Assembly (NCBI GenBank): GCA_030523275.1
Contig: JAUNIX010000002.1
Coordinates: forward strand, 1-64,000
Direction of reading: 5' to 3'
DNA: 64,000 nucleotides
Source of the DNA: Lachnospiraceae bacterium
Lineage (GTDB): Bacteria; Bacillota; Clostridia; Lachnospirales; Lachnospiraceae
Shown: positions 1 to 64,000 of the stretch, piece by piece
How the letters are laid out: each line of letters starts with the position of its first letter
How positions within the stretch are numbered: the stretch's first letter is position 1
The notes under the pieces: model-generated
What the model saw: only the letters and a program-made list of their open reading frames with translations
What the model was told of the DNA's origin: nothing
The model's database searches: none
Program-made: the position numbers and the translations under genes

Positions 1-50
1 TCTGTGATTGTTCAGTTTTCAAAGTCCGACGCTGTCGTTTTTGCGACAGC
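1..50 (-). other. rRNA-type leader with boxA-like sequence
   Basis: Read on the minus strand, the transcript from the promoters to its right passes through a hairpin (arms 31-37 and 44-50) and then a CTTTGAAAACTGAACAA sequence at 8-24, which resembles the boxA/antitermination leader found in front of 16S rRNA in Firmicutes. The rRNA genes themselves would lie beyond the left edge, so this is an inference from the leader and promoters. Confidence 0.6.
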
Positions 51-56
51 TTTTAT

Positions 57-85
57 ATATTACCACAGCTTCTTCATCCTGTCAA
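57..85 (-). promoter_or_regulatory. tandem promoter P1 (rRNA-type)
   Basis: Minus-strand -35 TTGACA at 80-85 and -10 TAATAT at 57-62, spacer 17 bp. It is the promoter nearest the presumed rRNA operon, and its transcript would begin with the 31-50 hairpin. Confidence 0.75.
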
Positions 86-143
86 GGACTTTTTTTATTT
101 TTTTTAGCTGCTCTGTTGCTTTGTTTTGTTCAGCAACTTTTAC

Positions 144-172
144 ATTCTATCACAACCATTTTTGTTTGTCAA
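144..172 (-). promoter_or_regulatory. tandem promoter P2 (rRNA-type)
   Basis: Minus-strand -35 TTGACA at 167-172, -10 TAGAAT at 144-149, spacer 17 bp, preceded by an A-rich upstream stretch. A hairpin (115-120 with 132-137) lies at the expected transcript start. It sits exactly 87 bp from P1. Confidence 0.75.
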
Positions 173-230
173 GAACTTTTTTCATCTTTTTTTCGACTGT
201 GTTGCTGTCGTTTTGCGACAACTTTTTTAC

Positions 231-259
231 ATTTTACCAAAACTTTCCTAATCCGTCAA
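231..259 (-). promoter_or_regulatory. tandem promoter P3 (rRNA-type)
   Basis: Minus-strand -35 TTGACG at 254-259, -10 TAAAAT at 231-236, spacer 17 bp, again with a hairpin downstream (206-210 with 216-220). It sits exactly 87 bp from P2. Confidence 0.7.
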
Positions 260-338
260 GAACTTTTTTCAACTTTCAAGTTGTTATTCAACTAACAAGA
301 TTATGTTTTGTATTGCTGTTTTATCAGCAACGAATGAT

Positions 339-367
339 ATATTATCATTATAAATCCTTTTTGTCAA
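339..367 (-). promoter_or_regulatory. tandem promoter P4 (rRNA-type)
   Basis: Minus-strand -35 TTGACA at 362-367, -10 TAATAT at 339-344, spacer 17 bp, with a hairpin (313-318 with 325-330) downstream. It sits 108 bp from P3 and overlaps the upstream flank of the divergent luxS promoter. Confidence 0.7.
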
Positions 368-384
368 CACTTTTTTCTTTGTTC

Positions 385-413
385 TTGTATTTATTTTATG
401 TTGCTTATATAAT
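385..413 (+). promoter_or_regulatory. luxS promoter
   Basis: -35 TTGTAT at 385-390 and a perfect TATAAT at 408-413 with a 17-bp spacer, about 30 bp upstream of the luxS start codon and divergent from the rRNA-type promoters. Confidence 0.7.
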
Positions 414-444
414 AGACATAATAATATTTTGGAGGTGTTTAATT

Positions 445-927
445 ATGGACAAAATTGCAAGTTTTACTGTAAATCATTTGGATCTACTTCCAGGCATTTA
501 TGTTTCAAGAAAAGATTATATCGGTGAAGAGGTTCTAACTACTTTCGATTTGCGCTTGACCGCCCCGAATAGAGAACCAGTTATGAACACTGCCGAAATT
601 CATACGGTTGAGCATTTAGCAGCTACTTACCTTAGAAACCATGAGATTTATAAAGATAAAATCATTTATTTTGGGCCCATGGGATGTCGAACAGGGTTTT
701 ATTTAATAGTTGCTGGAGATTATACTTCAAAAGAAATTCTTCCATTGGTAACATCAACATTTGAATTTATACGTGATTATTCTGATGAGATTCCCGGCGC
801 ACACCCTAGGGATTGTGGCAACTATTTAGATATGAATCTCCCAATGGCAAACTATTTAGCCAAACGTTATTTAGATTATACCCTTTATCAGGCAACTGAT
901 AAAAATCTAAATTATCCAAAAGCCTGA
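445..927 (+). CDS. luxS: S-ribosylhomocysteine lyase LuxS
   Basis: Cleaves S-ribosylhomocysteine to homocysteine and 4,5-dihydroxy-2,3-pentanedione, the AI-2 precursor, in the activated methyl cycle; cytosolic. The 160-aa product has the usual family length. The metal site is visible as the HTVEH motif (H53, E56, H57) plus C124 in DCGNY, with C81 in the GCRTGF loop as the catalytic cysteine. The reading frame stays open upstream for about 440 bases, but GGAGGTG at 431-437 fixes the ATG at 445, and the upstream part is promoter DNA. It is a single-gene unit with its own promoter. Identity is secure. Confidence 0.97.
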   Translation: MDKIASFTVNHLDLLPGIYVSRKDYIGEEVLTTFDLRLTAPNREPVMNTAEIHTVEHLAATYLRNHEIYKDKIIYFGPMGCRTGFYLIVAGDYTSKEILPLVTSTFEFIRDYSDEIPGAHPRDCGNYLDMNLPMANYLAKRYLDYTLYQATDKNLNYPKA

Positions 928-965
928 TCAAATCTAACTTATTATACGACTTTACGTAAACGATA

Positions 966-1050
966 CGAAACATGCTTTGTGAATTTTATCAATTCTCGTG
1001 CGGCGGCAAATGGAAACGTACATGTTTCCGCTTGCCTTATGCCTTTGCGA
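966..1050 (-). repeat. dispersed intergenic repeat, copy 1
   Basis: About 85 bases after the ABC-F terminator (in minus-strand order) share blocks with 45037-45130: CGAAACAT, TCTCGTGCG and CAAATGGAAA followed by a small hairpin (GGAAAC with GTTTCC). Both copies sit just downstream of a minus-strand terminator. Similarity was judged by eye. Confidence 0.4.
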
Positions 1051-1101
1051 AAATAGAAAGATACCGGCAATACTAACAATTGTCGGTATCTTTCTATTTT
1101 A
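1050..1101. terminator. bidirectional terminator, luxS and ABC-F
   Basis: Twenty-base arms at 1050-1069 and 1081-1100 pair almost perfectly around an 11-base loop. The stem reaches the stop codon of the ABC-F gene and serves the converging luxS transcript as well. Confidence 0.8.
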
Positions 1102-2865
1102 TGATTTAGATGCAATTTTTTCTGCGAGGTCATTTAAATATTCCCATCGTTCCATTTTATACTCTAATTCCCGTTCTGTTTTATCTTTGTCTGCCATCAA
1201 TTCATTAAGCTTAACAAAATCAGTTGCCATCTGAAGAATTTTTTCTTCCACATCTTCTAAATAAAGTTCTAACGCTTCAATATCATCTTCAATGGAATCA
1301 TATTCTTTTTGTTCTGCATAAGTGAATTTCAACTTCTTTTGTCTTGGCTTTTGATAATTTTTCCCCTTTTTGGTTTTTGGTGTATTGATTGCAACTGAGT
1401 CCGTCTTCTTTTCTAGATAATCGGTATATCCACCTTCATATTGTTTTAAATGTCCATCTTCTTCAAACGCAAAAATTCGATTTACGATCCGATCCAGAAA
1501 ATAACGGTCATGAGAAACTGTAATCACAATTCCCTGGAAATGGTCTAAATAATCTTCCAGAATCGTCAACGTTGCAATATCAAGATCATTTGTCGGTTCG
1601 TCTAAAATTAGTACATTAGGAGCTTCCATCAGCACTTTCAATAAATATAGACGACGTTTCTCTCCTCCTGACAATTTTCCAATTGGTGTGTACTGCATAT
1701 CTGGTGTAAACAAAAAACGTTCCAACATTTTAGACGCAGATATTTTCCCATCTGGAATTGTGATATATTCTGCTGTATCCTTAATATAATCAATTACACG
1801 CTGCCTGTCATCCATCCCTTCGCTTTCTTGCGTAAAATAACCAATTTTAATTGTATCACCGATTTCAATCGTTCCTGAATCTGGTTGTATATGTCCATTT
1901 ATCATCTGCAAAAGAGTTGTTTTGCCACAACCATTTGGACCAATAATGCCAATTCTCTCATTTTTTAGCACAATATAAGAAAAATCATCAATTAGCTTTT
2001 TATCATCATAACATTTACTAATATGAGAAAGCTCCATTGTCTTTTTCCCCATGCGGGTTGCAACACTAGAAATTTGAACTTTGGCTTCTTCTGTCGGAAC
2101 TGTCTGATTCTTTAATTCCTCCAAACGATCCAATCTTGCCTGCTGCTTGGTTCCACGTCCACGAACTCCTCTTTTCGCCCACTCAAGTTCCGTCCTTAAA
2201 ATACTTCTTCGTTTACGTTCACTGGCTATCTCCATTGCTTCACGCTGTTCTTTTAATTCCAAAAAACCAGAATAATTGGATTCATAACTATATAGAGTCT
2301 GATCATCAATTTCAACAATTTTGTTTGTTACTCGATCAAGAAAATAGCGATCATGTGTTACCATAACCAATACACCACGGAATTTTCTTAAATAATCTTC
2401 CAACCATTTTGCCATCTCATTATCAATATGGTTTGTCGGCTCATCCAAGGCGAGAATATCCGTCGAATTGATAAGAATTTTCGCCAATGCAACCCTCTTT
2501 TTCTGACCTCCAGATAAATAATCAGTTTCCGATGAAAAATCAGAAAGACCTAATTTATTTAAAATTGATTTTGCCTCTCCTTCTTTGTCATAATGCCCAT
2601 CCATAACATAATCCAAAATTGTTTTCCCTTTGGGAAACGCAGGATTTTGTGGCAGATAAGATATGGTTGTATTTTTATTCATAACGACATTTCCGGAATC
2701 AGGAATTTCTATACCTGCAATAATTTTTAATAATGTCGATTTTCCTGTCCCATTGATGCCGATAATTCCAACTTTATCCCCTTCATTTAAACCTAATGTA
2801 ATATTTTGAAAAAGGATACGGTCACCGTATCCTTTTGTTACTTCCTGTACTGTTAATATGTTCAT
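1099..2865 (-). CDS. ABC-F family ATPase, Uup-like
   Basis: Soluble ribosome-associated ABC-F protein with two ATPase domains and no membrane segments. The first domain has Walker A GINGTGKST near residue 37 and signature LSGGQKKR; the second has GPNGCGKTT near residue 310 and LSGGEKRR. The linker between them is Lys/Arg-rich and a C-terminal coiled coil rich in Glu/Lys covers roughly residues 510-588, which points to the Uup/EttA-like housekeeping type rather than a named antibiotic-resistance type. At 588 aa the length is normal. It starts 17 bases after xth behind GGAGTG and is the last gene of the esterase-xth operon. The exact subfamily is uncertain. Confidence 0.88.
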   Translation of the reverse strand: MNILTVQEVTKGYGDRILFQNITLGLNEGDKVGIIGINGTGKSTLLKIIAGIEIPDSGNVVMNKNTTISYLPQNPAFPKGKTILDYVMDGHYDKEGEAKSILNKLGLSDFSSETDYLSGGQKKRVALAKILINSTDILALDEPTNHIDNEMAKWLEDYLRKFRGVLVMVTHDRYFLDRVTNKIVEIDDQTLYSYESNYSGFLELKEQREAMEIASERKRRSILRTELEWAKRGVRGRGTKQQARLDRLEELKNQTVPTEEAKVQISSVATRMGKKTMELSHISKCYDDKKLIDDFSYIVLKNERIGIIGPNGCGKTTLLQMINGHIQPDSGTIEIGDTIKIGYFTQESEGMDDRQRVIDYIKDTAEYITIPDGKISASKMLERFLFTPDMQYTPIGKLSGGEKRRLYLLKVLMEAPNVLILDEPTNDLDIATLTILEDYLDHFQGIVITVSHDRYFLDRIVNRIFAFEEDGHLKQYEGGYTDYLEKKTDSVAINTPKTKKGKNYQKPRQKKLKFTYAEQKEYDSIEDDIEALELYLEDVEEKILQMATDFVKLNELMADKDKTERELEYKMERWEYLNDLAEKIASKS

Positions 2866-2882
2866 ATGTCACTCCTGCATGT

Positions 2883-3638
2883 CTATTCCAGAATCAATGA
2901 TACCGGACAATGATCAGATCCCATAATTTCTGTATGAATCATTGCCTCTGCAAGCTGATCTTCCAAAGCTTCTGATACACAGAAATAATCGATACGCCAA
3001 CCTGCATTCCTTTCTCTCGCTTTAAATCGATAAGACCACCAACTATAGGCACCTTCTATATCCGGATAAAAATAACGAAACGTATCAATAAATCCAGCAT
3101 CTAAAAGTTCTGTAAATTTGGCACGTTCCTCATCGGAAAATCCTGCATTTTTACGATTTGTCTTTGGATTTTTCAGATCAATTTCTTTATGAGCTACATT
3201 TAAATCTCCACATAAAATGACAGGTTTATTCTGCTCTAATTCTTTTAAATAAGTACGAAAAGCATCTTCCCAATCCATACGATAGGAAAGTCTTCTCAAT
3301 TCTGTCTGTGAATTCGGAGTATAACAAGTCACCAGATAATAATCTTCGTATTCCAGTGTAATGACTCTTCCTTCCTGATCATGTTCTTCAATTCCAATTC
3401 CATTGGAAACAGATAATGGCTTCTCTTTTGTGAAGACAGCCGTTCCAGAATACCCTTTCTTTTGTGCATAATTCCAATATTGATAATATTCTGGAAGTTC
3501 TAAATCAATTTGTCCCTCCTGAAGTTTTGTTTCCTGTATGCAAAATACATCTGCATCCAACTCTTCCATTACATCAAGAAATCCTTTTTTCACGCAGGCA
3601 CGTAATCCATTAACGTTCCATGAAACTAATTTTGTCAT
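2883..3638 (-). CDS. xth: exodeoxyribonuclease III
   Basis: AP endonuclease and 3'-5' exonuclease of base excision repair. The 251-aa protein has the exonuclease-endonuclease-phosphatase fold, beginning with [11 protein letters not shown]. The metal-binding Glu is E36 in IQETK, the CGDLNVAH motif lies in the middle and the catalytic GSDHCPV motif near the C-terminus. AGGAGG precedes the ATG. It lies between an esterase gene (14 bases upstream) and the ABC-F gene, apparently in one transcript. The family call is secure. Confidence 0.95.
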
Positions 3639-3652
3639 AAAAAACCTCCTGA

Positions 3653-4393
3653 TTATTCAAAAATTTTATCTAAGAAATAATACATCTGTTTTTTCCACCA
3701 TGGCCAGTCATGGTAACAATCAAATCCCCAGTAATCAAACCATACCGGAATTCCCTTTGTTGCTAACAGTCCATCAAATTCTCTCGTACTTGCAAGACAT
3801 TCATCTTCCCAGTTTCCTTGACCAACACAAATAATAACTTTAGAACGGCGATATAGATCCATATAATAATGATTTTCTGGTAAATTCTGTATATAATGAT
3901 ATGGTGAATTATTGTATACATTAGAATCCATATAATCTCCAATCAGATAACTTGTATTATAAACACCACTTAATGCAATCACATAATCAAACAAGTCAGG
4001 GCGACGTAAATAAACATTCACTGCATGAAAAGCACCCATACTACAGCCTGTCACCATGGCAAGATAACCACTACCATTAATGTCCTGCATAATACCATAA
4101 AATTCATCTGTAATATAATGAATCCACTGTTCATGCATATACATGCGTTTACCCATATCCCAATCGTCGCTGTCCCAAGTTTCACCATCTAAACTATCAA
4201 TGGAGAACAATTGAATTTCTCCGGCTTCAATTCTAGATGCAAAAGGCTCTATCATACCAAAGTTTTCATAATCAAAGAACTTTCCATTCTGTGAAGGCAA
4301 TACCAAACATGGTTTTCCTGCATGTCCATAAACTTTAAATTCCATATCTCGTTGAAGACAATCGCTCCAAATTTTGTAATATTGTGTATACAT
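3653..4393 (-). CDS. putative esterase, alpha/beta hydrolase fold
   Basis: A 246-aa protein of the esterase D / antigen 85-like hydrolase group. The nucleophile elbow GCSMG (GxSxG) lies near residue 129, and a His in the C-terminal DCYHDWPWW segment is a plausible catalytic base. There is no signal peptide, so it is probably cytosolic. It is aromatic-rich (many Tyr and Trp). First gene of the operon with xth and the ABC-F gene, behind an AGGAG ribosome binding site and the promoter at 4464-4492. The substrate is unknown. Confidence 0.75.
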
Positions 4394-4463
4394 GTTTTTC
4401 TCCTATCTCTAAACTATATAACGAATATATTTTTATTTATGTTTTATTATTTACACGTGTATT

Positions 4464-4492
4464 ATTATACAACATTTTTTTATACAATCCAA
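4464..4492 (-). promoter_or_regulatory. promoter of esterase-xth-ABC-F operon
   Basis: Minus-strand -35 TTGGAT (4487-4492) and -10 TATAAT (4464-4469), spacer 17 bp, about 70 bases upstream of the esterase start. Confidence 0.65.
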
Positions 4493-4529
4493 GAACAAAG
4501 CGGACAAGTCCACCTCGAATTCCCTAAAT

Positions 4530-4707
4530 CCCTCAGTCTCTGAGGGCCTTGCTTCGCTTTGTGTGCCAGATGCAGACTGCTATAAGCAGTCATATTATCT
4601 TATTCATCTGGTCACATCCTCGCAGAGCGTTTTTTATTTCATAGAAATTACAACATAATTTCTATGAAATAAAAAACGCTTATACCTACTTTCCATAGAT
4701 ATAAGCG
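4530..4707 (-). repeat. structured intergenic element with 25-bp palindrome and terminator
   Basis: This fills most of the 389-base gap between the esterase and the YoaK-like gene. In minus-strand order: a terminator stem (4700-4707 with 4677-4684), its U-tract (4671-4676), then a perfect 25-bp inverted repeat (4656-4680 and 4626-4650, loop 5) that shares the U-tract and one terminator arm, then a forked hairpin (4605-4611 with 4566-4572, inner 4586-4591 with 4575-4580) and a 7-bp hairpin at 4530-4546. A related element sits at 30449-30520. Confidence 0.6.
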
Positions 4708-4782
4708 TTAGTATTTTTTCTTTATCGGCATCACTCTGATGCAGAAATTCCCAATCGACAAATGCTTCTTTTGCTTTTGTGA

Positions 4783-5451
4783 TTACATACGATACTCTTT
4801 TATCATCAAAATAACGCTAACAATAAGCAAAAAGCAACATAGAAGAATCGAATATCTTCCAAATGGCTGAATCAAAAATGCTCCAATCACGGCCCCAAAA
4901 ATAAAAAACGCAATGATTCCATAATATTTAAAGCCTTTGTCTCGGAACTTTATTTCTCCAGTCTGCCAATATTGATAGAAAGATTCTGTTCCACTTCTTA
5001 AATTGCCCGTACACATCGTACTTGTGAAAGGATGTTGATGAACTCGACGAAAAGTTTCCACTTGCATAGCACAGACAAAAGATATCAATACATTGGCTAT
5101 CACATTTGCATTTCCACATGGTATCATCGCCACGACAAAAAGCAAAAATAATTCTAATAAAACAATTCGCTGACGCCAATGCAACCCTGGTTTCCCTTTA
5201 AATAATTTTTTTATAATTTCTACTAAAACAACACCAAGTGCAAAAGCACTAATTGGTACAAAATAGTATAGGGCTTTTGAAAAATCTCCTTTTTGTAAAT
5301 AAACACCCAGCAAGACAATATTCCCTGTCTGAGCATTTGCAAAAACATGTCCACGCAGCAAATAACTATAGGCATCTAAAAAACCTCCTACAATCGCCAA
5401 AATAGCTGCTAATAGAAAACTTTCTGACATCTGAAGACGTTCCTCTTTCAT
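4783..5451 (-). CDS. YoaK/DUF1275 family membrane protein
   Basis: About 222 aa with six or seven hydrophobic segments, matching the YoaK (DUF1275) family of inner-membrane proteins of unknown function. Typical family features are the N-terminal GGFLDAYSYLLRG segment followed by NAQTGN. The ATG at 5451 is preferred because AAGGAAG sits about ten bases before it; an in-frame ATG at 5472 has no ribosome binding site. It lies just downstream of khpA on the same strand, where rimM would normally be. Whether it is co-transcribed with the SRP operon is unclear. Confidence 0.85.
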   Translation of the reverse strand: MKEERLQMSESFLLAAILAIVGGFLDAYSYLLRGHVFANAQTGNIVLLGVYLQKGDFSKALYYFVPISAFALGVVLVEIIKKLFKGKPGLHWRQRIVLLELFLLFVVAMIPCGNANVIANVLISFVCAMQVETFRRVHQHPFTSTMCTGNLRSGTESFYQYWQTGEIKFRDKGFKYYGIIAFFIFGAVIGAFLIQPFGRYSILLCCFLLIVSVILMIKEYRM

Positions 5452-5544
5452 CAGAGGGTCACTTCCTTTCATTCATCGAATATCTGCAATGCCATGCCCA
5501 AAACATTTATTTTATAAGTAACAAAATTCTGCTACGCATAAAAA

Positions 5545-5775
5545 TTACTGTAGAATATCTACAACAACTTTTTTTCTTTCCTTAGAAGATGCAGCTTTTA
5601 CAACTGTTCGGATTGCTTTAGCAATTCTGCCTTGCTTACCGATCACTTTTCCCATATCATCAGAGGCAACACGTAATTCAACGACAATGACGCCATCTGA
5701 TTCTTTTTCTGTCACTTGAACTTCTTCCGGATGGTCAACTAGAGACTTTGCGATTACTTTTACTAAGTCTTTCAA
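5545..5775 (-). CDS. khpA: KH-domain RNA-binding protein KhpA
   Basis: A 76-aa single KH-domain protein (YlqC/KhpA) that binds RNA and in other Firmicutes partners KhpB in control of cell division and envelope growth. The KH signature GKVIGKQGRIAKAIR lies near residues 42-56. The start is a TTG seven bases behind a strong GAGGAGGTG. It follows rpsP by 21 bases, as in most Firmicutes. In related genomes rimM-trmD-rplS come next; they are absent here. Confidence 0.93.
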   Translation of the reverse strand: MKDLVKVIAKSLVDHPEEVQVTEKESDGVIVVELRVASDDMGKVIGKQGRIAKAIRTVVKAASSKERKKVVVDILQ

Positions 5776-5796
5776 GACTTACACCTCCTCTAGCCT

Positions 5797-6042
5797 CTAT
5801 TTTTCAATTCCAGCAACTTTTAATAATTTAGCTACAGTTTCTGTAGGTTGAGCACCTGTTGCTAACCATTTTTTAGCAGCTTCTTCATTGAATTTAATAA
5901 CACTTGGGTCCTGATTTGGATCATAAGTACCGATTTCTTCGATAAATCTACCATCTCTAGGAGCTCTTGCATCAGCTACTACTACTCTATAGAAAGGAGC
6001 TTTCTTCTGTCCCATTCTTTTTAATCTCATTTTTACTGCCAT
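5797..6042 (-). CDS. rpsP: 30S ribosomal protein bS16
   Basis: Small-subunit assembly protein S16, 81 aa, beginning [20 protein letters not shown] and containing the family's [19 protein letters not shown] segment. The ATG at 6042 is chosen because GGAGGT lies directly before it; an in-frame ATG at 6057 is itself part of that ribosome binding site. Between ffh and khpA in the standard order. Confidence 0.97.
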
Positions 6043-6086
6043 TTTCTTTACCTCCATAAATTATCATAATTTGTTTTGTTATTTAT

Positions 6087-7436
6087 TTAAAAAGGAAAAT
6101 TAAATCTTCCTCTTCTGCCTCGTTTTCCTTTTTTGCCACCAAACATGCCCGACATCTGCTTCATCATCTTCTGTGATTCCTCAAAATTCTTGCATAGTTT
6201 GTTTACTTCTGCAATCGGAACTCCTGCCCCTTTTGCAATTCGACGCTTTCTAGATGGATTGATGATTTTAGGGTTTTCGCGTTCTTCATTTGTCATTGAA
6301 TAGATGATACATGCTGTTTTATCAAGAACTCCATCATCAATCTCGACATTACGCATTTGTTTGCTCATACCTGGAATCATATTTAAGATGTCCGTCAATC
6401 CACCCATCTTTTTCACTTGTTCCATCTGCTCAAGATAGTCATTAAAATTGAATTCTGCCCGACGCATTTTTTTCATCGTTTCATTTGCAGTTTCTTCATC
6501 AATCGCAGATTCCGCTTTCTCGATCAAGGTCAATACATCACCCATGCCAAGAATACGACTTGTCATACGATCTGGATAAAACTGTTGCAGATCCTCAAGT
6601 TTTTCACCCATACCGATGTAAAGAATCGGTTTACCTGTAACCGCTTTGATCGAAAGTGCAGCACCACCACGGGTATCTCCATCCATCTTTGTCAGGATTA
6701 CACCATCAATACCAACTTGATCATCAAAATCTTTGGCTACATTTACAGCGTCCTGTCCAGTCATCGCATCGACAACAAGAACAGTCTGTGTTACATCTAC
6801 ATGACTCTTAATCTCGATTAACTCTGCCATCATGCGGTCATCTACATGCAAACGACCCGCAGTATCCAAAATGACAAGATTATTGTGATTCTTTCTTGCA
6901 GATTCAATCGCTTCCTGTGCAATTTCAACCGGGTTTTGGTTCCCTTCAATCGTAAAAACGGGAACTCCCTGCTTTTCACCATTTACCTGTAACTGCTTGA
7001 TTGCGGCCGGTCGATACACATCGCAGGCAACTAGCAATGGACGTTTTCCCTTTTTCTTAAACTGGCCTGCAATTTTTGCGGCAGTTGTCGTCTTACCAGC
7101 ACCCTGAAGACCTGCCATCAGGATAACGGTCATATCTGCTCCCGGCTTCATCTTGATCTCTGTCATCTCAGAACCCATCAGCGCTTCCATCTCTTCTTTT
7201 ACAATTTTAATAACCATATAAGATGGATTTAAACCGGTCAGAACATCCTGCCCAATCGCACGATCTGTGACAGTCTTGATAAACTGCTTTACAACACGGA
7301 AGTTAACATCCGCTTCCAAAAGAGCACGCTTCACTTCTTTCATTGCTTCTTTTACATCAGCTTCCGTCAAACGGCCTTTTCCACGTAAATTATTAAATAC
7401 ATTTTGGAGTCTGTCAGATAAATTTTCAAATGCCAT
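6087..7436 (-). CDS. ffh: signal recognition particle protein Ffh
   Basis: GTPase of the signal recognition particle; binds 4.5S RNA and signal sequences and delivers ribosomes to FtsY at the membrane. The 449-aa protein has the N domain (1-90), the G domain with G1 GLQGAGKTTTAAK near residue 110, DTAGR and TKMDGDTRGG, then a methionine-rich M domain from about 300 ending in GGKKGKRGRRGRF. AAGGAGG precedes the ATG. It follows ylxM by 18 bases. Confidence 0.98.
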   Translation of the reverse strand: MAFENLSDRLQNVFNNLRGKGRLTEADVKEAMKEVKRALLEADVNFRVVKQFIKTVTDRAIGQDVLTGLNPSYMVIKIVKEEMEALMGSEMTEIKMKPGADMTVILMAGLQGAGKTTTAAKIAGQFKKKGKRPLLVACDVYRPAAIKQLQVNGEKQGVPVFTIEGNQNPVEIAQEAIESARKNHNNLVILDTAGRLHVDDRMMAELIEIKSHVDVTQTVLVVDAMTGQDAVNVAKDFDDQVGIDGVILTKMDGDTRGGAALSIKAVTGKPILYIGMGEKLEDLQQFYPDRMTSRILGMGDVLTLIEKAESAIDEETANETMKKMRRAEFNFNDYLEQMEQVKKMGGLTDILNMIPGMSKQMRNVEIDDGVLDKTACIIYSMTNEERENPKIINPSRKRRIAKGAGVPIAEVNKLCKNFEESQKMMKQMSGMFGGKKGKRGRRGRFNFPF

Positions 7437-7454
7437 ATCGCTTCCTCCTTCAAT

Positions 7455-7811
7455 TTAGTATTCTTCCAATACTGCATTGGAAAGTTTTTCGATTTCTTTT
7501 AATCGATCAATTACTTCTGTCCTTTGCTCCTGAACCAAAATTTCTTTTGCAAGACTATTCATGCGGAGCACCATTTCTTTTGTTTTTAAGAATTTTTGAA
7601 GTAAATGAAGCTTTTGTTCATACCCCTCTAAAATTTTATTGCAACGGCGAATCATATCATAAGCCGCTTGACGGGTAATTCCATGATCTAAAGCAATCTC
7701 ACTTGGCGACAAATCATTCTGAACATAGTCCCCGTAAATCTTTTTTTGGTGTTCCGTTAAAAGTTCCCCATAAAAGTCATATAATAATGCCTGCTCAACG
7801 ATTCGTTCCAC
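7455..7811 (-). CDS. ylxM: YlxM family helix-turn-helix protein
   Basis: About 118 aa, a sigma-70 region 4-like helix-turn-helix protein that in Gram-positives is encoded before ffh and stimulates SRP function. The helix-turn-helix is visible in SPSEIALDHGITRQAAYDMI. The frame stays open to a TTG at 7853, but that TTG lies inside the promoter (-10 at 7853-7858), so the GTG at 7811 is chosen; GAGGTG is six bases upstream of it. The length then fits the family. First gene of the ylxM-ffh-rpsP-khpA operon. Confidence 0.88.
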   Translation of the reverse strand: MERIVEQALLYDFYGELLTEHQKKIYGDYVQNDLSPSEIALDHGITRQAAYDMIRRCNKILEGYEQKLHLLQKFLKTKEMVLRMNSLAKEILVQEQRTEVIDRLKEIEKLSNAVLEEY

Positions 7812-7852
7812 TTCAATCACCTCTGTAAAGTATTTTTCCTTTACCGAAAGCA

Positions 7853-7881
7853 AGTATACACAAAAAAAGATTCTCTGTCAA
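7853..7881 (-). promoter_or_regulatory. promoter of ylxM-ffh-rpsP-khpA
   Basis: Minus-strand -35 TTGACA (7876-7881) and -10 TATACT (7853-7858), spacer 17 bp. It fixes the ylxM start downstream of position 7850. Confidence 0.8.
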
Positions 7882-7943
7882 GTATTTTTCCTCAACAAAC
7901 AAAATATTTAGATAAATTTCATTTTTCCTTTGCGATCATATAC

Positions 7944-7972
7944 TTGACAGGAGATAGCCGCTCTAGTAAAAT
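7944..7972 (+). promoter_or_regulatory. promoter of CNNM/CBS membrane protein gene
   Basis: -35 TTGACA (7944-7949) and -10 TAAAAT (7967-7972), spacer 17 bp, back to back with the ylxM promoter. Confidence 0.75.
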
Positions 7973-8022
7973 TATCCATACTATTAACATAAATATTATA
8001 CATGAGATTAGGAGATGATGAT

Positions 8023-9285
8023 TTGGCCCCCGGGACCTCAATCCAATTACTATTTTTAGCTGTTTTATTAATGTTGTCGGCTTTTTTCTCGTCGGCAGAG
8101 ACAGCACTTACAACCGTTAACAAACATAAGATGCGTTCATTACAAGAAGATGGTGTAGGACGTGCCGGACTGGTATTAAAATTAATTGAAAATCCAGGAA
8201 AATTACTGAGCACAATTTTGATTGGGAATAATATCGTCAATCTTTCTGCTTCTTCTTTAGCTACTTCACTGGCAATTCGATTTTGGGGTAGCACAGGCGC
8301 TGGTATTGCGACCGGAATATTAACTTTTTTAATTTTGATTTTCGGCGAAATTACACCAAAAACTTATGCAACTTTAAAAAGTGAAAGTCTTTCCCTTTTT
8401 TATGCACCAATCATTTATTTGTTGACAATCATACTGACACCAGTCATTAGCGTCGTAAACTTTATTTCTTCAAGAATTTTGATCTTACTTCGTATCGATC
8501 CAAGTCAATCGAATAAGGTTATGACAGAAAAAGAGTTACGTACGATCGTTGATGTCAGCCATGAAGAAGGTGTCATTGAAGAAGAAGAAAAAGAAATGAT
8601 CCATAACGTATTTGATTTTGGCGATATGTTGGCAAAAGATATCATGATTCCTCGTATTGACATTACATTCGTTCCTTTGGATATTTCTTATGAAGATTTA
8701 TTACAGACTTTTATGGAAGAACATTTTTCCCGTCTTCCGGTTTATGATGATTCAAAAGAAAAAGTCGTCGGTATTGTATATTTAAAAGATTTGTATTTTT
8801 ACAAAGTACAATATCCAAATGAATCGTTTGAATTACGTAACATTATGCGAAAACCATTTTTCACTTATGAAATGCAGAACATTTCAGCATTAATGGCCAC
8901 GATGCGATCCGAATCTATCAGTTTTGCAATTGTTCTCGATGAATATGGCGCAACAGCTGGATTGATCACATTAGAAGATTTAATCGAAGAGATTATCGGC
9001 GAAATCCGTGATGAATATGATGAAGCGGAAGCAGAACAGTTTAAAGTTATTAGTGATACAGAATATATTGTGGATGCATCACTAAAATTAGATGATTTGA
9101 ATGATTTATTAAAATTAGAAATTGATTCAGAAGATTATGATTCAGTTGGCGGCAAGATTATTGAATTGCTCAACCACATCCCAAAAAAGGGAGAATCAGC
9201 AGAATCAGATGGTGTAATTTTTACAGTGCTTAGTATGGATAAGCATCGTATTGGAAAAGTTCATATCACATTAAAAAACGACTGA
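8023..9285 (+). CDS. CNNM/CorC-type membrane protein with CBS pair (hemolysin family)
   Basis: About 420 aa. Residues 1-170 form the CNNM (DUF21) membrane domain with three or four helices, including AFFSSAETALTTVNKHKMRSL; a paired CBS domain follows (about 200-320; DIMIPRIDI, VGIVYLKDL, LIDLEDLIEEIIGEI-like segment), then a CorC_HlyC domain (about 335-420). Family members are linked to Mg2+/Co2+ transport; the haemolysin name is historical. The TTG at 8023 is eight bases behind AGGAG and suits the promoter; an in-frame ATG at 8002 has no ribosome binding site. Confidence 0.88.
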   Translation: MAPGTSIQLLFLAVLLMLSAFFSSAETALTTVNKHKMRSLQEDGVGRAGLVLKLIENPGKLLSTILIGNNIVNLSASSLATSLAIRFWGSTGAGIATGILTFLILIFGEITPKTYATLKSESLSLFYAPIIYLLTIILTPVISVVNFISSRILILLRIDPSQSNKVMTEKELRTIVDVSHEEGVIEEEEKEMIHNVFDFGDMLAKDIMIPRIDITFVPLDISYEDLLQTFMEEHFSRLPVYDDSKEKVVGIVYLKDLYFYKVQYPNESFELRNIMRKPFFTYEMQNISALMATMRSESISFAIVLDEYGATAGLITLEDLIEEIIGEIRDEYDEAEAEQFKVISDTEYIVDASLKLDDLNDLLKLEIDSEDYDSVGGKIIELLNHIPKKGESAESDGVIFTVLSMDKHRIGKVHITLKND

Positions 9286-9308
9286 CCTTACGGCCAGTCG
9301 TTTTCTTT
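9275..9308. terminator. bidirectional terminator
   Basis: Arms 9275-9284 and 9295-9304 with T-runs on both sides, between converging genes. Confidence 0.8.
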
Positions 9309-9314
9309 TATTAT

Positions 9315-9929
9315 TTATTGCTGCTTAAATTGAGATAATTTTTCTGCGATAATGTATCCTATTTTATTTTTATATGCAACTCGGTAATAACCTTTTTTCT
9401 TCTCAAGAACTCTTACCCGATATTGAAAAGATACCTCAGCCAAAACTTTAGAAGATGTATTTTTCTTGCTATATAAATTGGCAAACTCATTACAATTCAC
9501 AACATAATACATTGGATATGCATTTTGTAATTTTTCCTTGAGTTTATCACTTACTTTTTGATCACTCGTTAATAAATACTCTTCCTGCACATAGCCTTCT
9601 AATTGCTTATAGTTGATTTTATAATATCCCCTTGTCGCCTTACTGATAATTTTAATCGGTGTTTTATTTGGAATTACAGCTAAAACCTTAGCGTATTGGG
9701 ATGGCTCATTATGCAATGGAAGACCATGCGCTCCTCCATATACATAATAAGTTCCTGTTTTTTGCTCTTTATCCTGTTCTGTCTGTTGTGTCTGCGGTAA
9801 TATATCCGTATAATTATGCCCTGATGGAGAAAAAAGGGTTACAACAAAGATAATACCAATCAGACCTAATAGCAGGAATCCTGATAGCAATATCTTCCAG
9901 TACAGGTTTTTTTTGATTTTTAATCTCAA
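9315..9929 (-). CDS. membrane-anchored protein with two SH3b-like domains
   Basis: 204 aa with a short basic N-terminus, one hydrophobic segment at about residues 12-34 that should anchor it outward, and two SH3b-like repeats at about 58-118 and 138-200 (each with a GYYKI/GYYRV and YV/YI pattern). Such domains bind peptidoglycan or its peptides. The start is a TTG behind AGGAG. It follows purL by 24 bases on the same strand and may be read through. No enzymatic domain is present, and the specific role is unknown. Confidence 0.6.
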   Translation of the reverse strand: MRLKIKKNLYWKILLSGFLLLGLIGIIFVVTLFSPSGHNYTDILPQTQQTEQDKEQKTGTYYVYGGAHGLPLHNEPSQYAKVLAVIPNKTPIKIISKATRGYYKINYKQLEGYVQEEYLLTSDQKVSDKLKEKLQNAYPMYYVVNCNEFANLYSKKNTSSKVLAEVSFQYRVRVLEKKKGYYRVAYKNKIGYIIAEKLSQFKQQ

Positions 9930-9953
9930 TTATCTTCTCCTACCTTCAGAAGC

Positions 9954-12900
9954 CTATTTGAAATAATCAACTCCTGATTCAAATAATTTCTGGTCTTTAT
10001 TTCCCTGAATGTTCATAGCAACAGAATCACCAATACGCTCAGAATGTCCCATCTTACCTAAGACTCTTCCATCCGGACTGATAATACCTTCGATTGCATA
10101 ATAAGATCCATTTGGATTAAAGGCTGTTTTCATGGTTGGATTTCCATTAGTGTCCACATACTGTGTTGCTACCTGACCATTTTCAAATAATTTTTCAATC
10201 ACTTCTTTACTTGCCACAAAGCGACCTTCTCCATGAGAGACAGCGATGGAATGAACATCACCAACTTGTGTCTTTGCAAGCCAAGGTGATTTGTTAGTAA
10301 CAACTTTTGTATATGCAATCTGAGAAATATGACGGCCAATCTGATTCATGGTCAGAGTCGGTGCATTTTCTGTTTGCTCAAGAATTTCACCATAAGGAAC
10401 TAAGCCTAATTTTACTAGTGCCTGGAAACCATTACAGATACCAAGTGCCAGTCCATCACGCTCATTTAACAGCTTCATAACTGCCTCTTTTAGCTTTTCA
10501 TTACGAAAAGCTGTCGCAAAGAATTTCGCAGAACCTTCTGGTTCGTCACCAGCACTAAATCCACCTGGGAACATGATAATCTGTGACTGATTGATCACTT
10601 TTTCAAATTCATCAACCGAATCTCGAATTCCTTGGGCATCCAGATTCTTAAAGATTCTTGTTTCTACTTCTGCTCCTGCACGTTCAAAAGCTTTCAGTGA
10701 ATCATATTCACAGTTTGTACCTGGGAATACTGGAATAAATACTTTCGGTTTCGCAATCTTATTTTTCGCTACATAGATTTCTCCCTGTGTATACAATGGA
10801 GTTTCTATTTTCTCTTCTTCATCTCCCGCTTTTGTTGGGAATACACTCTCTAAACGTCCTGTCCATGCTGCTAAAGCATCATCTAAAGATACTTGTTCCT
10901 TTGCAAAGAAGAATGCTGGTGTCTTACTAACCGTACCGATCAATAAAGCCGGCATACCAAGATTCTTGATCACATGAGATTCTACCTCTAAAATAAGAGC
11001 TCCATATGCTTTTTCTGCCAGATCCTGCATACATACTTCACTATCAAATCTGACACCAAAACCATTACCAAATGCCATCTTTGCAACTGCTTCAAGTGTT
11101 CCGCCATATCCAACAGCATAAGCTGAAGCAACTTTTCCACTTGCCATCAACTGATGGATTCTCGCATATACCTGTTTCGTTCCCTCATAATCAGGGAGTC
11201 CATATTCATTTTTCGGAATACAGATACGAACAATCTTATTGCCCGCTTTCTTGAATTCCGGTGTAATCACATCCTGACTCTTAGCGACATTTACTGCAAA
11301 AGATACCAAGGTTGGTGGTACATCAATATCGTTGAATGTACCAGACATACTATCTTTACCACCGATAGAAGGAAGTCCGAATCCGAGCTGTGCCTCATAA
11401 GAACCTAATAAAGCTGCAACCGGCTGACCCCAACGGTTTTTATCTTCGCCCAGTCGTTTAAAGTACTCCTGGAATGTAAAACGAATTGTTTTGTAATCTC
11501 CACCTGCTGCTACAATCTTGGCAACAGACTGAACAACTGCATACACTGCTCCGTGATATGGGCTCCATGTTGAGAGATATGGATCATAACCATAGCTCAT
11601 CATCGTAATCGTATCTGTCTTACCTCTTAAAACCGGAAGCTTTGCGATCATTGTCTGAATTGGTGTCAACTGATATTTACCACCATAAGGCATAACAACC
11701 GTACCAGCACCAATGGAGCTGTCAAACATCTCAACAAGACCCTTCTTTGAACATACATTTAAGTCACTTAATGTAGATTTCAATGTCTCTTCAAAATTGT
11801 TCTTAATGTGTAAATCACCAAAATATTCATTCTTGCGATCAGGAATTTCAACATTGGCAGTTGTTTCCTGATGAGCACCGTTAGTATCCAAAAATGCTCT
11901 TGAAAGGTTTACAATTTCTTTTCCTCTCCACTCTAATACCAATCTTGGTTCTTCTGTAACAATTGCTACTGCAACCGCTTCTAAGTTTTCCTCTGCAGAA
12001 TATGCAAGGAACTGATCAACATCTTTTGGATCAACAACGACAGCCATACGTTCCTGAGATTCTGAAATTGCAAGTTCTGTTCCATCAAGACCTGCATATT
12101 TCTTAGGCACTTTATCAAGACTGACACGAAGTCCGTCTGCAAGTTCTCCAATTGCAACAGATACACCACCGGCACCAAAATCATTACATTTTTTGATCAG
12201 ACGACTCACTTCTTCTCTTCTGAATAAACGTTGAATCTTACGTTCTGTTGGTGGATTACCCTTCTGAACTTCTGCACCACAAGTATCAATAGATTCTACT
12301 GTATGTGCTTTTGAAGAACCAGTTGCACCACCACAACCATCACGTCCGGTTCTACCACCAAGAAGGATAATAATGTCACCTGGATCAGAAGTTTCACGAA
12401 TCACATTTTTTCTAGGAGCGGCACCCATAACAGCACCAATTTCCAAACGTTTTGCTACATAATTTGGATGATAAATTTCATCTACCAATCCAGTTGCCAG
12501 ACCAATCTGGTTTCCATAAGAACTATATCCATGAGCAGCACCTGTTACAATTTTTCTCTGTGGTAATTTACCTTTTAAAGTATCCTGTAAAGAAATAGTA
12601 GGATCCGATGCTCCTGTCACACGCATTGCCTGATATACATAGGAACGTCCAGACAATGGATCACGAATGGCACCACCAAGACAGGTAGCCGCACCACCGA
12701 ATGGTTCGATTTCTGTCGGATGGTTGTGTGTTTCATTTTTAAAACTTACTAACCATTCTTCTGTCTCACCATCAATTTCAACAGGAACAACAATGCTACA
12801 TGCATTGATTTCATCAGATTCTTCCATATCCTGTAATAAACCGTCTTTTCTTAACTTTTTCATACCCATTAAAGCTAAGTCCATCAGACAAACAAACTTA

Positions 12901-13706
12901 TCATCTCTGCCTGCATAGATTTCCTCACGGTCTTTTAAATATTGCTTATATGTATTTTCGATCGGAGCTCGATAATATCCCTCATCAAAAGTAACATCTG
13001 TCAGTTCTGTCAAGAATGTAGTATGACGACAGTGATCTGACCAATAGGTATCTAATACACGAATTTCTGTCATAGATGGATCACGGTGTTCTTCACTGCG
13101 GAAATAGTTCTGGATATGTAGAAAATCCTTAAATGTCATAGCTAACCCTAAAGAATCATATAAGTCTTTTAACTTACTTTCTTCCATATTAGCAAATCCA
13201 TCAAAAATAATGACATCTGCTGGTTCATCAAACTCTGTTGCTAAAGTATCTGGTTTTTCCTCATTTGTTTCTCTAGAATCAACCGGGTTGATACAAAATC
13301 CTTTAATCTGTTCTAACTGCTCTGCATTGATATCTCCGGCAATCACATAGGTCGTCGCAGAACGGATGATCGGCTCTTCCTCTTCATCTAATAATTTTAC
13401 ACATTGTTCTGCAGAATCCGCTCTCTGATCAAACTGACCAGGTAAAAACTCAACAGAGAATACCTGTTCATTTTCTGACACTGGGAATTTCTCCTCATAC
13501 AAGACATCAACTGGTGCTTCTGAGAAAATGGTTCTCAAAGATTTCTGATATGTCTCTTCTGATATATTTTCAATATCATAGCGAATCAAAACCCGAACGC
13601 CAGTAATATCAAACTGTAGATAGCTCTTTACTTCTTCTAAAAGTTCCTTTGCTTTGACTGCGTATGCAGGTTTTTTTTCCACGTAAATTCTCTTAACGTT
13701 ACTCAT
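9954..13706 (-). CDS. purL: phosphoribosylformylglycinamidine synthase (PurL-PurQ fusion)
   Basis: Fourth step of purine synthesis: FGAR + ATP + glutamine to FGAM. About 1250 aa in one chain, with the PurS-like N-terminal part, two AIR-synthase-type ATP-binding halves (HNHPTEIEPFGGAATCLGG, and the second half from about residue 620), and a C-terminal class I glutaminase with FPGGFSAGDEP, nucleophile Cys in LALGICNGFQ and a late His. The ATG at 13706 follows GGAGGTAACC; an in-frame start at 13769 would lie on the promoter. Stand-alone, not with other pur genes. This large single-chain type is common in Lachnospiraceae. Confidence 0.97.
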   Translation of the reverse strand: MSNVKRIYVEKKPAYAVKAKELLEEVKSYLQFDITGVRVLIRYDIENISEETYQKSLRTIFSEAPVDVLYEEKFPVSENEQVFSVEFLPGQFDQRADSAEQCVKLLDEEEEPIIRSATTYVIAGDINAEQLEQIKGFCINPVDSRETNEEKPDTLATEFDEPADVIIFDGFANMEESKLKDLYDSLGLAMTFKDFLHIQNYFRSEEHRDPSMTEIRVLDTYWSDHCRHTTFLTELTDVTFDEGYYRAPIENTYKQYLKDREEIYAGRDDKFVCLMDLALMGMKKLRKDGLLQDMEESDEINACSIVVPVEIDGETEEWLVSFKNETHNHPTEIEPFGGAATCLGGAIRDPLSGRSYVYQAMRVTGASDPTISLQDTLKGKLPQRKIVTGAAHGYSSYGNQIGLATGLVDEIYHPNYVAKRLEIGAVMGAAPRKNVIRETSDPGDIIILLGGRTGRDGCGGATGSSKAHTVESIDTCGAEVQKGNPPTERKIQRLFRREEVSRLIKKCNDFGAGGVSVAIGELADGLRVSLDKVPKKYAGLDGTELAISESQERMAVVVDPKDVDQFLAYSAEENLEAVAVAIVTEEPRLVLEWRGKEIVNLSRAFLDTNGAHQETTANVEIPDRKNEYFGDLHIKNNFEETLKSTLSDLNVCSKKGLVEMFDSSIGAGTVVMPYGGKYQLTPIQTMIAKLPVLRGKTDTITMMSYGYDPYLSTWSPYHGAVYAVVQSVAKIVAAGGDYKTIRFTFQEYFKRLGEDKNRWGQPVAALLGSYEAQLGFGLPSIGGKDSMSGTFNDIDVPPTLVSFAVNVAKSQDVITPEFKKAGNKIVRICIPKNEYGLPDYEGTKQVYARIHQLMASGKVASAYAVGYGGTLEAVAKMAFGNGFGVRFDSEVCMQDLAEKAYGALILEVESHVIKNLGMPALLIGTVSKTPAFFFAKEQVSLDDALAAWTGRLESVFPTKAGDEEEKIETPLYTQGEIYVAKNKIAKPKVFIPVFPGTNCEYDSLKAFERAGAEVETRIFKNLDAQGIRDSVDEFEKVINQSQIIMFPGGFSAGDEPEGSAKFFATAFRNEKLKEAVMKLLNERDGLALGICNGFQALVKLGLVPYGEILEQTENAPTLTMNQIGRHISQIAYTKVVTNKSPWLAKTQVGDVHSIAVSHGEGRFVASKEVIEKLFENGQVATQYVDTNGNPTMKTAFNPNGSYYAIEGIISPDGRVLGKMGHSERIGDSVAMNIQGNKDQKLFESGVDYFK

Positions 13707-13740
13707 GGTTACCTCCATCTTTTCTTGTTTATTAAATAAC

Positions 13741-13769
13741 ATATTATCATACCTCTTGGCATAGCGCAA
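13741..13769 (-). promoter_or_regulatory. purL promoter
   Basis: Minus-strand -35 TTGCGC (13764-13769) and -10 TAATAT (13741-13746), spacer 17 bp. The leader is too short to hold a purine riboswitch, and none is seen. Confidence 0.6.
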
Positions 13770-13792
13770 GAAACGCCTATAGGATAAAATTG

Positions 13793-14743
13793 CTATTCAT
13801 GCAATTTTTTTATTATTTGAAATGCAATCGAATTTTGCGTTACGATCGGCTTTGTACTAGAATAAAACACAATCCCATTTACCGTTGCCCGTATCTCTGA
13901 GACGATCGTTCCCAAATATGGATCAATAATCTCTGCGAGCAGATCACCACGCTGTACTTCTGTATTAATTTCAACAAGACGACGCAAAAAACCAGCACTC
14001 CTTGCTTTCACAGAAACCAACTCATTTTCTTCCAAAATACTCGCAATATATCCATTGTGACAATTATAACGCAAAATGCCCATGCGAGTCAAAAACCGTA
14101 ATATCGCCGACACTGCCTGTCTCGCCCGTGCTTCGTCAACAGTTTCTGTATTACTCGTATACAAAGAAAACGCCTCCGTTCCACGTATTTGCCAATTATA
14201 ATTCAGTGTCTTAGAATCAAACGCTCTTGATTTTGCAACCATAACATATGGCAATCCAAATAAATTTGCAAGACTTGTGCTTTCTTTTCCTGTTTCCGGC
14301 ATTCTCACATGGGAAATAAATTCTCCTTCCATATAAAAAGAAGGAAGTTGAATACCATAACGATATCCCTCAATTGCTTCCATGATAGCTGCCGCGATCC
14401 GACTTGTCGGTTCCCCCTGCTTATTCCCTGGAAATTGACGATTAATATCTGTATTATCAGATGTCCAGAATCGTTTGCCAACATTCATTGACATACTATT
14501 AGCGGACGGAATCACAAGTATCTGATTATTGCCAACAATTGCACCATTTTGTTCTAATTCAGCTAATTGCTTCATCAATAAAGCACATATATAAAGCTGC
14601 TGATATTCATTTCCTCTCATAGCACCCACAATGCAAGCAGATTTGTCATATTCTTCATTTGTTTTTCCACCGAATCGGTATCCATTAATCGTAAATTCAT
14701 CACGGAAACCGGAATCCATAGAATAAATTATCACTTCTTTCAC
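13793..14743 (-). CDS. aspartoacylase/AstE-like protein A, metal ligands replaced
   Basis: 316 aa resembling the succinylglutamate desuccinylase/aspartoacylase branch of the M14 zinc-hydrolase family, with a C-terminal beta-rich domain (about 235-316). The usual HGNE motif reads RGNE (R43, E46), and the second His ligand region reads IQLPSF (P134). The substrate-binding NRQFPG motif (about 101-106) is kept. Catalysis by the normal zinc mechanism therefore looks unlikely. The GTG start overlaps the stop of its paralogue upstream by four bases and follows GGAGGAAG. The tight coupling suggests the two proteins act together. The family assignment is by motif only. Confidence 0.7.
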   Translation of the reverse strand: MKEVIIYSMDSGFRDEFTINGYRFGGKTNEEYDKSACIVGAMRGNEYQQLYICALLMKQLAELEQNGAIVGNNQILVIPSANSMSMNVGKRFWTSDNTDINRQFPGNKQGEPTSRIAAAIMEAIEGYRYGIQLPSFYMEGEFISHVRMPETGKESTSLANLFGLPYVMVAKSRAFDSKTLNYNWQIRGTEAFSLYTSNTETVDEARARQAVSAILRFLTRMGILRYNCHNGYIASILEENELVSVKARSAGFLRRLVEINTEVQRGDLLAEIIDPYLGTIVSEIRATVNGIVFYSSTKPIVTQNSIAFQIIKKLHE

Positions 14744-15684
14744 TTTTCTTCCTCCTGATTTCCTAAAATACGTGCAACCAACGTTCCTTCACTCACTCCA
14801 GGATGCTCACGTAATGTCAAAATAATCCCATCCACCGGAGCAATGATTTCTTCTTCCACAGAACCAAAAATTGGTTTTGTGATAATACCAATCACATCTC
14901 CTTTACAAACGCGCTGATAAAGATGTTTATGTGTTACAAACAACCCACTCGATTCACAATTTAAATATGTAATTTCATCATCCTTGGCAATCACTGCTTT
15001 TCTTGGTGTAATGACTTCCCCTGTCCAAATTCCTAATTCTTTCATCAGGCAGAAAATACCTTCGATCACCTGCTCACAATAATTATATTTAATACGAAAG
15101 GCAGTTCCCGATTCTGTTACGATTGTTGGAACTCCAATATGATTTAATGCATAGGCAAGGCTGCCTTCATCGACTGTCGTAGAAGGATGAATCCATATCA
15201 GATCCATATTTAGATGCTTACATAATTCTAAAACTTCTCTCGATACATCATCATTGACTCTTATTTGCGGTAATTCTTTTAAAAATACGTTACTTGAGTG
15301 TACATCGATGCAAAAATCTGCTCCTTTGATATCTTCGATTAATTTTGCTGCCGTATACTCTGCAAGATCACCATCGAAAGATCCCGGAAAAACTGTATTA
15401 TAATCTAAGCCAAACATTGGAATTTCTCTGCTTCTGGTATCCAATCCCAAAGAATTGATCGTTGGATAGACATCAACGATTCCCTTTAACATACTATAGT
15501 TTTCTTTTATTCTCCGAATGACTTCTCCACAGATGTACTGTCCTCCTAATTCGTCTCCATAAAGTCCAGAAACGATACAGATTCTTTTTTCGTCTCCAAT
15601 AATCTCATTTGGCGTTAAACGATTTTTCTTAATTCTTAATTGCTCTTTAATCGGAAGTTGTACGGAAACAATAGTTTCTATCAT
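14740..15684 (-). CDS. aspartoacylase/AstE-like protein B
   Basis: About 314 aa and a paralogue of the downstream gene. It keeps the second His ligand (DVHSS), the catalytic Glu (VTESG, about residue 191) and the acidic ligand, but the first ligand motif reads YGDE instead of HGNE, and the arginine of NRxFPG reads NTVFPG. The C-terminal 80 residues are a beta-barrel with GDVIGIITKP and PVDGIIL segments. The ATG at 15684 has GAGG at good distance; an in-frame GTG three codons earlier lies within that site. The physiological substrate is unknown. Confidence 0.72.
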   Translation of the reverse strand: MIETIVSVQLPIKEQLRIKKNRLTPNEIIGDEKRICIVSGLYGDELGGQYICGEVIRRIKENYSMLKGIVDVYPTINSLGLDTRSREIPMFGLDYNTVFPGSFDGDLAEYTAAKLIEDIKGADFCIDVHSSNVFLKELPQIRVNDDVSREVLELCKHLNMDLIWIHPSTTVDEGSLAYALNHIGVPTIVTESGTAFRIKYNYCEQVIEGIFCLMKELGIWTGEVITPRKAVIAKDDEITYLNCESSGLFVTHKHLYQRVCKGDVIGIITKPIFGSVEEEIIAPVDGIILTLREHPGVSEGTLVARILGNQEEEK

Positions 15685-15776
15685 GTCATTCACCTCTAAA
15701 TTCTTTATCTTTTCATTATATCCAACATCCTTATAAATTTCAATGACCGAAACCTCAATCTTAATATTAGAACATA

Positions 15777-15805
15777 TTGAAATTTTATTTTAATTCTAGT
15801 ATAGT
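15777..15805 (+). promoter_or_regulatory. promoter of DUF1292 gene
   Basis: -35 TTGAAA (15777-15782) and -10 TATAGT (15800-15805), spacer 17 bp. Confidence 0.6.
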
Positions 15806-15842
15806 AAAAACAAGAAAAAACAAAGAAAATGAGGTGCTTACG

Positions 15843-16169
15843 ATGAACAATGCTCCAACGAATGATAGTTATGAAGATTTTGAAGGTACTAGCGCGATTA
15901 TACATTTAATACTCGATGATGACAGTGAGATGGATTGTGCAGTCATCGCCATGTTCCCATTAGAGGAATCAGATTATGAATATGTTGCCTTACTACCGAT
16001 TGATGAAAATGTAGAGGACGAAGAAAGTGATGTTCTTTTATATCGCTATGCAGAAGATGAAAATGGTGAGCTTTTATTAGATAATATCGAAAGTGATGAA
16101 GAATATGATGCTGTTGCAACAGCATTTTACGATGTCATCAACGAAATGATGGAAGACGAAGATGAATAA
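15843..16169 (+). CDS. DUF1292 family acidic protein
   Basis: A 108-aa, very acidic protein (about a third Asp and Glu) with the DUF1292/YrzB pattern: a beta-rich middle with DCAVIAMFPLEESDYEYVALLP and LLYRYAEDENGELLLDNIESDEEY. Function is unknown across the family; members are small cytosolic proteins in Firmicutes. The ATG is chosen because GAGGTG lies just before it; the open frame to the left is promoter. It stands alone before a bidirectional terminator. Confidence 0.85.
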   Translation: MNNAPTNDSYEDFEGTSAIIHLILDDDSEMDCAVIAMFPLEESDYEYVALLPIDENVEDEESDVLLYRYAEDENGELLLDNIESDEEYDAVATAFYDVINEMMEDEDE

Positions 16170-16179
16170 ATCGAATGAA

Positions 16180-16216
16180 ACAGGCGCAGTAGTTTAAACT
16201 GACTACTACGCCTGTT
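16180..16216. terminator. bidirectional terminator
   Basis: Arms 16181-16193 and 16202-16214 (CAGGCG...CGCCTG) between the converging DUF1292 gene and the helicase operon. Confidence 0.75.
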
Positions 16217-16222
16217 ATCTTT

Positions 16223-16675
16223 CTATCGATCAAATTCAAATCGTGCTTTTGTCTGTAATATTTTCATCAGCGAGTCATATCTCTCTTCAAATGTATTACC
16301 ATTTACTGCTTCATCCATCGTTGCCGCTAACAGTTCCAATACATCTTCGTCCATAAATTCCTGTTCACTCTCTAATACATGGATTTTCTTTTTATAACTT
16401 TCTGCATCTAAAAATTTTTCAATCAGGATAGCATGACCTGCCGTTTTTGTAGTTTCATAGCCGTTTATCGTCCAATCATCCTCTTCCTGTTTGATCATTT
16501 CGATATTAAATTCTTTATCATTGATAAAATCCTCAAACTTCTGAGCCTCTATAACATAAATCTCGAATGGATCTGACAACTCCTGATAGACAATCATAGT
16601 TTGTCTTGTCTCTGGATGCATCGCTTCCGTCAGAATTTGAATTGGTGTACCATCCATTTTCTTTATAATCCTCAA
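16223..16675 (-). CDS. hypothetical protein, DUF1653-like N-terminus
   Basis: 150 aa with no recognised catalytic motif. Residues about 12-52 (EAMHPETRQTMIVYQEL then EIYVIEAQKFEDF) resemble the DUF1653 pattern, and the C-terminal half is acidic and helical. A TTG start is used, six bases after GGAGGG, overlapping the helicase stop codon. That overlap means translational coupling with the UvrD-type helicase. No function is assigned. Confidence 0.6.
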   Translation of the reverse strand: MRIIKKMDGTPIQILTEAMHPETRQTMIVYQELSDPFEIYVIEAQKFEDFINDKEFNIEMIKQEEDDWTINGYETTKTAGHAILIEKFLDAESYKKKIHVLESEQEFMDEDVLELLAATMDEAVNGNTFEERYDSLMKILQTKARFEFDR

Positions 16676-18528
16676 AGTGATCCCTCCCTGTTATTATGTT
16701 TCAAATAAGATAAAAATCTGGAAATTTCACATTTTTTATTATTATGCTCTTTCGGTAACATCATATATAATTGATTTTTTGCACGTGTCATTGCGACATA
16801 AAGCATACGACATTCTTCTGCAATGTCAGAAGATTTTACAGCTTTTTTGTATGGTATAAGATCTTCTACCACATCCATAATAAAAACAGTATCATACTCT
16901 AACCCTTTCGCCCCGTGCATCGTTGAGAGCATGACAGCATCTTTTGGCTCTTCCTGTTTTTTTTGACTACGCTGAATCAGCTCTTTTGAAAATTCATCAA
17001 TATACGCCATCCACTCTTCCAATGTTTGATATCCCTTGGCACTTTCCTGTATTTCATCTGCTAAATCTTTTAATTCCTCAACATTCATTTTTCGAAACGC
17101 TGCATATTCAAATAAATACTCATCATATCCGATTGATTTTCGTATATAAAGGATTGCTGCATAAGGAGTCATCGTACGTAACATTTCCAAATCCGATTCT
17201 AACTGTTCAATTCGTTCTTCCATCCACCCCATGTCTGAATACAAAAGTTTTAACTCAGAAAAGGAAACTTGTGCTTCCGTCAGATAATCTCTACCAACAT
17301 ATCGATTCGGGCGATTGATGATCGACAAAACTTTTTTGCGCTCACGATTGCCCCGAGCAATCTCCATATATGTAATCAAATCTCTGGCAATCCAGTGTTC
17401 AAATAGATTAGGAAAACCATCCTTCATTATAAACGGAATATTAAATTCTAATAATTTCCCGATTAATAAACGCGGTTGAATGTTCGTACGAAATAAAATC
17501 GCACAATCATGAAACGGTTTTCCCTGCTGCTGGTGCCTACGCAAATAATCAACAATCTTTCTGTTTTCTTCAAATTGATTTTTACATTCGATATAATGAA
17601 CCGGACAATGCTTGCCACGACATGCTTCTAGCTCCTTTGGAAATCGTTTTACATTTCTCTGAATAACTTTTTGTGCCTCTTGTAAAATTTCTTCCGAACA
17701 TCGATAGTTTTTATTCAATAATACACGTTTTGCATCCCTATAATCTTTTTGAAAGCCAAGCATAATATCAGGTTTTGCTCCTCGAAAACGATAAATTGAC
17801 TGGTCATCATCACCAACAATGAATAAATGATTTTCTGGTCTTGCCAACATCTGTATAATTTTATATTGAACGAGGTTGATATCCTGAAACTCATCAATCA
17901 AAATATACTGAAATTTCTTCTGCCAGACAGACAAGATATCTTTCCTTTCCCGCAAAAGTTCATAGGTAAATACTAACATATCATCAAAATCAATTTTATG
18001 ATTTGCCCGGAGTTTTTTTTCGTATCCTCGATAGATATCCTGAAAAACTTCATTACTGCACTGAGCACTATAGTAATTTTCCAAAGAAATCATCTCACCT
18101 TTTACCAGACTGATTTCATTGATGATCGCAGATACAAAATCTGCTTCCTGTGCCATGTCAACTTGTTTTTCCAACAAAACCTCCTGTATCATCTGACGTT
18201 TATGCTCTTCCGAAATAATATGTTCATAACGGTATCCATAGGCATGTCGCAAAATGGTAAAAAATACTGCATGAAATGTACCAAAAGACACAGGATAACC
18301 ACGATGGTCCGTCAGCCTATGAAATCGTTCTTTCATTTCATTTGCCGCTGCTTTCGTAAATGTAATGACCAGAATGTTCGCCGGATTGATATGGAAATGT
18401 TCAATCAGATATTTTGTGCGCTCTGTGATTACCGTTGTTTTACCACTGCCTGGCCCAGCAAGTACCATCATCGGACCTTTATGGTGTGTAATCGCCTCAA
18501 TCTGTGCCTCATTTCTATCTTCGATCAT
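16672..18528 (-). CDS. UvrD/PcrA-type superfamily 1 helicase
   Basis: 618-aa ATP-dependent 3'-5' DNA helicase. Motif I is AGPGSGKTTVIT near residue 24, motif II IDEFQDIN near 210, motif III DDQSIYRFRGA, and motifs V-VI MSTMHGAKGLEYDTVFIMDV and EECRMLYVAMTRAK near 520-590. It is shorter than PcrA (about 730-750 aa) and lacks the C-terminal Tudor region, so it fits the smaller UvrD-like proteins that often accompany core genes in Clostridia. It overlaps hydF and the next small gene by four bases each, giving one translationally coupled operon. The precise repair role is not set. Confidence 0.9.
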   Translation of the reverse strand: MIEDRNEAQIEAITHHKGPMMVLAGPGSGKTTVITERTKYLIEHFHINPANILVITFTKAAANEMKERFHRLTDHRGYPVSFGTFHAVFFTILRHAYGYRYEHIISEEHKRQMIQEVLLEKQVDMAQEADFVSAIINEISLVKGEMISLENYYSAQCSNEVFQDIYRGYEKKLRANHKIDFDDMLVFTYELLRERKDILSVWQKKFQYILIDEFQDINLVQYKIIQMLARPENHLFIVGDDDQSIYRFRGAKPDIMLGFQKDYRDAKRVLLNKNYRCSEEILQEAQKVIQRNVKRFPKELEACRGKHCPVHYIECKNQFEENRKIVDYLRRHQQQGKPFHDCAILFRTNIQPRLLIGKLLEFNIPFIMKDGFPNLFEHWIARDLITYMEIARGNRERKKVLSIINRPNRYVGRDYLTEAQVSFSELKLLYSDMGWMEERIEQLESDLEMLRTMTPYAAILYIRKSIGYDEYLFEYAAFRKMNVEELKDLADEIQESAKGYQTLEEWMAYIDEFSKELIQRSQKKQEEPKDAVMLSTMHGAKGLEYDTVFIMDVVEDLIPYKKAVKSSDIAEECRMLYVAMTRAKNQLYMMLPKEHNNKKCEISRFLSYLKHNNREGSL

Positions 18529-19742
18529 ACATCATCCTCATCTAAGATCATAGAAATCAACGGAAATGGCTCTATGCTGCGCTTTAAGATTCCCTGAATC
18601 GCCGCAATTAAAATACCATAGTTGACAACCGGAACACCTGCTGCTTTAATAAGCGACAAACGATTTTTCATTTCTTTTCGATTCAGCGTACATCCCCCAC
18701 AGTGAATGACCAAATCAAATTTGTCTAGATCACTTGGAAATGTATTACCACTGCTTGTTTCATAGTGAAACCGTTTGCCGGTATACTGAGAAAGCCATCT
18801 TGGAATCTTTACGGTTCCAATATCATCACATTGACGGTGATGGGTACATCCCTCGGCAATCAAAATTCTTGCTCCATCCTCTAACTTGTCAATCGCTTTT
18901 ACACCTCTTACTTCTTCCTCCAGATCACCTTTAAAACGCGCAAATAAAATAGAAAAAGATGTCAGCAAAATATCCGTTGGTGTATCGGCAGCAACTTTCG
19001 AAAATACTTGTGAATCGGTAATTACCATTTTCGGCTTCTTTCCAAGGTTTAAAAGCGTCTCACGAAGTTCATGTTCTTTGACCACAATTGCTGTCGCATC
19101 CGCTTCTAAAATATCGCGGATTGTTTGCTGCTGTGGCAAGATCAGTCTGCCTTTTGGCGCCGCCTTATCGATTGGTACAACTAGCACAACAAAATCGGAT
19201 GGTTCTAATAAATCACCAACAATTTGTAATTTTCCTGATTCCTCAGGAACTAATTTTCCTAAACGTTCCTTTAGTTCCTCAATTCCTTCTCCCGTCACAG
19301 CACTGACACTGATACTATCTTTTTCATCGATCTTTCCACTCAAATCAAAAAGATCCTTTTTATTATAAACTATGATATATGGTAATGTTCTTTTCTTAAT
19401 ACGCTCTAACAATTCTTGCTCAAAATTACCAATTCCCTCTAAACTATCCACAACAACCATCGCAATATCAGTTTTTGATAACACTTCCATGGTTTTTTCC
19501 ACACGTTTTTGTCCTAATTCTCCCACATCATCTAATCCTGGTGTGTCAATCACAACGACCGGACCTAATGGCAATAATTCCATCGCCTTATAAACCGGAT
19601 CTGTTGTCGTCCCTTTTACATCAGAAACAATTGCCAAATTTTGATTTGTCAAGGCGTTGATTACGCTTGATTTACCTGCATTTCTTCTTCCAAATAATGC
19701 AATATGGGTTCGTTCTCCTCTTGGAGTCTGATTCATACTCAT
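18525..19742 (-). CDS. hydF: [FeFe]-hydrogenase H-cluster maturation GTPase HydF
   Basis: Scaffold GTPase on which the 2Fe subcluster of [FeFe]-hydrogenase is assembled before transfer to HydA. 405 aa: an N-terminal GTPase domain with GRRNAGKSSVINAL (P-loop, about 18-31), DTPGLDD and NKKD; a middle dimerisation domain; and a C-terminal cluster-binding domain with EGCTHHRQC and HCGGC, which supply the [4Fe-4S] ligands. AAGGTAAG precedes the ATG. hydE, hydG and hydrogenase genes are not in the window; the neighbour across the intergenic region is an aspartase-like gene. Confidence 0.96.
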   Translation of the reverse strand: MSMNQTPRGERTHIALFGRRNAGKSSVINALTNQNLAIVSDVKGTTTDPVYKAMELLPLGPVVVIDTPGLDDVGELGQKRVEKTMEVLSKTDIAMVVVDSLEGIGNFEQELLERIKKRTLPYIIVYNKKDLFDLSGKIDEKDSISVSAVTGEGIEELKERLGKLVPEESGKLQIVGDLLEPSDFVVLVVPIDKAAPKGRLILPQQQTIRDILEADATAIVVKEHELRETLLNLGKKPKMVITDSQVFSKVAADTPTDILLTSFSILFARFKGDLEEEVRGVKAIDKLEDGARILIAEGCTHHRQCDDIGTVKIPRWLSQYTGKRFHYETSSGNTFPSDLDKFDLVIHCGGCTLNRKEMKNRLSLIKAAGVPVVNYGILIAAIQGILKRSIEPFPLISMILDEDDV

Positions 19743-19820
19743 ATCACTTACCTTCTTTCTATTTTTATTCTATTTGTATGTCTTCTTTCAGCTATCTTAT
19801 TATAACATGATTTCTAAGAT

Positions 19821-19849
19821 TTGTATCCTTTCCAATTCTGTTATATACT
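19821..19849 (+). promoter_or_regulatory. promoter of aspartase-like gene
   Basis: -35 TTGTAT (19821-19826) and -10 TATACT (19844-19849), spacer 17 bp. Confidence 0.6.
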
Positions 19850-19921
19850 ATTTATGTAACATATAATAATCGAAATACTATATATAGCATTCTGCCAAAT
19901 CAAAATGGAGGCGATACATTT

Positions 19922-21229
19922 ATGATATATGGAATAGAAACAACACAGGCACTTCATAATTTTCCAGTCAACGGGCAAAAAGTCCCGGAAACGTTAATTC
20001 AGGCAATGCTGACTGTAAAAAAATGTGCTGCCAAATCGTTAAACTCGACAAAAGAAATAAAAGCAGAAACCGCTTCTGCTATCATCAAAGCCTGCGACCA
20101 CTTATTAGTAAATTTTGATATGGAATTATTTCCAACCAATGCCTTTCAAGGAGGTGCGGGAACATCCACGCATATGAATGTCAACGAAGCCATTGCGTGT
20201 TATGCCAGTCAATATGCCGGTTATACTATTGATCCACTTGATGACGTCAATAAATATCAATCAACTAATGATGTTTATCCAACTGCATTAAGAATTTCCA
20301 GTATTCAATGGATCCGCCGCTTAAGCGATGAGGTTTCCAAATTACAAGAAGCACTGCAAAAAAAGGAATTGGAATGGGATACCATTTATAAAATGGGGCG
20401 AACAGAACTCATGGATGCCCAAATTATCACACTGGGGCAGGAATTTGGTGCTTATGCACAGGCAATTGCGCGTGATCGATGGCGAATCTATAAAGTGGAA
20501 GAACGCCTCCGACAAATCAACCTCGGTGGAACAGCAGTCGGGACAGGCAGTACCGCCAGTCGCAAATACAGTTTTCGTGTCATTGAATATCTAAGAGAAG
20601 AAACGGGAATTGGTTTATCACGAGCGGAATATCCGATCGATTTGACACAGAATAACGATGTTTTTGTTGAAGTTTCCGGACTTCTAAAATCATTATCTGT
20701 TAATTTAATGAAAATTAGCAATGACCTGCGATTAATGGCAAGTGCACCTTATCACGAAATTATTTTAAAACCATTACAAAAAGGTTCCACAATCATGCCG
20801 GGAAAAATAAATCCTGTTATACCTGAAATGACAACCCAAGTGGCAATGGAAGTTATGGCATATGATTCTGCAATCTCGTTTGCTGCCGCTAGTGGTAATT
20901 TAGAATTAAACGCTTTTCTACCTCTCATTGCCTATAATTTACTGACTAGCTTGGAAATGCTTTGCAACACAGTTTCTATTTTCCGAACCAAATGCATTGA
21001 ACCACTAAAGGCATGTAAAGATGGATGTGAACGTCATCTAGATTCTATTGTCATATATGGAACTGCATTATTACCTTACATTGGATACGAAAAAGCCTCT
21101 GAATTGATGGCAAAGAGTCATTATCAAAAAGATAGACTAAAAGATTTATTAATTACAGAAACAGATATGAAGAAAGAGGAGATTGAATCTGTTTTTTCTA
21201 CCTCACATTCTTCGACTTATCGAAATTAG
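19922..21229 (+). CDS. aspartase/fumarase superfamily lyase, AspA-like
   Basis: 435-aa lyase of the fumarase/aspartase superfamily, which deaminates or dehydrates fumarate-yielding substrates. The family signature GSTIMPGKINPVIPEM lies near residues 288-303; the GAGTSTHMNVNEAIA and TELMDAQIITLGQEFGAY segments match aspartase-type enzymes. It is a little shorter than typical AspA (about 460-480). GGAGGCG precedes the ATG. It diverges from hydF. Aspartase genes are repeatedly found beside hyd maturation genes, so a link to H-cluster assembly, for example as an ammonia source, is plausible but not shown. Confidence 0.85.
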   Translation: MIYGIETTQALHNFPVNGQKVPETLIQAMLTVKKCAAKSLNSTKEIKAETASAIIKACDHLLVNFDMELFPTNAFQGGAGTSTHMNVNEAIACYASQYAGYTIDPLDDVNKYQSTNDVYPTALRISSIQWIRRLSDEVSKLQEALQKKELEWDTIYKMGRTELMDAQIITLGQEFGAYAQAIARDRWRIYKVEERLRQINLGGTAVGTGSTASRKYSFRVIEYLREETGIGLSRAEYPIDLTQNNDVFVEVSGLLKSLSVNLMKISNDLRLMASAPYHEIILKPLQKGSTIMPGKINPVIPEMTTQVAMEVMAYDSAISFAAASGNLELNAFLPLIAYNLLTSLEMLCNTVSIFRTKCIEPLKACKDGCERHLDSIVIYGTALLPYIGYEKASELMAKSHYQKDRLKDLLITETDMKKEEIESVFSTSHSSTYRN

Positions 21230-21246
21230 ATTTCATTTTTCATATC

Positions 21247-21283
21247 AAAAAAAGAAGCATGATTTTTATCATGCTTCTTTTTA
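21247..21283. terminator. bidirectional terminator
   Basis: GAAGCATGA arms (21251-21262 and 21269-21280) flanked by A- and T-runs, between the converging lyase gene and ptsI. Confidence 0.85.
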
Positions 21284-21297
21284 TCCTAAAATTTTAA

Positions 21298-23010
21298 TTA
21301 AAATCTTGCTTTTGCTTCTAATAAAGCTTTTACTTCTGCTTCTGTTTCTAACTGCATAACTTCATCAGCTAAAGCTTTACATTCATCTAATGTCCATAAA
21401 GACATTGTCTTTCTAGCCTGTAAAATTGCTGTAGCACTTACAGAGAATTCATTTAATCCAAATGCAAGTAATAATGGAATCATTAATGGATCGCTTGCAG
21501 CTTCACCACACATACCTGCCATAATGCCTTCTTTATTAGCAGCACCAATAATGTTACGGATTGCACGAAGAACCGCTGGATTATATGCAGAATACAGATA
21601 TGCAACATCTGGGTTACCTCTATCTGCTGCCATTGTGTATCCTGTTAAGTCGTTTGTTCCGATACTAAAGAAATCTGCTTCTTTTGCTAAGATATCTGCA
21701 ATCCAGCTTGCTGCAGCAGTTTCCATCATAACACCAACTTCGATGTTCTTATCGTATGCAATACCTTCAGCATCCAATTCTGCTTTTAATTCTTCAATAA
21801 TTGCTTTTACAGCACGAAGTTCATCTACACATGTTACTAATGGTACCATGATACGAACTTTACCAAATGCACTAGCTCTTAATAAAGCTCTTAACTGTGG
21901 TTTATAAATGTCTTCCTGTCTCTGTAAACAGAAACGAACAGCACGGAAACCTAAGAATGGGTTTTCTTCTGTAGGAAGTCCAAGATATGGAAGAGCTTTA
22001 TCTCCACCAATATCCAATGTACGAATGATAACTGGTTTACCGTCTAATGTCTCAGCTACTGATTTGTAAGCTTCGAACTGAGATTCTTCAGATGGAATAC
22101 TATCACTATCCATAAATAAGAATTCAGAACGGAATAAACCAACACCTTCTCCATCTCTTTCTAATACTCCAGGAGCTTCGTCTGGTCCACCAATATTTGC
22201 AACCAACTCAACAACATGTCCGTCTGCTGTCTGTGATGGTTTTCCAACGAATTTTGCTAAAGCAGCTTTTGCTTCTAAGTAAGCATCACGTTTTGCTTTA
22301 TATTCTTCTAATACAGAATCATCTGGATTGATGTAAGCTTCACCAGTAGAACCGTCTAATACAACTACATCTCCATCTTTTACGATTGATGTAATATCTG
22401 GAATAGATAATACTGCTGGAATTTCCATAGAACGGCAAATAATTGCAGAGTGAGATGTCTTACCACCGATTTCTGTTAAAACTCCTTGGATATTTTCCGG
22501 AACAAAACTTGCTGTCATAGATGGTGTTAAATCTTCTGCAACTAAGATCGTCTCTGCTGGAACAGCTCCGATATCTACTTCTTCAACTCCTAACAAAATC
22601 TTGATCAAACGAGTTTTGATATCACCAAGGTCAGATGCTCTCTGCTGTGTCAATTCATCTTCTGCCATAGAGAAGATCATTGCAAAGAAATCACATGCTT
22701 CTTCTACTGCTGCTTCTGCATTAATAGACTCGTCATCGATTTTCTGTTCAATCTGTTCTGTAATCGCAGGATCCTGAATCATCATAATATGTCCCTGTAA
22801 GATTTCAGATTCTGCTTCTCCTGCTGTTACTTTCATACTCTCAGCTAATGCAGTTGTTTTTTCAACGAAAACATCAATTGCATCGGCTAATCTTTTCTTC
22901 TCAGCTTCTTTATCTGTAATGGTAACTTTAGAATAGCTTAATTCCTGTTCTTTAATAATAACAACTTTACCAATACCGATACCTGCTGATGCTCCAATTC
23001 CCTTATACAT
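21298..23010 (-). CDS. ptsI: PTS enzyme I
   Basis: Takes phosphate from phosphoenolpyruvate and passes it to HPr. 570 aa, normal for the family. The phosphorylated His is H187 in GGKTSHSAI; the PEP-binding barrel follows with GLFRSEFLFM, RTLDIGGDK and the MCGEAASDP motif near residue 500. AGAGGTGG precedes the ATG. It is 28 bases after ptsH in the usual ptsHI order and would energise the ascorbate-type PTS at the right end of the window. Confidence 0.97.
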   Translation of the reverse strand: MYKGIGASAGIGIGKVVIIKEQELSYSKVTITDKEAEKKRLADAIDVFVEKTTALAESMKVTAGEAESEILQGHIMMIQDPAITEQIEQKIDDESINAEAAVEEACDFFAMIFSMAEDELTQQRASDLGDIKTRLIKILLGVEEVDIGAVPAETILVAEDLTPSMTASFVPENIQGVLTEIGGKTSHSAIICRSMEIPAVLSIPDITSIVKDGDVVVLDGSTGEAYINPDDSVLEEYKAKRDAYLEAKAALAKFVGKPSQTADGHVVELVANIGGPDEAPGVLERDGEGVGLFRSEFLFMDSDSIPSEESQFEAYKSVAETLDGKPVIIRTLDIGGDKALPYLGLPTEENPFLGFRAVRFCLQRQEDIYKPQLRALLRASAFGKVRIMVPLVTCVDELRAVKAIIEELKAELDAEGIAYDKNIEVGVMMETAAASWIADILAKEADFFSIGTNDLTGYTMAADRGNPDVAYLYSAYNPAVLRAIRNIIGAANKEGIMAGMCGEAASDPLMIPLLLAFGLNEFSVSATAILQARKTMSLWTLDECKALADEVMQLETEAEVKALLEAKARF

Positions 23011-23038
23011 GAGCCACCTCTTATGATCTTAAACTAAA

Positions 23039-23302
23039 TTATTCACCTAAACCAGATTCAATTAATTCTGCTGCATGTTCTAATGCTGCTTCTTCATCTG
23101 GACCTTCGCAAACTAATTCAATTTCAGAACCATATTTGATGCAAGCACCGATAATATTTAATAAGCTCTTAGCGTTAATTTTTTTGTCATTGTAAACGAT
23201 TGTTACGTCAGATTCGAATTTTGTTACAGCTTTAGCTAAAACTCCAGCTGGTCTCATGTGTAAGCCCTGTTCATTTTGAATTACAAATTTTTTTGATACC
23301 AT
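23039..23302 (-). CDS. ptsH: phosphocarrier protein HPr
   Basis: 87-aa phosphocarrier of the PTS. H15 in GLHMRPAG is the site phosphorylated by enzyme I, and S46 in AKSLLNIIG is the regulatory serine used by HPr kinase in Gram-positives. A Met replaces the common Ala after H15. AAGGAG precedes the ATG. First gene of ptsHI. Confidence 0.95.
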   Translation of the reverse strand: MVSKKFVIQNEQGLHMRPAGVLAKAVTKFESDVTIVYNDKKINAKSLLNIIGACIKYGSEIELVCEGPDEEAALEHAAELIESGLGE

Positions 23303-23378
23303 AATATTATCTCCTTTTTCTTATAAAATTTCGCTAAGCCGAATTTGATATTTATTCAGCTCATTCACTCATGTTAAA

Positions 23379-23408
23379 ATTTTACCATGCCAAGTAGGAA
23401 AAAGTCAA
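23379..23408 (-). promoter_or_regulatory. ptsHI promoter
   Basis: Minus-strand -35 TTGACT (23403-23408) and -10 TAAAAT (23379-23384), spacer 18 bp. Confidence 0.6.
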
Positions 23409-23473
23409 TAGGAGTAGTGCATTTTTTATAATTTGTGCGTTCTACTTTTTGCTATTTTTAACAAAAATGCTAT

Positions 23474-23502
23474 AAAAAAGAATCTCGTTCTATGAGATTC
23501 TT
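23474..23502 (-). terminator. hflX terminator
   Basis: AAGAATCTC and GAGATTCTT arms around a short loop, followed on the minus strand by a T-run, just after hflX. Confidence 0.75.
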
Positions 23503-23513
23503 CTCCTTTGATA

Positions 23514-24767
23514 TTATGCTAATGAATTTACTACTTCCGACGGTACATACGCTTCTACATAGATTCCGTCCTCCCGATACTCTTCTTTTAGAACAGAACC
23601 ATATTTTCTGATTTTCTGAATTTTCCAGGCCTGTTCATAGGAAAATATCTTCTCTACATAAATCTGCCCTGCTGTCAGAGTTTCTTCAATCAACCTTAGA
23701 AGTTCTGCTGTTCGAATCCCTTTACGTGCAGAAATAGAAATTACTTCGTCTGCATTGGGATCTTTGAAAAATTCTTTTTCACCTACCTGATCGATCTTAT
23801 TAAAAACAGTCAATATTTTTTTATCCTGAATTTCCAACTGACGAAACGTTTCATAAACAGCTGCCATTTGTTTCTCATGCTGCGGATTGGAGGCATCCAC
23901 TACATGTAAAATTAAATCACTATATTTCGCCTCCTCCAAGGTGCTTCGAAAAGCATCCACGAGATGATGCGGTAATTTTCTTATGAAACCTACCGTATCC
24001 GTCATTAGGATTTCCTGCCCATTTGGCAATGTTACAATTCTAGTTGTCGGGTCAAGCGTTGCAAATAATTTGTCCTCCTCTAACACATTGGCATCTGTAT
24101 AATAATTAAGCAATGTCGATTTCCCGGCATTCGTATACCCAGCTATACAGACAACCGGCAAATGATTTTTACTCCTCTTTTGCCGCTGAACCTCTCTATG
24201 TTTGACAACCTGCTTTAATTCACGTGAAAGATGTCCAATACGATTTCGAATCAGACGACGATCCACTTCTAATTTCTTTTCACCAGGTCCTCTTGTCCCA
24301 ATACCACCGCCCAGTCTTGACATAGAAGTTCCTTTTCCTGTCAATCTGGTCGCATGATAACGCAATTGCGCCAATTCTACCTGAATCTTTCCTTCTTTTG
24401 TTCTGGCACGAGACGCAAAGATATCTAAAATAACAAGTGTCCGGTCCAAAATCTTACAATCCAATTCCATTTCTAAATTACGGATCTGAATAGATGTCAA
24501 TTCGTCATCACAGATGATTCCATCTGCCTCCGTTTCCCAAAGTAAATCTTTGATTTCCTGAATCTTTCCACTACCAACATACGTACCATTGTGAATAAAT
24601 TCACGATTTTGAATACATCTCGCAACCGTTTTCGCACCCGCTGTCGATGCCAGTTCCTCTAACTCATCCAAAGATTCTTCTGTCTCTTCCAGACGTTCAA
24701 GACAAACTGCAACTAAAATAACTGTTTCTTGTTTTTGATCATGTTCATATTCAAATTTTGATTTCAT
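23514..24767 (-). CDS. hflX: GTPase HflX
   Basis: Ribosome-associated GTPase that splits stalled or heat-damaged 70S ribosomes. 417 aa: N-terminal HflX domain with GSGKIQEIK, a glycine-rich linker SRLGGGIGTRGPGEKK near residue 155, then the G domain with GYTNAGKSTLLN (about 207-218), DTVGFIRKLPH and NKID. Its start is four bases from the stop of the TPR gene, so the two are probably co-transcribed. Confidence 0.96.
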   Translation of the reverse strand: MKSKFEYEHDQKQETVILVAVCLERLEETEESLDELEELASTAGAKTVARCIQNREFIHNGTYVGSGKIQEIKDLLWETEADGIICDDELTSIQIRNLEMELDCKILDRTLVILDIFASRARTKEGKIQVELAQLRYHATRLTGKGTSMSRLGGGIGTRGPGEKKLEVDRRLIRNRIGHLSRELKQVVKHREVQRQKRSKNHLPVVCIAGYTNAGKSTLLNYYTDANVLEEDKLFATLDPTTRIVTLPNGQEILMTDTVGFIRKLPHHLVDAFRSTLEEAKYSDLILHVVDASNPQHEKQMAAVYETFRQLEIQDKKILTVFNKIDQVGEKEFFKDPNADEVISISARKGIRTAELLRLIEETLTAGQIYVEKIFSYEQAWKIQKIRKYGSVLKEEYREDGIYVEAYVPSEVVNSLA

Positions 24768-24770
24768 GAA

Positions 24771-25427
24771 TTATCTCGTTTCCAAAAATTCTTTTTCTTG
24801 TTTACCAGTTTTGTCATCCGGATATTGCTTGCAATATTCCTTCGCCGCATTGAGTGCTTTGTCGTATTGTAATAATTTCTCATAAGCAACAATCTTTGCA
24901 TAGGCAATTTCTTGTTCCATTGAAGTAACTGTGGCCGCCTCCGCGTCATCTAATACAGACAAAGCTTTTTCATACTCTTTTTGCTCGACATAATATCCAT
25001 ATAAATAGTAATATCCGATTCCATCTTTTTCATCCACTTCAATGGCCGTTTGATATGCTTTCTGTGCATTTTCTTTATCACCATTTTGTTGATAAGCAAA
25101 ACCTTTCATCGCATAAGCCCGGGCATCTTTGTGTTTGTCAATTATCTTTTGATATAGTTTAGCAGCTTCATCAAATCGTCCCAAATAGATTAAGCTTTCT
25201 CCTTCATAATACTGAATGTTTTTCTTAGAAGTAAAGATTGTATACTTCCCTTCTGCATTATGAAAGGCTGTATAAGCCTTTTCATAATCTTTCTCTTCTA
25301 AATAGTCAATTCCATTATTTAATTGTATTTGCTGGGTAATAATCTGAAATCCCAAAAATAAAACAATCAGAGCAATAACCACAACAATCGCAAGTAGCCA
25401 TTTTTTCTTATTTTCTCCTGATTCCAC
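24771..25427 (-). CDS. membrane-anchored TPR protein
   Basis: 218 aa with one transmembrane helix at about residues 9-31 and at least four tetratricopeptide-like repeats from about 40 to 210 (patterns such as YEKAYTAFHNAEG, FDEAAKLYQKII, YEKALSVLDDAEA, YDKALNAAKEYC). It should display a protein-binding surface outside the membrane. The start is a GTG behind AGGAGGG. It lies between hisF and hflX, but nothing ties it to histidine synthesis. Confidence 0.65.
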   Translation of the reverse strand: MESGENKKKWLLAIVVVIALIVLFLGFQIITQQIQLNNGIDYLEEKDYEKAYTAFHNAEGKYTIFTSKKNIQYYEGESLIYLGRFDEAAKLYQKIIDKHKDARAYAMKGFAYQQNGDKENAQKAYQTAIEVDEKDGIGYYYLYGYYVEQKEYEKALSVLDDAEAATVTSMEQEIAYAKIVAYEKLLQYDKALNAAKEYCKQYPDDKTGKQEKEFLETR

Positions 25428-25443
25428 TCAGAGCCCTCCTATT

Positions 25444-26205
25444 TTATAATCTGACACTAATTCCTCTTTTTCTCAAATCCGCTTTTAAATCATTAATCTC
25501 TAATTCTTTAAAATGGAACAAAGACGCCGCCAGGGCCGCATCTGCTTTTCCCTCTGTTAACACATCATAAAAATGATCTTTATTGCCTGCACCACCGGAA
25601 GCGATGACTGGAATCGATACATTCTCTGAAACCAAACGGGTCAGTTCCACGTCATATCCCGCTTTCGTACCATCACAGTCCATACTCGTAAGCAAGATTT
25701 CTCCAGCACCGCGCTTTTCGGCTTCCATTGCCCATTCTATTGCATCAAGACCAACATTGATACGACCACCATTTTTATAAACATCCCAACCCGAACCGTC
25801 TGCACGTCGTTTGGCATCGATTGCAACAACGACACACTGACTGCCAAATTTATCCGCAGCATCTGAGATCAGATTCGGTGTATTAATCGCAGAAGAGTTA
25901 ATTGAGATTTTATCTGCTCCTTCCCGCAAAATTGCTTTAAAATCATCGACGGTACGAATCCCTCCACCAACAGTAAATGGGATAAATACCGTTTCTGCAA
26001 CTTTGCGCACCATATCTACCATAATATTTCTTGCATCAGAGGAAGCCGTGATATCCAAAAAGACCAGTTCATCCGCACCAGCCGTATCATAGGCAGCTCC
26101 TACCGCTACCGGATCACCCGCATCAATCAAATTAACAAAATTAACACCTTTTACAACCCTTCCAGCAGTCACATCCAGACAGGGAATAATTCTTTTCGTA
26201 TGCAT
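25444..26205 (-). CDS. hisF: imidazole glycerol phosphate synthase subunit HisF
   Basis: Cyclase subunit of IGP synthase; uses ammonia from HisH to convert PRFAR into IGP and AICAR. 253-aa (beta-alpha)8 barrel with catalytic D11 in PCLDV and the second Asp in VAIDAKR near residue 130; [10 protein letters not shown] and ASGGAGN are the phosphate-binding loops. AGGAGG precedes the ATG. Eleven bases after hisH. Confidence 0.97.
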
Positions 26206-26216
26206 ATTGTTTCCTC

Positions 26217-26819
26217 CTAAAGTTCTATAAAGTTTTGTAATATCTTCAATCCAACTGCACTACTTTTTTCCGGATGGAACTGACAAGCAAATACATTCTC
26301 TTTTTCTACCGATGCATGAATCAGAGTAGAATATTCTGTTGTTGCTGCCACAATATCCTCATTTGCCTTTAAATAATAAGAATGTACAAAATATACATAT
26401 GGATTTCCTGTAATGCCTTTAAATAATTTCGCTCCTTCTGTAATTTCTAGTGAATTCCATCCCATATGAGGAATTTTTAATCCTTCTTTCGCCGGAATCC
26501 TTAAAATTTCTCCATCTAAAATTCCAAGTCCCGTTGCTCCCGGACTTTCTTCGCTCGTTTTAAATAGTAATTGTAAGCCCAGACAAATACCAAGAAAAGG
26601 AGTCTTCTTATCTACTACATCGTAAATTGTATTTTTCAATCCGTATGTATTGATTTTATCCATAGCATCACCGAAAGCACCTACGCCCGGTAATATTACT
26701 TTATCACTACTTAAAATAACATCCTTATCTCTTGTAATGACAGCCTCTTCTCCTAAATACTGGACTGCTTTTTCTACACTTTTGATATTTCCTGCATCAT
26801 AATCAATAATTGCTATCAT
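26217..26819 (-). CDS. hisH: imidazole glycerol phosphate synthase glutaminase HisH
   Basis: Glutamine amidotransferase partner of HisF. 200 aa with the nucleophile C79 in [10 protein letters not shown], the oxyanion loop PGVGAFGD and the His-Glu pair in CQFHPEKS near residue 180. It begins directly after the stop of the sirtuin-like gene. No other his genes are present in the window, so this is a detached hisH-hisF pair. Confidence 0.96.
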
Positions 26820-27629
26820 TTACTTTTCCTCTTTCATCGTTAAAAAATCCATGCTGTTTATCGCTATACTTTCTGCCTTATCCTTCAATTCTTCTGTTAT
26901 CTGATATAAGTTCTCATGTACCCGAATCAGATGTGCTTTTTGATTGTAAAAAGCAATTTTTTCAAATGGCCATTTAAATATATCCGGCAATTCAAAGCCT
27001 TCTCCCAATTCCAAAATCAGAACTTTTCGGTTAATCGTTCCCTGCAGCCATTTTGTATATCTTCCCCATAATTGCAAATAACCTTCTTCTAAATAACTTC
27101 CCGCTGTTTCCTTGTTGCGAATATTAAATACCATCTCACGTCCACATTTTGGACACTGTAAGGTATCATACTGCCCTGTTTTCTCATAATAGGCAACCAA
27201 GTCTTTGGTTCCTACAAGCGCTGGATAAATTCGGTGCTCACACGGTTTTGAACATTGAAAAAACTCACCGGTACCACAGGGAACGACAATACGGTCACTC
27301 TTTAAATTTGACTTATATAATAAATTATCCCGATTACTAGAAATAACAAAATAGTTTTTGCCTGCTAAAGCTTCTTCTAGTTCATCAAAATATGGTACAT
27401 GATCGACCGATAGCAAATAATTACGATAATAAACTTCTAGCATTTTATCCCGTTCTGGATCCGCCTCTTGTTCCAATAACGTCTCATATCGTTTCATGCC
27501 CTGATTCTTATAATAATTTCGTACTTCTTCTGAATCCATCGGAATCAATTTCTGTGCACTTAATTCTCTGCCAATCCCGATAAGAATCATATCTGCTTCT
27601 TGAATCTGATTTTTGTATTTTTGTAACAT
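26820..27629 (-). CDS. sirtuin-like protein with degenerate active site
   Basis: About 269 aa with the outline of a Sir2 protein: an N-terminal ADMILIGIGRELSA segment in place of the GAGxS nucleotide loop, FVISSNRDNLL (about 94-104) in place of TQNxDxLH, then four cysteines C126, C130, C159 and C162 spaced as a zinc site. The catalytic His position holds Cys (PCGTG, C118). NAD-dependent deacylation is therefore doubtful. The ATG at 27629 follows AGGGAG; an ATG at 27689 in the same frame is possible. It ends against hisH. Assignment rests on motif spacing. Confidence 0.55.
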   Translation of the reverse strand: MLQKYKNQIQEADMILIGIGRELSAQKLIPMDSEEVRNYYKNQGMKRYETLLEQEADPERDKMLEVYYRNYLLSVDHVPYFDELEEALAGKNYFVISSNRDNLLYKSNLKSDRIVVPCGTGEFFQCSKPCEHRIYPALVGTKDLVAYYEKTGQYDTLQCPKCGREMVFNIRNKETAGSYLEEGYLQLWGRYTKWLQGTINRKVLILELGEGFELPDIFKWPFEKIAFYNQKAHLIRVHENLYQITEELKDKAESIAINSMDFLTMKEEK

Positions 27630-27764
27630 CTCAAACTCCCTATTTTCTATTTTACAAACGAATCTTTGTGATTCCTTTTTTCTCTTCATCTCTCAATTAT
27701 ACCGAAAATAAAGAATTATGCAACTTTGCAAAACAAAAATATCATATCAGTAAAAATCAAAAAT

Positions 27765-27793
27765 TTGCAAAAAATCAAATAATAGTATATAAT
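27765..27793 (+). promoter_or_regulatory. promoter of DUF6465-type gene
   Basis: -35 TTGCAA (27765-27770) and a perfect -10 TATAAT (27788-27793), spacer 17 bp. Confidence 0.65.
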
Positions 27794-27824
27794 ATTCCAA
27801 TCAGCGGAAAAAGGAGGATTAAAA

Positions 27825-28028
27825 ATGAAATCAAACGTTTATGTTGAATATCAGGGTCAGCAAAGATTAATGAAAGATGTTTTGGCTGCAATTAAAAAGG
27901 AATGGACTGCTGCTGGAAACAAAATTAAAGATATTGATACTCTAGATATGTATGTAAAACCAGAAGAGAATACAGTTTATTATGTTATTAATAATGATGA
28001 AGAAACATCCGGTTCTCTTTCTCTTTAA
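27825..28028 (+). CDS. DUF6465-like small protein
   Basis: 67 aa, matching by eye the small DUF6465 proteins seen in Lachnospiraceae: VYVEYQGQQ at the start and a conserved LDMYVKPEENTVYYVIN stretch near residues 45-61. No membrane segment. It has its own promoter, an AGGAGG site and a terminator, so it is a real single-gene unit. Function unknown. Confidence 0.7.
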   Translation: MKSNVYVEYQGQQRLMKDVLAAIKKEWTAAGNKIKDIDTLDMYVKPEENTVYYVINNDEETSGSLSL

Positions 28029-28068
28029 TATCTTTTACATAATACAAGACCTGTGGTATCAAACAAAC

Positions 28069-28117
28069 AAAGTGTACGAAGAAAGATATGATCGTCAATC
28101 CTCGTACACTTTTTTTA
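28069..28117. terminator. bidirectional terminator
   Basis: Eleven-base arms AAAGTGTACGA (28069-28079) and its complement (28102-28112), followed by a T-run, between the converging small gene and the histidine kinase. Confidence 0.8.
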
Positions 28118-29635
28118 TTTCATCTCTAATTCAAAATAAAACGCCGGCCCTTCCTCTTGATTTATAACTCCATAACGACGTCCGTGGGCTTCCATAATTG
28201 CAGCCACGATTGATAATCCAACACCACTTCCACCATATTCTCGTGTTCGAGCCTTATCAACCTTATAGAATTTAATCCATATTTTTTCTAATTCGTCTTC
28301 TGGTATCTGATCACCATCATTATAGACCCAAACACGCACTAATGGTCCACGTTCTTCCATCCATACTTTGACTTTTCCACCTACTGTTACATGATTCAGT
28401 GCATTGCTAACATAGTTATTGATCACATCCTCAATCATAAATTCGTCGCCCCACGCATAGACTGGCGCTAATTGATAATTGCTAATCTCTGCCTGTTTTT
28501 GTTCAAAACGAAGTCGATTCGATTCTACAATATTAGACAAAAGCTCTGTCAAATTAAAACGCTGCATTTCTATCTGATTTTGCCCAAATTCAATCTGATT
28601 CAGTGTCATTAATTTTTGCACCATCTGATTCATCTTTTTCGCTTCATCAATAATGACATCACAATAAAATTCACGACTTTGTGCATCATCCATGACATTA
28701 TCTGCCAACCCTTCTGCATATCCCTGAATCAATGCGATCGGTGTTTTTAATTCATGCGAAACATGCGATAGAAATTCTTTGCGCATCTCATCAATCTGAA
28801 TTTTTTTATCAATATCTTTTTGTAACGCAATGTTTGCTGATTTTAATTCCGAAATTGTCTCCTCAAGTTGATTTGACAACTGATTCATGCTAGTCCCTAA
28901 CTGTCCAATCTCATCATCTGGTAAATTTACCACTCGTGCATCAAAATCAAGTTTTGTCATACGCTCTGCAATCTCTGACATTTCTTCGATCGGTTTCGTA
29001 AATCTTCGACTATACAAAAACATCGCTAAAGACGCAATCATCGTCACAAAAATTCCTGCATAAGCAAGAAAACGTGTTGCGATATTGGCAGTGGTCTGTA
29101 AACTTTCTACAGAGGAATCTAGTGCAATGTAATAATTGCCATTTAACATTCCGATTAAATTAATACTCGTACTATCCAATTTAGAATTTGAACGTTCTGC
29201 AATTGTATAGCCATTTTTTTGAATATCATGCCATAATGCTGACCGAGTACCAAATAACTGATTATCTTGTAATTGCTCCAAAAGACTATAAATTCTCGCA
29301 TACAGTTTTCCGTCTTGACCGGTCGAAGAATACACAGTTTCTAAAGTGATACTCGTCAAGCCCTGTACAGGTTTTACAATAATAATCTTTAGATTATTAT
29401 TCGTCGCCAATTGTTCAAGATACAAAGTACTAACGGTATCTTTCGACGCAAATTCTTTATTGATTGCTTTGTACACTTTCGTCATATTTTTTCTTTCGGT
29501 GCTGATAAAATATGGCTCCATCATTGTTCGATTTAAAATCCAGCAGAATAAAATCGCAGCTGTCATCATAATGATTAAATATACGGTCATTTTTATACGG
29601 AGAGAATGTTTTTTCATACTCTGTATTTTGCTCAT
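28115..29635 (-). CDS. sensor histidine kinase
   Basis: 506-aa membrane sensor. Two transmembrane helices (about 13-33 and 187-207) flank a 150-residue extracellular sensor domain; HAMP follows (about 208-260), a short coiled coil, HisKA with phosphorylated His in SHELKTPIALIQGYAEG near 290, and an HATPase domain with a GGSGVGLSIV G-box near 473. Its start touches the stop of the response regulator gene, so the pair is co-expressed. Architecture is like BaeS/PhoR. The signal is unknown. Confidence 0.9.
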   Translation of the reverse strand: MSKIQSMKKHSLRIKMTVYLIIMMTAAILFCWILNRTMMEPYFISTERKNMTKVYKAINKEFASKDTVSTLYLEQLATNNNLKIIIVKPVQGLTSITLETVYSSTGQDGKLYARIYSLLEQLQDNQLFGTRSALWHDIQKNGYTIAERSNSKLDSTSINLIGMLNGNYYIALDSSVESLQTTANIATRFLAYAGIFVTMIASLAMFLYSRRFTKPIEEMSEIAERMTKLDFDARVVNLPDDEIGQLGTSMNQLSNQLEETISELKSANIALQKDIDKKIQIDEMRKEFLSHVSHELKTPIALIQGYAEGLADNVMDDAQSREFYCDVIIDEAKKMNQMVQKLMTLNQIEFGQNQIEMQRFNLTELLSNIVESNRLRFEQKQAEISNYQLAPVYAWGDEFMIEDVINNYVSNALNHVTVGGKVKVWMEERGPLVRVWVYNDGDQIPEDELEKIWIKFYKVDKARTREYGGSGVGLSIVAAIMEAHGRRYGVINQEEGPAFYFELEMK

Positions 29636-30313
29636 TTAATCTTCCACCTCAAATTTATAACCCATTCCCCATACGGTCTTGATAAGTTCACCTTTATCGC
29701 CAAGTTTACTGCGCAACTTTTTTACATGGGTGTCAATCGTTCTTGCATCACCAAAATAATCATAATTCCATACATGATTCAATATATTTTCTCTGGATAA
29801 AGCGACATTTTGATTGCGCATAAAATAAGTCAGCAATTCAAATTCTTTATAACTTAACTCTATTTCACGACTCTCAGTTGTAACACGACGAGCAGTCATA
29901 TCAATGGTAATGCCTCCCGCTTCGAGCAAATCATCCTGTAATTGATTACTTCGACGTAAAATTGCTTCCACTCTTGCCACCAAAATTTTCGGACTAAATG
30001 GTTTTGAGATATATTCATCTACGCCCAGATCAAATCCTAATAACTCATTTTGTTCTTGCCCAAGAGCCGTTAACATAATAATCGGTACTTTTGAAACTTT
30101 CCTTACCTCTTTGACAACCTCCCAACCATCGATTTTGGGCATCATGACATCTACGATCAACAGATTAATGCTATTATCTGAATAAAAGATATCAATCGCC
30201 TCTTCTCCATCTGCTGCTTCTATGACCTGAAATCCCTTTTTGCTCAAAAAATCATGCACTAATTTACGCATTCTACTCTCGTCATCAACCACTAATATTT
30301 TTAACTCTTCCAT
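29636..30313 (-). CDS. OmpR-family response regulator
   Basis: 225 aa: receiver domain (1-120) with the acidic pair DD near 10, phosphorylated Asp in LIVDVMMPKIDGW near residue 54 and Lys in SKPFSP near 104; and a C-terminal winged helix DNA-binding domain (about 130-224) with VWNYDYFGDARTIDTHVKKLRSKL as recognition part. GGAGGC precedes the ATG. Partner of the adjacent kinase. TTCACA direct repeats just upstream could be its own operator. Confidence 0.92.
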   Translation of the reverse strand: MEELKILVVDDESRMRKLVHDFLSKKGFQVIEAADGEEAIDIFYSDNSINLLIVDVMMPKIDGWEVVKEVRKVSKVPIIMLTALGQEQNELLGFDLGVDEYISKPFSPKILVARVEAILRRSNQLQDDLLEAGGITIDMTARRVTTESREIELSYKEFELLTYFMRNQNVALSRENILNHVWNYDYFGDARTIDTHVKKLRSKLGDKGELIKTVWGMGYKFEVED

Positions 30314-30354
30314 TTTTATGCCTCCTGTTCTAAATTCATCATACCATAGATTTA

Positions 30355-30369
30355 TGTGAAATTTGTGAA
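30355..30369 (-). promoter_or_regulatory. TTCACA direct repeats upstream of response regulator
   Basis: TTCACA occurs at 30364-30369 and 30355-30360 (minus strand), nine bases apart, about 45 bases before the regulator start and just upstream of a TATGAT -10-like sequence. Direct repeats are the usual binding pattern for OmpR-type regulators; autoregulation is inferred. Confidence 0.35.
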
Positions 30370-30448
30370 CAAGTTTTTAACAAATTTGCGTGCTGATGTG
30401 CGGCAGTTTTTGCTGACTTTCTTTGCACACCATGCACATCCCGCGGAG

Positions 30449-30520
30449 CGTTTTTATGTTATTAGGAAATTTCCTAATAACATAAAAACGGCAGATTCAC
30501 CATTTCTCCGGTAATCTGCC
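30449..30520 (-). terminator. DUF5685 gene terminator overlapping a perfect 42-bp palindrome
   Basis: In minus-strand order: stem GGCAGATT/AATCTGCC (30513-30520 with 30490-30497), U-tract, then a perfect loopless palindrome at 30449-30490 with 21-base arms that reuses the U-tract. The sequence after it, ending GCGGAGCG on the plus strand at 30443-30450, resembles the element at 4621-4630. Confidence 0.7.
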
Positions 30521-30523
30521 CTT

Positions 30524-31345
30524 TTATTCCTCTTTTGAGTGCCTCTTTTCTTTCACTTGACAATACTTTACCCACACGCCTGCATAAATAATATTGCGAA
30601 GCAATTCCGCATGTTCAATGATTGGCAAATATTCAAAACAATTTGACACCTCCGCCATCATCATTTTTAAAATTTCTTCTATCAATTCCTCTGAAACGAA
30701 AAGAAATGGATTATAAGCACCATTTTCCTTGTCCTCTAACAAATCATCATAAGCATCCATAAAATAAATAAATTTCCCAAGATAAAACCCAAGTCTGCGC
30801 AGAGTATCGCTCCATTCATCCTCACGATAAACAAGAATTTCACCAAACATCACTCCAGTCAGATTTGCGGCCTCATCCATATTATCTTTTGCCGGATGCC
30901 TTTCACATTCTGATAAATTTTTCATATAATCAACAATACTTTGATGTTGACGTGGATATTTTTTTACTGTTTTTTGATAAGCTTTTTTTAATATCTGCAT
31001 CGCTGTCTTGCTTTTTATATTTTTATCATCCAGCCAATCATCCTCCCAGTTGTGATATGCAAGAAGCAAATTCATATCTGACGCATAATCACTAAACGGC
31101 GACGTAATGACTTTCTTTTTTTGCAATGGATGAAATGGGCATCGAATTTCACTGATCGTTTCTTCCTCTTCATAGAGAGCGTTTAACAAAATAGCAACAA
31201 ATGTCATATCATAGCTTAAAACTAATCTGGCATGCTGTCCATGGTTCTTTTTTAATCGCTGACACAAACCACAGTAGTATGCCTGATACGTCAAATCATC
31301 TTTTACTTTTAGTTCCATCCGGTTCGTTGTAATGTAGCCAAACAT
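30524..31345 (-). CDS. DUF5685 family protein
   Basis: 273 aa, mostly helical, matching DUF5685 proteins: MFGY at the start, the YYCGLCQRL cysteine pair near residues 24-29, and an acidic MDAYDDLLEDKENGAYNPF segment near 190-208. The DDLLED stretch recalls the Asp-rich metal motifs of isoprenoid synthase folds, but this is only a resemblance. It is a single gene before a terminator. Function unknown. Confidence 0.65.
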   Translation of the reverse strand: MFGYITTNRMELKVKDDLTYQAYYCGLCQRLKKNHGQHARLVLSYDMTFVAILLNALYEEEETISEIRCPFHPLQKKKVITSPFSDYASDMNLLLAYHNWEDDWLDDKNIKSKTAMQILKKAYQKTVKKYPRQHQSIVDYMKNLSECERHPAKDNMDEAANLTGVMFGEILVYREDEWSDTLRRLGFYLGKFIYFMDAYDDLLEDKENGAYNPFLFVSEELIEEILKMMMAEVSNCFEYLPIIEHAELLRNIIYAGVWVKYCQVKEKRHSKEE

Positions 31346-31429
31346 TCTATTTTTCGTGATCCTTTCCTAATTCCTGTTAACTAAATTTAAGGATAGCATA
31401 AATCAAATGTTTGCGCAATTTTCTATTTG

Positions 31430-31591
31430 CTATTCTTTATCAGAAGAAAAAATTCCAAACAACGTAAAAAGTATGCCTACAAGAAATACAAAAATACACC
31501 ATAACTCATTTACATCGATCAACTCTAAAAAAATAGCAATCAGACAGATCAATATCCCCAACCATCTATATTGTTCACTATTCATATTCAT
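31430..31591 (-). CDS. 53-aa two-helix membrane protein
   Basis: A short frame of 53 aa beginning MNMNSEQYRW, with two hydrophobic segments (about residues 11-25 and 31-48) separated by LIDVNEL, and a charged SSDKE tail. AAGGAGAG lies about five bases before the ATG. It sits 40 bases after the 152-aa gene on the same strand and is probably its operon partner. Hydrophobic pattern, ribosome binding site and position support a real gene. No family is recognised. Confidence 0.6.
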   Translation of the reverse strand: MNMNSEQYRWLGILICLIAIFLELIDVNELWCIFVFLVGILFTLFGIFSSDKE

Positions 31592-31631
31592 GTTTGCTCT
31601 CCTTTTCATTCTTTTTTAACGAAATATCAAA

Positions 31632-32090
31632 CTATTTTGCTTTTAGTTCTCTTATGCCATTTTTTTCATATATCTGAATCGTATAACCTATAATTTTACG
31701 ATCCTCTTTATCATCAAAAAATTCTATTTTTATGTTATCCTTCCTATAGGAGGTAGCAATCGCTGCATTCTCGATTTCACTGCGATTTCCCTTAAGACGA
31801 GATGACAAACTTACACCCGTATGCCCATCTTTTGTCCATACTTCGATACATAATTGATTTTCTTCTCCTTTAGGGCTATAGATGGCATATCCTAATATAT
31901 GTCCCTTATTAACAAAATCAGATAGGAGTATCTCTATCTTCCCATCCGAATAAAATCCATCTAATCCAGTCTCAAATAATTCCAGATTTTGTTTTCTTTC
32001 ATGGTACAGATAATATTGATATCCACCTAAAATCCCCACAAAGATACAAACAATCACACCAAAAATAAGCCATTTCTTTTTCATATACAT
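31632..32090 (-). CDS. membrane-anchored hypothetical protein
   Basis: 152 aa with a basic start, one transmembrane helix (about 7-27) and a 120-residue extracytoplasmic domain of mixed beta character containing YAIYSPKGEENQLCIEVWTKDG. AAGGAG precedes the ATG; a second in-frame ATG two codons later is also possible. Upstream of the 53-aa membrane protein. No function assigned. Confidence 0.6.
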   Translation of the reverse strand: MYMKKKWLIFGVIVCIFVGILGGYQYYLYHERKQNLELFETGLDGFYSDGKIEILLSDFVNKGHILGYAIYSPKGEENQLCIEVWTKDGHTGVSLSSRLKGNRSEIENAAIATSYRKDNIKIEFFDDKEDRKIIGYTIQIYEKNGIRELKAK

Positions 32091-32193
32091 AAATCTCCTT
32101 TATTATATTTTTAATTTTGCCATAACAACTCATAAATTATTCTATAAAAAAGAACCTATACTATATAAACGGACAAGGTGATCCATATGTGAC

Positions 32194-32236
32194 AAAAAAA
32201 ACGTTGATATCCACATGATGAGTATCAACGTTTTTC
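32194..32236 (-). terminator. cstA terminator
   Basis: ACGTTGATA arms with complement (about 32198-32209 and 32223-32233), A-run and T-run on the flanks, 20 bases after cstA. Confidence 0.8.
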
Positions 32237-32256
32237 TTAATGTAAATGAAATATAA

Positions 32257-33957
32257 TTAAGCTTTTTTTGCACTCTGAGCTTTAAATGTTTGAATGCTTT
32301 CCACTACAAGAATGAGTGCCAAAATAACCATTGCGGCTGCAAATATAAGCTGGAACCAATCTCCCCACAAAGCCACACCGGATCCGATCATAACAATTTT
32401 CGCTTTTACGGTAATAATCAGACTGGTAATTGTTGCTGCAAGCATAAAGACCATTGGAATGAAAAACATCTTATTGTTTTTACCAGCATTACCAAGCCAA
32501 GCTGCAACTGCCATCAAAGCGATACCGGCAAGTAACTGATTTGCTGCTCCAAAAAGTCCCCAAATCTGACTTAAACTTAAACCACCAAGGATACAACCGA
32601 TCAAAACCATAGAAACCGTTCCTACCAGTGGATGTGCCAGGAATTTTCGAATACCAGTTGCATCTTTCCACGTAGCTTCCTCTTCTCTTAAAAATAATTC
32701 AGAAAACATAAAACGACTTAAACGAGTACCTGTATCCAGGCTTGTTAATGCAAATACTGATACCGCTAAAGTTAATAGCGCGTAAATTGTTGAATAAACA
32801 CTAGAACTTTCATCTGCAAACATAGTTGCAATACCAGCAGCAAAAGCAGCCGGTGGTCCACCAAACTCACCACCTGTATAACGATCGAATACCATACCAA
32901 CTGCAATCAAGGCAACGATACCGAGTGCAGACTCAATTAGCATGGAACCATATGCGATCGGTTTTGCATCTTTTTCGCTGGCAAGCTGCTTGGATGAAGT
33001 ACCTGTCGCGATTAAACTATGGAAACCAGAGCAGGCGCCACAGGCAACAGTAATAAATAATGCCGGGAACAAAGTTCCGATCGGTGTCGTCCAACTTGTA
33101 AATGCTGGTATGTTAAAGCTAGCTGTTCCCGCAAAACCAGAAAAGAAAATTCCTACTAACGCAAGAATCATCATGCCGTAGAGCAAGAAACTTGACAGAT
33201 AATCACGTGGCTGTAATAAAATCCATACCGGTACCAAAGATGCCACACAAATATAAATACCGATCAATACAATCCATTCAATTCGTCCCAATGCCAACCC
33301 TACATTTAATCCAAGAATCACAATCAGAACAATACCAATAATACCTGCGATGGTTGCCGGCAATGTTTCGATACCGAAACGATTTGTGGCAATCCCATAG
33401 ATAATTGCTAACACAATAAACATCACCGAAATCATAGCCGTTGTCTGATTTCCTGTTGGATTTGTCGTAATTCCCATAACACCCGGATCACTCATAAAGG
33501 TACCTGCAACGACATTTACAAACGAGGCAATTACTAAAATCAATACCAACAGTGAGAATATGATAAACAATTTCTGTGCTCGACGCCCCATGGAATCTTT
33601 GATAATCTCACCAACTGATTTTCCTTCATGTCGAATCGATGCAAATAATGAACCAAAGTCTTGCAGTCCTCCAAAGAAAATACCGCCAATGATGCACCAT
33701 AAAAATACCGGAACCCAGCCAAAGACTGCCGCCTGAATTGGTCCGTTGATCGGACCCGCACCAGCAATCGACGAAAAATGATGTCCCATCAAAACTGCCG
33801 GTTTCGCCGCAACATAGTCTACTCCGTCTTCCATTTCAACCGCAGGTGTCTTTTTCCCGGGATCAATTCCCCACTGTTTTGCCAGCCAGGATCCATAGTA
33901 AACATATCCAATAACCAGCAAAATACATGCTACTACAATAATTATTATAGCTGTCAT
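32257..33957 (-). CDS. cstA: carbon starvation CstA-family transporter
   Basis: About 566 aa with some fifteen hydrophobic segments; family members import pyruvate or peptides during nutrient limitation. The conserved HHFSSIAGAGPINGPIQAA segment near residues 58-76 and ACSGFHSLIATGTSSKQL near 300 are diagnostic. The ATG at 33957 is preferred because AAGGAGAGAGG precedes it; an in-frame start at 33981 is part of that leader. It follows two small unknown genes with short gaps and ends at a terminator. Substrate here is not determined. Confidence 0.93.
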   Translation of the reverse strand: MTAIIIIVVACILLVIGYVYYGSWLAKQWGIDPGKKTPAVEMEDGVDYVAAKPAVLMGHHFSSIAGAGPINGPIQAAVFGWVPVFLWCIIGGIFFGGLQDFGSLFASIRHEGKSVGEIIKDSMGRRAQKLFIIFSLLVLILVIASFVNVVAGTFMSDPGVMGITTNPTGNQTTAMISVMFIVLAIIYGIATNRFGIETLPATIAGIIGIVLIVILGLNVGLALGRIEWIVLIGIYICVASLVPVWILLQPRDYLSSFLLYGMMILALVGIFFSGFAGTASFNIPAFTSWTTPIGTLFPALFITVACGACSGFHSLIATGTSSKQLASEKDAKPIAYGSMLIESALGIVALIAVGMVFDRYTGGEFGGPPAAFAAGIATMFADESSSVYSTIYALLTLAVSVFALTSLDTGTRLSRFMFSELFLREEEATWKDATGIRKFLAHPLVGTVSMVLIGCILGGLSLSQIWGLFGAANQLLAGIALMAVAAWLGNAGKNNKMFFIPMVFMLAATITSLIITVKAKIVMIGSGVALWGDWFQLIFAAAMVILALILVVESIQTFKAQSAKKA

Positions 33958-33985
33958 TTTCCTCTCTCCTTTTCTTATCATCTTT

Positions 33986-34480
33986 TTATTTCACTATATT
34001 GTCAAAAAGTTTCTTCAGACTTTGGCCTTGGCGGTTATAGACCACTTGTCCTGAAGACACTTCCAGAACAATCAATCGATAATGACTCCATCCCTGAAAT
34101 CCAAAACGATAACTCTTATAATGTTTTATTTTGGGAATGAAAGCAGCCACATCTTCTGCAATTCGATTACTTACGACCACTAATGCAATATCCGTATTGC
34201 GATGATTTGAATGCGGTTTTACTCGTTCCAGACCTTTCGTCCATGCTACTTCATCCAACTTCTTTAATTTTTCGCAATCCAAATATTCTTCTTTCGCAAA
34301 AAATACATATTCAATGGATTCTGCCTCTCCAATTTTTGCACTCTTCATCAGAAAAAACTGCTCATCATGCGAATGAAAGGTTGCCTCTGCCGCAAATATC
34401 GACCCTGTTTTTTCTCGAGCAACATCATAGTATGTCTCATAAGATTTTAACACTTTCTCAAAAGCATCCGTGACCTTCAT
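33986..34480 (-). CDS. hypothetical protein upstream of cstA
   Basis: 164 aa, no signal or membrane segment. It is alpha/beta with SHDEQFFLMKSAKIGEAESIEYVFFA near the middle and RYGFQGWSHYRLI-like residues near 130 followed by SLKKLFDN. Starts 5 bases after the 114-aa gene upstream and ends 29 bases before cstA, so it is probably co-transcribed with both. The family is not recognised. Confidence 0.6.
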   Translation of the reverse strand: MKVTDAFEKVLKSYETYYDVAREKTGSIFAAEATFHSHDEQFFLMKSAKIGEAESIEYVFFAKEEYLDCEKLKKLDEVAWTKGLERVKPHSNHRNTDIALVVVSNRIAEDVAAFIPKIKHYKSYRFGFQGWSHYRLIVLEVSSGQVVYNRQGQSLKKLFDNIVK

Positions 34481-34484
34481 ATTG

Positions 34485-34829
34485 CTATACCTCTCTATCG
34501 GGAATTCTGTCTTTTAACTGCTCCATTAATATTCTAGCTGCCTTAGTCCCCGGCAACTCAATCTGAGCAAGTTCACCATCTCTTCCACAAATAACAAGAT
34601 GTTCAATTCCCATATCTCCCTTTCCACAACATAATTTCATAGGCACTGTAATAACGCGCCGAAAGCATTTTTCAATGTCACCATAAGGAATATAATAAAT
34701 TTTTCTCAATTTCCGAAAATAAAGATGTTTCTCTCCTAATCGCACCACTCCAATTTCTCTGGATGATTTATATTCTATTTTTAGTTCATTTTCATTCAAA
34801 ATCTGTGTCGTTAATGGACAATATTTCAT
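34485..34829 (-). CDS. hypothetical protein, first gene of cstA operon
   Basis: 114 aa, predicted soluble, beta-rich, with Cys-containing PMKLCCGKGDMG and ICGRDGELAQIELPG segments that look like a PH-type or similar small sandwich fold. GAGGAG precedes the ATG. It lies downstream of the candidate RNA at 34914-35126. No function is assigned. Confidence 0.55.
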   Translation of the reverse strand: MKYCPLTTQILNENELKIEYKSSREIGVVRLGEKHLYFRKLRKIYYIPYGDIEKCFRRVITVPMKLCCGKGDMGIEHLVICGRDGELAQIELPGTKAARILMEQLKDRIPDREV

Positions 34830-34872
34830 CGTTTTCTCCTCTATATCCCAACAGTCGTATCCACGCCAAGCA

Positions 34873-34907
34873 TTATATTACATAGGAAATTCTAAGGAAA
34901 TTTTCTA
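34873..34907 (-). repeat. imperfect palindrome after U-tract
   Basis: TTACATAG arms (about 34879-34892 and the opposite arm up to 34912) form a 13-bp stem with one mismatch directly after the U-tract at 34914-34920, the same arrangement as at 4626-4680 and 30449-30490. Confidence 0.4.
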
Positions 34908-34913
34908 TGTAAC

Positions 34914-35126
34914 AAAAAAACTCCTTGAATTGTTTCCTTTCTTCTGCATTTCACATAGAGATTAAACATATCTTTCGACATGTATCTTAGATATCCCCAT
35001 TGATATCGCAGGTTCGTACTACATTGTAGCTGTGTTGAAACAAATCAAGCAGTTTTCTAATAGATAGTCGCCTGTTTTATGAAATTTTTCTCGATTAGCA
35101 CTCTAATGTGCTAAATTCTTTTAATT
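34914..35126 (-). ncRNA. candidate structured RNA of about 210 nt
   Basis: The 424-base gap between tRNA-Gly and the 114-aa gene has no good frame. On the minus strand a promoter at 35133-35161 is followed by a 7-bp hairpin (35108-35114 with 35095-35101), a small hairpin near 35025, paired GATATC segments near 35000, a 7-bp hairpin capped by a GAAA tetraloop (34977-34983 with 34966-34972), and a seven-base U-tract at 34914-34920. This could be a free RNA or the long leader of the 114-aa gene. It matches no riboswitch, 6S, tmRNA or RNase P signature that I recognise. Confidence 0.4.
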
Positions 35127-35132
35127 TCTTAC

Positions 35133-35161
35133 ATATTATCACTTTTTATCACAAAATGCAA
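35133..35161 (-). promoter_or_regulatory. promoter upstream of candidate RNA
   Basis: Minus-strand -35 TTGCAT (35156-35161) and -10 TAATAT (35133-35138), spacer 17 bp. Confidence 0.55.
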
Positions 35162-35204
35162 GCATTTCCCCTTGCCTTGTGCTTTCGCGTAAATTACACA
35201 AAAA

Positions 35205-35242
35205 CAAAAACTCCTCTGCATTCAACGACAGAGGAGTTTTTT
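35205..35242 (-). terminator. tRNA-Gly terminator
   Basis: AACTCCTCTG arms with complement (35209-35219 and 35229-35239) and flanking A/T runs, just after the tRNA. Confidence 0.8.
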
Positions 35243-35252
35243 GCACAATAAA

Positions 35253-35325
35253 AGCGCGAGACGGGACTCGAACCCGCGACCCCGACCTTGGCAAGGTCGT
35301 GCTCCACCAACTGAGCCACTCGCGC
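35253..35325 (-). tRNA. tRNA-Gly (anticodon GCC)
   Basis: A 73-nt cloverleaf: acceptor GCGCGAG with CTCGCGC, D-arm GCTC/GAGC, anticodon stem CGACC/GGTCG around loop TTGCCAA with anticodon GCC, T-arm GCGGG/CCCGT with TTCGAGT, discriminator U. CCA is not encoded. It is a single tRNA with its own promoter and terminator. Confidence 0.96.
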
Positions 35326-35353
35326 ATATTTGCTATCTCTCAAGCACTCGTTT

Positions 35354-35382
35354 ATAATATCATAAGAGATAGCACATGTCAA
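35354..35382 (-). promoter_or_regulatory. tRNA-Gly promoter
   Basis: Minus-strand -35 TTGACA (35377-35382) and -10 TATTAT (35354-35359), spacer 17 bp, with an A-rich stretch upstream; the same AAAAAAGTTnTTGACA context as the promoters at 57-367. Confidence 0.8.
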
Positions 35383-35442
35383 CAACTTTTTTAAATTTTT
35401 TTCGACATCATTTTTTTACTTTTCTAATTTATGATAAGCACA

Positions 35443-36579
35443 CTAGGAACGTATTTCTAGTAGCTTATTCTTCAACTCTACTTCCAAACGTCCAATTTCC
35501 ACTTCCGCCTCTCGACGCTTTTGTTTTCCCTGTTCCTGAATCTGCATTACCTCGTCTAACGTAGAAATCAAAGAAGCATTCGTATTCTTCAATGTCTCCA
35601 GATCGACAATCCCCCGTTCTGACTCTTTGGCAATATCAATGGTAGCCGTTTTTAATGCATCTGCATTTTTCTTTAATAATTCATTTGTCAGATCCGTCAC
35701 CTCACGCTGTGCCTTCGCTGCCTGACTGGAATGTTCCATACCCAAGGCTAATACCATTTGACTTTTCCACAAAGGGATCGTATTGACAAGTGTAGACTGA
35801 ATCTTTTCTACCATCATCGTATCACTGCTCTGTACCAGGCGAATCTGAGGTGCTGTCTGAATGGAGATCATTCTTGTCAATTCCAGATCATGAAGTTTCT
35901 TTTCAAAACGATCACAGGAAGACTCGATATCTTTTGCTCGCTGCGCATCTTCCGGCAATCCACTCCGTTTCGCCACACTAACAGCCTGTGCCAGATCATG
36001 TTCTCGTGTCTGGTGTAACTTTTTCTTTCCCGCCAAAATATACATCGACAGTTCTTTAAAATAAGTCAAGTTTAACTGATACATTTTATCTAAAATCGCT
36101 ACATCTTTCATTAATTGTACCTGATGATTTTCCAAAACCTTGCAAATATCATCGACATTGGTCTCCACTTTGGCATATTTTGCTTTCAAAGAAGCAATCT
36201 TATTTGATGCCTTCTTAAAAAGACCAAATCTCTTTTTTTCTTCTGTTGTGTCAAAACTTTTTAGTTCCGTTGTCAAATTAGATAATAAATCCCCAACCTC
36301 ACCCAAATCTTTTGTTTTCACTTTTTCCAAAGCACTTTCAGAAAAATCAGCCATTTTTTTCTGTGTACCGGCTCCATATTGTAAAATCATTGTCGAATTG
36401 CTAAGATCGATCTGACTGGCAAATTGATCGACCACTTTTCTTTCTTCTTCTGATAATACCTGTTCTGTCCATTCTGATTCTTCTTTTGGTTCTTCATCTA
36501 CCACTTTAGGAACTTCTTCCTCGAACGGATTTAAAGTTAATTCCGGCATAAATTCAGTTTCATTTAATTTATTATTCAT
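35443..36579 (-). CDS. TelA-family (toxic anion resistance) protein
   Basis: About 378 aa, TelA/YaaN family, largely helical and coiled-coil (about 100-375), cytosolic. Family members were named for tellurite resistance and also affect envelope stress and lantibiotic tolerance; the biochemical role is unclear. Typical segments are LQYGAGTQKKMADFSESAL and NTIPLWKSQMVLALG. The ATG at 36579 follows GAGGA; a GTG at 36591 overlaps the upstream stop. Adjacent to the XpaC-like gene, the classic pairing. Confidence 0.92.
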   Translation of the reverse strand: MNNKLNETEFMPELTLNPFEEEVPKVVDEEPKEESEWTEQVLSEEERKVVDQFASQIDLSNSTMILQYGAGTQKKMADFSESALEKVKTKDLGEVGDLLSNLTTELKSFDTTEEKKRFGLFKKASNKIASLKAKYAKVETNVDDICKVLENHQVQLMKDVAILDKMYQLNLTYFKELSMYILAGKKKLHQTREHDLAQAVSVAKRSGLPEDAQRAKDIESSCDRFEKKLHDLELTRMISIQTAPQIRLVQSSDTMMVEKIQSTLVNTIPLWKSQMVLALGMEHSSQAAKAQREVTDLTNELLKKNADALKTATIDIAKESERGIVDLETLKNTNASLISTLDEVMQIQEQGKQKRREAEVEIGRLEVELKNKLLEIRS

Positions 36580-36590
36580 CTTTTTCCTCA

Positions 36591-37754
36591 CTAAAAATCT
36601 TTTTCTGTCAAACCATCTTGTGCCAACATTGTCTTTAAGACACTGATATCAGAAGAGACATCCCACGCCTGCTCCTGAAACAAACGATCCAAAATTTTTT
36701 CAAATGCCACATTTAAAGTATCCAAAGATTCTTCAATTTCTTTCTTCGAAGATACAATATTTTCTCCTTGAATCGGTTGCCTGTCTAGTTCTTCATAAGC
36801 ATGCAATAACTTTACCGTTGTCGGCAAATAATAATCCATCAATTTACGAATATCTTTCACTCTCTGCGGGCATTGCTCAATCTTTTCAAAAATCTTCTCT
36901 ATAATTTCTTCCATCGAAGCAATCTTGTCTGATATTTCTTTCCCGGCAATTGCCTCATTACTTTTATGAATCTCTTCTATAAATTCTTTACCTTCCCTGA
37001 TTACCGCTTTTACTTCTGTTGATAAGCCTCTTGCCTGTTGTTCTTCCTCTTCCTTCTTTTGCTGTTTTATTTTCTCGTTTAATTCTATATACTCCTGATA
37101 CGTATCATCGCTGGTAATCAGACAAGTCTTTTGTTCGTCAAAATGCCCTTCTAAAAACCATCCCTTGTCCATCATTTTTTCTAAGTCTTTTTGAATGTAT
37201 TTGACTGGTTTTCGCAAAACCGAGGAAAAGTCACTCAGATTACCATATGTTTTTCCATTTAAACAATTTTTATACTTTTCAAATCTTCGAATCATCGCTA
37301 ATCTCAACTGCCCAAAAATACCCACCCCTGTACAGACAAGGCATAAAGGAATCATAATTGCAATCGAAATGCGAAATCCTAATAAAAAACTTCCTGTTGC
37401 CATAGCAACCGCAAATAGGATAGCCAATGCTAAAAAGAGTCCTGTTCCACTGAAATACCCAAGCACCATACACGCAATGGCACCAGCTTTCATTCCAGAT
37501 GTCCGATGATATAATGCGACTTCTTGTTTCTTTTTTCTTTCCTTTGTCATCGAAGACTGATAGGCTGCTGTCTTTTTTATCTTTTGTTCTGCAGTCTTGC
37601 CAGCCACTTTTATCCCATCTTCTACCATATTTGTTGCTTTTTCCACACCTTCACGGATTGTCTGATTTAAATGACTGAAATCTTCGGAATCTATAGCTGT
37701 CTGTATTGCATCTTTTATCTCTTCACCGATATTTTTAAAGTCATTTGAGGTCAT
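36591..37754 (-). CDS. XpaC-like 5-bromo-4-chloroindolyl phosphate hydrolysis family protein
   Basis: 387 aa: an acidic and basic helical N-terminus, two hydrophobic segments at about 91-135, a winged-helix-like SVLRKPVKYIQKDLEKMMDKGWFLEG region near 180-205, and a C-terminal coiled coil. This is the layout of XpaC proteins, which accompany TelA homologues in Firmicutes. The enzymatic name is historical and not supported by catalytic motifs. It overlaps the amidohydrolase gene upstream by four bases. Confidence 0.82.
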   Translation of the reverse strand: MTSNDFKNIGEEIKDAIQTAIDSEDFSHLNQTIREGVEKATNMVEDGIKVAGKTAEQKIKKTAAYQSSMTKERKKKQEVALYHRTSGMKAGAIACMVLGYFSGTGLFLALAILFAVAMATGSFLLGFRISIAIMIPLCLVCTGVGIFGQLRLAMIRRFEKYKNCLNGKTYGNLSDFSSVLRKPVKYIQKDLEKMMDKGWFLEGHFDEQKTCLITSDDTYQEYIELNEKIKQQKKEEEEQQARGLSTEVKAVIREGKEFIEEIHKSNEAIAGKEISDKIASMEEIIEKIFEKIEQCPQRVKDIRKLMDYYLPTTVKLLHAYEELDRQPIQGENIVSSKKEIEESLDTLNVAFEKILDRLFQEQAWDVSSDISVLKTMLAQDGLTEKDF

Positions 37755-38926
37755 CTTCCATTCTCCTTGTAAATTGTACTTTTAATATAAAGCAAATGCA
37801 TTTTCGTAGCATTAGACATCGCTTCCTCGTCAAAATCAAAATGACTATGATGGTTTAGATAATTAGTCGAACCATCACATTTTCCTCCACCTACAAATGC
37901 AAACGCAACTTTTGCCTTTTTCTGATAATTCGCAAAGTCTTCCCCCAGCATCAATTTCGGCAATGATTGCAATGCTTCTTGTGGAAAGACTTGTTTTGCC
38001 TCCTCAAAAACCCGTTTTGCAATGTCAACATCATTGACCAATGGCGGATGTGCAGAATCCGGGTAATCGATAATCGCCTCTATTCCATACATAGTAGCAG
38101 TTTCCCTCACAATTCGGATCAATAATTCTTTTATATATTGTTCTGTTTCTACAGAAAACGTACGCACCGTTCCCTCAAGAACTGCTTCTCCAGATATTAC
38201 ATTATAGGCAGTACCCGATTGCAAACGACCGATCGTAAGCACTGCATCATCAAGCGGATCAATCCTACGACTTACAATTGTTTGCAAATTCATGACGATG
38301 GCTGCCGCTGCGACAGTGGTATCTGCACACAGATGAGGTTTTGCCGCATGACCAGATTTTCCATATAATTTAATCATAAACTTATCGGTTGAGGCCATAC
38401 GTGGACCAGGTTCGATCGATATTTGTCCCACCGGAATATCACTAAAAATATGTACCCCAAAAACTTCTTCCACATCGTCTAAATAGCCCTGTTCAATCAC
38501 AATATTCGCACCGACTGCATTTTCTTCTGCCGGCTGAAAAATCAATTTCACAAGACCAGTAAGGTTTTTCTCGTATTTTTTTAGAATTTTGGCTGCACCT
38601 AATAATCCTGTAATATGTCCATCATGTCCACATGCATGCATTTGCCCCGAAATCTCTGACGTATAGGATAAACCGGTCTCTTCTTGTACTGGCAATCCAT
38701 CAATATCTGCACGCAAAGCAATGACTTTTCCCCCTTTTTCCCCGATAAAGCCCACGACTCCAGTCGGATCTATTCGCTTATAAGGGATTTGAAGTTTTTC
38801 CAACTCCTCAATGATCATCTCTGTTGTCTTATATTCCTCACATGCAAGTTCAGGATAACGATGAAATTGTTGGCGCAACGCTTTGATCTCAGTTTGTATT
38901 TGTTCTATTTCCCGATTGATGTCCAT
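37751..38926 (-). CDS. M20-family amidohydrolase
   Basis: 391 aa, M20D metal-dependent amidohydrolase (hippurate hydrolase / N-acyl amino acid deacylase type). Metal-site motifs are HACGHDGH near residue 95 and PAEENAVGA near 131, with a dimerisation domain around 180-290 and a late ligand in LMLGEDFANY and NHHSHFD. AGGAGTG precedes the ATG. First gene of a run with the XpaC- and TelA-like genes. Substrate not determined; N-acetyl-diaminopimelate deacetylase is one option. Confidence 0.88.
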   Translation of the reverse strand: MDINREIEQIQTEIKALRQQFHRYPELACEEYKTTEMIIEELEKLQIPYKRIDPTGVVGFIGEKGGKVIALRADIDGLPVQEETGLSYTSEISGQMHACGHDGHITGLLGAAKILKKYEKNLTGLVKLIFQPAEENAVGANIVIEQGYLDDVEEVFGVHIFSDIPVGQISIEPGPRMASTDKFMIKLYGKSGHAAKPHLCADTTVAAAAIVMNLQTIVSRRIDPLDDAVLTIGRLQSGTAYNVISGEAVLEGTVRTFSVETEQYIKELLIRIVRETATMYGIEAIIDYPDSAHPPLVNDVDIAKRVFEEAKQVFPQEALQSLPKLMLGEDFANYQKKAKVAFAFVGGGKCDGSTNYLNHHSHFDFDEEAMSNATKMHLLYIKSTIYKENGR

Positions 38927-38935
38927 AATACACTC

Positions 38936-39373
38936 CTATGATAAAAGTCTTCGAATCAAGGCGATGATAAGCAGAACCAAAATAACCGGTGCCAAAAAGG
39001 ACACGACTGCACCTGTAACGGTAACTAACAGTGCAATAATTAAAATCAGCACAATTGCAAAAATTAATTTATGATACCATTTTACCTCAATGACATGCAT
39101 TCCTGATTCTTCTTCCTGATCAACTTCTCCATTTTCCGTGTATACCTGCTCCTCATAGTAAGCAGATTGTTCAACGCCTGATGCATCGATGATCGTTCTC
39201 GCAATTAATGACGGCTTGCCAAGTTCCTGTGCAATCTCCGCCTCTGTTTTTCCCATAGATTTTTGTTCATCAAAATAATGATCATAATAGTCTATATTTT
39301 CATTCAATATCTGATAAGATACCTCTCCTTCCAGGTATTGACGTAATTCATTCAAAAACTGCTGTTTATTCAA
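38936..39373 (-). CDS. DUF1700/HAAS-domain membrane protein
   Basis: 145 aa: an N-terminal helical HAAS-like domain (about 1-65) with the typical FLNELRQYL and YYDHYFDEQ..GKTEAEIAQELGKP pattern, a linker of acidic residues, and one or two hydrophobic helices at about 100-143. DUF1700 proteins usually sit beside PadR regulators, but none is here. TTG start behind AAGGAG. It precedes the amidohydrolase gene by 9 bases. Confidence 0.8.
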   Translation of the reverse strand: MNKQQFLNELRQYLEGEVSYQILNENIDYYDHYFDEQKSMGKTEAEIAQELGKPSLIARTIIDASGVEQSAYYEEQVYTENGEVDQEEESGMHVIEVKWYHKLIFAIVLILIIALLVTVTGAVVSFLAPVILVLLIIALIRRLLS

Positions 39374-39522
39374 ATCTTTTCTCCTTCATATATATACGGT
39401 TTCATTCAATACGCTTATAGTATATCATAAAATAATAGAATTGCTATTTTTTTATGGAAAATTAATACTCTCTTTGGTATAATTTTAGCATAGAATTTTA
39501 TATAGAAAGAGAGCGATATATT

Positions 39523-39912
39523 ATGAATTTAAAAGTTGGCGATGCATTTGAACTTTCCGAGATAGTTGATGAACAAAAAACTGCTGAAGTTTGGGGAAGT
39601 GGCAGCCTTCCAGTCTATGCAACTCCTGCCATGGCTTTATTAATCGAAAAAACTGCAGTTGCATTACTTGAGGGCAAATTAGACGAAGGTACAACTTCTG
39701 TAGGTACAGAATTAAACATTCAACATTTAAGTGCAACTCCGGTAGGAGAAACCGTTACTTGTAAATGTTGTCTGGTAGAAATTGATCGCAAACGATTATG
39801 TTTTCAGGCAGAAATCAAAGATAAAACAGGTCGTGCCGGTTACTGCACCCATGAACGATTCATTGTCGATGCCGATAAATTTGTAGCCAAGACAGAATCT
39901 CGATTCCAATAA
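39523..39912 (+). CDS. hotdog-fold thioesterase (FlK-like)
   Basis: 129 aa, hotdog-fold protein close to the fluoroacetyl-CoA thioesterase FlK and clostridial relatives. Markers: YATPAMALLIEKTA near 30-43, with the Glu used as a base, and GTELNIQHLSATPVGETV near 65-82 with the His. It probably hydrolyses an acyl-CoA; substrate unknown. Single gene; an extended -10 TGGTATAAT lies about 45 bases upstream, and a terminator follows. Confidence 0.85.
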   Translation: MNLKVGDAFELSEIVDEQKTAEVWGSGSLPVYATPAMALLIEKTAVALLEGKLDEGTTSVGTELNIQHLSATPVGETVTCKCCLVEIDRKRLCFQAEIKDKTGRAGYCTHERFIVDADKFVAKTESRFQ

Positions 39913-39921
39913 AAAAATTTA

Positions 39922-39966
39922 CAAAAAAGAACAGGATTTTTCATTTTCCAAATCCTGTTCTTTTTC
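39922..39966. terminator. bidirectional terminator
   Basis: AAAGAACAGGATTT arms with complement (39925-39939 and 39950-39964), between the converging thioesterase and carbonic anhydrase genes. Confidence 0.85.
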
Positions 39967-39983
39967 ATATTAACAAAATCATT

Positions 39984-40526
39984 TTAAAGAATATGTGTCA
40001 ATTCACCCGTTACGGAATTCATTACACATCCATAAATTGTAATATCTTTCGGAATTAATGGATGATTTTCTAACATTTCAACTGTCTCATGTACAGATGA
40101 TTCTACATTATCAAATCCACTCAACCAATTTTCAAAATCGACTCCGCAATAATGCATCATGTCAATCTGCTCTTGCGTCACTCCGCGCTTTTTCATGAGA
40201 TCGATCATCATATCTGCATTGATATGCTGAACACCACAATCAGTATGTCCAATTACCATGATTTCTTCGACACCCAGTTCAAAAATTGCGACTAATAAAC
40301 TACGAATCACACTGCCAAAAGGATGTGTGACCACTCCTCCTGCGTTTTTAATGATTTTTACATCACCATTCTTAATTCCTAATGCTGCTGGAAGAAGTTC
40401 TGTCAATCTCGTGTCCATGCAAGTCAAGATTGCCATCTTCTTATCTGGATACTTGCTTGTAAGATACTGTTCGTATTGTTTATCTTTCACAAATTTCTGA
40501 TTGTATTCTAGCATTTCTTGAATCAT
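39984..40526 (-). CDS. beta-class carbonic anhydrase
   Basis: Hydrates CO2 to bicarbonate. 180 aa, the short beta class. Zinc ligands are C36 (TCMDTR, with the D38/R40 dyad), H94 and C97 (GHTDCG). GGAGGT precedes the ATG. It follows the DegV-like gene by 26 bases. Confidence 0.93.
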   Translation of the reverse strand: MIQEMLEYNQKFVKDKQYEQYLTSKYPDKKMAILTCMDTRLTELLPAALGIKNGDVKIIKNAGGVVTHPFGSVIRSLLVAIFELGVEEIMVIGHTDCGVQHINADMMIDLMKKRGVTQEQIDMMHYCGVDFENWLSGFDNVESSVHETVEMLENHPLIPKDITIYGCVMNSVTGELTHIL

Positions 40527-40552
40527 TTTGATACCTCCGTATTATATATCTC

Positions 40553-41446
40553 TTATGCGTTATATTTTGGTGTAAGACCGACTCCAATCGCCCCTGGTCC
40601 AGTATGCACAGCGATGGTAGCTCCAATCTGCATACACGGAATTTCATCCTGATATCCCAATTCTTTTGCCAGATTAACCACTTTCTCATGAAAGACTTTT
40701 CCCTCATCAACATTATATCCATATCCAACATTGACAACGTAATCATTAATTAAATGGTTTTCTTTTGTGAAGAAATCTCGCATAATATCTAACACTTTCG
40801 CCATGGACTTCTTACGACTTCGCGCAATTCCACCGCTGCTGATTTCTCCTTGATTTAAAATAATCAATGGTTTTATTTTCAAAGCAGAACCCGCTTTTCC
40901 TGTTAATTTACCAATTCGACCACCATGAATCAAATAGTCCAAACTATCAATCGTAAAGAATATCTTCGCATCTGATTTTATTCTATCTATATGGGCAACA
41001 ATCTCATCATAAGCGAGTCCAGCATCTCGCATCTGAATTACCTCACCAACAATACTCGCTTGTGTAACAGTCGCACAAAGCGAGTTGATCACACTAATCC
41101 TAGCATCAGGAAAATCCTCTTCTAAAATCATTTTCGCATTACATGCAGAGTTATAGGCACCGCTTAAATGGGAAGTAAAACAAATACAGATTACTTCATC
41201 TCCATTTTTAATCATCGGTTCCATAACAGTTATATAATCATTGACCGCTGGCAAGGATGTTCGTGGATATACATCTGGTTCATCAATCATACGTTGATAA
41301 AAATCCCTAACATTAATCTCTTCTTTTTCTTTTTTGTAAGTTTCTCCGTCAAATGAAACATAAAATGGTATACGCGAAACATCATGTCGTTTTAAAAACT
41401 CTGTTTCCAAATCACACGCACCATCTGTAATAATTTTAACTGCCAT
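40553..41446 (-). CDS. DegV family fatty-acid-binding protein
   Basis: 297 aa, DegV fold. Members bind fatty acids and hand them to fatty acid kinase FakA. Typical features are the start VKIITDGACDLE, TSLPAVNDYI near 77-87, SHLSGAYNSA near 107 and a IDSLDYLIHGGRIG motif near 173. AAGGAGG precedes the ATG. No fakA gene nearby. Confidence 0.93.
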   Translation of the reverse strand: MAVKIITDGACDLETEFLKRHDVSRIPFYVSFDGETYKKEKEEINVRDFYQRMIDEPDVYPRTSLPAVNDYITVMEPMIKNGDEVICICFTSHLSGAYNSACNAKMILEEDFPDARISVINSLCATVTQASIVGEVIQMRDAGLAYDEIVAHIDRIKSDAKIFFTIDSLDYLIHGGRIGKLTGKAGSALKIKPLIILNQGEISSGGIARSRKKSMAKVLDIMRDFFTKENHLINDYVVNVGYGYNVDEGKVFHEKVVNLAKELGYQDEIPCMQIGATIAVHTGPGAIGVGLTPKYNA

Positions 41447-41501
41447 ATTTTCCTCCTTGAAAAACTACCTAACGTAATCTTATCATACTTTGACGCATAA
41501 G

Positions 41502-41534
41502 AAAAGCCTCCAATATAAATATTGGAGACTTTTT
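41502..41534 (-). terminator. glgB terminator
   Basis: CTCCAATA arms with complement (41508-41515 and 41520-41527) and flanking A/T runs, ten bases after glgB. Confidence 0.7.
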
Positions 41535-41543
41535 CATCTTATT

Positions 41544-43628
41544 TTATGCTTCTTCAATCTTTTTTAGTACAGCTGCCGTACGCGCTGGCGAATAGAATTG
41601 GAACCCTTTCTTAACACTTGTTTTCTCTTCCATTACCTTTTGTTCAATAAACTTACCTTCATTATCTGGATCTGGAACTTTCTTCGTTACTTCTTCCTGC
41701 CAACGATTGATTACTTCTTTTGCTTCATAGATGTAATCTTCAGAAATCATGTTATTTCCACCGAAAGCCTGATCATCTGTATTTAAGATAACTTTATATT
41801 TGCCTGTTTCAAGTGTTGGAATCCAGTAACCATCTTTTGACCATGTTGGATGGAAATTAAAGACAAAAAGCAAACCAGCTCTTTCGTAAACCAACATATT
41901 GCCATCAACATCCATCCAAAGATTATTTGGACGAACAGAAAGTAACTTATTTTCTTTTGAAAGTTTAATCATCGCTTTATCAAAGTCATTTAAGAAGTAA
42001 TAACGAAGATTATGGTCATCTACCAAATGCCATTGACGACGACAGTAATGATAACTCCAATCATTTCCTTCTCGAGGGAAATCGATCCACTCTGGATGTC
42101 CAAATTCATTTCCCATGAAGTTTAGATACCCATCTCCAGACAGAGAATGTGTCACCAAACGAATCATCTTGTGCAGTGCAATCCCTCTATCAATAACCAT
42201 ATTCTGTGATTTTACTTCCATACCCCAGTACATATCCGCATCACAGAGACGGAACATAATTGTTTTATCTCCTACCAATGCCTGATCATGGGACTCTACG
42301 TAACCGATTACTTTCTCTTCCGGACGTCTGCCAGTTAACTCATCCCACATCTTCCATACATCCCACTGCTCATCACTTAATTCTTTTAACGTACGAATCC
42401 AGTAATCCGGTGTTCCCATTGCCAAACGATAATCAAAACCGATACCGCCATCTTCAATTGGCAGGCACATACCCGGCATACCTGACATATCTTCCGCAAT
42501 CGTTACAGCTTCCGGGTTAATTTCATGAATCAGTTCGTTTGCTAACTGTAAATAAACTAAGGCATCAAATTCTGTATTTAAACTAAAGTATTTATCATAA
42601 CAATCAAAACTACTTCCTAATCCATGATCTTTATAGATCATAGAAGTTACACCATCAAAACGGAATCCATCAAAATGATAAACATCCATCCAGAATTTCA
42701 AGTTTGATAACAGGAAGTGAATAACTTCATTCTTATCGTAATTAAATAACTTTGTACCCCAGGCACTGTGTTCACCCTTGCCTCCACTATGGAAGAACTG
42801 ATATTCGGTACCATCAAACATATTAATACCTTCATTCGTATTCTTTACAGCATGTGAATGTACTACATCCAGTAACACACGAATTCCCATTTTATGGGCT
42901 GTATTGATCAATGATTTTAACTGTGCTGGTGTTCCATACTTCGAAGATGCAGCAAAGAAATTGGATACCTGGTAACCAAAAGATCCATAATATGGATGTT
43001 CCATGATTGCCATAATCTGAATTGTATTATAGCCCAACTCTTTAATACGAGGTAATGTATTATCACGGAATTCTTCATACGTTCCAATTCCATATTTATT
43101 TTGTGCCATTCCAATATGACATTCATAGATCAGAGGAGTTTCTTCGCCTTTAAAATCCTCATCTTCCCATTGAAATCCATCATAAACATCCCAAACTTCC
43201 GCACACCATAACAAGGTATCAGGATCCTGAACTACACGTGTTGCATAGGTTGGGATTCTCTCTAATTTTTCACCATCATGAATGACAATTGCCTTGATCA
43301 GACAGCCATTCCATAAAGCATCTTCACCTTCCAAAAAGATTTCAAAATTTCCATTATTTAATTTTTTCATTGGATGAGAAGTCGGATTCCAATCGTTAAA
43401 TTCTCCCATAAAATACATCTTCTCAGCACCTGGCGCCCATTCACGATAATACCAGCCGCCATCTGCTTTATGAATGCCATAAAATGCATGTCCATTTGCA
43501 AAATCAACCAATGTATCTGCATTTTGTAATAAGGCAGTTTTCTTTGCCTTGTACTGCTCCATACGAGCCTCAATATCTCTTTCAAATCTTTTTAATAATG
43601 TGTCCAATTCTGTAATCTTATAAGACAT
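41544..43628 (-). CDS. glgB: 1,4-alpha-glucan branching enzyme, eukaryotic-like type
   Basis: Forms alpha-1,6 branches in glycogen. 694 aa: CBM48-like N-terminal domain (about 50-140), then the GH13 barrel with VVHSHA, FRFDGVTSM (nucleophile Asp), IAEDMSG (acid/base Glu) and YVESHDQALVG, and a C-terminal beta domain. The AEDMSGMP..GGIGFDYRLAM and ESHDQALVGDK stretches closely resemble eukaryotic branching enzymes (GH13 subfamily 8) rather than the E. coli GlgB type. AAGGTGG precedes the ATG. No other glycogen genes in the window. Confidence 0.94.
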   Translation of the reverse strand: MSYKITELDTLLKRFERDIEARMEQYKAKKTALLQNADTLVDFANGHAFYGIHKADGGWYYREWAPGAEKMYFMGEFNDWNPTSHPMKKLNNGNFEIFLEGEDALWNGCLIKAIVIHDGEKLERIPTYATRVVQDPDTLLWCAEVWDVYDGFQWEDEDFKGEETPLIYECHIGMAQNKYGIGTYEEFRDNTLPRIKELGYNTIQIMAIMEHPYYGSFGYQVSNFFAASSKYGTPAQLKSLINTAHKMGIRVLLDVVHSHAVKNTNEGINMFDGTEYQFFHSGGKGEHSAWGTKLFNYDKNEVIHFLLSNLKFWMDVYHFDGFRFDGVTSMIYKDHGLGSSFDCYDKYFSLNTEFDALVYLQLANELIHEINPEAVTIAEDMSGMPGMCLPIEDGGIGFDYRLAMGTPDYWIRTLKELSDEQWDVWKMWDELTGRRPEEKVIGYVESHDQALVGDKTIMFRLCDADMYWGMEVKSQNMVIDRGIALHKMIRLVTHSLSGDGYLNFMGNEFGHPEWIDFPREGNDWSYHYCRRQWHLVDDHNLRYYFLNDFDKAMIKLSKENKLLSVRPNNLWMDVDGNMLVYERAGLLFVFNFHPTWSKDGYWIPTLETGKYKVILNTDDQAFGGNNMISEDYIYEAKEVINRWQEEVTKKVPDPDNEGKFIEQKVMEEKTSVKKGFQFYSPARTAAVLKKIEEA

Positions 43629-43776
43629 AATACCACCTTACCTTATTGTATTTTTTAACAATTCCGCGTCATGTAAAAATTCATAATAAAACACATAACA
43701 TTTTTTACAATGACTCCCGAATAGTTAATGTACTTTTAATAATTTTTCGCAAGAAAAATAGACCTTCTTTGTACAT

Positions 43777-43806
43777 ATTATACTATTATATCCACAAATA
43801 CGTCAA
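43777..43806 (-). promoter_or_regulatory. glgB promoter
   Basis: Minus-strand -35 TTGACG (43801-43806) and -10 TATAAT (43777-43782), spacer 18 bp, giving a leader of about 140 nt before glgB in which I see no clear structure. Confidence 0.65.
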
Positions 43807-43811
43807 TATAT

Positions 43812-44327
43812 TTACATCAGTAATATCTTCGGATTCACGTAGATTTCCATGATAATTCCTATCAAAAAGAAAAGTCCTACAAAAAAATAATACCGAAATG
43901 CTTGTTTTGATCCTTTAAAGATTTCTCCTTTCACCCAATAATACAATGCTGCCCCATAAAAAATCCATTGTGGCAACATTGCCAATATTAAGATTCGCAC
44001 ACCAGACATACCTGATTGTAATAATTGATAGGTAAAAAATACGGAATATGTAAATGATCCTGTAAATCCTAACAGCCCGATTACCGCTTCTAATACAAAT
44101 AATCGCAATACAACTGCCAGTAAAATCATCTGAAACAATCGTTTTCCAATAATATAACAGGCAAAATGCACGATATTTATCTGCCCAGTTTTTTGGAGTA
44201 CTGATATATCCATATTTAAATCTGCAAGAAAATAATAATTTGCTTTATACGTCATGTTCGCTACGACCGAACCTGCGACAACACCAATCATCAAAACTGC
44301 CAGTCCAAGTTTCTTATATCTGCTCAT
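43812..44327 (-). CDS. spoIIM: SpoIIM-like membrane protein
   Basis: About 171 aa with five or so hydrophobic segments, resembling stage II sporulation protein M, part of the SpoIIDMP peptidoglycan machinery that drives engulfment. Supporting points are the C-terminal GIIMEIYVNP segment and its place beside a NUDIX hydrolase gene, an order also known in Bacillus. The ATG at 44327 follows GAGG/GGGG; an in-frame start 32 codons earlier lacks support. Sequence match is loose. Confidence 0.7.
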   Translation of the reverse strand: MSRYKKLGLAVLMIGVVAGSVVANMTYKANYYFLADLNMDISVLQKTGQINIVHFACYIIGKRLFQMILLAVVLRLFVLEAVIGLLGFTGSFTYSVFFTYQLLQSGMSGVRILILAMLPQWIFYGAALYYWVKGEIFKGSKQAFRYYFFVGLFFLIGIIMEIYVNPKILLM

Positions 44328-44476
44328 ATATCCCCAACCTCTTAAAGACCTTTTATTTGTTATGGAAAAGGATTTTTTATTTCTCAGAAATAATTGCATT
44401 ATCTCCAAAAAACAAAAATACACTTACAGAAATATATATGCAGATGTTTTCATTTTATGCTAACAAAAAAGTATTC

Positions 44477-45004
44477 TTACAAAGTTGCTTTATAGGCTAA
44501 GATACCGGATACTGTTTTGCTATCAATAATGTTGCCATTTAATATCATCTCAACAGCTTCATCAAGTGTGACCGTTTTGATTACAATCTCTTCATCCTCA
44601 TCTAAATGCTGCTGCGTTTTCTTTAAATCTTTGGCTACAAAAATCGGTATTTTCTCATCACAAAAGCCAATCGCTGTGATTACTTCAATTAAAGGTGTGA
44701 TTGTCTTCGAACGATATCCCGTCTCTTCTTCCACTTCTCTTGCCACACATTGAAGCGGGGTTTCACCTTTCTCGATTCCTCCTGCTGGAATTTCTAAGGT
44801 CTTATGCCCTAATGCATTGCGAAACTGTTCCACGAGAATAATACGGCCATCATCTAAAACTGGAATAATCGCCGCTGCACCAGGATGTTTCACCAAATCC
44901 CATTCAACAACATTTCCATTTGGCAATTTTAGAATATCTTTATAAAATGCCACCACTTTCCCCTGATACATCAATTCTTGTCTAATTCTTTTATATTCTC
45001 CCAT
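44477..45004 (-). CDS. NUDIX hydrolase, ADP-ribose pyrophosphatase type
   Basis: 175 aa, hydrolyses ADP-ribose or related nucleoside diphosphates to AMP and ribose phosphate. The NUDIX box GGIEKGETPLQCVAREVEEETGY spans about residues 76-98, with the VEQFRNALGHKTLEIPAG stretch before it typical of NudF. AGGAGG precedes the ATG. Upstream of the SpoIIM-like gene on the same strand. Confidence 0.92.
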   Translation of the reverse strand: MGEYKRIRQELMYQGKVVAFYKDILKLPNGNVVEWDLVKHPGAAAIIPVLDDGRIILVEQFRNALGHKTLEIPAGGIEKGETPLQCVAREVEEETGYRSKTITPLIEVITAIGFCDEKIPIFVAKDLKKTQQHLDEDEEIVIKTVTLDEAVEMILNGNIIDSKTVSGILAYKATL

Positions 45005-45036
45005 CTAAAAACCTCCTAATATTTTATAAAACAAGT

Positions 45037-45130
45037 CGAAACATACTTTTCGAATTTCGCTCGTTCTCGTGCGACGCCAAATGGAAATACAATATATTTC
45101 CATTTGTTTTGTGTCTTCACGTAAAAAGAA
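45037..45130 (-). repeat. dispersed intergenic repeat, copy 2
   Basis: Shares CGAAACAT, TCTCGTGCG and CAAATGGAAA blocks and an internal hairpin (AAATGGAAAT with ATTTCCATTT) with 966-1050, again immediately downstream of a minus-strand terminator. Confidence 0.4.
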
Positions 45131-45162
45131 AGCGATAGACGAAAATAAATTCATCTACCGCT
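45121..45162 (-). terminator. rny terminator
   Basis: On the minus strand, arms 45150-45162 and 45131-45143 pair over 13 positions with G-U pairs, followed by TTCTTTTTAC. Confidence 0.75.
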
Positions 45163-45195
45163 AATTTTCGATTCATGACCGTGCTGACGCACAAG

Positions 45196-46743
45196 TTATT
45201 TTGCATAGCCGGTTGCCCTTGACTCACGGATCACATTTACTTTGATCTGTCCAGGATATTCTAATTCAGCTTCAATCTGTTTCGAAATATCTCTCGCCAA
45301 GATAACCATATCACTGTCACTTACCTGTTCTGGAACTACCATAACACGAATTTCTCTACCTGCCTGAATCGCAAAAGTTTTATCAACTCCCTGATATGAA
45401 TTTGCAATGTCTTCTAATTGTTTCAATCTGGTTGTATAACTTTCTAATGTCTCTCGTCTTGCACCTGGACGCGCGGCCGAAATTGTATCAGCTGCCTGCA
45501 CAATACAAGCGATTAACGTCTGAGGTTCTACATCACCATGATGAGACTCAACAGCATTGATAACAATTGGAGATTCTTTATATCTTCGACATAAATCTAC
45601 ACCAATCTGAATATGAGATCCTTCGATTTCATGGTCAATAGATTTTCCAATATCATGCAGTAATCCTGCACGTTTTGCCATGCGAATATCTACGCCAATT
45701 TCTGCTGCCAGTAAACCTGACAAATGTGCAACTTCAATCGAATGCTTTAATGCATTTTGTCCATAGCTGGTACGGAATTTCATCTTACCTAATAAACGTA
45801 CCAGTTCTGGATGAATACCATGTACTCCAACTTCCAAAGTAGCAGCTTCGCCTTCTTCTTTCATCATCACTTCTACTTCTTTCGTTGCTTTTTCAACCAT
45901 TTCTTCAATTCTTGCTGGATGAATTCTTCCATCCACAATCAATTTTTCAAGTGCAATTCTCGCAATCTCTCTTCTAACCGGGTCGAAACTTGATAAGATT
46001 ACAGCTTCCGGAGTATCATCAATGATCAAATCGACTCCTGTCATCGTCTCTAAGGTACGAATGTTACGACCCTCACGTCCGATGATCCTTCCTTTCATCT
46101 CATCATTTGGAAGCTGAACCAAAGAAATCGTACTTTCTGCAACATGATCTGCAGCACATTTCTGAATTGCAGTCACCACATATTCTTTCGCTTTCTTGGA
46201 TGCTTCTTCTTTGGCTTTTGTTGTCATTTCTTTGATCATGACAGCCGTTTCATGTTTCACATCATCTTCAACCATAGTTAATAAATATTCTTTTGCTTGT
46301 TCAGAGGTCAATCCGGAAATACGTTCCAGTTCCTGTAAATGTTTTGCTTGAAGTTTTTCAACTTCTGACTTTTGCCTATTTAAATTAGATTCACGAGAAG
46401 CTAATGATGCTTCTTTACGATCTAATGCATCTGACTTACGTTCAATCGCTTCTTCTTTGCCTAAAACACGCTTTTCATATCTCTGCAGCTCTGCACGGCG
46501 TTCTTTTGTTTCTTTGTCAAACTCATTCTTCGCCTTGATTGTTTCTTCTTTCACTGCAAGACTTGCTTCACGCTTTGTCGCTTCTGCATTTTTCAATGCA
46601 TCATCTATGATCACTCTGGCTTTTGTCTCGGCATCACCAATAGTAGCGGCATCTGCCTTCTTCTGCTTGTTTACTCCAATTCCAATTCCAATCACCAAAC
46701 CAATACCTACGGCAATGATAGCGGTAAACACATATAATAGCAT
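45196..46743 (-). CDS. rny: ribonuclease Y
   Basis: Membrane-anchored endoribonuclease that starts mRNA decay. 515 aa: an N-terminal helix (about 2-24), a long coiled coil (about 30-190), a KH domain with [15 protein letters not shown] near 216-230, and an HD domain with [14 protein letters not shown] near 358-371. A clean AAGGAGGTGACC lies before the ATG. Own promoter at 46792-46820 and a terminator after the stop. Confidence 0.97.
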
Positions 46744-46791
46744 TACAGGTCACCTCCTTATTCAATTTTTGTACATAAGTACAACACTTAA

Positions 46792-46820
46792 ATTTTATAC
46801 TTTTTTATGAATTATGTCAA
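46792..46820 (-). promoter_or_regulatory. rny promoter
   Basis: Minus-strand -35 TTGACA (46815-46820) and -10 TAAAAT (46792-46797), spacer 17 bp. Confidence 0.75.
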
Positions 46821-46825
46821 GTAAT

Positions 46826-47434
46826 CTATACATTTTTGTACTCTTTCAACAAACTCAATATCATAGAAGAATGGTAACCTTTGCGCATAAAAAATGCATA
46901 ATACTTCTGAAAATTTTCTGAGGTAACAGGCCCTTTTGCACGTATTCTCTTTTCTAATTGCTGGCGCAGTGTCATTTCTTCCTTATCTTCCGGCTGTTCC
47001 TCCCATATTTGACAAAATAGTCCTTTTGAAATTCCTTTCATCTGCAACTCTTGCTGCATTTGCAGACGACTTTTTCTTTGTCCCTGTATCTCAATATAGC
47101 TGCGTACATATGCTTCATCATTCAAAAAGTGATACTCATTCAAAAAATCCATAACTTGCGCGATAATAGCTCCTGGATATCCGGTACGCATCAGTTTTTG
47201 TTCCATATCCTTTTTTGTATAACTTCGACATTGTAATAAAGATAATGCTTTATTTTTTGCCCGTGGAAACAGAATAAGCTGATGGATCTCTTCCACCAGC
47301 TTATAACTTATTTCATCGCCTTCTTGTAGCATAAGCTTTTTTAGATCTTTCTGATACAGAAAAAATGCATAAGATCCATCAATCTCGACTGTCACTTTAT
47401 ATTTCCCCTGTTTGGAAAGTCTACTCACAATCAT
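46826..47434 (-). CDS. recX: recombination regulator RecX
   Basis: Binds RecA filaments and limits their activity. 202 aa, helical, with repeats of three-helix motifs, including [21 protein letters not shown]-like and [18 protein letters not shown] segments. Its ATG overlaps the recA stop (ATGA), so translation is coupled to recA. The extended N-terminus before about residue 55 is usual for Firmicutes RecX. Confidence 0.9.
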
Positions 47435-48462
47435 TCTTCTTTTCCATCCTCTGTCTCTGGCAGATCATCACCAATACTATAAATTGCCCGTACCTTTGTC
47501 TCTACTTCTTCCATAATATCCGGATGTTCACGTAAAAACTGTTTTCCATTTTCACGTCCCTGACCAATCTTTTGCCCTTCATAAGAATACCAGGAACCGC
47601 TCTTAGCAATAATATTTTCCTTTGCAGCGAGATCTAAAAGATCACCTTCTTTGGAAATTCCTTTTCCATACATAATATCAAATTCTGCTTCTTTAAATGG
47701 AGGAGCTACTTTATTTTTAACAACTCGTACTCTGGTACGGTTTCCTACCATCTCTCCACCTTGCTTTAATGTCTCGATTCTACGTACATCCATACGAATG
47801 GAAGAATAAAATTTAAGGGCACGACCACCAGTTGTTACTTCTGGATTTCCAAACATAACGCCCACTTTTTCACGTAGCTGATTGATAAAAATAACAACGC
47901 AATTTGATTTGCTGATCGCAGCAGTTAACTTACGAAGTGCCTGCGACATTAAGCGGGCATGCAATCCAACATGAGAATCTCCCATCTCGCCATCGATTTC
48001 TGCTTTTGGAACCAAAGCAGCCACTGAGTCGACAACAACAATATCCATAGCCCCAGAACGAACCATCGTCTCTGTAATTTCTAACGCCTGCTCACCATTA
48101 TCTGGCTGAGAAATGTAAAGATTATCGATATCTACACCAATATTCTTAGCATAAACAGGATCTAAAGCGTGTTCCGCATCAATAAAGCCGGCAATACCAT
48201 CTCTTTTTTGCACCTCTGCGATCATATGAAGTGCAACCGTTGTCTTACCACTGGATTCCGGTCCATATACTTCGATAATCCTTCCTTTTGGTACACCACC
48301 AATTCCAAGTGCAATATCAAGGCTTAAGGAACCAGTTGGAATTGTCTCTATGTTCATATTGACACCAGACTCTCCGAGTTTCATAACAGCGCCTTTTCCG
48401 TAATCTTTTTCTAATTTTGTAATCGCCGCATCCAATGCTTTTAACTTTTCTTCACGTGCCAT
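47431..48462 (-). CDS. recA: recombinase RecA
   Basis: Strand-exchange ATPase and coprotease for LexA. 343 aa, normal length. Walker [10 protein letters not shown] at 67-75; the L2 region [26 protein letters not shown] near 194-219; acidic C-terminus. AAAGGAGAAAG lies before the ATG. Promoter and two LexA-like boxes lie at 48520-48571. Confidence 0.98.
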
Positions 48463-48519
48463 CTTCTTTCTCCTTTTCTATCTATATCTAAACTAATATC
48501 TTTTTGTTTTGGTGAGTCT

Positions 48520-48548
48520 ATAGTATCACAAAACATAAACCAAAACAA
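48520..48548 (-). promoter_or_regulatory. recA promoter
   Basis: Minus-strand -35 TTGTTT (48543-48548) and -10 TACTAT (48520-48525), spacer 17 bp. The -35 lies within a LexA-like box. Confidence 0.65.
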
Positions 48549-48571
48549 GTGTTCTATCGAAAATTTGTTCG
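48542..48571 (-). promoter_or_regulatory. two LexA/SOS-like boxes at recA
   Basis: Box 1 reads AGAACACTTGTTTT (48542-48555), one mismatch from GAAC-N4-GTTC; box 2 reads CGAACAAATTTTCG (48558-48571), one mismatch from the Bacillus-type CGAAC-N4-GTTCG. Box 1 covers the -35. LexA binding is inferred. Confidence 0.6.
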
Positions 48572-48659
48572 ATTTTTCTTTTGCGTTATTTATAATATAT
48601 CATAGATACCAATTATTTACAATTATAGATTTGTTTCTTTTATAAATTTTCAAGAAATT

Positions 48660-49922
48660 TCAGATTTCCGCATATTCACGTAAAATACATTGTCTCATCA
48701 TTGTAATTGCACGCACCACTGTACTATTTCGCACTCTGGAACGATTGCCCTTTAATTGAAATTTCTGTACTGTAGTTTTTCCATTGATTGTACAGGAAAT
48801 ATAGACAAGCCCCGTTTTTTTCTCTGCAGTTTCTCCTCCCGGACCAGCCAGACCAGTTGTAGCGATCGTCACCTCTGCTCCTGTATTTTTTGCAAGACCT
48901 TCTGACATTTCTCTTGCACATTGTTCTGAAACTGCACCATATTTTTGTAATGTCTGTTCCGAAACACCTAAGTGTTTTATTTTTGCCTCATTGGCATAAG
49001 TGATAAATCCTTCTTTAAAGCAATCTGAGACTCCGGCTACATTGACCAGGCGACCAGCTAACAAACCTCCGGTACAAGATTCCGCAGTTGCAAAAGTCAG
49101 ATGATATCGTTGCATCAAAGATACCAAGGCCTCTTCCATAGTCACATCTTCTTCGATCGTAAACACATATGAACCAAATCTTTTTTTCAACTCTTCGACC
49201 ATAGGCATGACCAAAGCCTTTCCTTCTTTTTCATCTTTCGCTTTTGCCGTCACACGAAGATGGACTTCTCCCGGTTTGGCATATGGCGCAATCGTTGGAT
49301 TACTTTGTTGATCAATCAAATCGAGAATCTGCATTTCAACAGAACTTTCACCAAGAGTATCCACTTTAACTACCTTCGAATAAAGCACTCCCTGTTCTAA
49401 TGAGCACAAATACGGTTCTACATCCTTTTCGTACATTGGTATCAATTCATTGGGAGGGCCAGGAAGAAGAATAATCTTTTTGTTATCGTCTGCCTGTATA
49501 ATAATTCCTGGAGCTGTGCCATTATCATTATATAGGATAATCGAATCATCTGGTACCATCGTCTGTTTCCAATTATTCTCACTGATTTCTTCCCATCCAC
49601 GACCTAATTTCTCAAAATATGCGATGAGATATTCTTTTGCTTTTTGATCCTCGTGCATACGTTTCCCACACACTTTTGCAGCCGTTTCTTTTGTCAGATC
49701 ATCCTGTGTCGGTCCAAGACCTCCGGTTAGAATTACCACATCTGAACGATCTTTTGCTCTTCGCAATGTTTCTTCTAGACGTTTCGGATTATCTCCTACT
49801 GTCTCCTGAAAATATACAGACATTCCAAGACCAGCTAAACGTTCTGCTAAATAAGCCGCATTCGTATTAACAATATTTCCAAGTAGGATTTCCGTTCCCA
49901 CAGAAATTAATTCTACAATCAT
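48660..49922 (-). CDS. cinA: CinA: nicotinamide-nucleotide amidase / competence-damage protein
   Basis: About 420 aa: an N-terminal MoeA-like COG1058 domain (about 1-170) starting with ELISVGTEILLGN and containing GGLGPTQDDLTKE, and a C-terminal PncC amidase domain (about 260-420) with TAESCTGGLLAGRLVNVAG, which recycles nicotinamide mononucleotide. The ATG at 49922 follows AAGGAAAG; an in-frame start at 49955 is less likely. Upstream of recA in the usual order. Confidence 0.94.
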   Translation of the reverse strand: MIVELISVGTEILLGNIVNTNAAYLAERLAGLGMSVYFQETVGDNPKRLEETLRRAKDRSDVVILTGGLGPTQDDLTKETAAKVCGKRMHEDQKAKEYLIAYFEKLGRGWEEISENNWKQTMVPDDSIILYNDNGTAPGIIIQADDNKKIILLPGPPNELIPMYEKDVEPYLCSLEQGVLYSKVVKVDTLGESSVEMQILDLIDQQSNPTIAPYAKPGEVHLRVTAKAKDEKEGKALVMPMVEELKKRFGSYVFTIEEDVTMEEALVSLMQRYHLTFATAESCTGGLLAGRLVNVAGVSDCFKEGFITYANEAKIKHLGVSEQTLQKYGAVSEQCAREMSEGLAKNTGAEVTIATTGLAGPGGETAEKKTGLVYISCTINGKTTVQKFQLKGNRSRVRNSTVVRAITMMRQCILREYAEI

Positions 49923-49983
49923 ATTTTCTTTCCTTTCATACATCGAATGAAACACTTTTTGTGAGTTTCATCGGTTCGCGTAA

Positions 49984-50019
49984 ACAAAAATGCGGTGCTA
50001 ATCATCATCAGCACCGCTT
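49984..50019 (-). terminator. pgsA terminator
   Basis: GCGGTGCT arms with complement (50010-50017 and 49992-49999), then TTTTTG on the minus strand, 20 bases after pgsA. Confidence 0.85.
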
Positions 50020-50036
50020 TCCTAGTTTCTATATAA

Positions 50037-50579
50037 TTAATCTGCAAGTACCTGTTTGTTTTTCACAAGGTAATCAATCAATGAAATAATCGTTAACGCA
50101 GTTGCGATCACAATTAAAATATTTTCAATCATAACTGCAAGCGGAGTTCCCAAATCAGCAATCAACAGAATAATCATAAACATCTGAAAATTTGTTTTGA
50201 ATTTGCCCCAATAGCTCGCTGCGATCACAACTCCATTATCCGCTGCGATCAAACGGAATCCACTAATAATAAATTCACGACTGATGATGATAATAACGAT
50301 CCATGCAGCTAATCTACCTTGCTCTGTAAGACAGATCATTGCTGAACTGACAAGCATTTTATCTGCAAGTGGATCCATAAATTTACCAAAATTTGATACT
50401 AGATTATATTTTCTTGCTAAATAACCATCTAAAAAGTCTGTAATGCTGGCAACAATAAATAATGCCAGAGAAATCCATTTTGATGCATCACCTGCAACAT
50501 CTGTAACCATAAAAAATACAAAAAATGGAATCATAATCACTCTTAGTGTTGTTAAATAGTTTGGTATGTTTTTATTCAT
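50037..50579 (-). CDS. pgsA: CDP-diacylglycerol-glycerol-3-phosphate 3-phosphatidyltransferase
   Basis: Makes phosphatidylglycerol phosphate in the inner membrane. About 180 aa with several hydrophobic helices and the CDP-alcohol phosphotransferase motif, seen as DFLDGYLARKYNLVSNFGKFMDPLADK near residues 50-76. The ATG at 50579 is nine bases behind AGGAG; an ATG three codons earlier is too close. Overlaps the end of rimO. Confidence 0.95.
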   Translation of the reverse strand: MNKNIPNYLTTLRVIMIPFFVFFMVTDVAGDASKWISLALFIVASITDFLDGYLARKYNLVSNFGKFMDPLADKMLVSSAMICLTEQGRLAAWIVIIIISREFIISGFRLIAADNGVVIAASYWGKFKTNFQMFMIILLIADLGTPLAVMIENILIVIATALTIISLIDYLVKNKQVLAD

Positions 50580-51900
50580 AAATGACATCTCCTATTAAAT
50601 CATATTCCTTAGCTCCTGTAACTTTGACTTTTACGAAATCTCCAGAAATGATTTCTTCTTCTGCGTTGACAAAGATACATCCATCTACTTTTGGTGCATC
50701 ACGATAGGTTCTTCCGATATAAATATCTTCCTCATATAAATAACCTTCGATCAAAACCTCCATTTCCTTACCAACAAGCTCCTGGTCCTGTTCATAAGAA
50801 ATTTCTTGTTGTAATGCCATAATCTCATCTCGGCGCTGCTCTTTGATTTCCTCTGGGATTTGATCCGGAAATCCGGCTGCAACGGTATCTTCTTCCTGAG
50901 AATAAGTAAAGACACCCAAACGTTCAAACTCCATTTCATCTACAAAGTTTACAAGCTCTTCATGTTGTTCCTGGGTTTCGCCTGGAAATCCGGTAATCAG
51001 TGAGGTGCGAATTACCATATCCGGAATTTCCTGACGCAGTTTACAGATGACTTCTTTTAACTGCGCCTGATTTGTTCGACGTCCCATACGTTGTAAAATA
51101 TGGTCATTACAATGTTGGATTGGCATATCAATGTAATGACAAATTTTTTTCTCTTCTTTTATGACCCGAATCATCTCATCCGTAATTTCTTCTGGATAAC
51201 AATATAGAAGGCGAATCCATTGAATTCCCTCAATGGCACACAATTTTTTTAACAACTCAGGCAATGACTTCTTACCATATAGGTCAACGCCATAGACTGT
51301 TGTCTCTTGTGCAACCAAAACAAGTTCTTTCGTCCCATTTTCTGCGAGACGTTTTGTCTCCGCAACCAGCTCTTCCATTGGCACACTGCGATAAGATCCA
51401 CGAATCTTAGGAATGATGCAATATGTACAACATTTATCGCATCCCTCTGCAATTTTCATATATGCCATGTAGGTTCCGGTTGTTACCATACGATGATTCT
51501 TGCTATTATCAGGAAGAAAATCTATCGAATCATAATGTCGGTATTGCTTACCCTGTAAGGCAGATTCCACTGCATCAATAATAGATTGATAGCTGCTAGT
51601 TCCTAAAACAGCATCAATTTCTGGAATTTCTTCTATAATCTCATCTTTATAGCGCTCAGCCAAACATCCAGTCACGATCAAAGCCTTTAAATTCTGTTCT
51701 TTCAATGCTGCCATTTCTAAAATTGTCATAATACTTTCTTCTTTGGCATCATGAATAAAACAACAGGTATTGATAACGACAACATCTGCCTCCTGCTCAT
51801 CATTTGTAATCGTATAGCCTTTCTCGGCTAATAACCCCAACATAACTTCACTATCTACGAGGTTTTTGTCACAACCAAGCGAAATAAACAGTATCTTCAT
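50572..51900 (-). CDS. rimO: ribosomal protein uS12 methylthiotransferase RimO
   Basis: Radical-SAM enzyme that adds a methylthio group to an Asp of ribosomal protein S12. 442 aa: an N-terminal UPF0004 domain with SLGCDKNLVDSE at residue 6, the radical-SAM CxxxCxxC motif within GCDKCCTYCIIPKIRG near 150, and a C-terminal TRAM domain. The ATG at 51900 is preferred over one at 51933 by homology to the family start. Eight bases overlap with pgsA. Confidence 0.96.
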   Translation of the reverse strand: MKILFISLGCDKNLVDSEVMLGLLAEKGYTITNDEQEADVVVINTCCFIHDAKEESIMTILEMAALKEQNLKALIVTGCLAERYKDEIIEEIPEIDAVLGTSSYQSIIDAVESALQGKQYRHYDSIDFLPDNSKNHRMVTTGTYMAYMKIAEGCDKCCTYCIIPKIRGSYRSVPMEELVAETKRLAENGTKELVLVAQETTVYGVDLYGKKSLPELLKKLCAIEGIQWIRLLYCYPEEITDEMIRVIKEEKKICHYIDMPIQHCNDHILQRMGRRTNQAQLKEVICKLRQEIPDMVIRTSLITGFPGETQEQHEELVNFVDEMEFERLGVFTYSQEEDTVAAGFPDQIPEEIKEQRRDEIMALQQEISYEQDQELVGKEMEVLIEGYLYEEDIYIGRTYRDAPKVDGCIFVNAEEEIISGDFVKVKVTGAKEYDLIGDVIYE

Positions 51901-51908
51901 AAAAACTC

Positions 51909-52748
51909 CTATTTTAATACACTTTCCACACAATTATTCATCAGCATTGCAATTGTCATTGGTCCAACGCCTCCCGGAACTGGAGTAATTGCAGAAGTAT
52001 GTGGCGCAACCCTTTCATAGTCAACATCACCACATAATTTATTATTTTCATTGCGGTGAATACCAACATCGATGACAACTGCTCCCTCTTTTACGTAAGT
52101 TTCATCAATGAATTTTGGTTTTCCAATCGCTACGACCAAGATATCTGCACGTTTTGTGACTTCTTTTAAGTCCTTCGTACGGGAATGACAAACCGTCACA
52201 GTACCATTTTCTCTTAATAAAAGCAATGCCATTGGTTTTCCGACAATATTGCTTCTGCCAATAACTACACATTCTTTTCCCTCGATTGAAACACCAGAAC
52301 GTTTTAATAACTGAATAATTCCGGCTGGTGTACAGGAAAGAAAACCGGCTTCACCAATCGTCATTGCACCAACACTCTGCGGATGGAAACCATCGACATC
52401 TTTTTCTGGTGCAATTGCTTTGATCACAGTGTCCTCGTCAATATGATCCGGTAATGGAAGCTGTACTAAAATTCCATTAATTTCAGGATTTTGATTACAA
52501 TCTTTAATAATGGAGAGCAATTCTTCCTGTGTCGTTGTCTCTGGAATTTCATAAGCAACAGACTTAATTCCAATGTATTCACAAGCACGTTTTTTATTGC
52601 GTACATAAACGCTGGATGCAGGATCATCTCCTACCTGAATCACAGCCAAAGCAATTTCCGTTCCTTCTGCTTTTAACTGTGCCACTTTTTCTTTTAATTC
52701 ATCTTTAATTTCCTGGGAAATTTTCTTTCCATCAATAATCTGTGGCAT
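51909..52748 (-). CDS. folD: FolD methylene-THF dehydrogenase/cyclohydrolase
   Basis: Interconverts methylene-, methenyl- and formyl-tetrahydrofolate with NADP. About 279 aa, with YVRNKKRACEYIGI (catalytic Lys), QLPLPDH, the GRSNIVGKPMALLL nucleotide loop near 164 and TPVPGGVGPMTIAML near the end. The ATG at 52748 follows AAAGGTGAG; the longer frame to 52856 runs through a structured intergenic element. Same operon as fhs. Confidence 0.97.
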   Translation of the reverse strand: MPQIIDGKKISQEIKDELKEKVAQLKAEGTEIALAVIQVGDDPASSVYVRNKKRACEYIGIKSVAYEIPETTTQEELLSIIKDCNQNPEINGILVQLPLPDHIDEDTVIKAIAPEKDVDGFHPQSVGAMTIGEAGFLSCTPAGIIQLLKRSGVSIEGKECVVIGRSNIVGKPMALLLLRENGTVTVCHSRTKDLKEVTKRADILVVAIGKPKFIDETYVKEGAVVIDVGIHRNENNKLCGDVDYERVAPHTSAITPVPGGVGPMTIAMLMNNCVESVLK

Positions 52749-52775
52749 TTTTCTCACCTTTCTTTTCATAAAATA

Positions 52776-52847
52776 CTCTTGAGAATATAACGCATTTAGC
52801 GTTGATATAGAAAATACAACCCATTTTCTATATAAAATCCCCAAGAG
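52776..52847 (-). other. three-way-junction element between fhs and folD
   Basis: On the minus strand an outer ten-pair stem (52838-52847 with 52776-52785, two G-U pairs) encloses two hairpins: ATATAGAAAAT with its complement (52823-52833 and 52805-52815) and AACGC/GCGTT (52799-52803 with 52789-52793). No U-tract follows, so it is not a simple terminator. It could protect or process the fhs-folD mRNA. Confidence 0.5.
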
Positions 52848-52861
52848 CACTTCCATTCTTT

Positions 52862-54532
52862 TTAGAATAATCCTGTAATCATACCATCTTGATCTACATC
52901 GATACCTTCAGCAGCTGGTTTCTTAGGAAGTCCAGGCATTGTCATAATATCGCCAGTCAAAACAACAACAAATCCTGCACCAGCACTTACATACATATCA
53001 CTGATGGTAATATCAAATCCGGTTGGTCTACCTAATTTTGTTGCATCATCTGATAATGAATACTGATTCTTTGCCATGCAGACAGGAAGATCGCCAAAGC
53101 CCTGTGCTTCGATCAAGGCAAGCGATTTCTTTGCTGCAGCTGATAATTTAATATCATCTGCACCATAAATTTCTGTTGCAACAGTACGAATTTTCTCTGT
53201 AATCGATAAATCTAAATCGTAGATTGGTTTGAAATGACTCTCTTTTGTTTCTAAAGTCTTTAAGACAGCCTTTGCTAACTCTATTCCACCTTCGCCACCT
53301 TTTTCCCAAACTTGAGATAAGGCAAAATCACATTCTCTTTCTTCACAAAAATGTTTAATAAAGTTTAATTCTGCCTCTGTATCAGAAACAAACTGATTTA
53401 AGGTAACAACAATTGGCACACCAAATTTTTTCAAGTTTTCAATGTGTTTTTCTAAGTTCACAATTCCTTTGCTTAAAGCTTCAATATTTTCTTTTCCTAA
53501 ATCAGCTTTGGCAACACCACCATTGTATTTTAACGCACGTACTGTTGCTACTAATACAACTGCATCTGGTTTTAATCCTGATTTACGGCATTTGATATCA
53601 AAGAATTTTTCAGCACCTAAATCGGCCCCAAATCCTGCTTCTGTCACTACAATATCACATAATTTTAATGCCATTTTTGTTGCCTGTACACTGTTACATC
53701 CATGTGCAATATTAGCAAATGGTCCTCCATGTACAAAAGCTGGTGTATGTTCTAATGTCTGAATTAAATTTGGCTTTAAGGCGTCTTTTAATAAAGCAGC
53801 CATGGAACCAACTGCTTTCAGGTCTTTTGCAGTGACCGGATCGCCATCATAATTATAGGCAACCACTATTTTACCTAAACGTTCTTTTAAATCTTCCATG
53901 TCGTTTGCAAGACAGAGAATTGCCATAATTTCAGATGCAACAGTAATGATAAAGTGATCTTCACGCACAACACCGTCTACTTTACGACCAAGTCCAATGA
54001 CGATATTACGAAGTGCACGATCATTCATATCAACACAACGTTTCCATGTCACCTGTCTTGGATCAATACCAAGTTCATTTCCCTGCTGGATATGATTATC
54101 TAACATCGCTGCTAATAAATTATTTGCAGATGTGATAGCATGGAAATCTCCTGTAAAATGAAGATTTAAATCTTCCATTGGTACAACCTGAGCATATCCC
54201 CCACCGGCAGCACCACCTTTAATACCAAAACAAGGTCCCAGAGAAGGTTCTCTTAATGCAATGGCAGATTTTTTTCCTAACTGTCCCAATGCCTGTCCAA
54301 GTCCTACACTGGTTGTTGTCTTTCCTTCACCTGCTGGTGTTGGATTGATCGCAGTTACAAGAACTAACTTTCCATCTTCATTGTTCTTAATTTTGTCCAT
54401 GAAACCAGAAGATAATTTTGCTTTGTACTTTCCATAAAGTTCTAAATCATCTTCCTTAATATCCAGTTTTGCTGCAACTTCCTTAATTGGTATTAATTTC
54501 GCCTCCTGAGCAATTTGAATATCTGTTTTCAT
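52862..54532 (-). CDS. fhs: formate-tetrahydrofolate ligase
   Basis: Forms 10-formyl-THF from formate, THF and ATP; part of one-carbon metabolism and of the methyl branch in acetogens. 556 aa, typical length. ATP loop [19 protein letters not shown] near 66-84; [38 protein letters not shown] near 300. AGGTGGA precedes the ATG. Upstream of folD. Confidence 0.98.
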
Positions 54533-54577
54533 TGTTCCACCTTTCCCCTATGACAATAGGATTTGTATGACACATTT

Positions 54578-56959
54578 TTACATTTCTTCTTCTTTCAGTC
54601 TCTCGAATTCTTCCGGAGACATGATAACTTTTCGAGGTTTTGTTCCCTCTTCTTCGCCAACAACACCAGCTTCACAAAGCTGCTCCATTAATCGGGAAGC
54701 CCGATTAAAACCAATTTTAAACACTCTTTGTAAACTCGCAATGGAGGCTTTATCTTTATCAATAATAAAACTTGCTGCATCATAAAAATATTCATCCCTT
54801 CCATTGGCATCGCTGCCAGCATTGGATAACTTTTGTGCAGAAGCTTCTATTACTTTTTTTACATCCGGTTGATAAGAATCTTCCACCGTCTGTTCTTTCA
54901 AAAACTGAACAACATTTGGTATTTCTTCATCGGAAACAAACGTTCCCTGTACACGAATTGGTTTTTTATATCCGGATGGGAAAAACAGCATATCACCATT
55001 CCCCAATAATCGTTCAGCTCCATTCATATCAATGATTGTTCTCGAATCCACTCCAGAAGAGACAGCAAACGCAATTCTTGACGGCACATTTGCCTTGATC
55101 AAACCGGTAATGACATTCACAGAAGGTCTTTGGGTAGCAATGATCAGGTGAATTCCTGCTGCACGTGCAAGCTGAGTCAAACGCACGATCGCATCTTCTA
55201 CATCATGGGATGCCACCATCATCAAGTCTGCTAACTCATCAATGATTACGACAATCTGTGGCATTCTCTTAAAGTCCTCGCCTTCCTTACCCTCTGAAGC
55301 TAATTTTTCTACTTTCGCATTATATGATTTGATGTTGCGAACATGTACTTCCGCAAATTTATTATATCTCTCCATCATTTCCATCACAGCCCAGTTTAGT
55401 GCCCCGGCCGCCTGTTTCGGATCTGTCACAACAGGAATCAATAAATGTGGAATTCCCTGATATACACTTAATTCAACTACTTTGGGATCAATCATGATCA
55501 ATTTGACATCCTGGGGTTTTGCTTTGTACAAAATGCTCATAATAATCGTATTAATACAAACGGATTTACCAGATCCGGTTGCGCCAGCAATCAACAGATG
55601 TGGCATCTTCTCAATATCTGCATAAACTGCTTTTCCTGATAAATCTCTTCCCACCGCAAATGCAATTTTGGATGGAAATTGTTTAAACTCGGGATTTTCA
55701 ATCAAATCACGTAAAAATACCATTTGATTTACCCGATTAGGGACTTCAATGCCAATTGCTGCTTTACCAGGTATCGGCGCCTCGATTCGAATATCTGCTG
55801 CCGCAAGATTTAATTTTATATCGTCTGTTAAGCTGACGATCTTACTCACTTTTACTCCTTGCTCTGGTTGCAATTCAAAGCGAGTTACCGTAGGTCCGCA
55901 ACTTATATTTGTAATAGTAACATTAACACCAAAATTTTTCAATGTTTGTTGTAATCTAGTTGCAGTTTCTCTCAACTCTTTTTGACTTGTCTTTGCCCCC
56001 ATCGTCCCTTTTTTTAATAATTCATAGGAAGGAAATATGTAATGATCATTTTCGTCCTGTGTATCCATCACTGGAACTTGTTCTAAGGGTACTGATTCTG
56101 CTTTTTTTGTTCTCGCCCTTCGTTTGGGTTTCATCTGTTCAACTGAAAAATTATCTTCTTCTGAAAAAATCTGACTGTCGTCCAGTATATCTGTCATTTC
56201 CGAATTTTCAACCGGAACTTCTATCTGGGGTTCTACTGGAGTATCTTCGATTACTCGAGGAACCACCTCTTCTCTTTGTTTTTTCTGTCTTTCCTTTTTT
56301 AACCTCTCTGAAAAAGAAGGCTCTTTTTCCTCTTTTTCGACTGTCTTTTTCCTTCCCTTTTTACTGTTAGATCGAGACTTCGTTTTTCTCGATGAAGCTT
56401 TCGAAGGCGTTTGTTCTGGTTTTCCAAATAATTTTTTCAATCCTTTCATCAGTGAACGCTCCGTGATCAGCATCAACGACAATAATGTAATCAACAACGA
56501 AACAATCACTGCACCGGCCATTCCCAAATAGCTACGCAGCAAATATAATAGACTGCCGCCAATGAGGCCTCCACCAATTTTCTCATCGTAGCCAAGAAAA
56601 AACATCTTCGAAAAATTCGTCTGTTCCATATCAAAGATCATTTGCGCAAATATAGAAGCCATAAATGTTAAAAAACCTGCCAAAATTGTCTTCTTGATCG
56701 CCAGGCTACTAAATTTATTCGAAATTAATAAAAGTGCAAAAAATAAAATAATAACCGGAACTGCATATTGAACAATGCCAAAAATGCCAAAGAAAAACTC
56801 ACTAAATAAGTTTCCAATTGTTCCACAAATCCCAAAATTACTTAAAAATAAAAAAATAGAAAGAGCAATCATAAGCCAGGCACAAATTTCATCGTAAAAG
56901 GATACAAAATCACGACTGCCTTTTTTCACTTTTTTACTACTTCGTCTTTTTTTAGCCAT
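54578..56959 (-). CDS. ftsK: FtsK/SpoIIIE-family DNA translocase
   Basis: Septal ATPase that pumps chromosomal DNA during division or sporulation. 793 aa: N-terminal four-helix membrane domain (about 25-170), a charged linker rich in Lys/Glu (about 175-300), RecA-like motor with GATGSGKSVCINTIIMS near 465 and IDELADLMM, and a C-terminal winged helix gamma domain with IGFNRASRLMEQL. AAGGAGGAG precedes the ATG. Sequence does not decide between FtsK and SpoIIIE. Confidence 0.96.
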   Translation of the reverse strand: MAKKRRSSKKVKKGSRDFVSFYDEICAWLMIALSIFLFLSNFGICGTIGNLFSEFFFGIFGIVQYAVPVIILFFALLLISNKFSSLAIKKTILAGFLTFMASIFAQMIFDMEQTNFSKMFFLGYDEKIGGGLIGGSLLYLLRSYLGMAGAVIVSLLITLLSLMLITERSLMKGLKKLFGKPEQTPSKASSRKTKSRSNSKKGRKKTVEKEEKEPSFSERLKKERQKKQREEVVPRVIEDTPVEPQIEVPVENSEMTDILDDSQIFSEEDNFSVEQMKPKRRARTKKAESVPLEQVPVMDTQDENDHYIFPSYELLKKGTMGAKTSQKELRETATRLQQTLKNFGVNVTITNISCGPTVTRFELQPEQGVKVSKIVSLTDDIKLNLAAADIRIEAPIPGKAAIGIEVPNRVNQMVFLRDLIENPEFKQFPSKIAFAVGRDLSGKAVYADIEKMPHLLIAGATGSGKSVCINTIIMSILYKAKPQDVKLIMIDPKVVELSVYQGIPHLLIPVVTDPKQAAGALNWAVMEMMERYNKFAEVHVRNIKSYNAKVEKLASEGKEGEDFKRMPQIVVIIDELADLMMVASHDVEDAIVRLTQLARAAGIHLIIATQRPSVNVITGLIKANVPSRIAFAVSSGVDSRTIIDMNGAERLLGNGDMLFFPSGYKKPIRVQGTFVSDEEIPNVVQFLKEQTVEDSYQPDVKKVIEASAQKLSNAGSDANGRDEYFYDAASFIIDKDKASIASLQRVFKIGFNRASRLMEQLCEAGVVGEEEGTKPRKVIMSPEEFERLKEEEM

Positions 56960-56987
56960 ATGCTCCTCCTTCCAGTGCTATTTTCTT

Positions 56988-57016
56988 ATTGTACTATCCT
57001 CACAAAAATATTTCAA
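56988..57016 (-). promoter_or_regulatory. ftsK promoter
   Basis: Minus-strand -35 TTGAAA (57011-57016) and -10 TACAAT (56988-56993), spacer 17 bp. Confidence 0.65.
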
Positions 57017-57083
57017 TACTTTTATGCGTGTCCAAAAAAAGCGATATTTTGTATAAATGATCAAACTATTTTATTCTTTTACG

Positions 57084-57142
57084 TAAAAAGAAACAGTAGA
57101 AATTTGCATTCCTCAATCAAATGGCGTAGTCTCTACTGCTTC
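57084..57142 (-). terminator. terminator of sugar operon
   Basis: GAAGCAGTAGA with TCTACTGTTTC (57132-57142 and 57090-57100) around a 31-base loop, followed by TTTTTAC on the minus strand, downstream of deoC. Confidence 0.75.
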
Positions 57143-57177
57143 CTTTCGTTTATTATGAAGATTTCCGATACTCAGTC

Positions 57178-57831
57178 CTATTGTTCTGACTTTGCTATCT
57201 TTACTAAACGGCTCGTTCCAAGTCTGTCTGCTCCAAGACAAATAAATTTTTCCGCATCGGCGAAAGAACTAATTCCACCGGCTGCTTTAATTTTTACTTC
57301 TTTTCCAACATTCTTTGCAAATAATGCAATATCATCAAATGTTGCCCCTGCCGTTGAAAATCCTGTTGAAGTTTTGATAAAATCAGCACCAGCCTCCGTA
57401 ACAACATGACACATTTTCACTTTTTCTTCCTCTGTCAACAAACAAGTTTCTATGATGACCTTTAAGATTTTATCACCACATGCTGCCTTTAAAAGGACAA
57501 TTTCATCACGTACTTTATCAAAATTTCCATTTTTGACATCACCGAGATTGATCACCATATCGATTTCATCTGCACCATTTGCTAAGGCATCCTTTGTTTC
57601 GAATTCTTTTACTTTTGATGTATGATAACCATTTGGAAAACCAATGACAGTACATACTGCCATCGAATCTTTCACATATTCTTTCGCACGTTTGACATAA
57701 GATGCCGGGATACATACCGATGCTGTTTGATACCGCATTGCATCGTCACAAATTTCTTTGATTTCTTCCCATGTAGCGGTTTGGGAAAGCAATGTATGAT
57801 CAACTGTTTTAAAAATATCTTCTCTTGTCAT
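57178..57831 (-). CDS. deoC: deoxyribose-phosphate aldolase
   Basis: Cleaves 2-deoxyribose-5-phosphate to glyceraldehyde-3-phosphate and acetaldehyde. 217 aa, class I aldolase; Schiff-base K153 in FIKTSTGF, D91 in EIDMVIN and VIIETCLL near 125. Last gene of the PTS-aldolase-kinase operon, which suggests the operon's sugar, or a by-product of it, enters here. Confidence 0.95.
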
Positions 57832-57895
57832 AGCATTCTCCTTAAAAATGTTTCTTCTTATTATATCAACTCTGCCTCTCTACAGAAAAATATGA

Positions 57896-58816
57896 TTATT
57901 TGATCGAAATCTGTTCTCCAGCCTGCAATAAGCCTTTTCCTAACATATCTAAAGTCGGGATTGCACTTTGGCTTCCCGGATATTGCACAGAAATAGCCGA
58001 TGCCATAGAACTCATTTTTAAAATATCGATCAATGGCATTTGATGAGACATGCCATACGCAAAAGCACCATGAAAAATATCACCGGCACCATTGGTATCA
58101 ATCGCCTTCACACGATATGCCGGAAAATGTACAATATTTCCGTGATCACGATATAAAAGTCCAGATTCTCCCAATGTAATAACAACATGTTTATGATTAA
58201 TCTTCTCAATTTGTTCAAAAACTTCTACACATTGTTGCCAATAATCAATTACCAAATCTTTTCCTGTATACTGTCGGGCAAAATCTTCGGAACAAACCAA
58301 ATAATCAACCATTTTTGCAACCTGCATTGTACTTTCTCGATAACTGCCCGCATCAGCAATGGATATCGCATGCGGATACTTTTTAATCGCTTCTGCGGTC
58401 ATTTCTGGTTCATGTCCATCACTTAAAATGACACTCACTTCTTTTTCCGGAAACGCATAATTGACATTACTTGCCTTTCCCGGGAAATTAAATAACGTTC
58501 TAGAGCCGTTTTTAGTATTCGTAAAAATATAGCTATATGCTGTTTTATATTCTAGATCCGGAATCAGCATATCTAAATTTACATGTACAGATTCTGCCAT
58601 CTGACGTAATTTTTTTCCATTTTCGTCTTCTCCAATGCGGCTAACCAGAGAAACTTCAGCTCCCCACATCCCACATAAATAAGATGCATTAAATGCAGGT
58701 CCACCACCACTTTCCACGATATCAGTAATTCGATATTTCTGATTTTCTATAATCGGATGCGACAAAGCAGTCGTAAAATCGAGAGCAGATTGCCCAATAC
58801 AAATTATATGTCCCAT
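57896..58816 (-). CDS. PfkB-family sugar kinase
   Basis: 306-aa ribokinase-fold kinase. GGGPAFNASYLCGMWGAEVSLVSRIGED near 37-64 is the first PfkB signature; DTNGAGDIFHGAFAYG near 244-259 is the second, with the catalytic Asp. Phosphorylates a sugar or sugar phosphate. AGAGGT precedes the ATG. Between the P-loop kinase and deoC. The substrate cannot be read off. Confidence 0.88.
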   Translation of the reverse strand: MGHIICIGQSALDFTTALSHPIIENQKYRITDIVESGGGPAFNASYLCGMWGAEVSLVSRIGEDENGKKLRQMAESVHVNLDMLIPDLEYKTAYSYIFTNTKNGSRTLFNFPGKASNVNYAFPEKEVSVILSDGHEPEMTAEAIKKYPHAISIADAGSYRESTMQVAKMVDYLVCSEDFARQYTGKDLVIDYWQQCVEVFEQIEKINHKHVVITLGESGLLYRDHGNIVHFPAYRVKAIDTNGAGDIFHGAFAYGMSHQMPLIDILKMSSMASAISVQYPGSQSAIPTLDMLGKGLLQAGEQISIK

Positions 58817-58826
58817 AGATACCTCT

Positions 58827-59435
58827 TTATTCTTCTACTAACTTACATAGCTGTTGAATGATTGCCGGATAATCAATTTTTGTATAATCCGTTACATCAA
58901 GTTCAATTAAATGTCCAAGTTCAAATGTTCCATATCCGCGATTCTGACATCGATCCATGAAAATCTCATACGTAACAAGACAGTCTGCCTTTGTTCTGTC
59001 TTCCAACACATCACCTTTGTGATATTTTGATACCAAATGACTTAAATGACGAGATGGAGCAAGATCTCTTTTTCGCGAACGCTCATACAAAACATCTAAA
59101 TCCCCAATCAAGCGAAATGTCACAACCTGATAACCATATTTCTCTGAAAGATCTGATATACGTCCCTTTTGTTTATCGCTAAACGGATAATCTGAAATAA
59201 TTGACGTTCCATTTTTCAAACATTCTTCCATCCGTTCGTAATATTTTGTCCAACTCTGATTTTCAATCTGTACTTTCTCTTCCATATTATCAAATCCATA
59301 TTGGTCAAATAATTTTTCCTTTATCTCATCTTGTGAAACCACAACAAAGTCTGGTAATCTTTCAAGAATTTTATTACAAAGATAACTCTTTCCCGTGGCC
59401 GGATATCCTGCCAGTAAAACGATTGTTTTTTTCAT
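58827..59435 (-). CDS. P-loop AAA_33-type kinase
   Basis: 202 aa with an N-terminal Walker A GYPATGKSYLCNK near residues 9-21, a DxxDxIK-like SQDEIKEKLFDQYG segment near 35 and a late RKRDLAPSRHLSHL region, as in gluconate/small-molecule kinases and zeta-toxin-like proteins. No antitoxin partner is visible, and its place in a sugar operon makes a metabolic kinase more likely. AAGGAG precedes the ATG. Confidence 0.7.
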   Translation of the reverse strand: MKKTIVLLAGYPATGKSYLCNKILERLPDFVVVSQDEIKEKLFDQYGFDNMEEKVQIENQSWTKYYERMEECLKNGTSIISDYPFSDKQKGRISDLSEKYGYQVVTFRLIGDLDVLYERSRKRDLAPSRHLSHLVSKYHKGDVLEDRTKADCLVTYEIFMDRCQNRGYGTFELGHLIELDVTDYTKIDYPAIIQQLCKLVEE

Positions 59436-59451
59436 TTTTCACTCCTTAAAG

Positions 59452-59486
59452 TACAAAGACTGGCGAGAATTCCCCCGCCAGTCCTG
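59452..59486 (-). terminator. weak internal terminator in sugar operon
   Basis: GACTGGCG arms with complement (59476-59483 and 59458-59465) followed by only TTTG on the minus strand, between the aldolase and P-loop kinase genes. It probably lowers rather than stops read-through. Confidence 0.5.
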
Positions 59487-59509
59487 TCTTGTAAAAATTA
59501 TATGAGTTA

Positions 59510-60355
59510 TTACAGTTTAAATAAAGATGCTTTCTCCATTACAATTTCTTTGATCTTATCATTTGCCGGTCCTGTCAAACCTCTTAATGATGTTGTTGGT
59601 GTAAGACCTTCCTGAGTGAAAGTTTTTGCGCAAACATCAATATAGTTTTTATTTAATTCCGTTCCTACATTGATCTTTTTCATACCTTCACGTACGCAAC
59701 GTTTCATATCTTCATCAGAAACACCCGTACCACCATGAAGAACAAGTCCTACATCTCCCAATTTTTCTTTTAATTCTGTCAAAAGTTCATAATTAATCTT
59801 AGCTTTTGACTTAAACTGACCATGTGTTGTTCCGATGGATACTGCTAAAGCATCTACATTTGTTTCAGATACATAATGAAGTGCATCTTCTGGTTTTGTA
59901 TACATTGCTGCATCTTTTGCTACTACTACACCATCTTCTGCTCCACCAATTGCTCCGATTTCGCCTTCTACAGAAACTCCATGTGCATGTGCATATGCCA
60001 CTACTTCCTTTGTGTTTTTAATATTTTCCTCGATTGGAAGTGCAGAACCATCATACATTACAGATGAGTATCCAAGATCGATTGCTTTCTTTAATGCATC
60101 AACGTCTTTGCAGTGATCCATATGAAGAGCAACACTCACTGGAGAAATTTCGGCCAATGCTTTCACAGCAGCAATCAATGGTTCAAACCCGATATATTCT
60201 GCTGTTCCAAGAGATGTCTGAATGATGATTGGTACTCCAAGTTCTTCGGCTGCATGAATCATGGATGGAAGCATTTCAAAACAGTGTAAGTTAAATGCTC
60301 CTACAGCTCCTTTTCCTTCGTTTTCTTTAAACAAGTCAATTAAATTTTTATACAT
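59510..60355 (-). CDS. class II ketose-bisphosphate aldolase
   Basis: Zinc-dependent aldolase for fructose- or tagatose-bisphosphate-like substrates. 281 aa; D80 and zinc ligand H81 in ALHMDHCKD, VEGEIGAIGG near 130-139 with the Glu ligand, and LHGGTGVSDEDM near 205. Closest in layout to the GatY/KbaY/FbaA group. AAGGAG precedes the ATG. With the PfkB kinase it would split a phosphorylated sugar imported by the PTS. Confidence 0.88.
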   Translation of the reverse strand: MYKNLIDLFKENEGKGAVGAFNLHCFEMLPSMIHAAEELGVPIIIQTSLGTAEYIGFEPLIAAVKALAEISPVSVALHMDHCKDVDALKKAIDLGYSSVMYDGSALPIEENIKNTKEVVAYAHAHGVSVEGEIGAIGGAEDGVVVAKDAAMYTKPEDALHYVSETNVDALAVSIGTTHGQFKSKAKINYELLTELKEKLGDVGLVLHGGTGVSDEDMKRCVREGMKKINVGTELNKNYIDVCAKTFTQEGLTPTTSLRGLTGPANDKIKEIVMEKASLFKL

Positions 60356-60374
60356 TTATCTTTATCTCCTTTAG

Positions 60375-60761
60375 CTAAGCATTTCCGCGAATCATATCTT
60401 TTGACATCTGCATCAGTCCTTGAACTTTGTCCATGTATTCTTTTACCTTTTCATCGTCCTTTGCTGCTGCAGCTTCCTGACGCTTTTTGTTATACAATTT
60501 CATTAAATCTGTACTAGCTTTCCCGTGCTGTTTATTGAGTGATAGGCTTTCTTCGTAGTACAAAATTGCTTTATCTATTTCCTCAGCCTGAGTATATAAA
60601 GAACCCAGCTCATTAAGGATATTGACACGGTCCATGCCTTCTTTCCCATCAAGTTCTGAAAGCTTTTCTTCTGCTTTTGCCAAAAGTTCTTCTTTATTCA
60701 TAACCGGAACTGCTTCTTTTGCTGGTTTTTGTTTCTTTTCTTTTTTCTTAAAGAAAAACAT
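60375..60761 (-). CDS. small TPR-type protein in sugar operon
   Basis: 128 aa with a very basic start (FFKKKEKKQK) and one or two tetratricopeptide-like repeats (RVNILNELGSLYTQAEEIDKAILYYEESLSLNKQHG, about 44-78), followed by a charged helix. No membrane helix. GAGGAGG precedes the ATG. It sits between the PTS IIC and aldolase genes, an unusual partner. Function unknown. Confidence 0.6.
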   Translation of the reverse strand: MFFFKKKEKKQKPAKEAVPVMNKEELLAKAEEKLSELDGKEGMDRVNILNELGSLYTQAEEIDKAILYYEESLSLNKQHGKASTDLMKLYNKKRQEAAAAKDDEKVKEYMDKVQGLMQMSKDMIRGNA

Positions 60762-60784
60762 CTATCATACCTCCTCGATAAATC

Positions 60785-62062
60785 CTAGAACAAACCTGTA
60801 ATGGATTTAATGATCATGAAGAAGAATCCTGTAAATACGGTATCAACATCGGTACATGTCATGTTTACAAATCCAATCTGACCTAACATTGGAGATAATA
60901 AAGCTGGGATGATAATGATGAAAATACCATGTGCAATACATCCAATTGCTGTTCCTCGACGTCCACCAACTTGGTTAGCAAAGATACCAGCAGTACCGCC
61001 TGCAAAGAAGTTACTCATAACACCTGGTAAAATCATTGGTAATCCCATTAATGGAGTGATGAACATACCGATAATAGAACCGATTGTTGTGAAAATAAAA
61101 CCAAAAATAACTGCGTTTGGTGCATATGGGAATAATACCGGACAGTCTAATGCAGGTTTAGAATCTGGAACAAGCTTCATAGAAATACCCTGGAAAGCAG
61201 GAACTAATTCAGCTAACAATAAACGAACACCAGCCATCAATACGTATAAACCTGTTACAAACTGTAATGCCTGAAGGAACATAAATACAACATAGTTTGT
61301 ATCACCACAATATTCTGCACATTTTGCAGGACCTGCTGCAATAGCAACAATTAAGTAGAATGGTACCATTACAACCATTACAGAAAGATATGTATCCTGT
61401 AAGAAAGATAAACTCTGTGGAAGCTCAATATCTTCTGTAGATTTTGATTTATCTCCTGTCACCTTAGAAACTAATGCTGCAAAAATATATCCGATTGTAC
61501 AGAAGTGTCCAAGTGCGATATCATCACTACCTGTAATCTGACGCATGATTGGCTGTGCAAGTGCTGGCATTAAAGTAGCGAATGCACCACCGACAATTGA
61601 ACCAATGACAATCAAAGGAAGTCCGCGTAAGCCACAGAAATAAGCAAATACTACACACAATGTAGATTCCCATAACAGAGCCTGTCCTGTTAAGAAAATA
61701 TATTTAAATTTTGTGATACGGGCCAAAATAATATTTACAACAAAGATACCGGCTAAAGTAACCGCAATCTCAGAACCAAGACCAAGGTCTGTCATTGCCT
61801 GACCATTAATACCTTCAATCGATGCTACCAGACCAGTTAATCCGAATGCTTTGTTAAACAAATCACCAAAGATTGCTAAAGATCCCTGGATGACACTAGA
61901 ACCTGCAGATAATACCAAGAAACCAAGGATTGTTTTCATGGTTCCGGAAAGAACAGCTCCAACAGGTTTTTTCTGAAGTATCAATCCCAGACAAGCAATC
62001 AATCCAATAACAACAGCTGCCTGTGTTAATATGTTTTTAATGATAAAATTTAAAACTACCAT
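60785..62062 (-). CDS. PTS IIC, ascorbate (UlaA/SgaT) family
   Basis: Membrane channel of an ascorbate-family PTS, 425 aa with about eleven hydrophobic segments. Family marks are KKPVGAVLSGTMKTILGFLVLSAGSS near 29-54, GHFCTIGYIFAALVSKVTGDKSKSTED near 180 and DSKPALDCPVLFPYAPNAVIFGF near 298. GAGGAGAG precedes the ATG. The family also carries sugars other than ascorbate. Confidence 0.92.
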   Translation of the reverse strand: MVVLNFIIKNILTQAAVVIGLIACLGLILQKKPVGAVLSGTMKTILGFLVLSAGSSVIQGSLAIFGDLFNKAFGLTGLVASIEGINGQAMTDLGLGSEIAVTLAGIFVVNIILARITKFKYIFLTGQALLWESTLCVVFAYFCGLRGLPLIVIGSIVGGAFATLMPALAQPIMRQITGSDDIALGHFCTIGYIFAALVSKVTGDKSKSTEDIELPQSLSFLQDTYLSVMVVMVPFYLIVAIAAGPAKCAEYCGDTNYVVFMFLQALQFVTGLYVLMAGVRLLLAELVPAFQGISMKLVPDSKPALDCPVLFPYAPNAVIFGFIFTTIGSIIGMFITPLMGLPMILPGVMSNFFAGGTAGIFANQVGGRRGTAIGCIAHGIFIIIIPALLSPMLGQIGFVNMTCTDVDTVFTGFFFMIIKSITGLF

Positions 62063-62086
62063 TTTCTCTCCTCACTCTCTTTTCTC

Positions 62087-62377
62087 TTATAATGCGCCAA
62101 TTTCTTTCAGCACTGGTGTAAGTTTTTCCTTAATCTCTTTTTTGTCAACTAGACGATTTAAGAAAACAGTTGGGCAATCAAGTGTGTAACGTTCAAACTG
62201 TTTTTCAAAATTCTTACCTGAAATAATAATATCAGCTCTTGCTCCAGCCACACTTGAAATATCGGTGTGATCCAAATTTGCCTGAACACCTAATTCTTTT
62301 AATACGGCGTCAACGCTCATCTGGCATGCAAAACTACTTCCAAGACCGGCACCGCATACAGTTAAAATCTGTAACAT
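62087..62377 (-). CDS. PTS IIB, ascorbate/lactose-type
   Basis: 96-aa cytosolic phosphocarrier with the phosphorylated Cys at residue 8 (LTVCGAGLGSSFACQ) and the usual IIB fold. AAGGAGG precedes the ATG. Passes phosphate from the adjacent IIA to the sugar carried by IIC. Confidence 0.93.
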   Translation of the reverse strand: MLQILTVCGAGLGSSFACQMSVDAVLKELGVQANLDHTDISSVAGARADIIISGKNFEKQFERYTLDCPTVFLNRLVDKKEIKEKLTPVLKEIGAL

Positions 62378-62392
62378 GTTTCTTCCTCCTTT

Positions 62393-62839
62393 CTACATTT
62401 TTTCATTTTTACTAATTACTGCAAGTAGTTCTTCATAAGTCTCTACTTCAGCAATATCATCAATGAGTCCGCGTTCTACAAACTCAACGATCATCTTAAG
62501 AATGTCCATATGGCTTTCGCTATCAACAGCAGAAAAACAAATCATAACCTTAATCGGACTGCTGTCGCCTTCAAAGAAAACAGGTTCTTTTAGAGTAATC
62601 AGACTACAACCAATTCCAGTTGCGCCTTCTTCCGGTCTGGTATGTGGCATAGCCAAACCGTCAGCAATAATGATATACGGTCCCAATTCTTTGATGGCTT
62701 TGATGATACCATCAACATAAGACTGTTTTGCACATCCCTGTGCTACCAAGATTGCCCCTCCAATGCGAATTGCTTCTTCCCAGTTGGAAGCTTCCACTTT
62801 CAACTTGACATTGTTTTGATTTAAGACTAATCCTTCCAA
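62393..62839 (-). CDS. PTS IIA, mannitol/fructose-type
   Basis: 148 aa, PTS_EIIA_2 domain, with phosphorylated H66 in ADGLAMPHTRPEEG. The start is a TTG about five bases behind GGAGGGG. First structural gene after the PRD regulator. Confidence 0.9.
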   Translation of the reverse strand: MEGLVLNQNNVKLKVEASNWEEAIRIGGAILVAQGCAKQSYVDGIIKAIKELGPYIIIADGLAMPHTRPEEGATGIGCSLITLKEPVFFEGDSSPIKVMICFSAVDSESHMDILKMIVEFVERGLIDDIAEVETYEELLAVISKNEKM

Positions 62840-62857
62840 TCTCTTCCCCTCCTTTTC

Positions 62858-64000
62858 TTAATTTTGCAGATGTTCTATAAAATCTTCATAGTTTCTGTTC
62901 TTGATCAAACGGGCTACACCCCGATCCTCAATTAAATGGCGATATAATTTTTTAAATACAACTTCCCAAATTTCATATTTATCTTTTGGAATATTTAGTA
63001 ATAACACCACTTGCACTTTTTCATTTTCCCAAACAATTGGTTTTCTAAGAATTAGAATCGCTACGACAGCCTCTTCTGTATTGTTCAGCAGAGCATGTGG
63101 CATTGCTACAAGACTTCCCAATTCCGTTGTGGCAATCTCTTCTCTTTTAAAAACAGACTGTTGCACATCTTTTGATATGTAACCTTTCTCCAACATGATG
63201 TCAGTAATATACGTTAATACCTGTTGTTTTTCTCTTAAATCGACATCTGCAAAAAATAATTCTTTACGAAAAATATCCTGATAACAAATGCCTGTATCAT
63301 TTTTACTATTGTTCAACACTTCCCGTAAGTTTTCCACATCAGAGTCTTTTAAAAACAAATGAATCTGCTTAATTTTGGGCGATTCAAAATTCTCTAATGG
63401 AACTGTTGTCAAAACCAAATCCACAGAATCAATCAACTCTTGTGTCACTTCCGATTTCGGACAATTTTTCACGATTTCAATTCTATTTTCAAAATTCTGC
63501 TCAATTTTTTCCTTCAACAATAATCCTGTTGCCGCACCAGCAATACAAACAATAATCGCCTTTTGGCATTTTCGGCTTTGATTAAGACCTTTTCTTTCCA
63601 ATGCTGCCCCAAAATGTATCGCTAAAAATCCAATTTCGTTTTCTTTCGTCTTGAGACTATGATTTTTTCCAATGACTTTAGCGGCTAAAACAGCTAACTC
63701 AAATGCTAACGGATACATATTTTTGATTGAATCTAAAAATTCATTGCGAATATTCATATCAAATCGTAGCCTTTGCAAAGTAGCTTCTAGATGCATCGCC
63801 AAACCATTGATTAATTGCTTATCATCTGACAAATCGATATCTGTTTCTTCCTTTATGGTCTGTAAAATCATTTTGATTTCATCTTTATATTCATAATCAT
63901 CCTCTGGATCATCAATAAAAAACCGTTGGCTGGAAATCAAATGTTGTGTCAAATAATAAACTTCATCACCAAAATCAACCTGAAATTCCTTTTGAATTCT
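62858..64000 (-). CDS. PRD-containing transcription antiterminator/activator, partial
   Basis: BglG/MtlR-type regulator, cut by the right window edge; the frame is open to the last base, and the TTG at 63952 is internal. Visible parts are a PTS-regulation domain (about the first 150 residues seen) with HLEATLQRL and NEIGFLAIHFGAALER, a IIB-like segment (VCIAGAATGLLL, about 150-240) and a C-terminal EIIA_2-like domain with a His in VAMPHALL. Phosphorylation by PTS proteins at these sites controls such regulators. It heads the operon and probably controls it. Confidence 0.88.
   Translation of the reverse strand, partial: RIQKEFQVDFGDEVYYLTQHLISSQRFFIDDPEDDYEYKDEIKMILQTIKEETDIDLSDDKQLINGLAMHLEATLQRLRFDMNIRNEFLDSIKNMYPLAFELAVLAAKVIGKNHSLKTKENEIGFLAIHFGAALERKGLNQSRKCQKAIIVCIAGAATGLLLKEKIEQNFENRIEIVKNCPKSEVTQELIDSVDLVLTTVPLENFESPKIKQIHLFLKDSDVENLREVLNNSKNDTGICYQDIFRKELFFADVDLREKQQVLTYITDIMLEKGYISKDVQQSVFKREEIATTELGSLVAMPHALLNNTEEAVVAILILRKPIVWENEKVQVVLLLNIPKDKYEIWEVVFKKLYRHLIEDRGVARLIKNRNYEDFIEHLQN

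Follow-up and report, generated by a model that had tools for sequence, protein, structure and literature searches.

Tandem promoters with predicted 5'-terminal RNA hairpins in the promoter region of an rRNA operon from a Lachnospiraceae bacterium

The window analysed here is the whole stretch of 64 000 nucleotides at C42:1–64000 of the assembly of a Lachnospiraceae bacterium (G000), and its base 1 is the physical first base of contig C42. The first 390 bp carry four predicted promoters on the minus strand, each accompanied by a small predicted hairpin, and a boxA-like leader that lies between the promoters and the contig end. The features of the region are as follows.

445–927, plus strand: luxS (S-ribosylhomocysteine lyase), an ORF divergent from the promoter array and forming its upstream boundary
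339–367, minus strand: P4 core promoter, TTGACA-17-TAATAT; -35 at 367–362, -10 at 344–339
312–331, minus strand: P4 hairpin, GTTGCTG-ATAAAA-CAGCAAT; -8.0 kcal/mol, z -5.1; starts at predicted +2
231–259, minus strand: P3 core promoter, TTGACG-17-TAAAAT; -35 at 259–254, -10 at 236–231
204–222, minus strand: P3 hairpin, GTTGTCG-CAAAA-CGACAGC; -9.1 kcal/mol, z -2.7; starts at predicted +3
144–172, minus strand: P2 core promoter, TTGACA-17-TAGAAT; -35 at 172–167, -10 at 149–144
115–137, minus strand: P2 hairpin, GTTGCT-11 nt loop-AGCAAC; -7.3 kcal/mol, z -1.2; starts at predicted +1
57–85, minus strand: P1 core promoter, TTGACA-17-TAATAT, with TGn and an A-tract upstream; -35 at 85–80, -10 at 62–57
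31–50, minus strand: P1 hairpin, GCTGTCG-CAAAAA-CGACAGC; -12.0 kcal/mol, z -3.0; starts at predicted +1 (G at 50)
8–24, minus strand: boxA-like rrn antitermination leader, the 17-mer CTTTGAAAACTGAACAA, between the promoters and the contig end

The divergent ORF, which we take to be luxS from a recognised HTVEHLAATYLRN motif, lies ∼80 bp from P4 and has homologues of up to 75% identity in other Lachnospiraceae. One contig of another genome (G003, contig C140) seems to share the luxS/array neighbourhood, with a match to window positions 377–439. Between luxS and the gene for an ABC-type ATPase, AAAATAGAAAGATACCGGCAATACTAACAATTGTCGGTATCTTTCTATTTT at window positions 1055–1100 resembles a shared bidirectional terminator.

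All four promoters are of the sigma-A type, with a 17-bp spacer and a TG one base upstream of the -10 element (extended -10), and an A-tract precedes each of them. In most units AAAAAAGTT stands upstream of TTGACA. Stable-RNA promoters reportedly share a motif in the DNA adjoining the -35 element on its upstream side, and AAAAAAGTT is similar in this respect; that motif lies upstream of the -35 element, whereas the hairpin lies downstream of +1. A strict rule (a match of at least 10/12, a 17-bp spacer and TGn) returned four promoters on the minus strand of the first 390 bp. Applied to dinucleotide shuffles of the same 390 bp, it returned no promoter in 2996 of 3000 shuffles, one in 4 of 3000 and never more than one. 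The remaining 63.6 kb of the window contained only two strict promoters, one of them upstream of the single tRNA gene of the window. This gene, for tRNA-Gly (35253–35325), has the only other strict minus-strand promoter (TTGACA-17-TATTAT with TGn; region 35253–35382), and its transcript would form a weak imperfect hairpin at the predicted start. The initial annotation had proposed four minus-strand promoters with -35 elements at 80, 167, 254 and 362, spaced by 87, 87 and 108 bp and all with 17-bp spacers, and every element of this description was confirmed. A tandem sigma-A array calls for at least two co-directional -35/-10 promoters, and four are predicted here.

Because base 1 is the end of contig C42, the rRNA cannot be seen within the window, and no 16S rRNA gene was found in the organism's own assembly (G000). 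Missing 16S genes are frequent in assemblies in which repeated operons collapse. The same 25-base leader opens four contigs of the assembly (C42, C17, C64 and C16), at most 30 bases from the first base of each. The boxA-like 17-mer stands at the corresponding place in all four (17/17 in C42 and C17, 16/17 in C64 and C16) and matches nothing in the genome other than this leader, so that a boxA-type leader, as expected of the promoter region of an rRNA operon, is conserved at four contig ends and the boxA-like leader proposed at 8–24 is confirmed at 24–8. In genomes of the same genus, the homologous leader runs into the first bases of the 16S rRNA, and their contigs likewise break within 16S; position 1 of the 16S model falls directly 3' of the leader in six such loci (L114–L117, L121 and L122). 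The assignment of the array to an rRNA operon is therefore made by sequence comparison, from the leader–16S junctions of relatives and not from contig C42. The rRNA operon presumed at the outset is supported in this way, together with the four contigs of the organism itself that begin in the leader. As for the suggested search for 16S to the left, the leader does join 16S in the same genus, whereas contig C42 stops at base 1 in an assembly with no 16S gene.

Tandem sigma-A promoters before boxA and 16S, with a G start, are also found at B. subtilis rrn P1/P2, with two promoters there against four here; for this part of the comparison, +1 hairpins were examined in Priestia, Lysinibacillus and Paenibacillus. 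Under the same strict rule, rRNA-upstream loci of the family, taken from both closed and draft genomes, have 1–5 promoters each, and the commonest distance between successive -35 elements is 86–88 bp. The idea that a four-unit array is exceptional was not upheld: operons of the family normally have 1–5 promoters, and the array itself is unremarkable among tandem rRNA promoters, a known type. The other rRNA operons of the same genome could be compared unit by unit, as had been suggested. Contig C17 has four promoters as judged by eye, and its P1 and P2 units are near-identical to those of C42 (99% and 95%, respectively); near the leader, C64 has two promoters of this type and C16 one, and tRNA-Ser genes and one more promoter also occur in this region. 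These tRNA-Ser genes adjoin the promoters and the rRNA leader at C16:81–294 and C64:239–326 of G000 (loci L090 and L089), and similar tRNA-Ser/rRNA leader arrangements occur in four further genomes (G001, G002, G003 and G004). Units within the C42 array are only 47–64% identical to each other, against 95–99% between operons at the same position, which indicates that the array is old and common to the operons and not freshly expanded. The recent expansion of a promoter cassette put forward in the initial annotation is rejected on these grounds. From the same alignments, the array appears to have spread across operons by duplication or gene conversion.

The predicted +1 of each promoter was placed from its -10 element using a 6-base discriminator, and the predicted first ∼35 bases from each promoter were folded. 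P1 and P2 have a G at the predicted +1, while P3 has one at +3 and P4 at +2. Within a transcript of P4 length the P1 hairpin retains pair probabilities of 0.97–1.0; it lies directly upstream of boxA, where an rrn boxB would be. The P2 hairpin is the weakest of the four and by itself is no better than chance. The claim that every promoter has its own small hairpin where the transcript should begin stands, such hairpins being far commoner here than at control promoters, with the P2 hairpin weak when taken alone. A comparison with Rfam gave no match in the stretch.

The hairpin was compared across taxa using 137 non-redundant rRNA-upstream promoters and a control set of 196 promoter-like sites from ∼480 kb of luxS-region DNA and the remainder of the window. 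Fifty of the 137 rRNA-upstream promoters had their best contiguous stem starting at +1 to +3, against 12 of the 196 controls (Fisher p = 4e-12); since the controls are partly chance-level promoter matches, shuffles and an arm-swap test are the better yardstick. The contiguous-stem measure misses bulged stems and stems that reach upstream of +1 in distant taxa, giving 3/17 for the phylum set, and a pairing-probability profile was used in its place. Mean pairing of the 5' arm at +1 to +8 was 0.77 for the organism and its genus, 0.67 for the family, 0.58 for the class and 0.67 for the phylum, compared with 0.38–0.41 for shuffles and 0.33 for controls. Folding of the first ∼31 bases gave a mean energy of -6.7 kcal/mol for rRNA-upstream promoters versus -3.6 kcal/mol for their shuffles, and -2.6 versus -2.4 kcal/mol for the controls. 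The arm-swap test exchanged 3' parts between units after removal of units more than 75% identical, phylogeny being outside its model; stems scoring at least 12 were present in 46% of units and in 20% after the exchange (maximum 31%, 300 permutations), which argues that the arms match within their own unit and do not merely share a common motif. Not all stems are equally strong, and some units show little folding (0 kcal/mol for cls_L240). Loop length lies between 3 and 12 nt, and 62% of A-tract units have a G at the predicted +1. The arrangement recurs in named rRNA records, including those of Clostridioides difficile, Acetoanaerobium, Priestia megaterium, Lysinibacillus, Paenibacillus and Streptococcus agalactiae. 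Hairpins also occur at some tRNA promoters (tRNA-Ser in C64 and tRNA-Lys in L210), with no boxA following. The stem thus begins within a few bases of the predicted +1 and its arms covary, as in a 5'-terminal stem-loop, and the comparisons demonstrate a conserved, base-pair-covarying RNA element that is tied to rRNA promoters across Bacillota and is independent of boxA. The literature searched, from which subscription journals and with them the classic work on rrn in B. subtilis are mostly absent, returned no account of +1 hairpins at rRNA promoters; priority for the phylum-wide hairpin is not established. This hairpin with covarying arms is the part of the locus worth following.

The most likely role for the hairpin, we infer, is to close the 5' ends of precursor rRNAs that are not translated, with help in early elongation a close rival. 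The transcript is predicted to begin with a G, or no more than two bases from one, and all ten rRNA operons of B. subtilis initiate exclusively with GTP (PMC7824091). The nascent 5' end would fold at once into a stem-loop of 5–8 bp starting from +1 to +3 and leaving almost no unpaired 5' nucleotides, and the untranslated pre-rRNA may in this way be shielded from 5'-end-dependent attack, by RppH and then by RNase J, until RNase III-type processing. The hairpin may also hinder renewed pairing of the earliest RNA with the DNA. The RppH of B. subtilis acts only on 5' ends with two or more unpaired nucleotides (PMC3997798), so that a stem from +1 should resist RppH and the subsequent RNase J step. 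Stem-loops at the extreme 5' end of bacterial mRNAs of the ompA and papA class hinder RppH and 5'-sensing ribonucleases (PMC3997798); the hairpins of the array share this extreme 5' position but differ in being on an untranslated pre-rRNA and in coming with the promoter, and any stabilization by them is putative. P3 counts against shielding, since its transcript has two unpaired bases at the 5' end, just enough for RppH. Leaders are usually cleaved from pre-rRNA during transcription, so protection of the 5' end may bring only a short-lived benefit. The 86–88 bp spacing approximates the footprint of one RNA polymerase plus UP element and might allow several promoters to be loaded at once, in which case initiation would not be limited by the clearance of a single promoter. 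With about even confidence, the region can be described as tandem promoters P4-P3-P2-P1 followed by boxA in an rRNA operon, of which the genome has at least four, with the assembly break just before 16S, the promoters being strong extended -10 sigma-A promoters with A-tracts and the conserved hairpin a probable 5'-end shield.

It is conceivable, although we consider it unlikely, that the hairpin functions in initiation and early elongation, where it would form on RNA exit and prevent backtracking, R-loops (by re-annealing) or slow escape at very busy promoters. Such a function would fit the fixed position of the hairpin relative to the predicted start, the completion of its arms by about +15 to +25 and its association with rRNA and some tRNA promoters but not with control promoters. 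Comparably low is the probability we assign to the hairpins serving rrn antitermination as boxB-like elements that, with boxA, help to load Nus factors onto RNA polymerase. The P1 hairpin does lie directly 5' of boxA, the position of boxB in E. coli rrn P2, where the first transcribed bases form a hairpin preceding TGCTCTTTAACA. However, a nut-like rrn boxB would have an obligatory boxA just 3' of the hairpin, and this is true of P1 only; no boxA follows the other three hairpins (P2–P4) or those of tRNA promoters. Moreover, boxA is necessary and sufficient in E. coli and deletion of boxB has little effect (PMC10250234). Hairpins at P2–P4 and at some tRNA promoters with no boxA after them imply that the hairpin belongs to the promoter and not to boxA.

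Two further explanations are rejected. That the hairpins are intrinsic terminators on the plus strand, which would protect luxS or its promoter region from antisense transcription, is very improbable: two of the four score as terminator-like (GCTGTCG...CGACAGC followed by TTTTATAT, and TGTCG...CGACA followed by CTTTTTT), but the other two do not, the T-run is merely the reverse of the A-rich discriminator, and the G start and the register with +1 are left unexplained. Still less credible is the idea that the repeats are DNA operators at which a regulator would cover the start sites, since the perfect or near-perfect palindromes just 3' of the promoters have 3–12 nt loops and compensatory substitutions in their arms, unlike the fixed half-site spacing and sequence of an operator; covarying arms and variable loops point to a transcribed RNA hairpin.

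A hairpin that belongs to the promoter bears on the rrn leader of E. coli, in which the presence of boxB has been described as puzzling (PMC10250234). The boxB-boxA-boxC leader resembles the array in having a hairpin at the P1 start and the boxB hairpin at the P2 start; it differs in its larger hairpins, its non-consensus -35 elements and its two promoters. In rrnB, rrnC and rrnA (L307, L309 and L311), the P1 transcript starts with a stem-loop of -20.2 kcal/mol and the P2 transcript with the boxB hairpin directly before boxA. We tentatively suggest, as an idea with rather less than an even chance of being correct, that rrn boxB is the 5'-terminal stem-loop of the nearest stable-RNA promoter and not an antitermination element, a relationship that would be visible in Bacillota arrays, with a hairpin for each promoter versus a single boxA. 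An unexplained part of the rRNA leader would then become a testable promoter-linked element. The P1 and P2 starts of E. coli rrn also hint that 5'-terminal hairpins at rRNA starts may extend beyond Bacillota.
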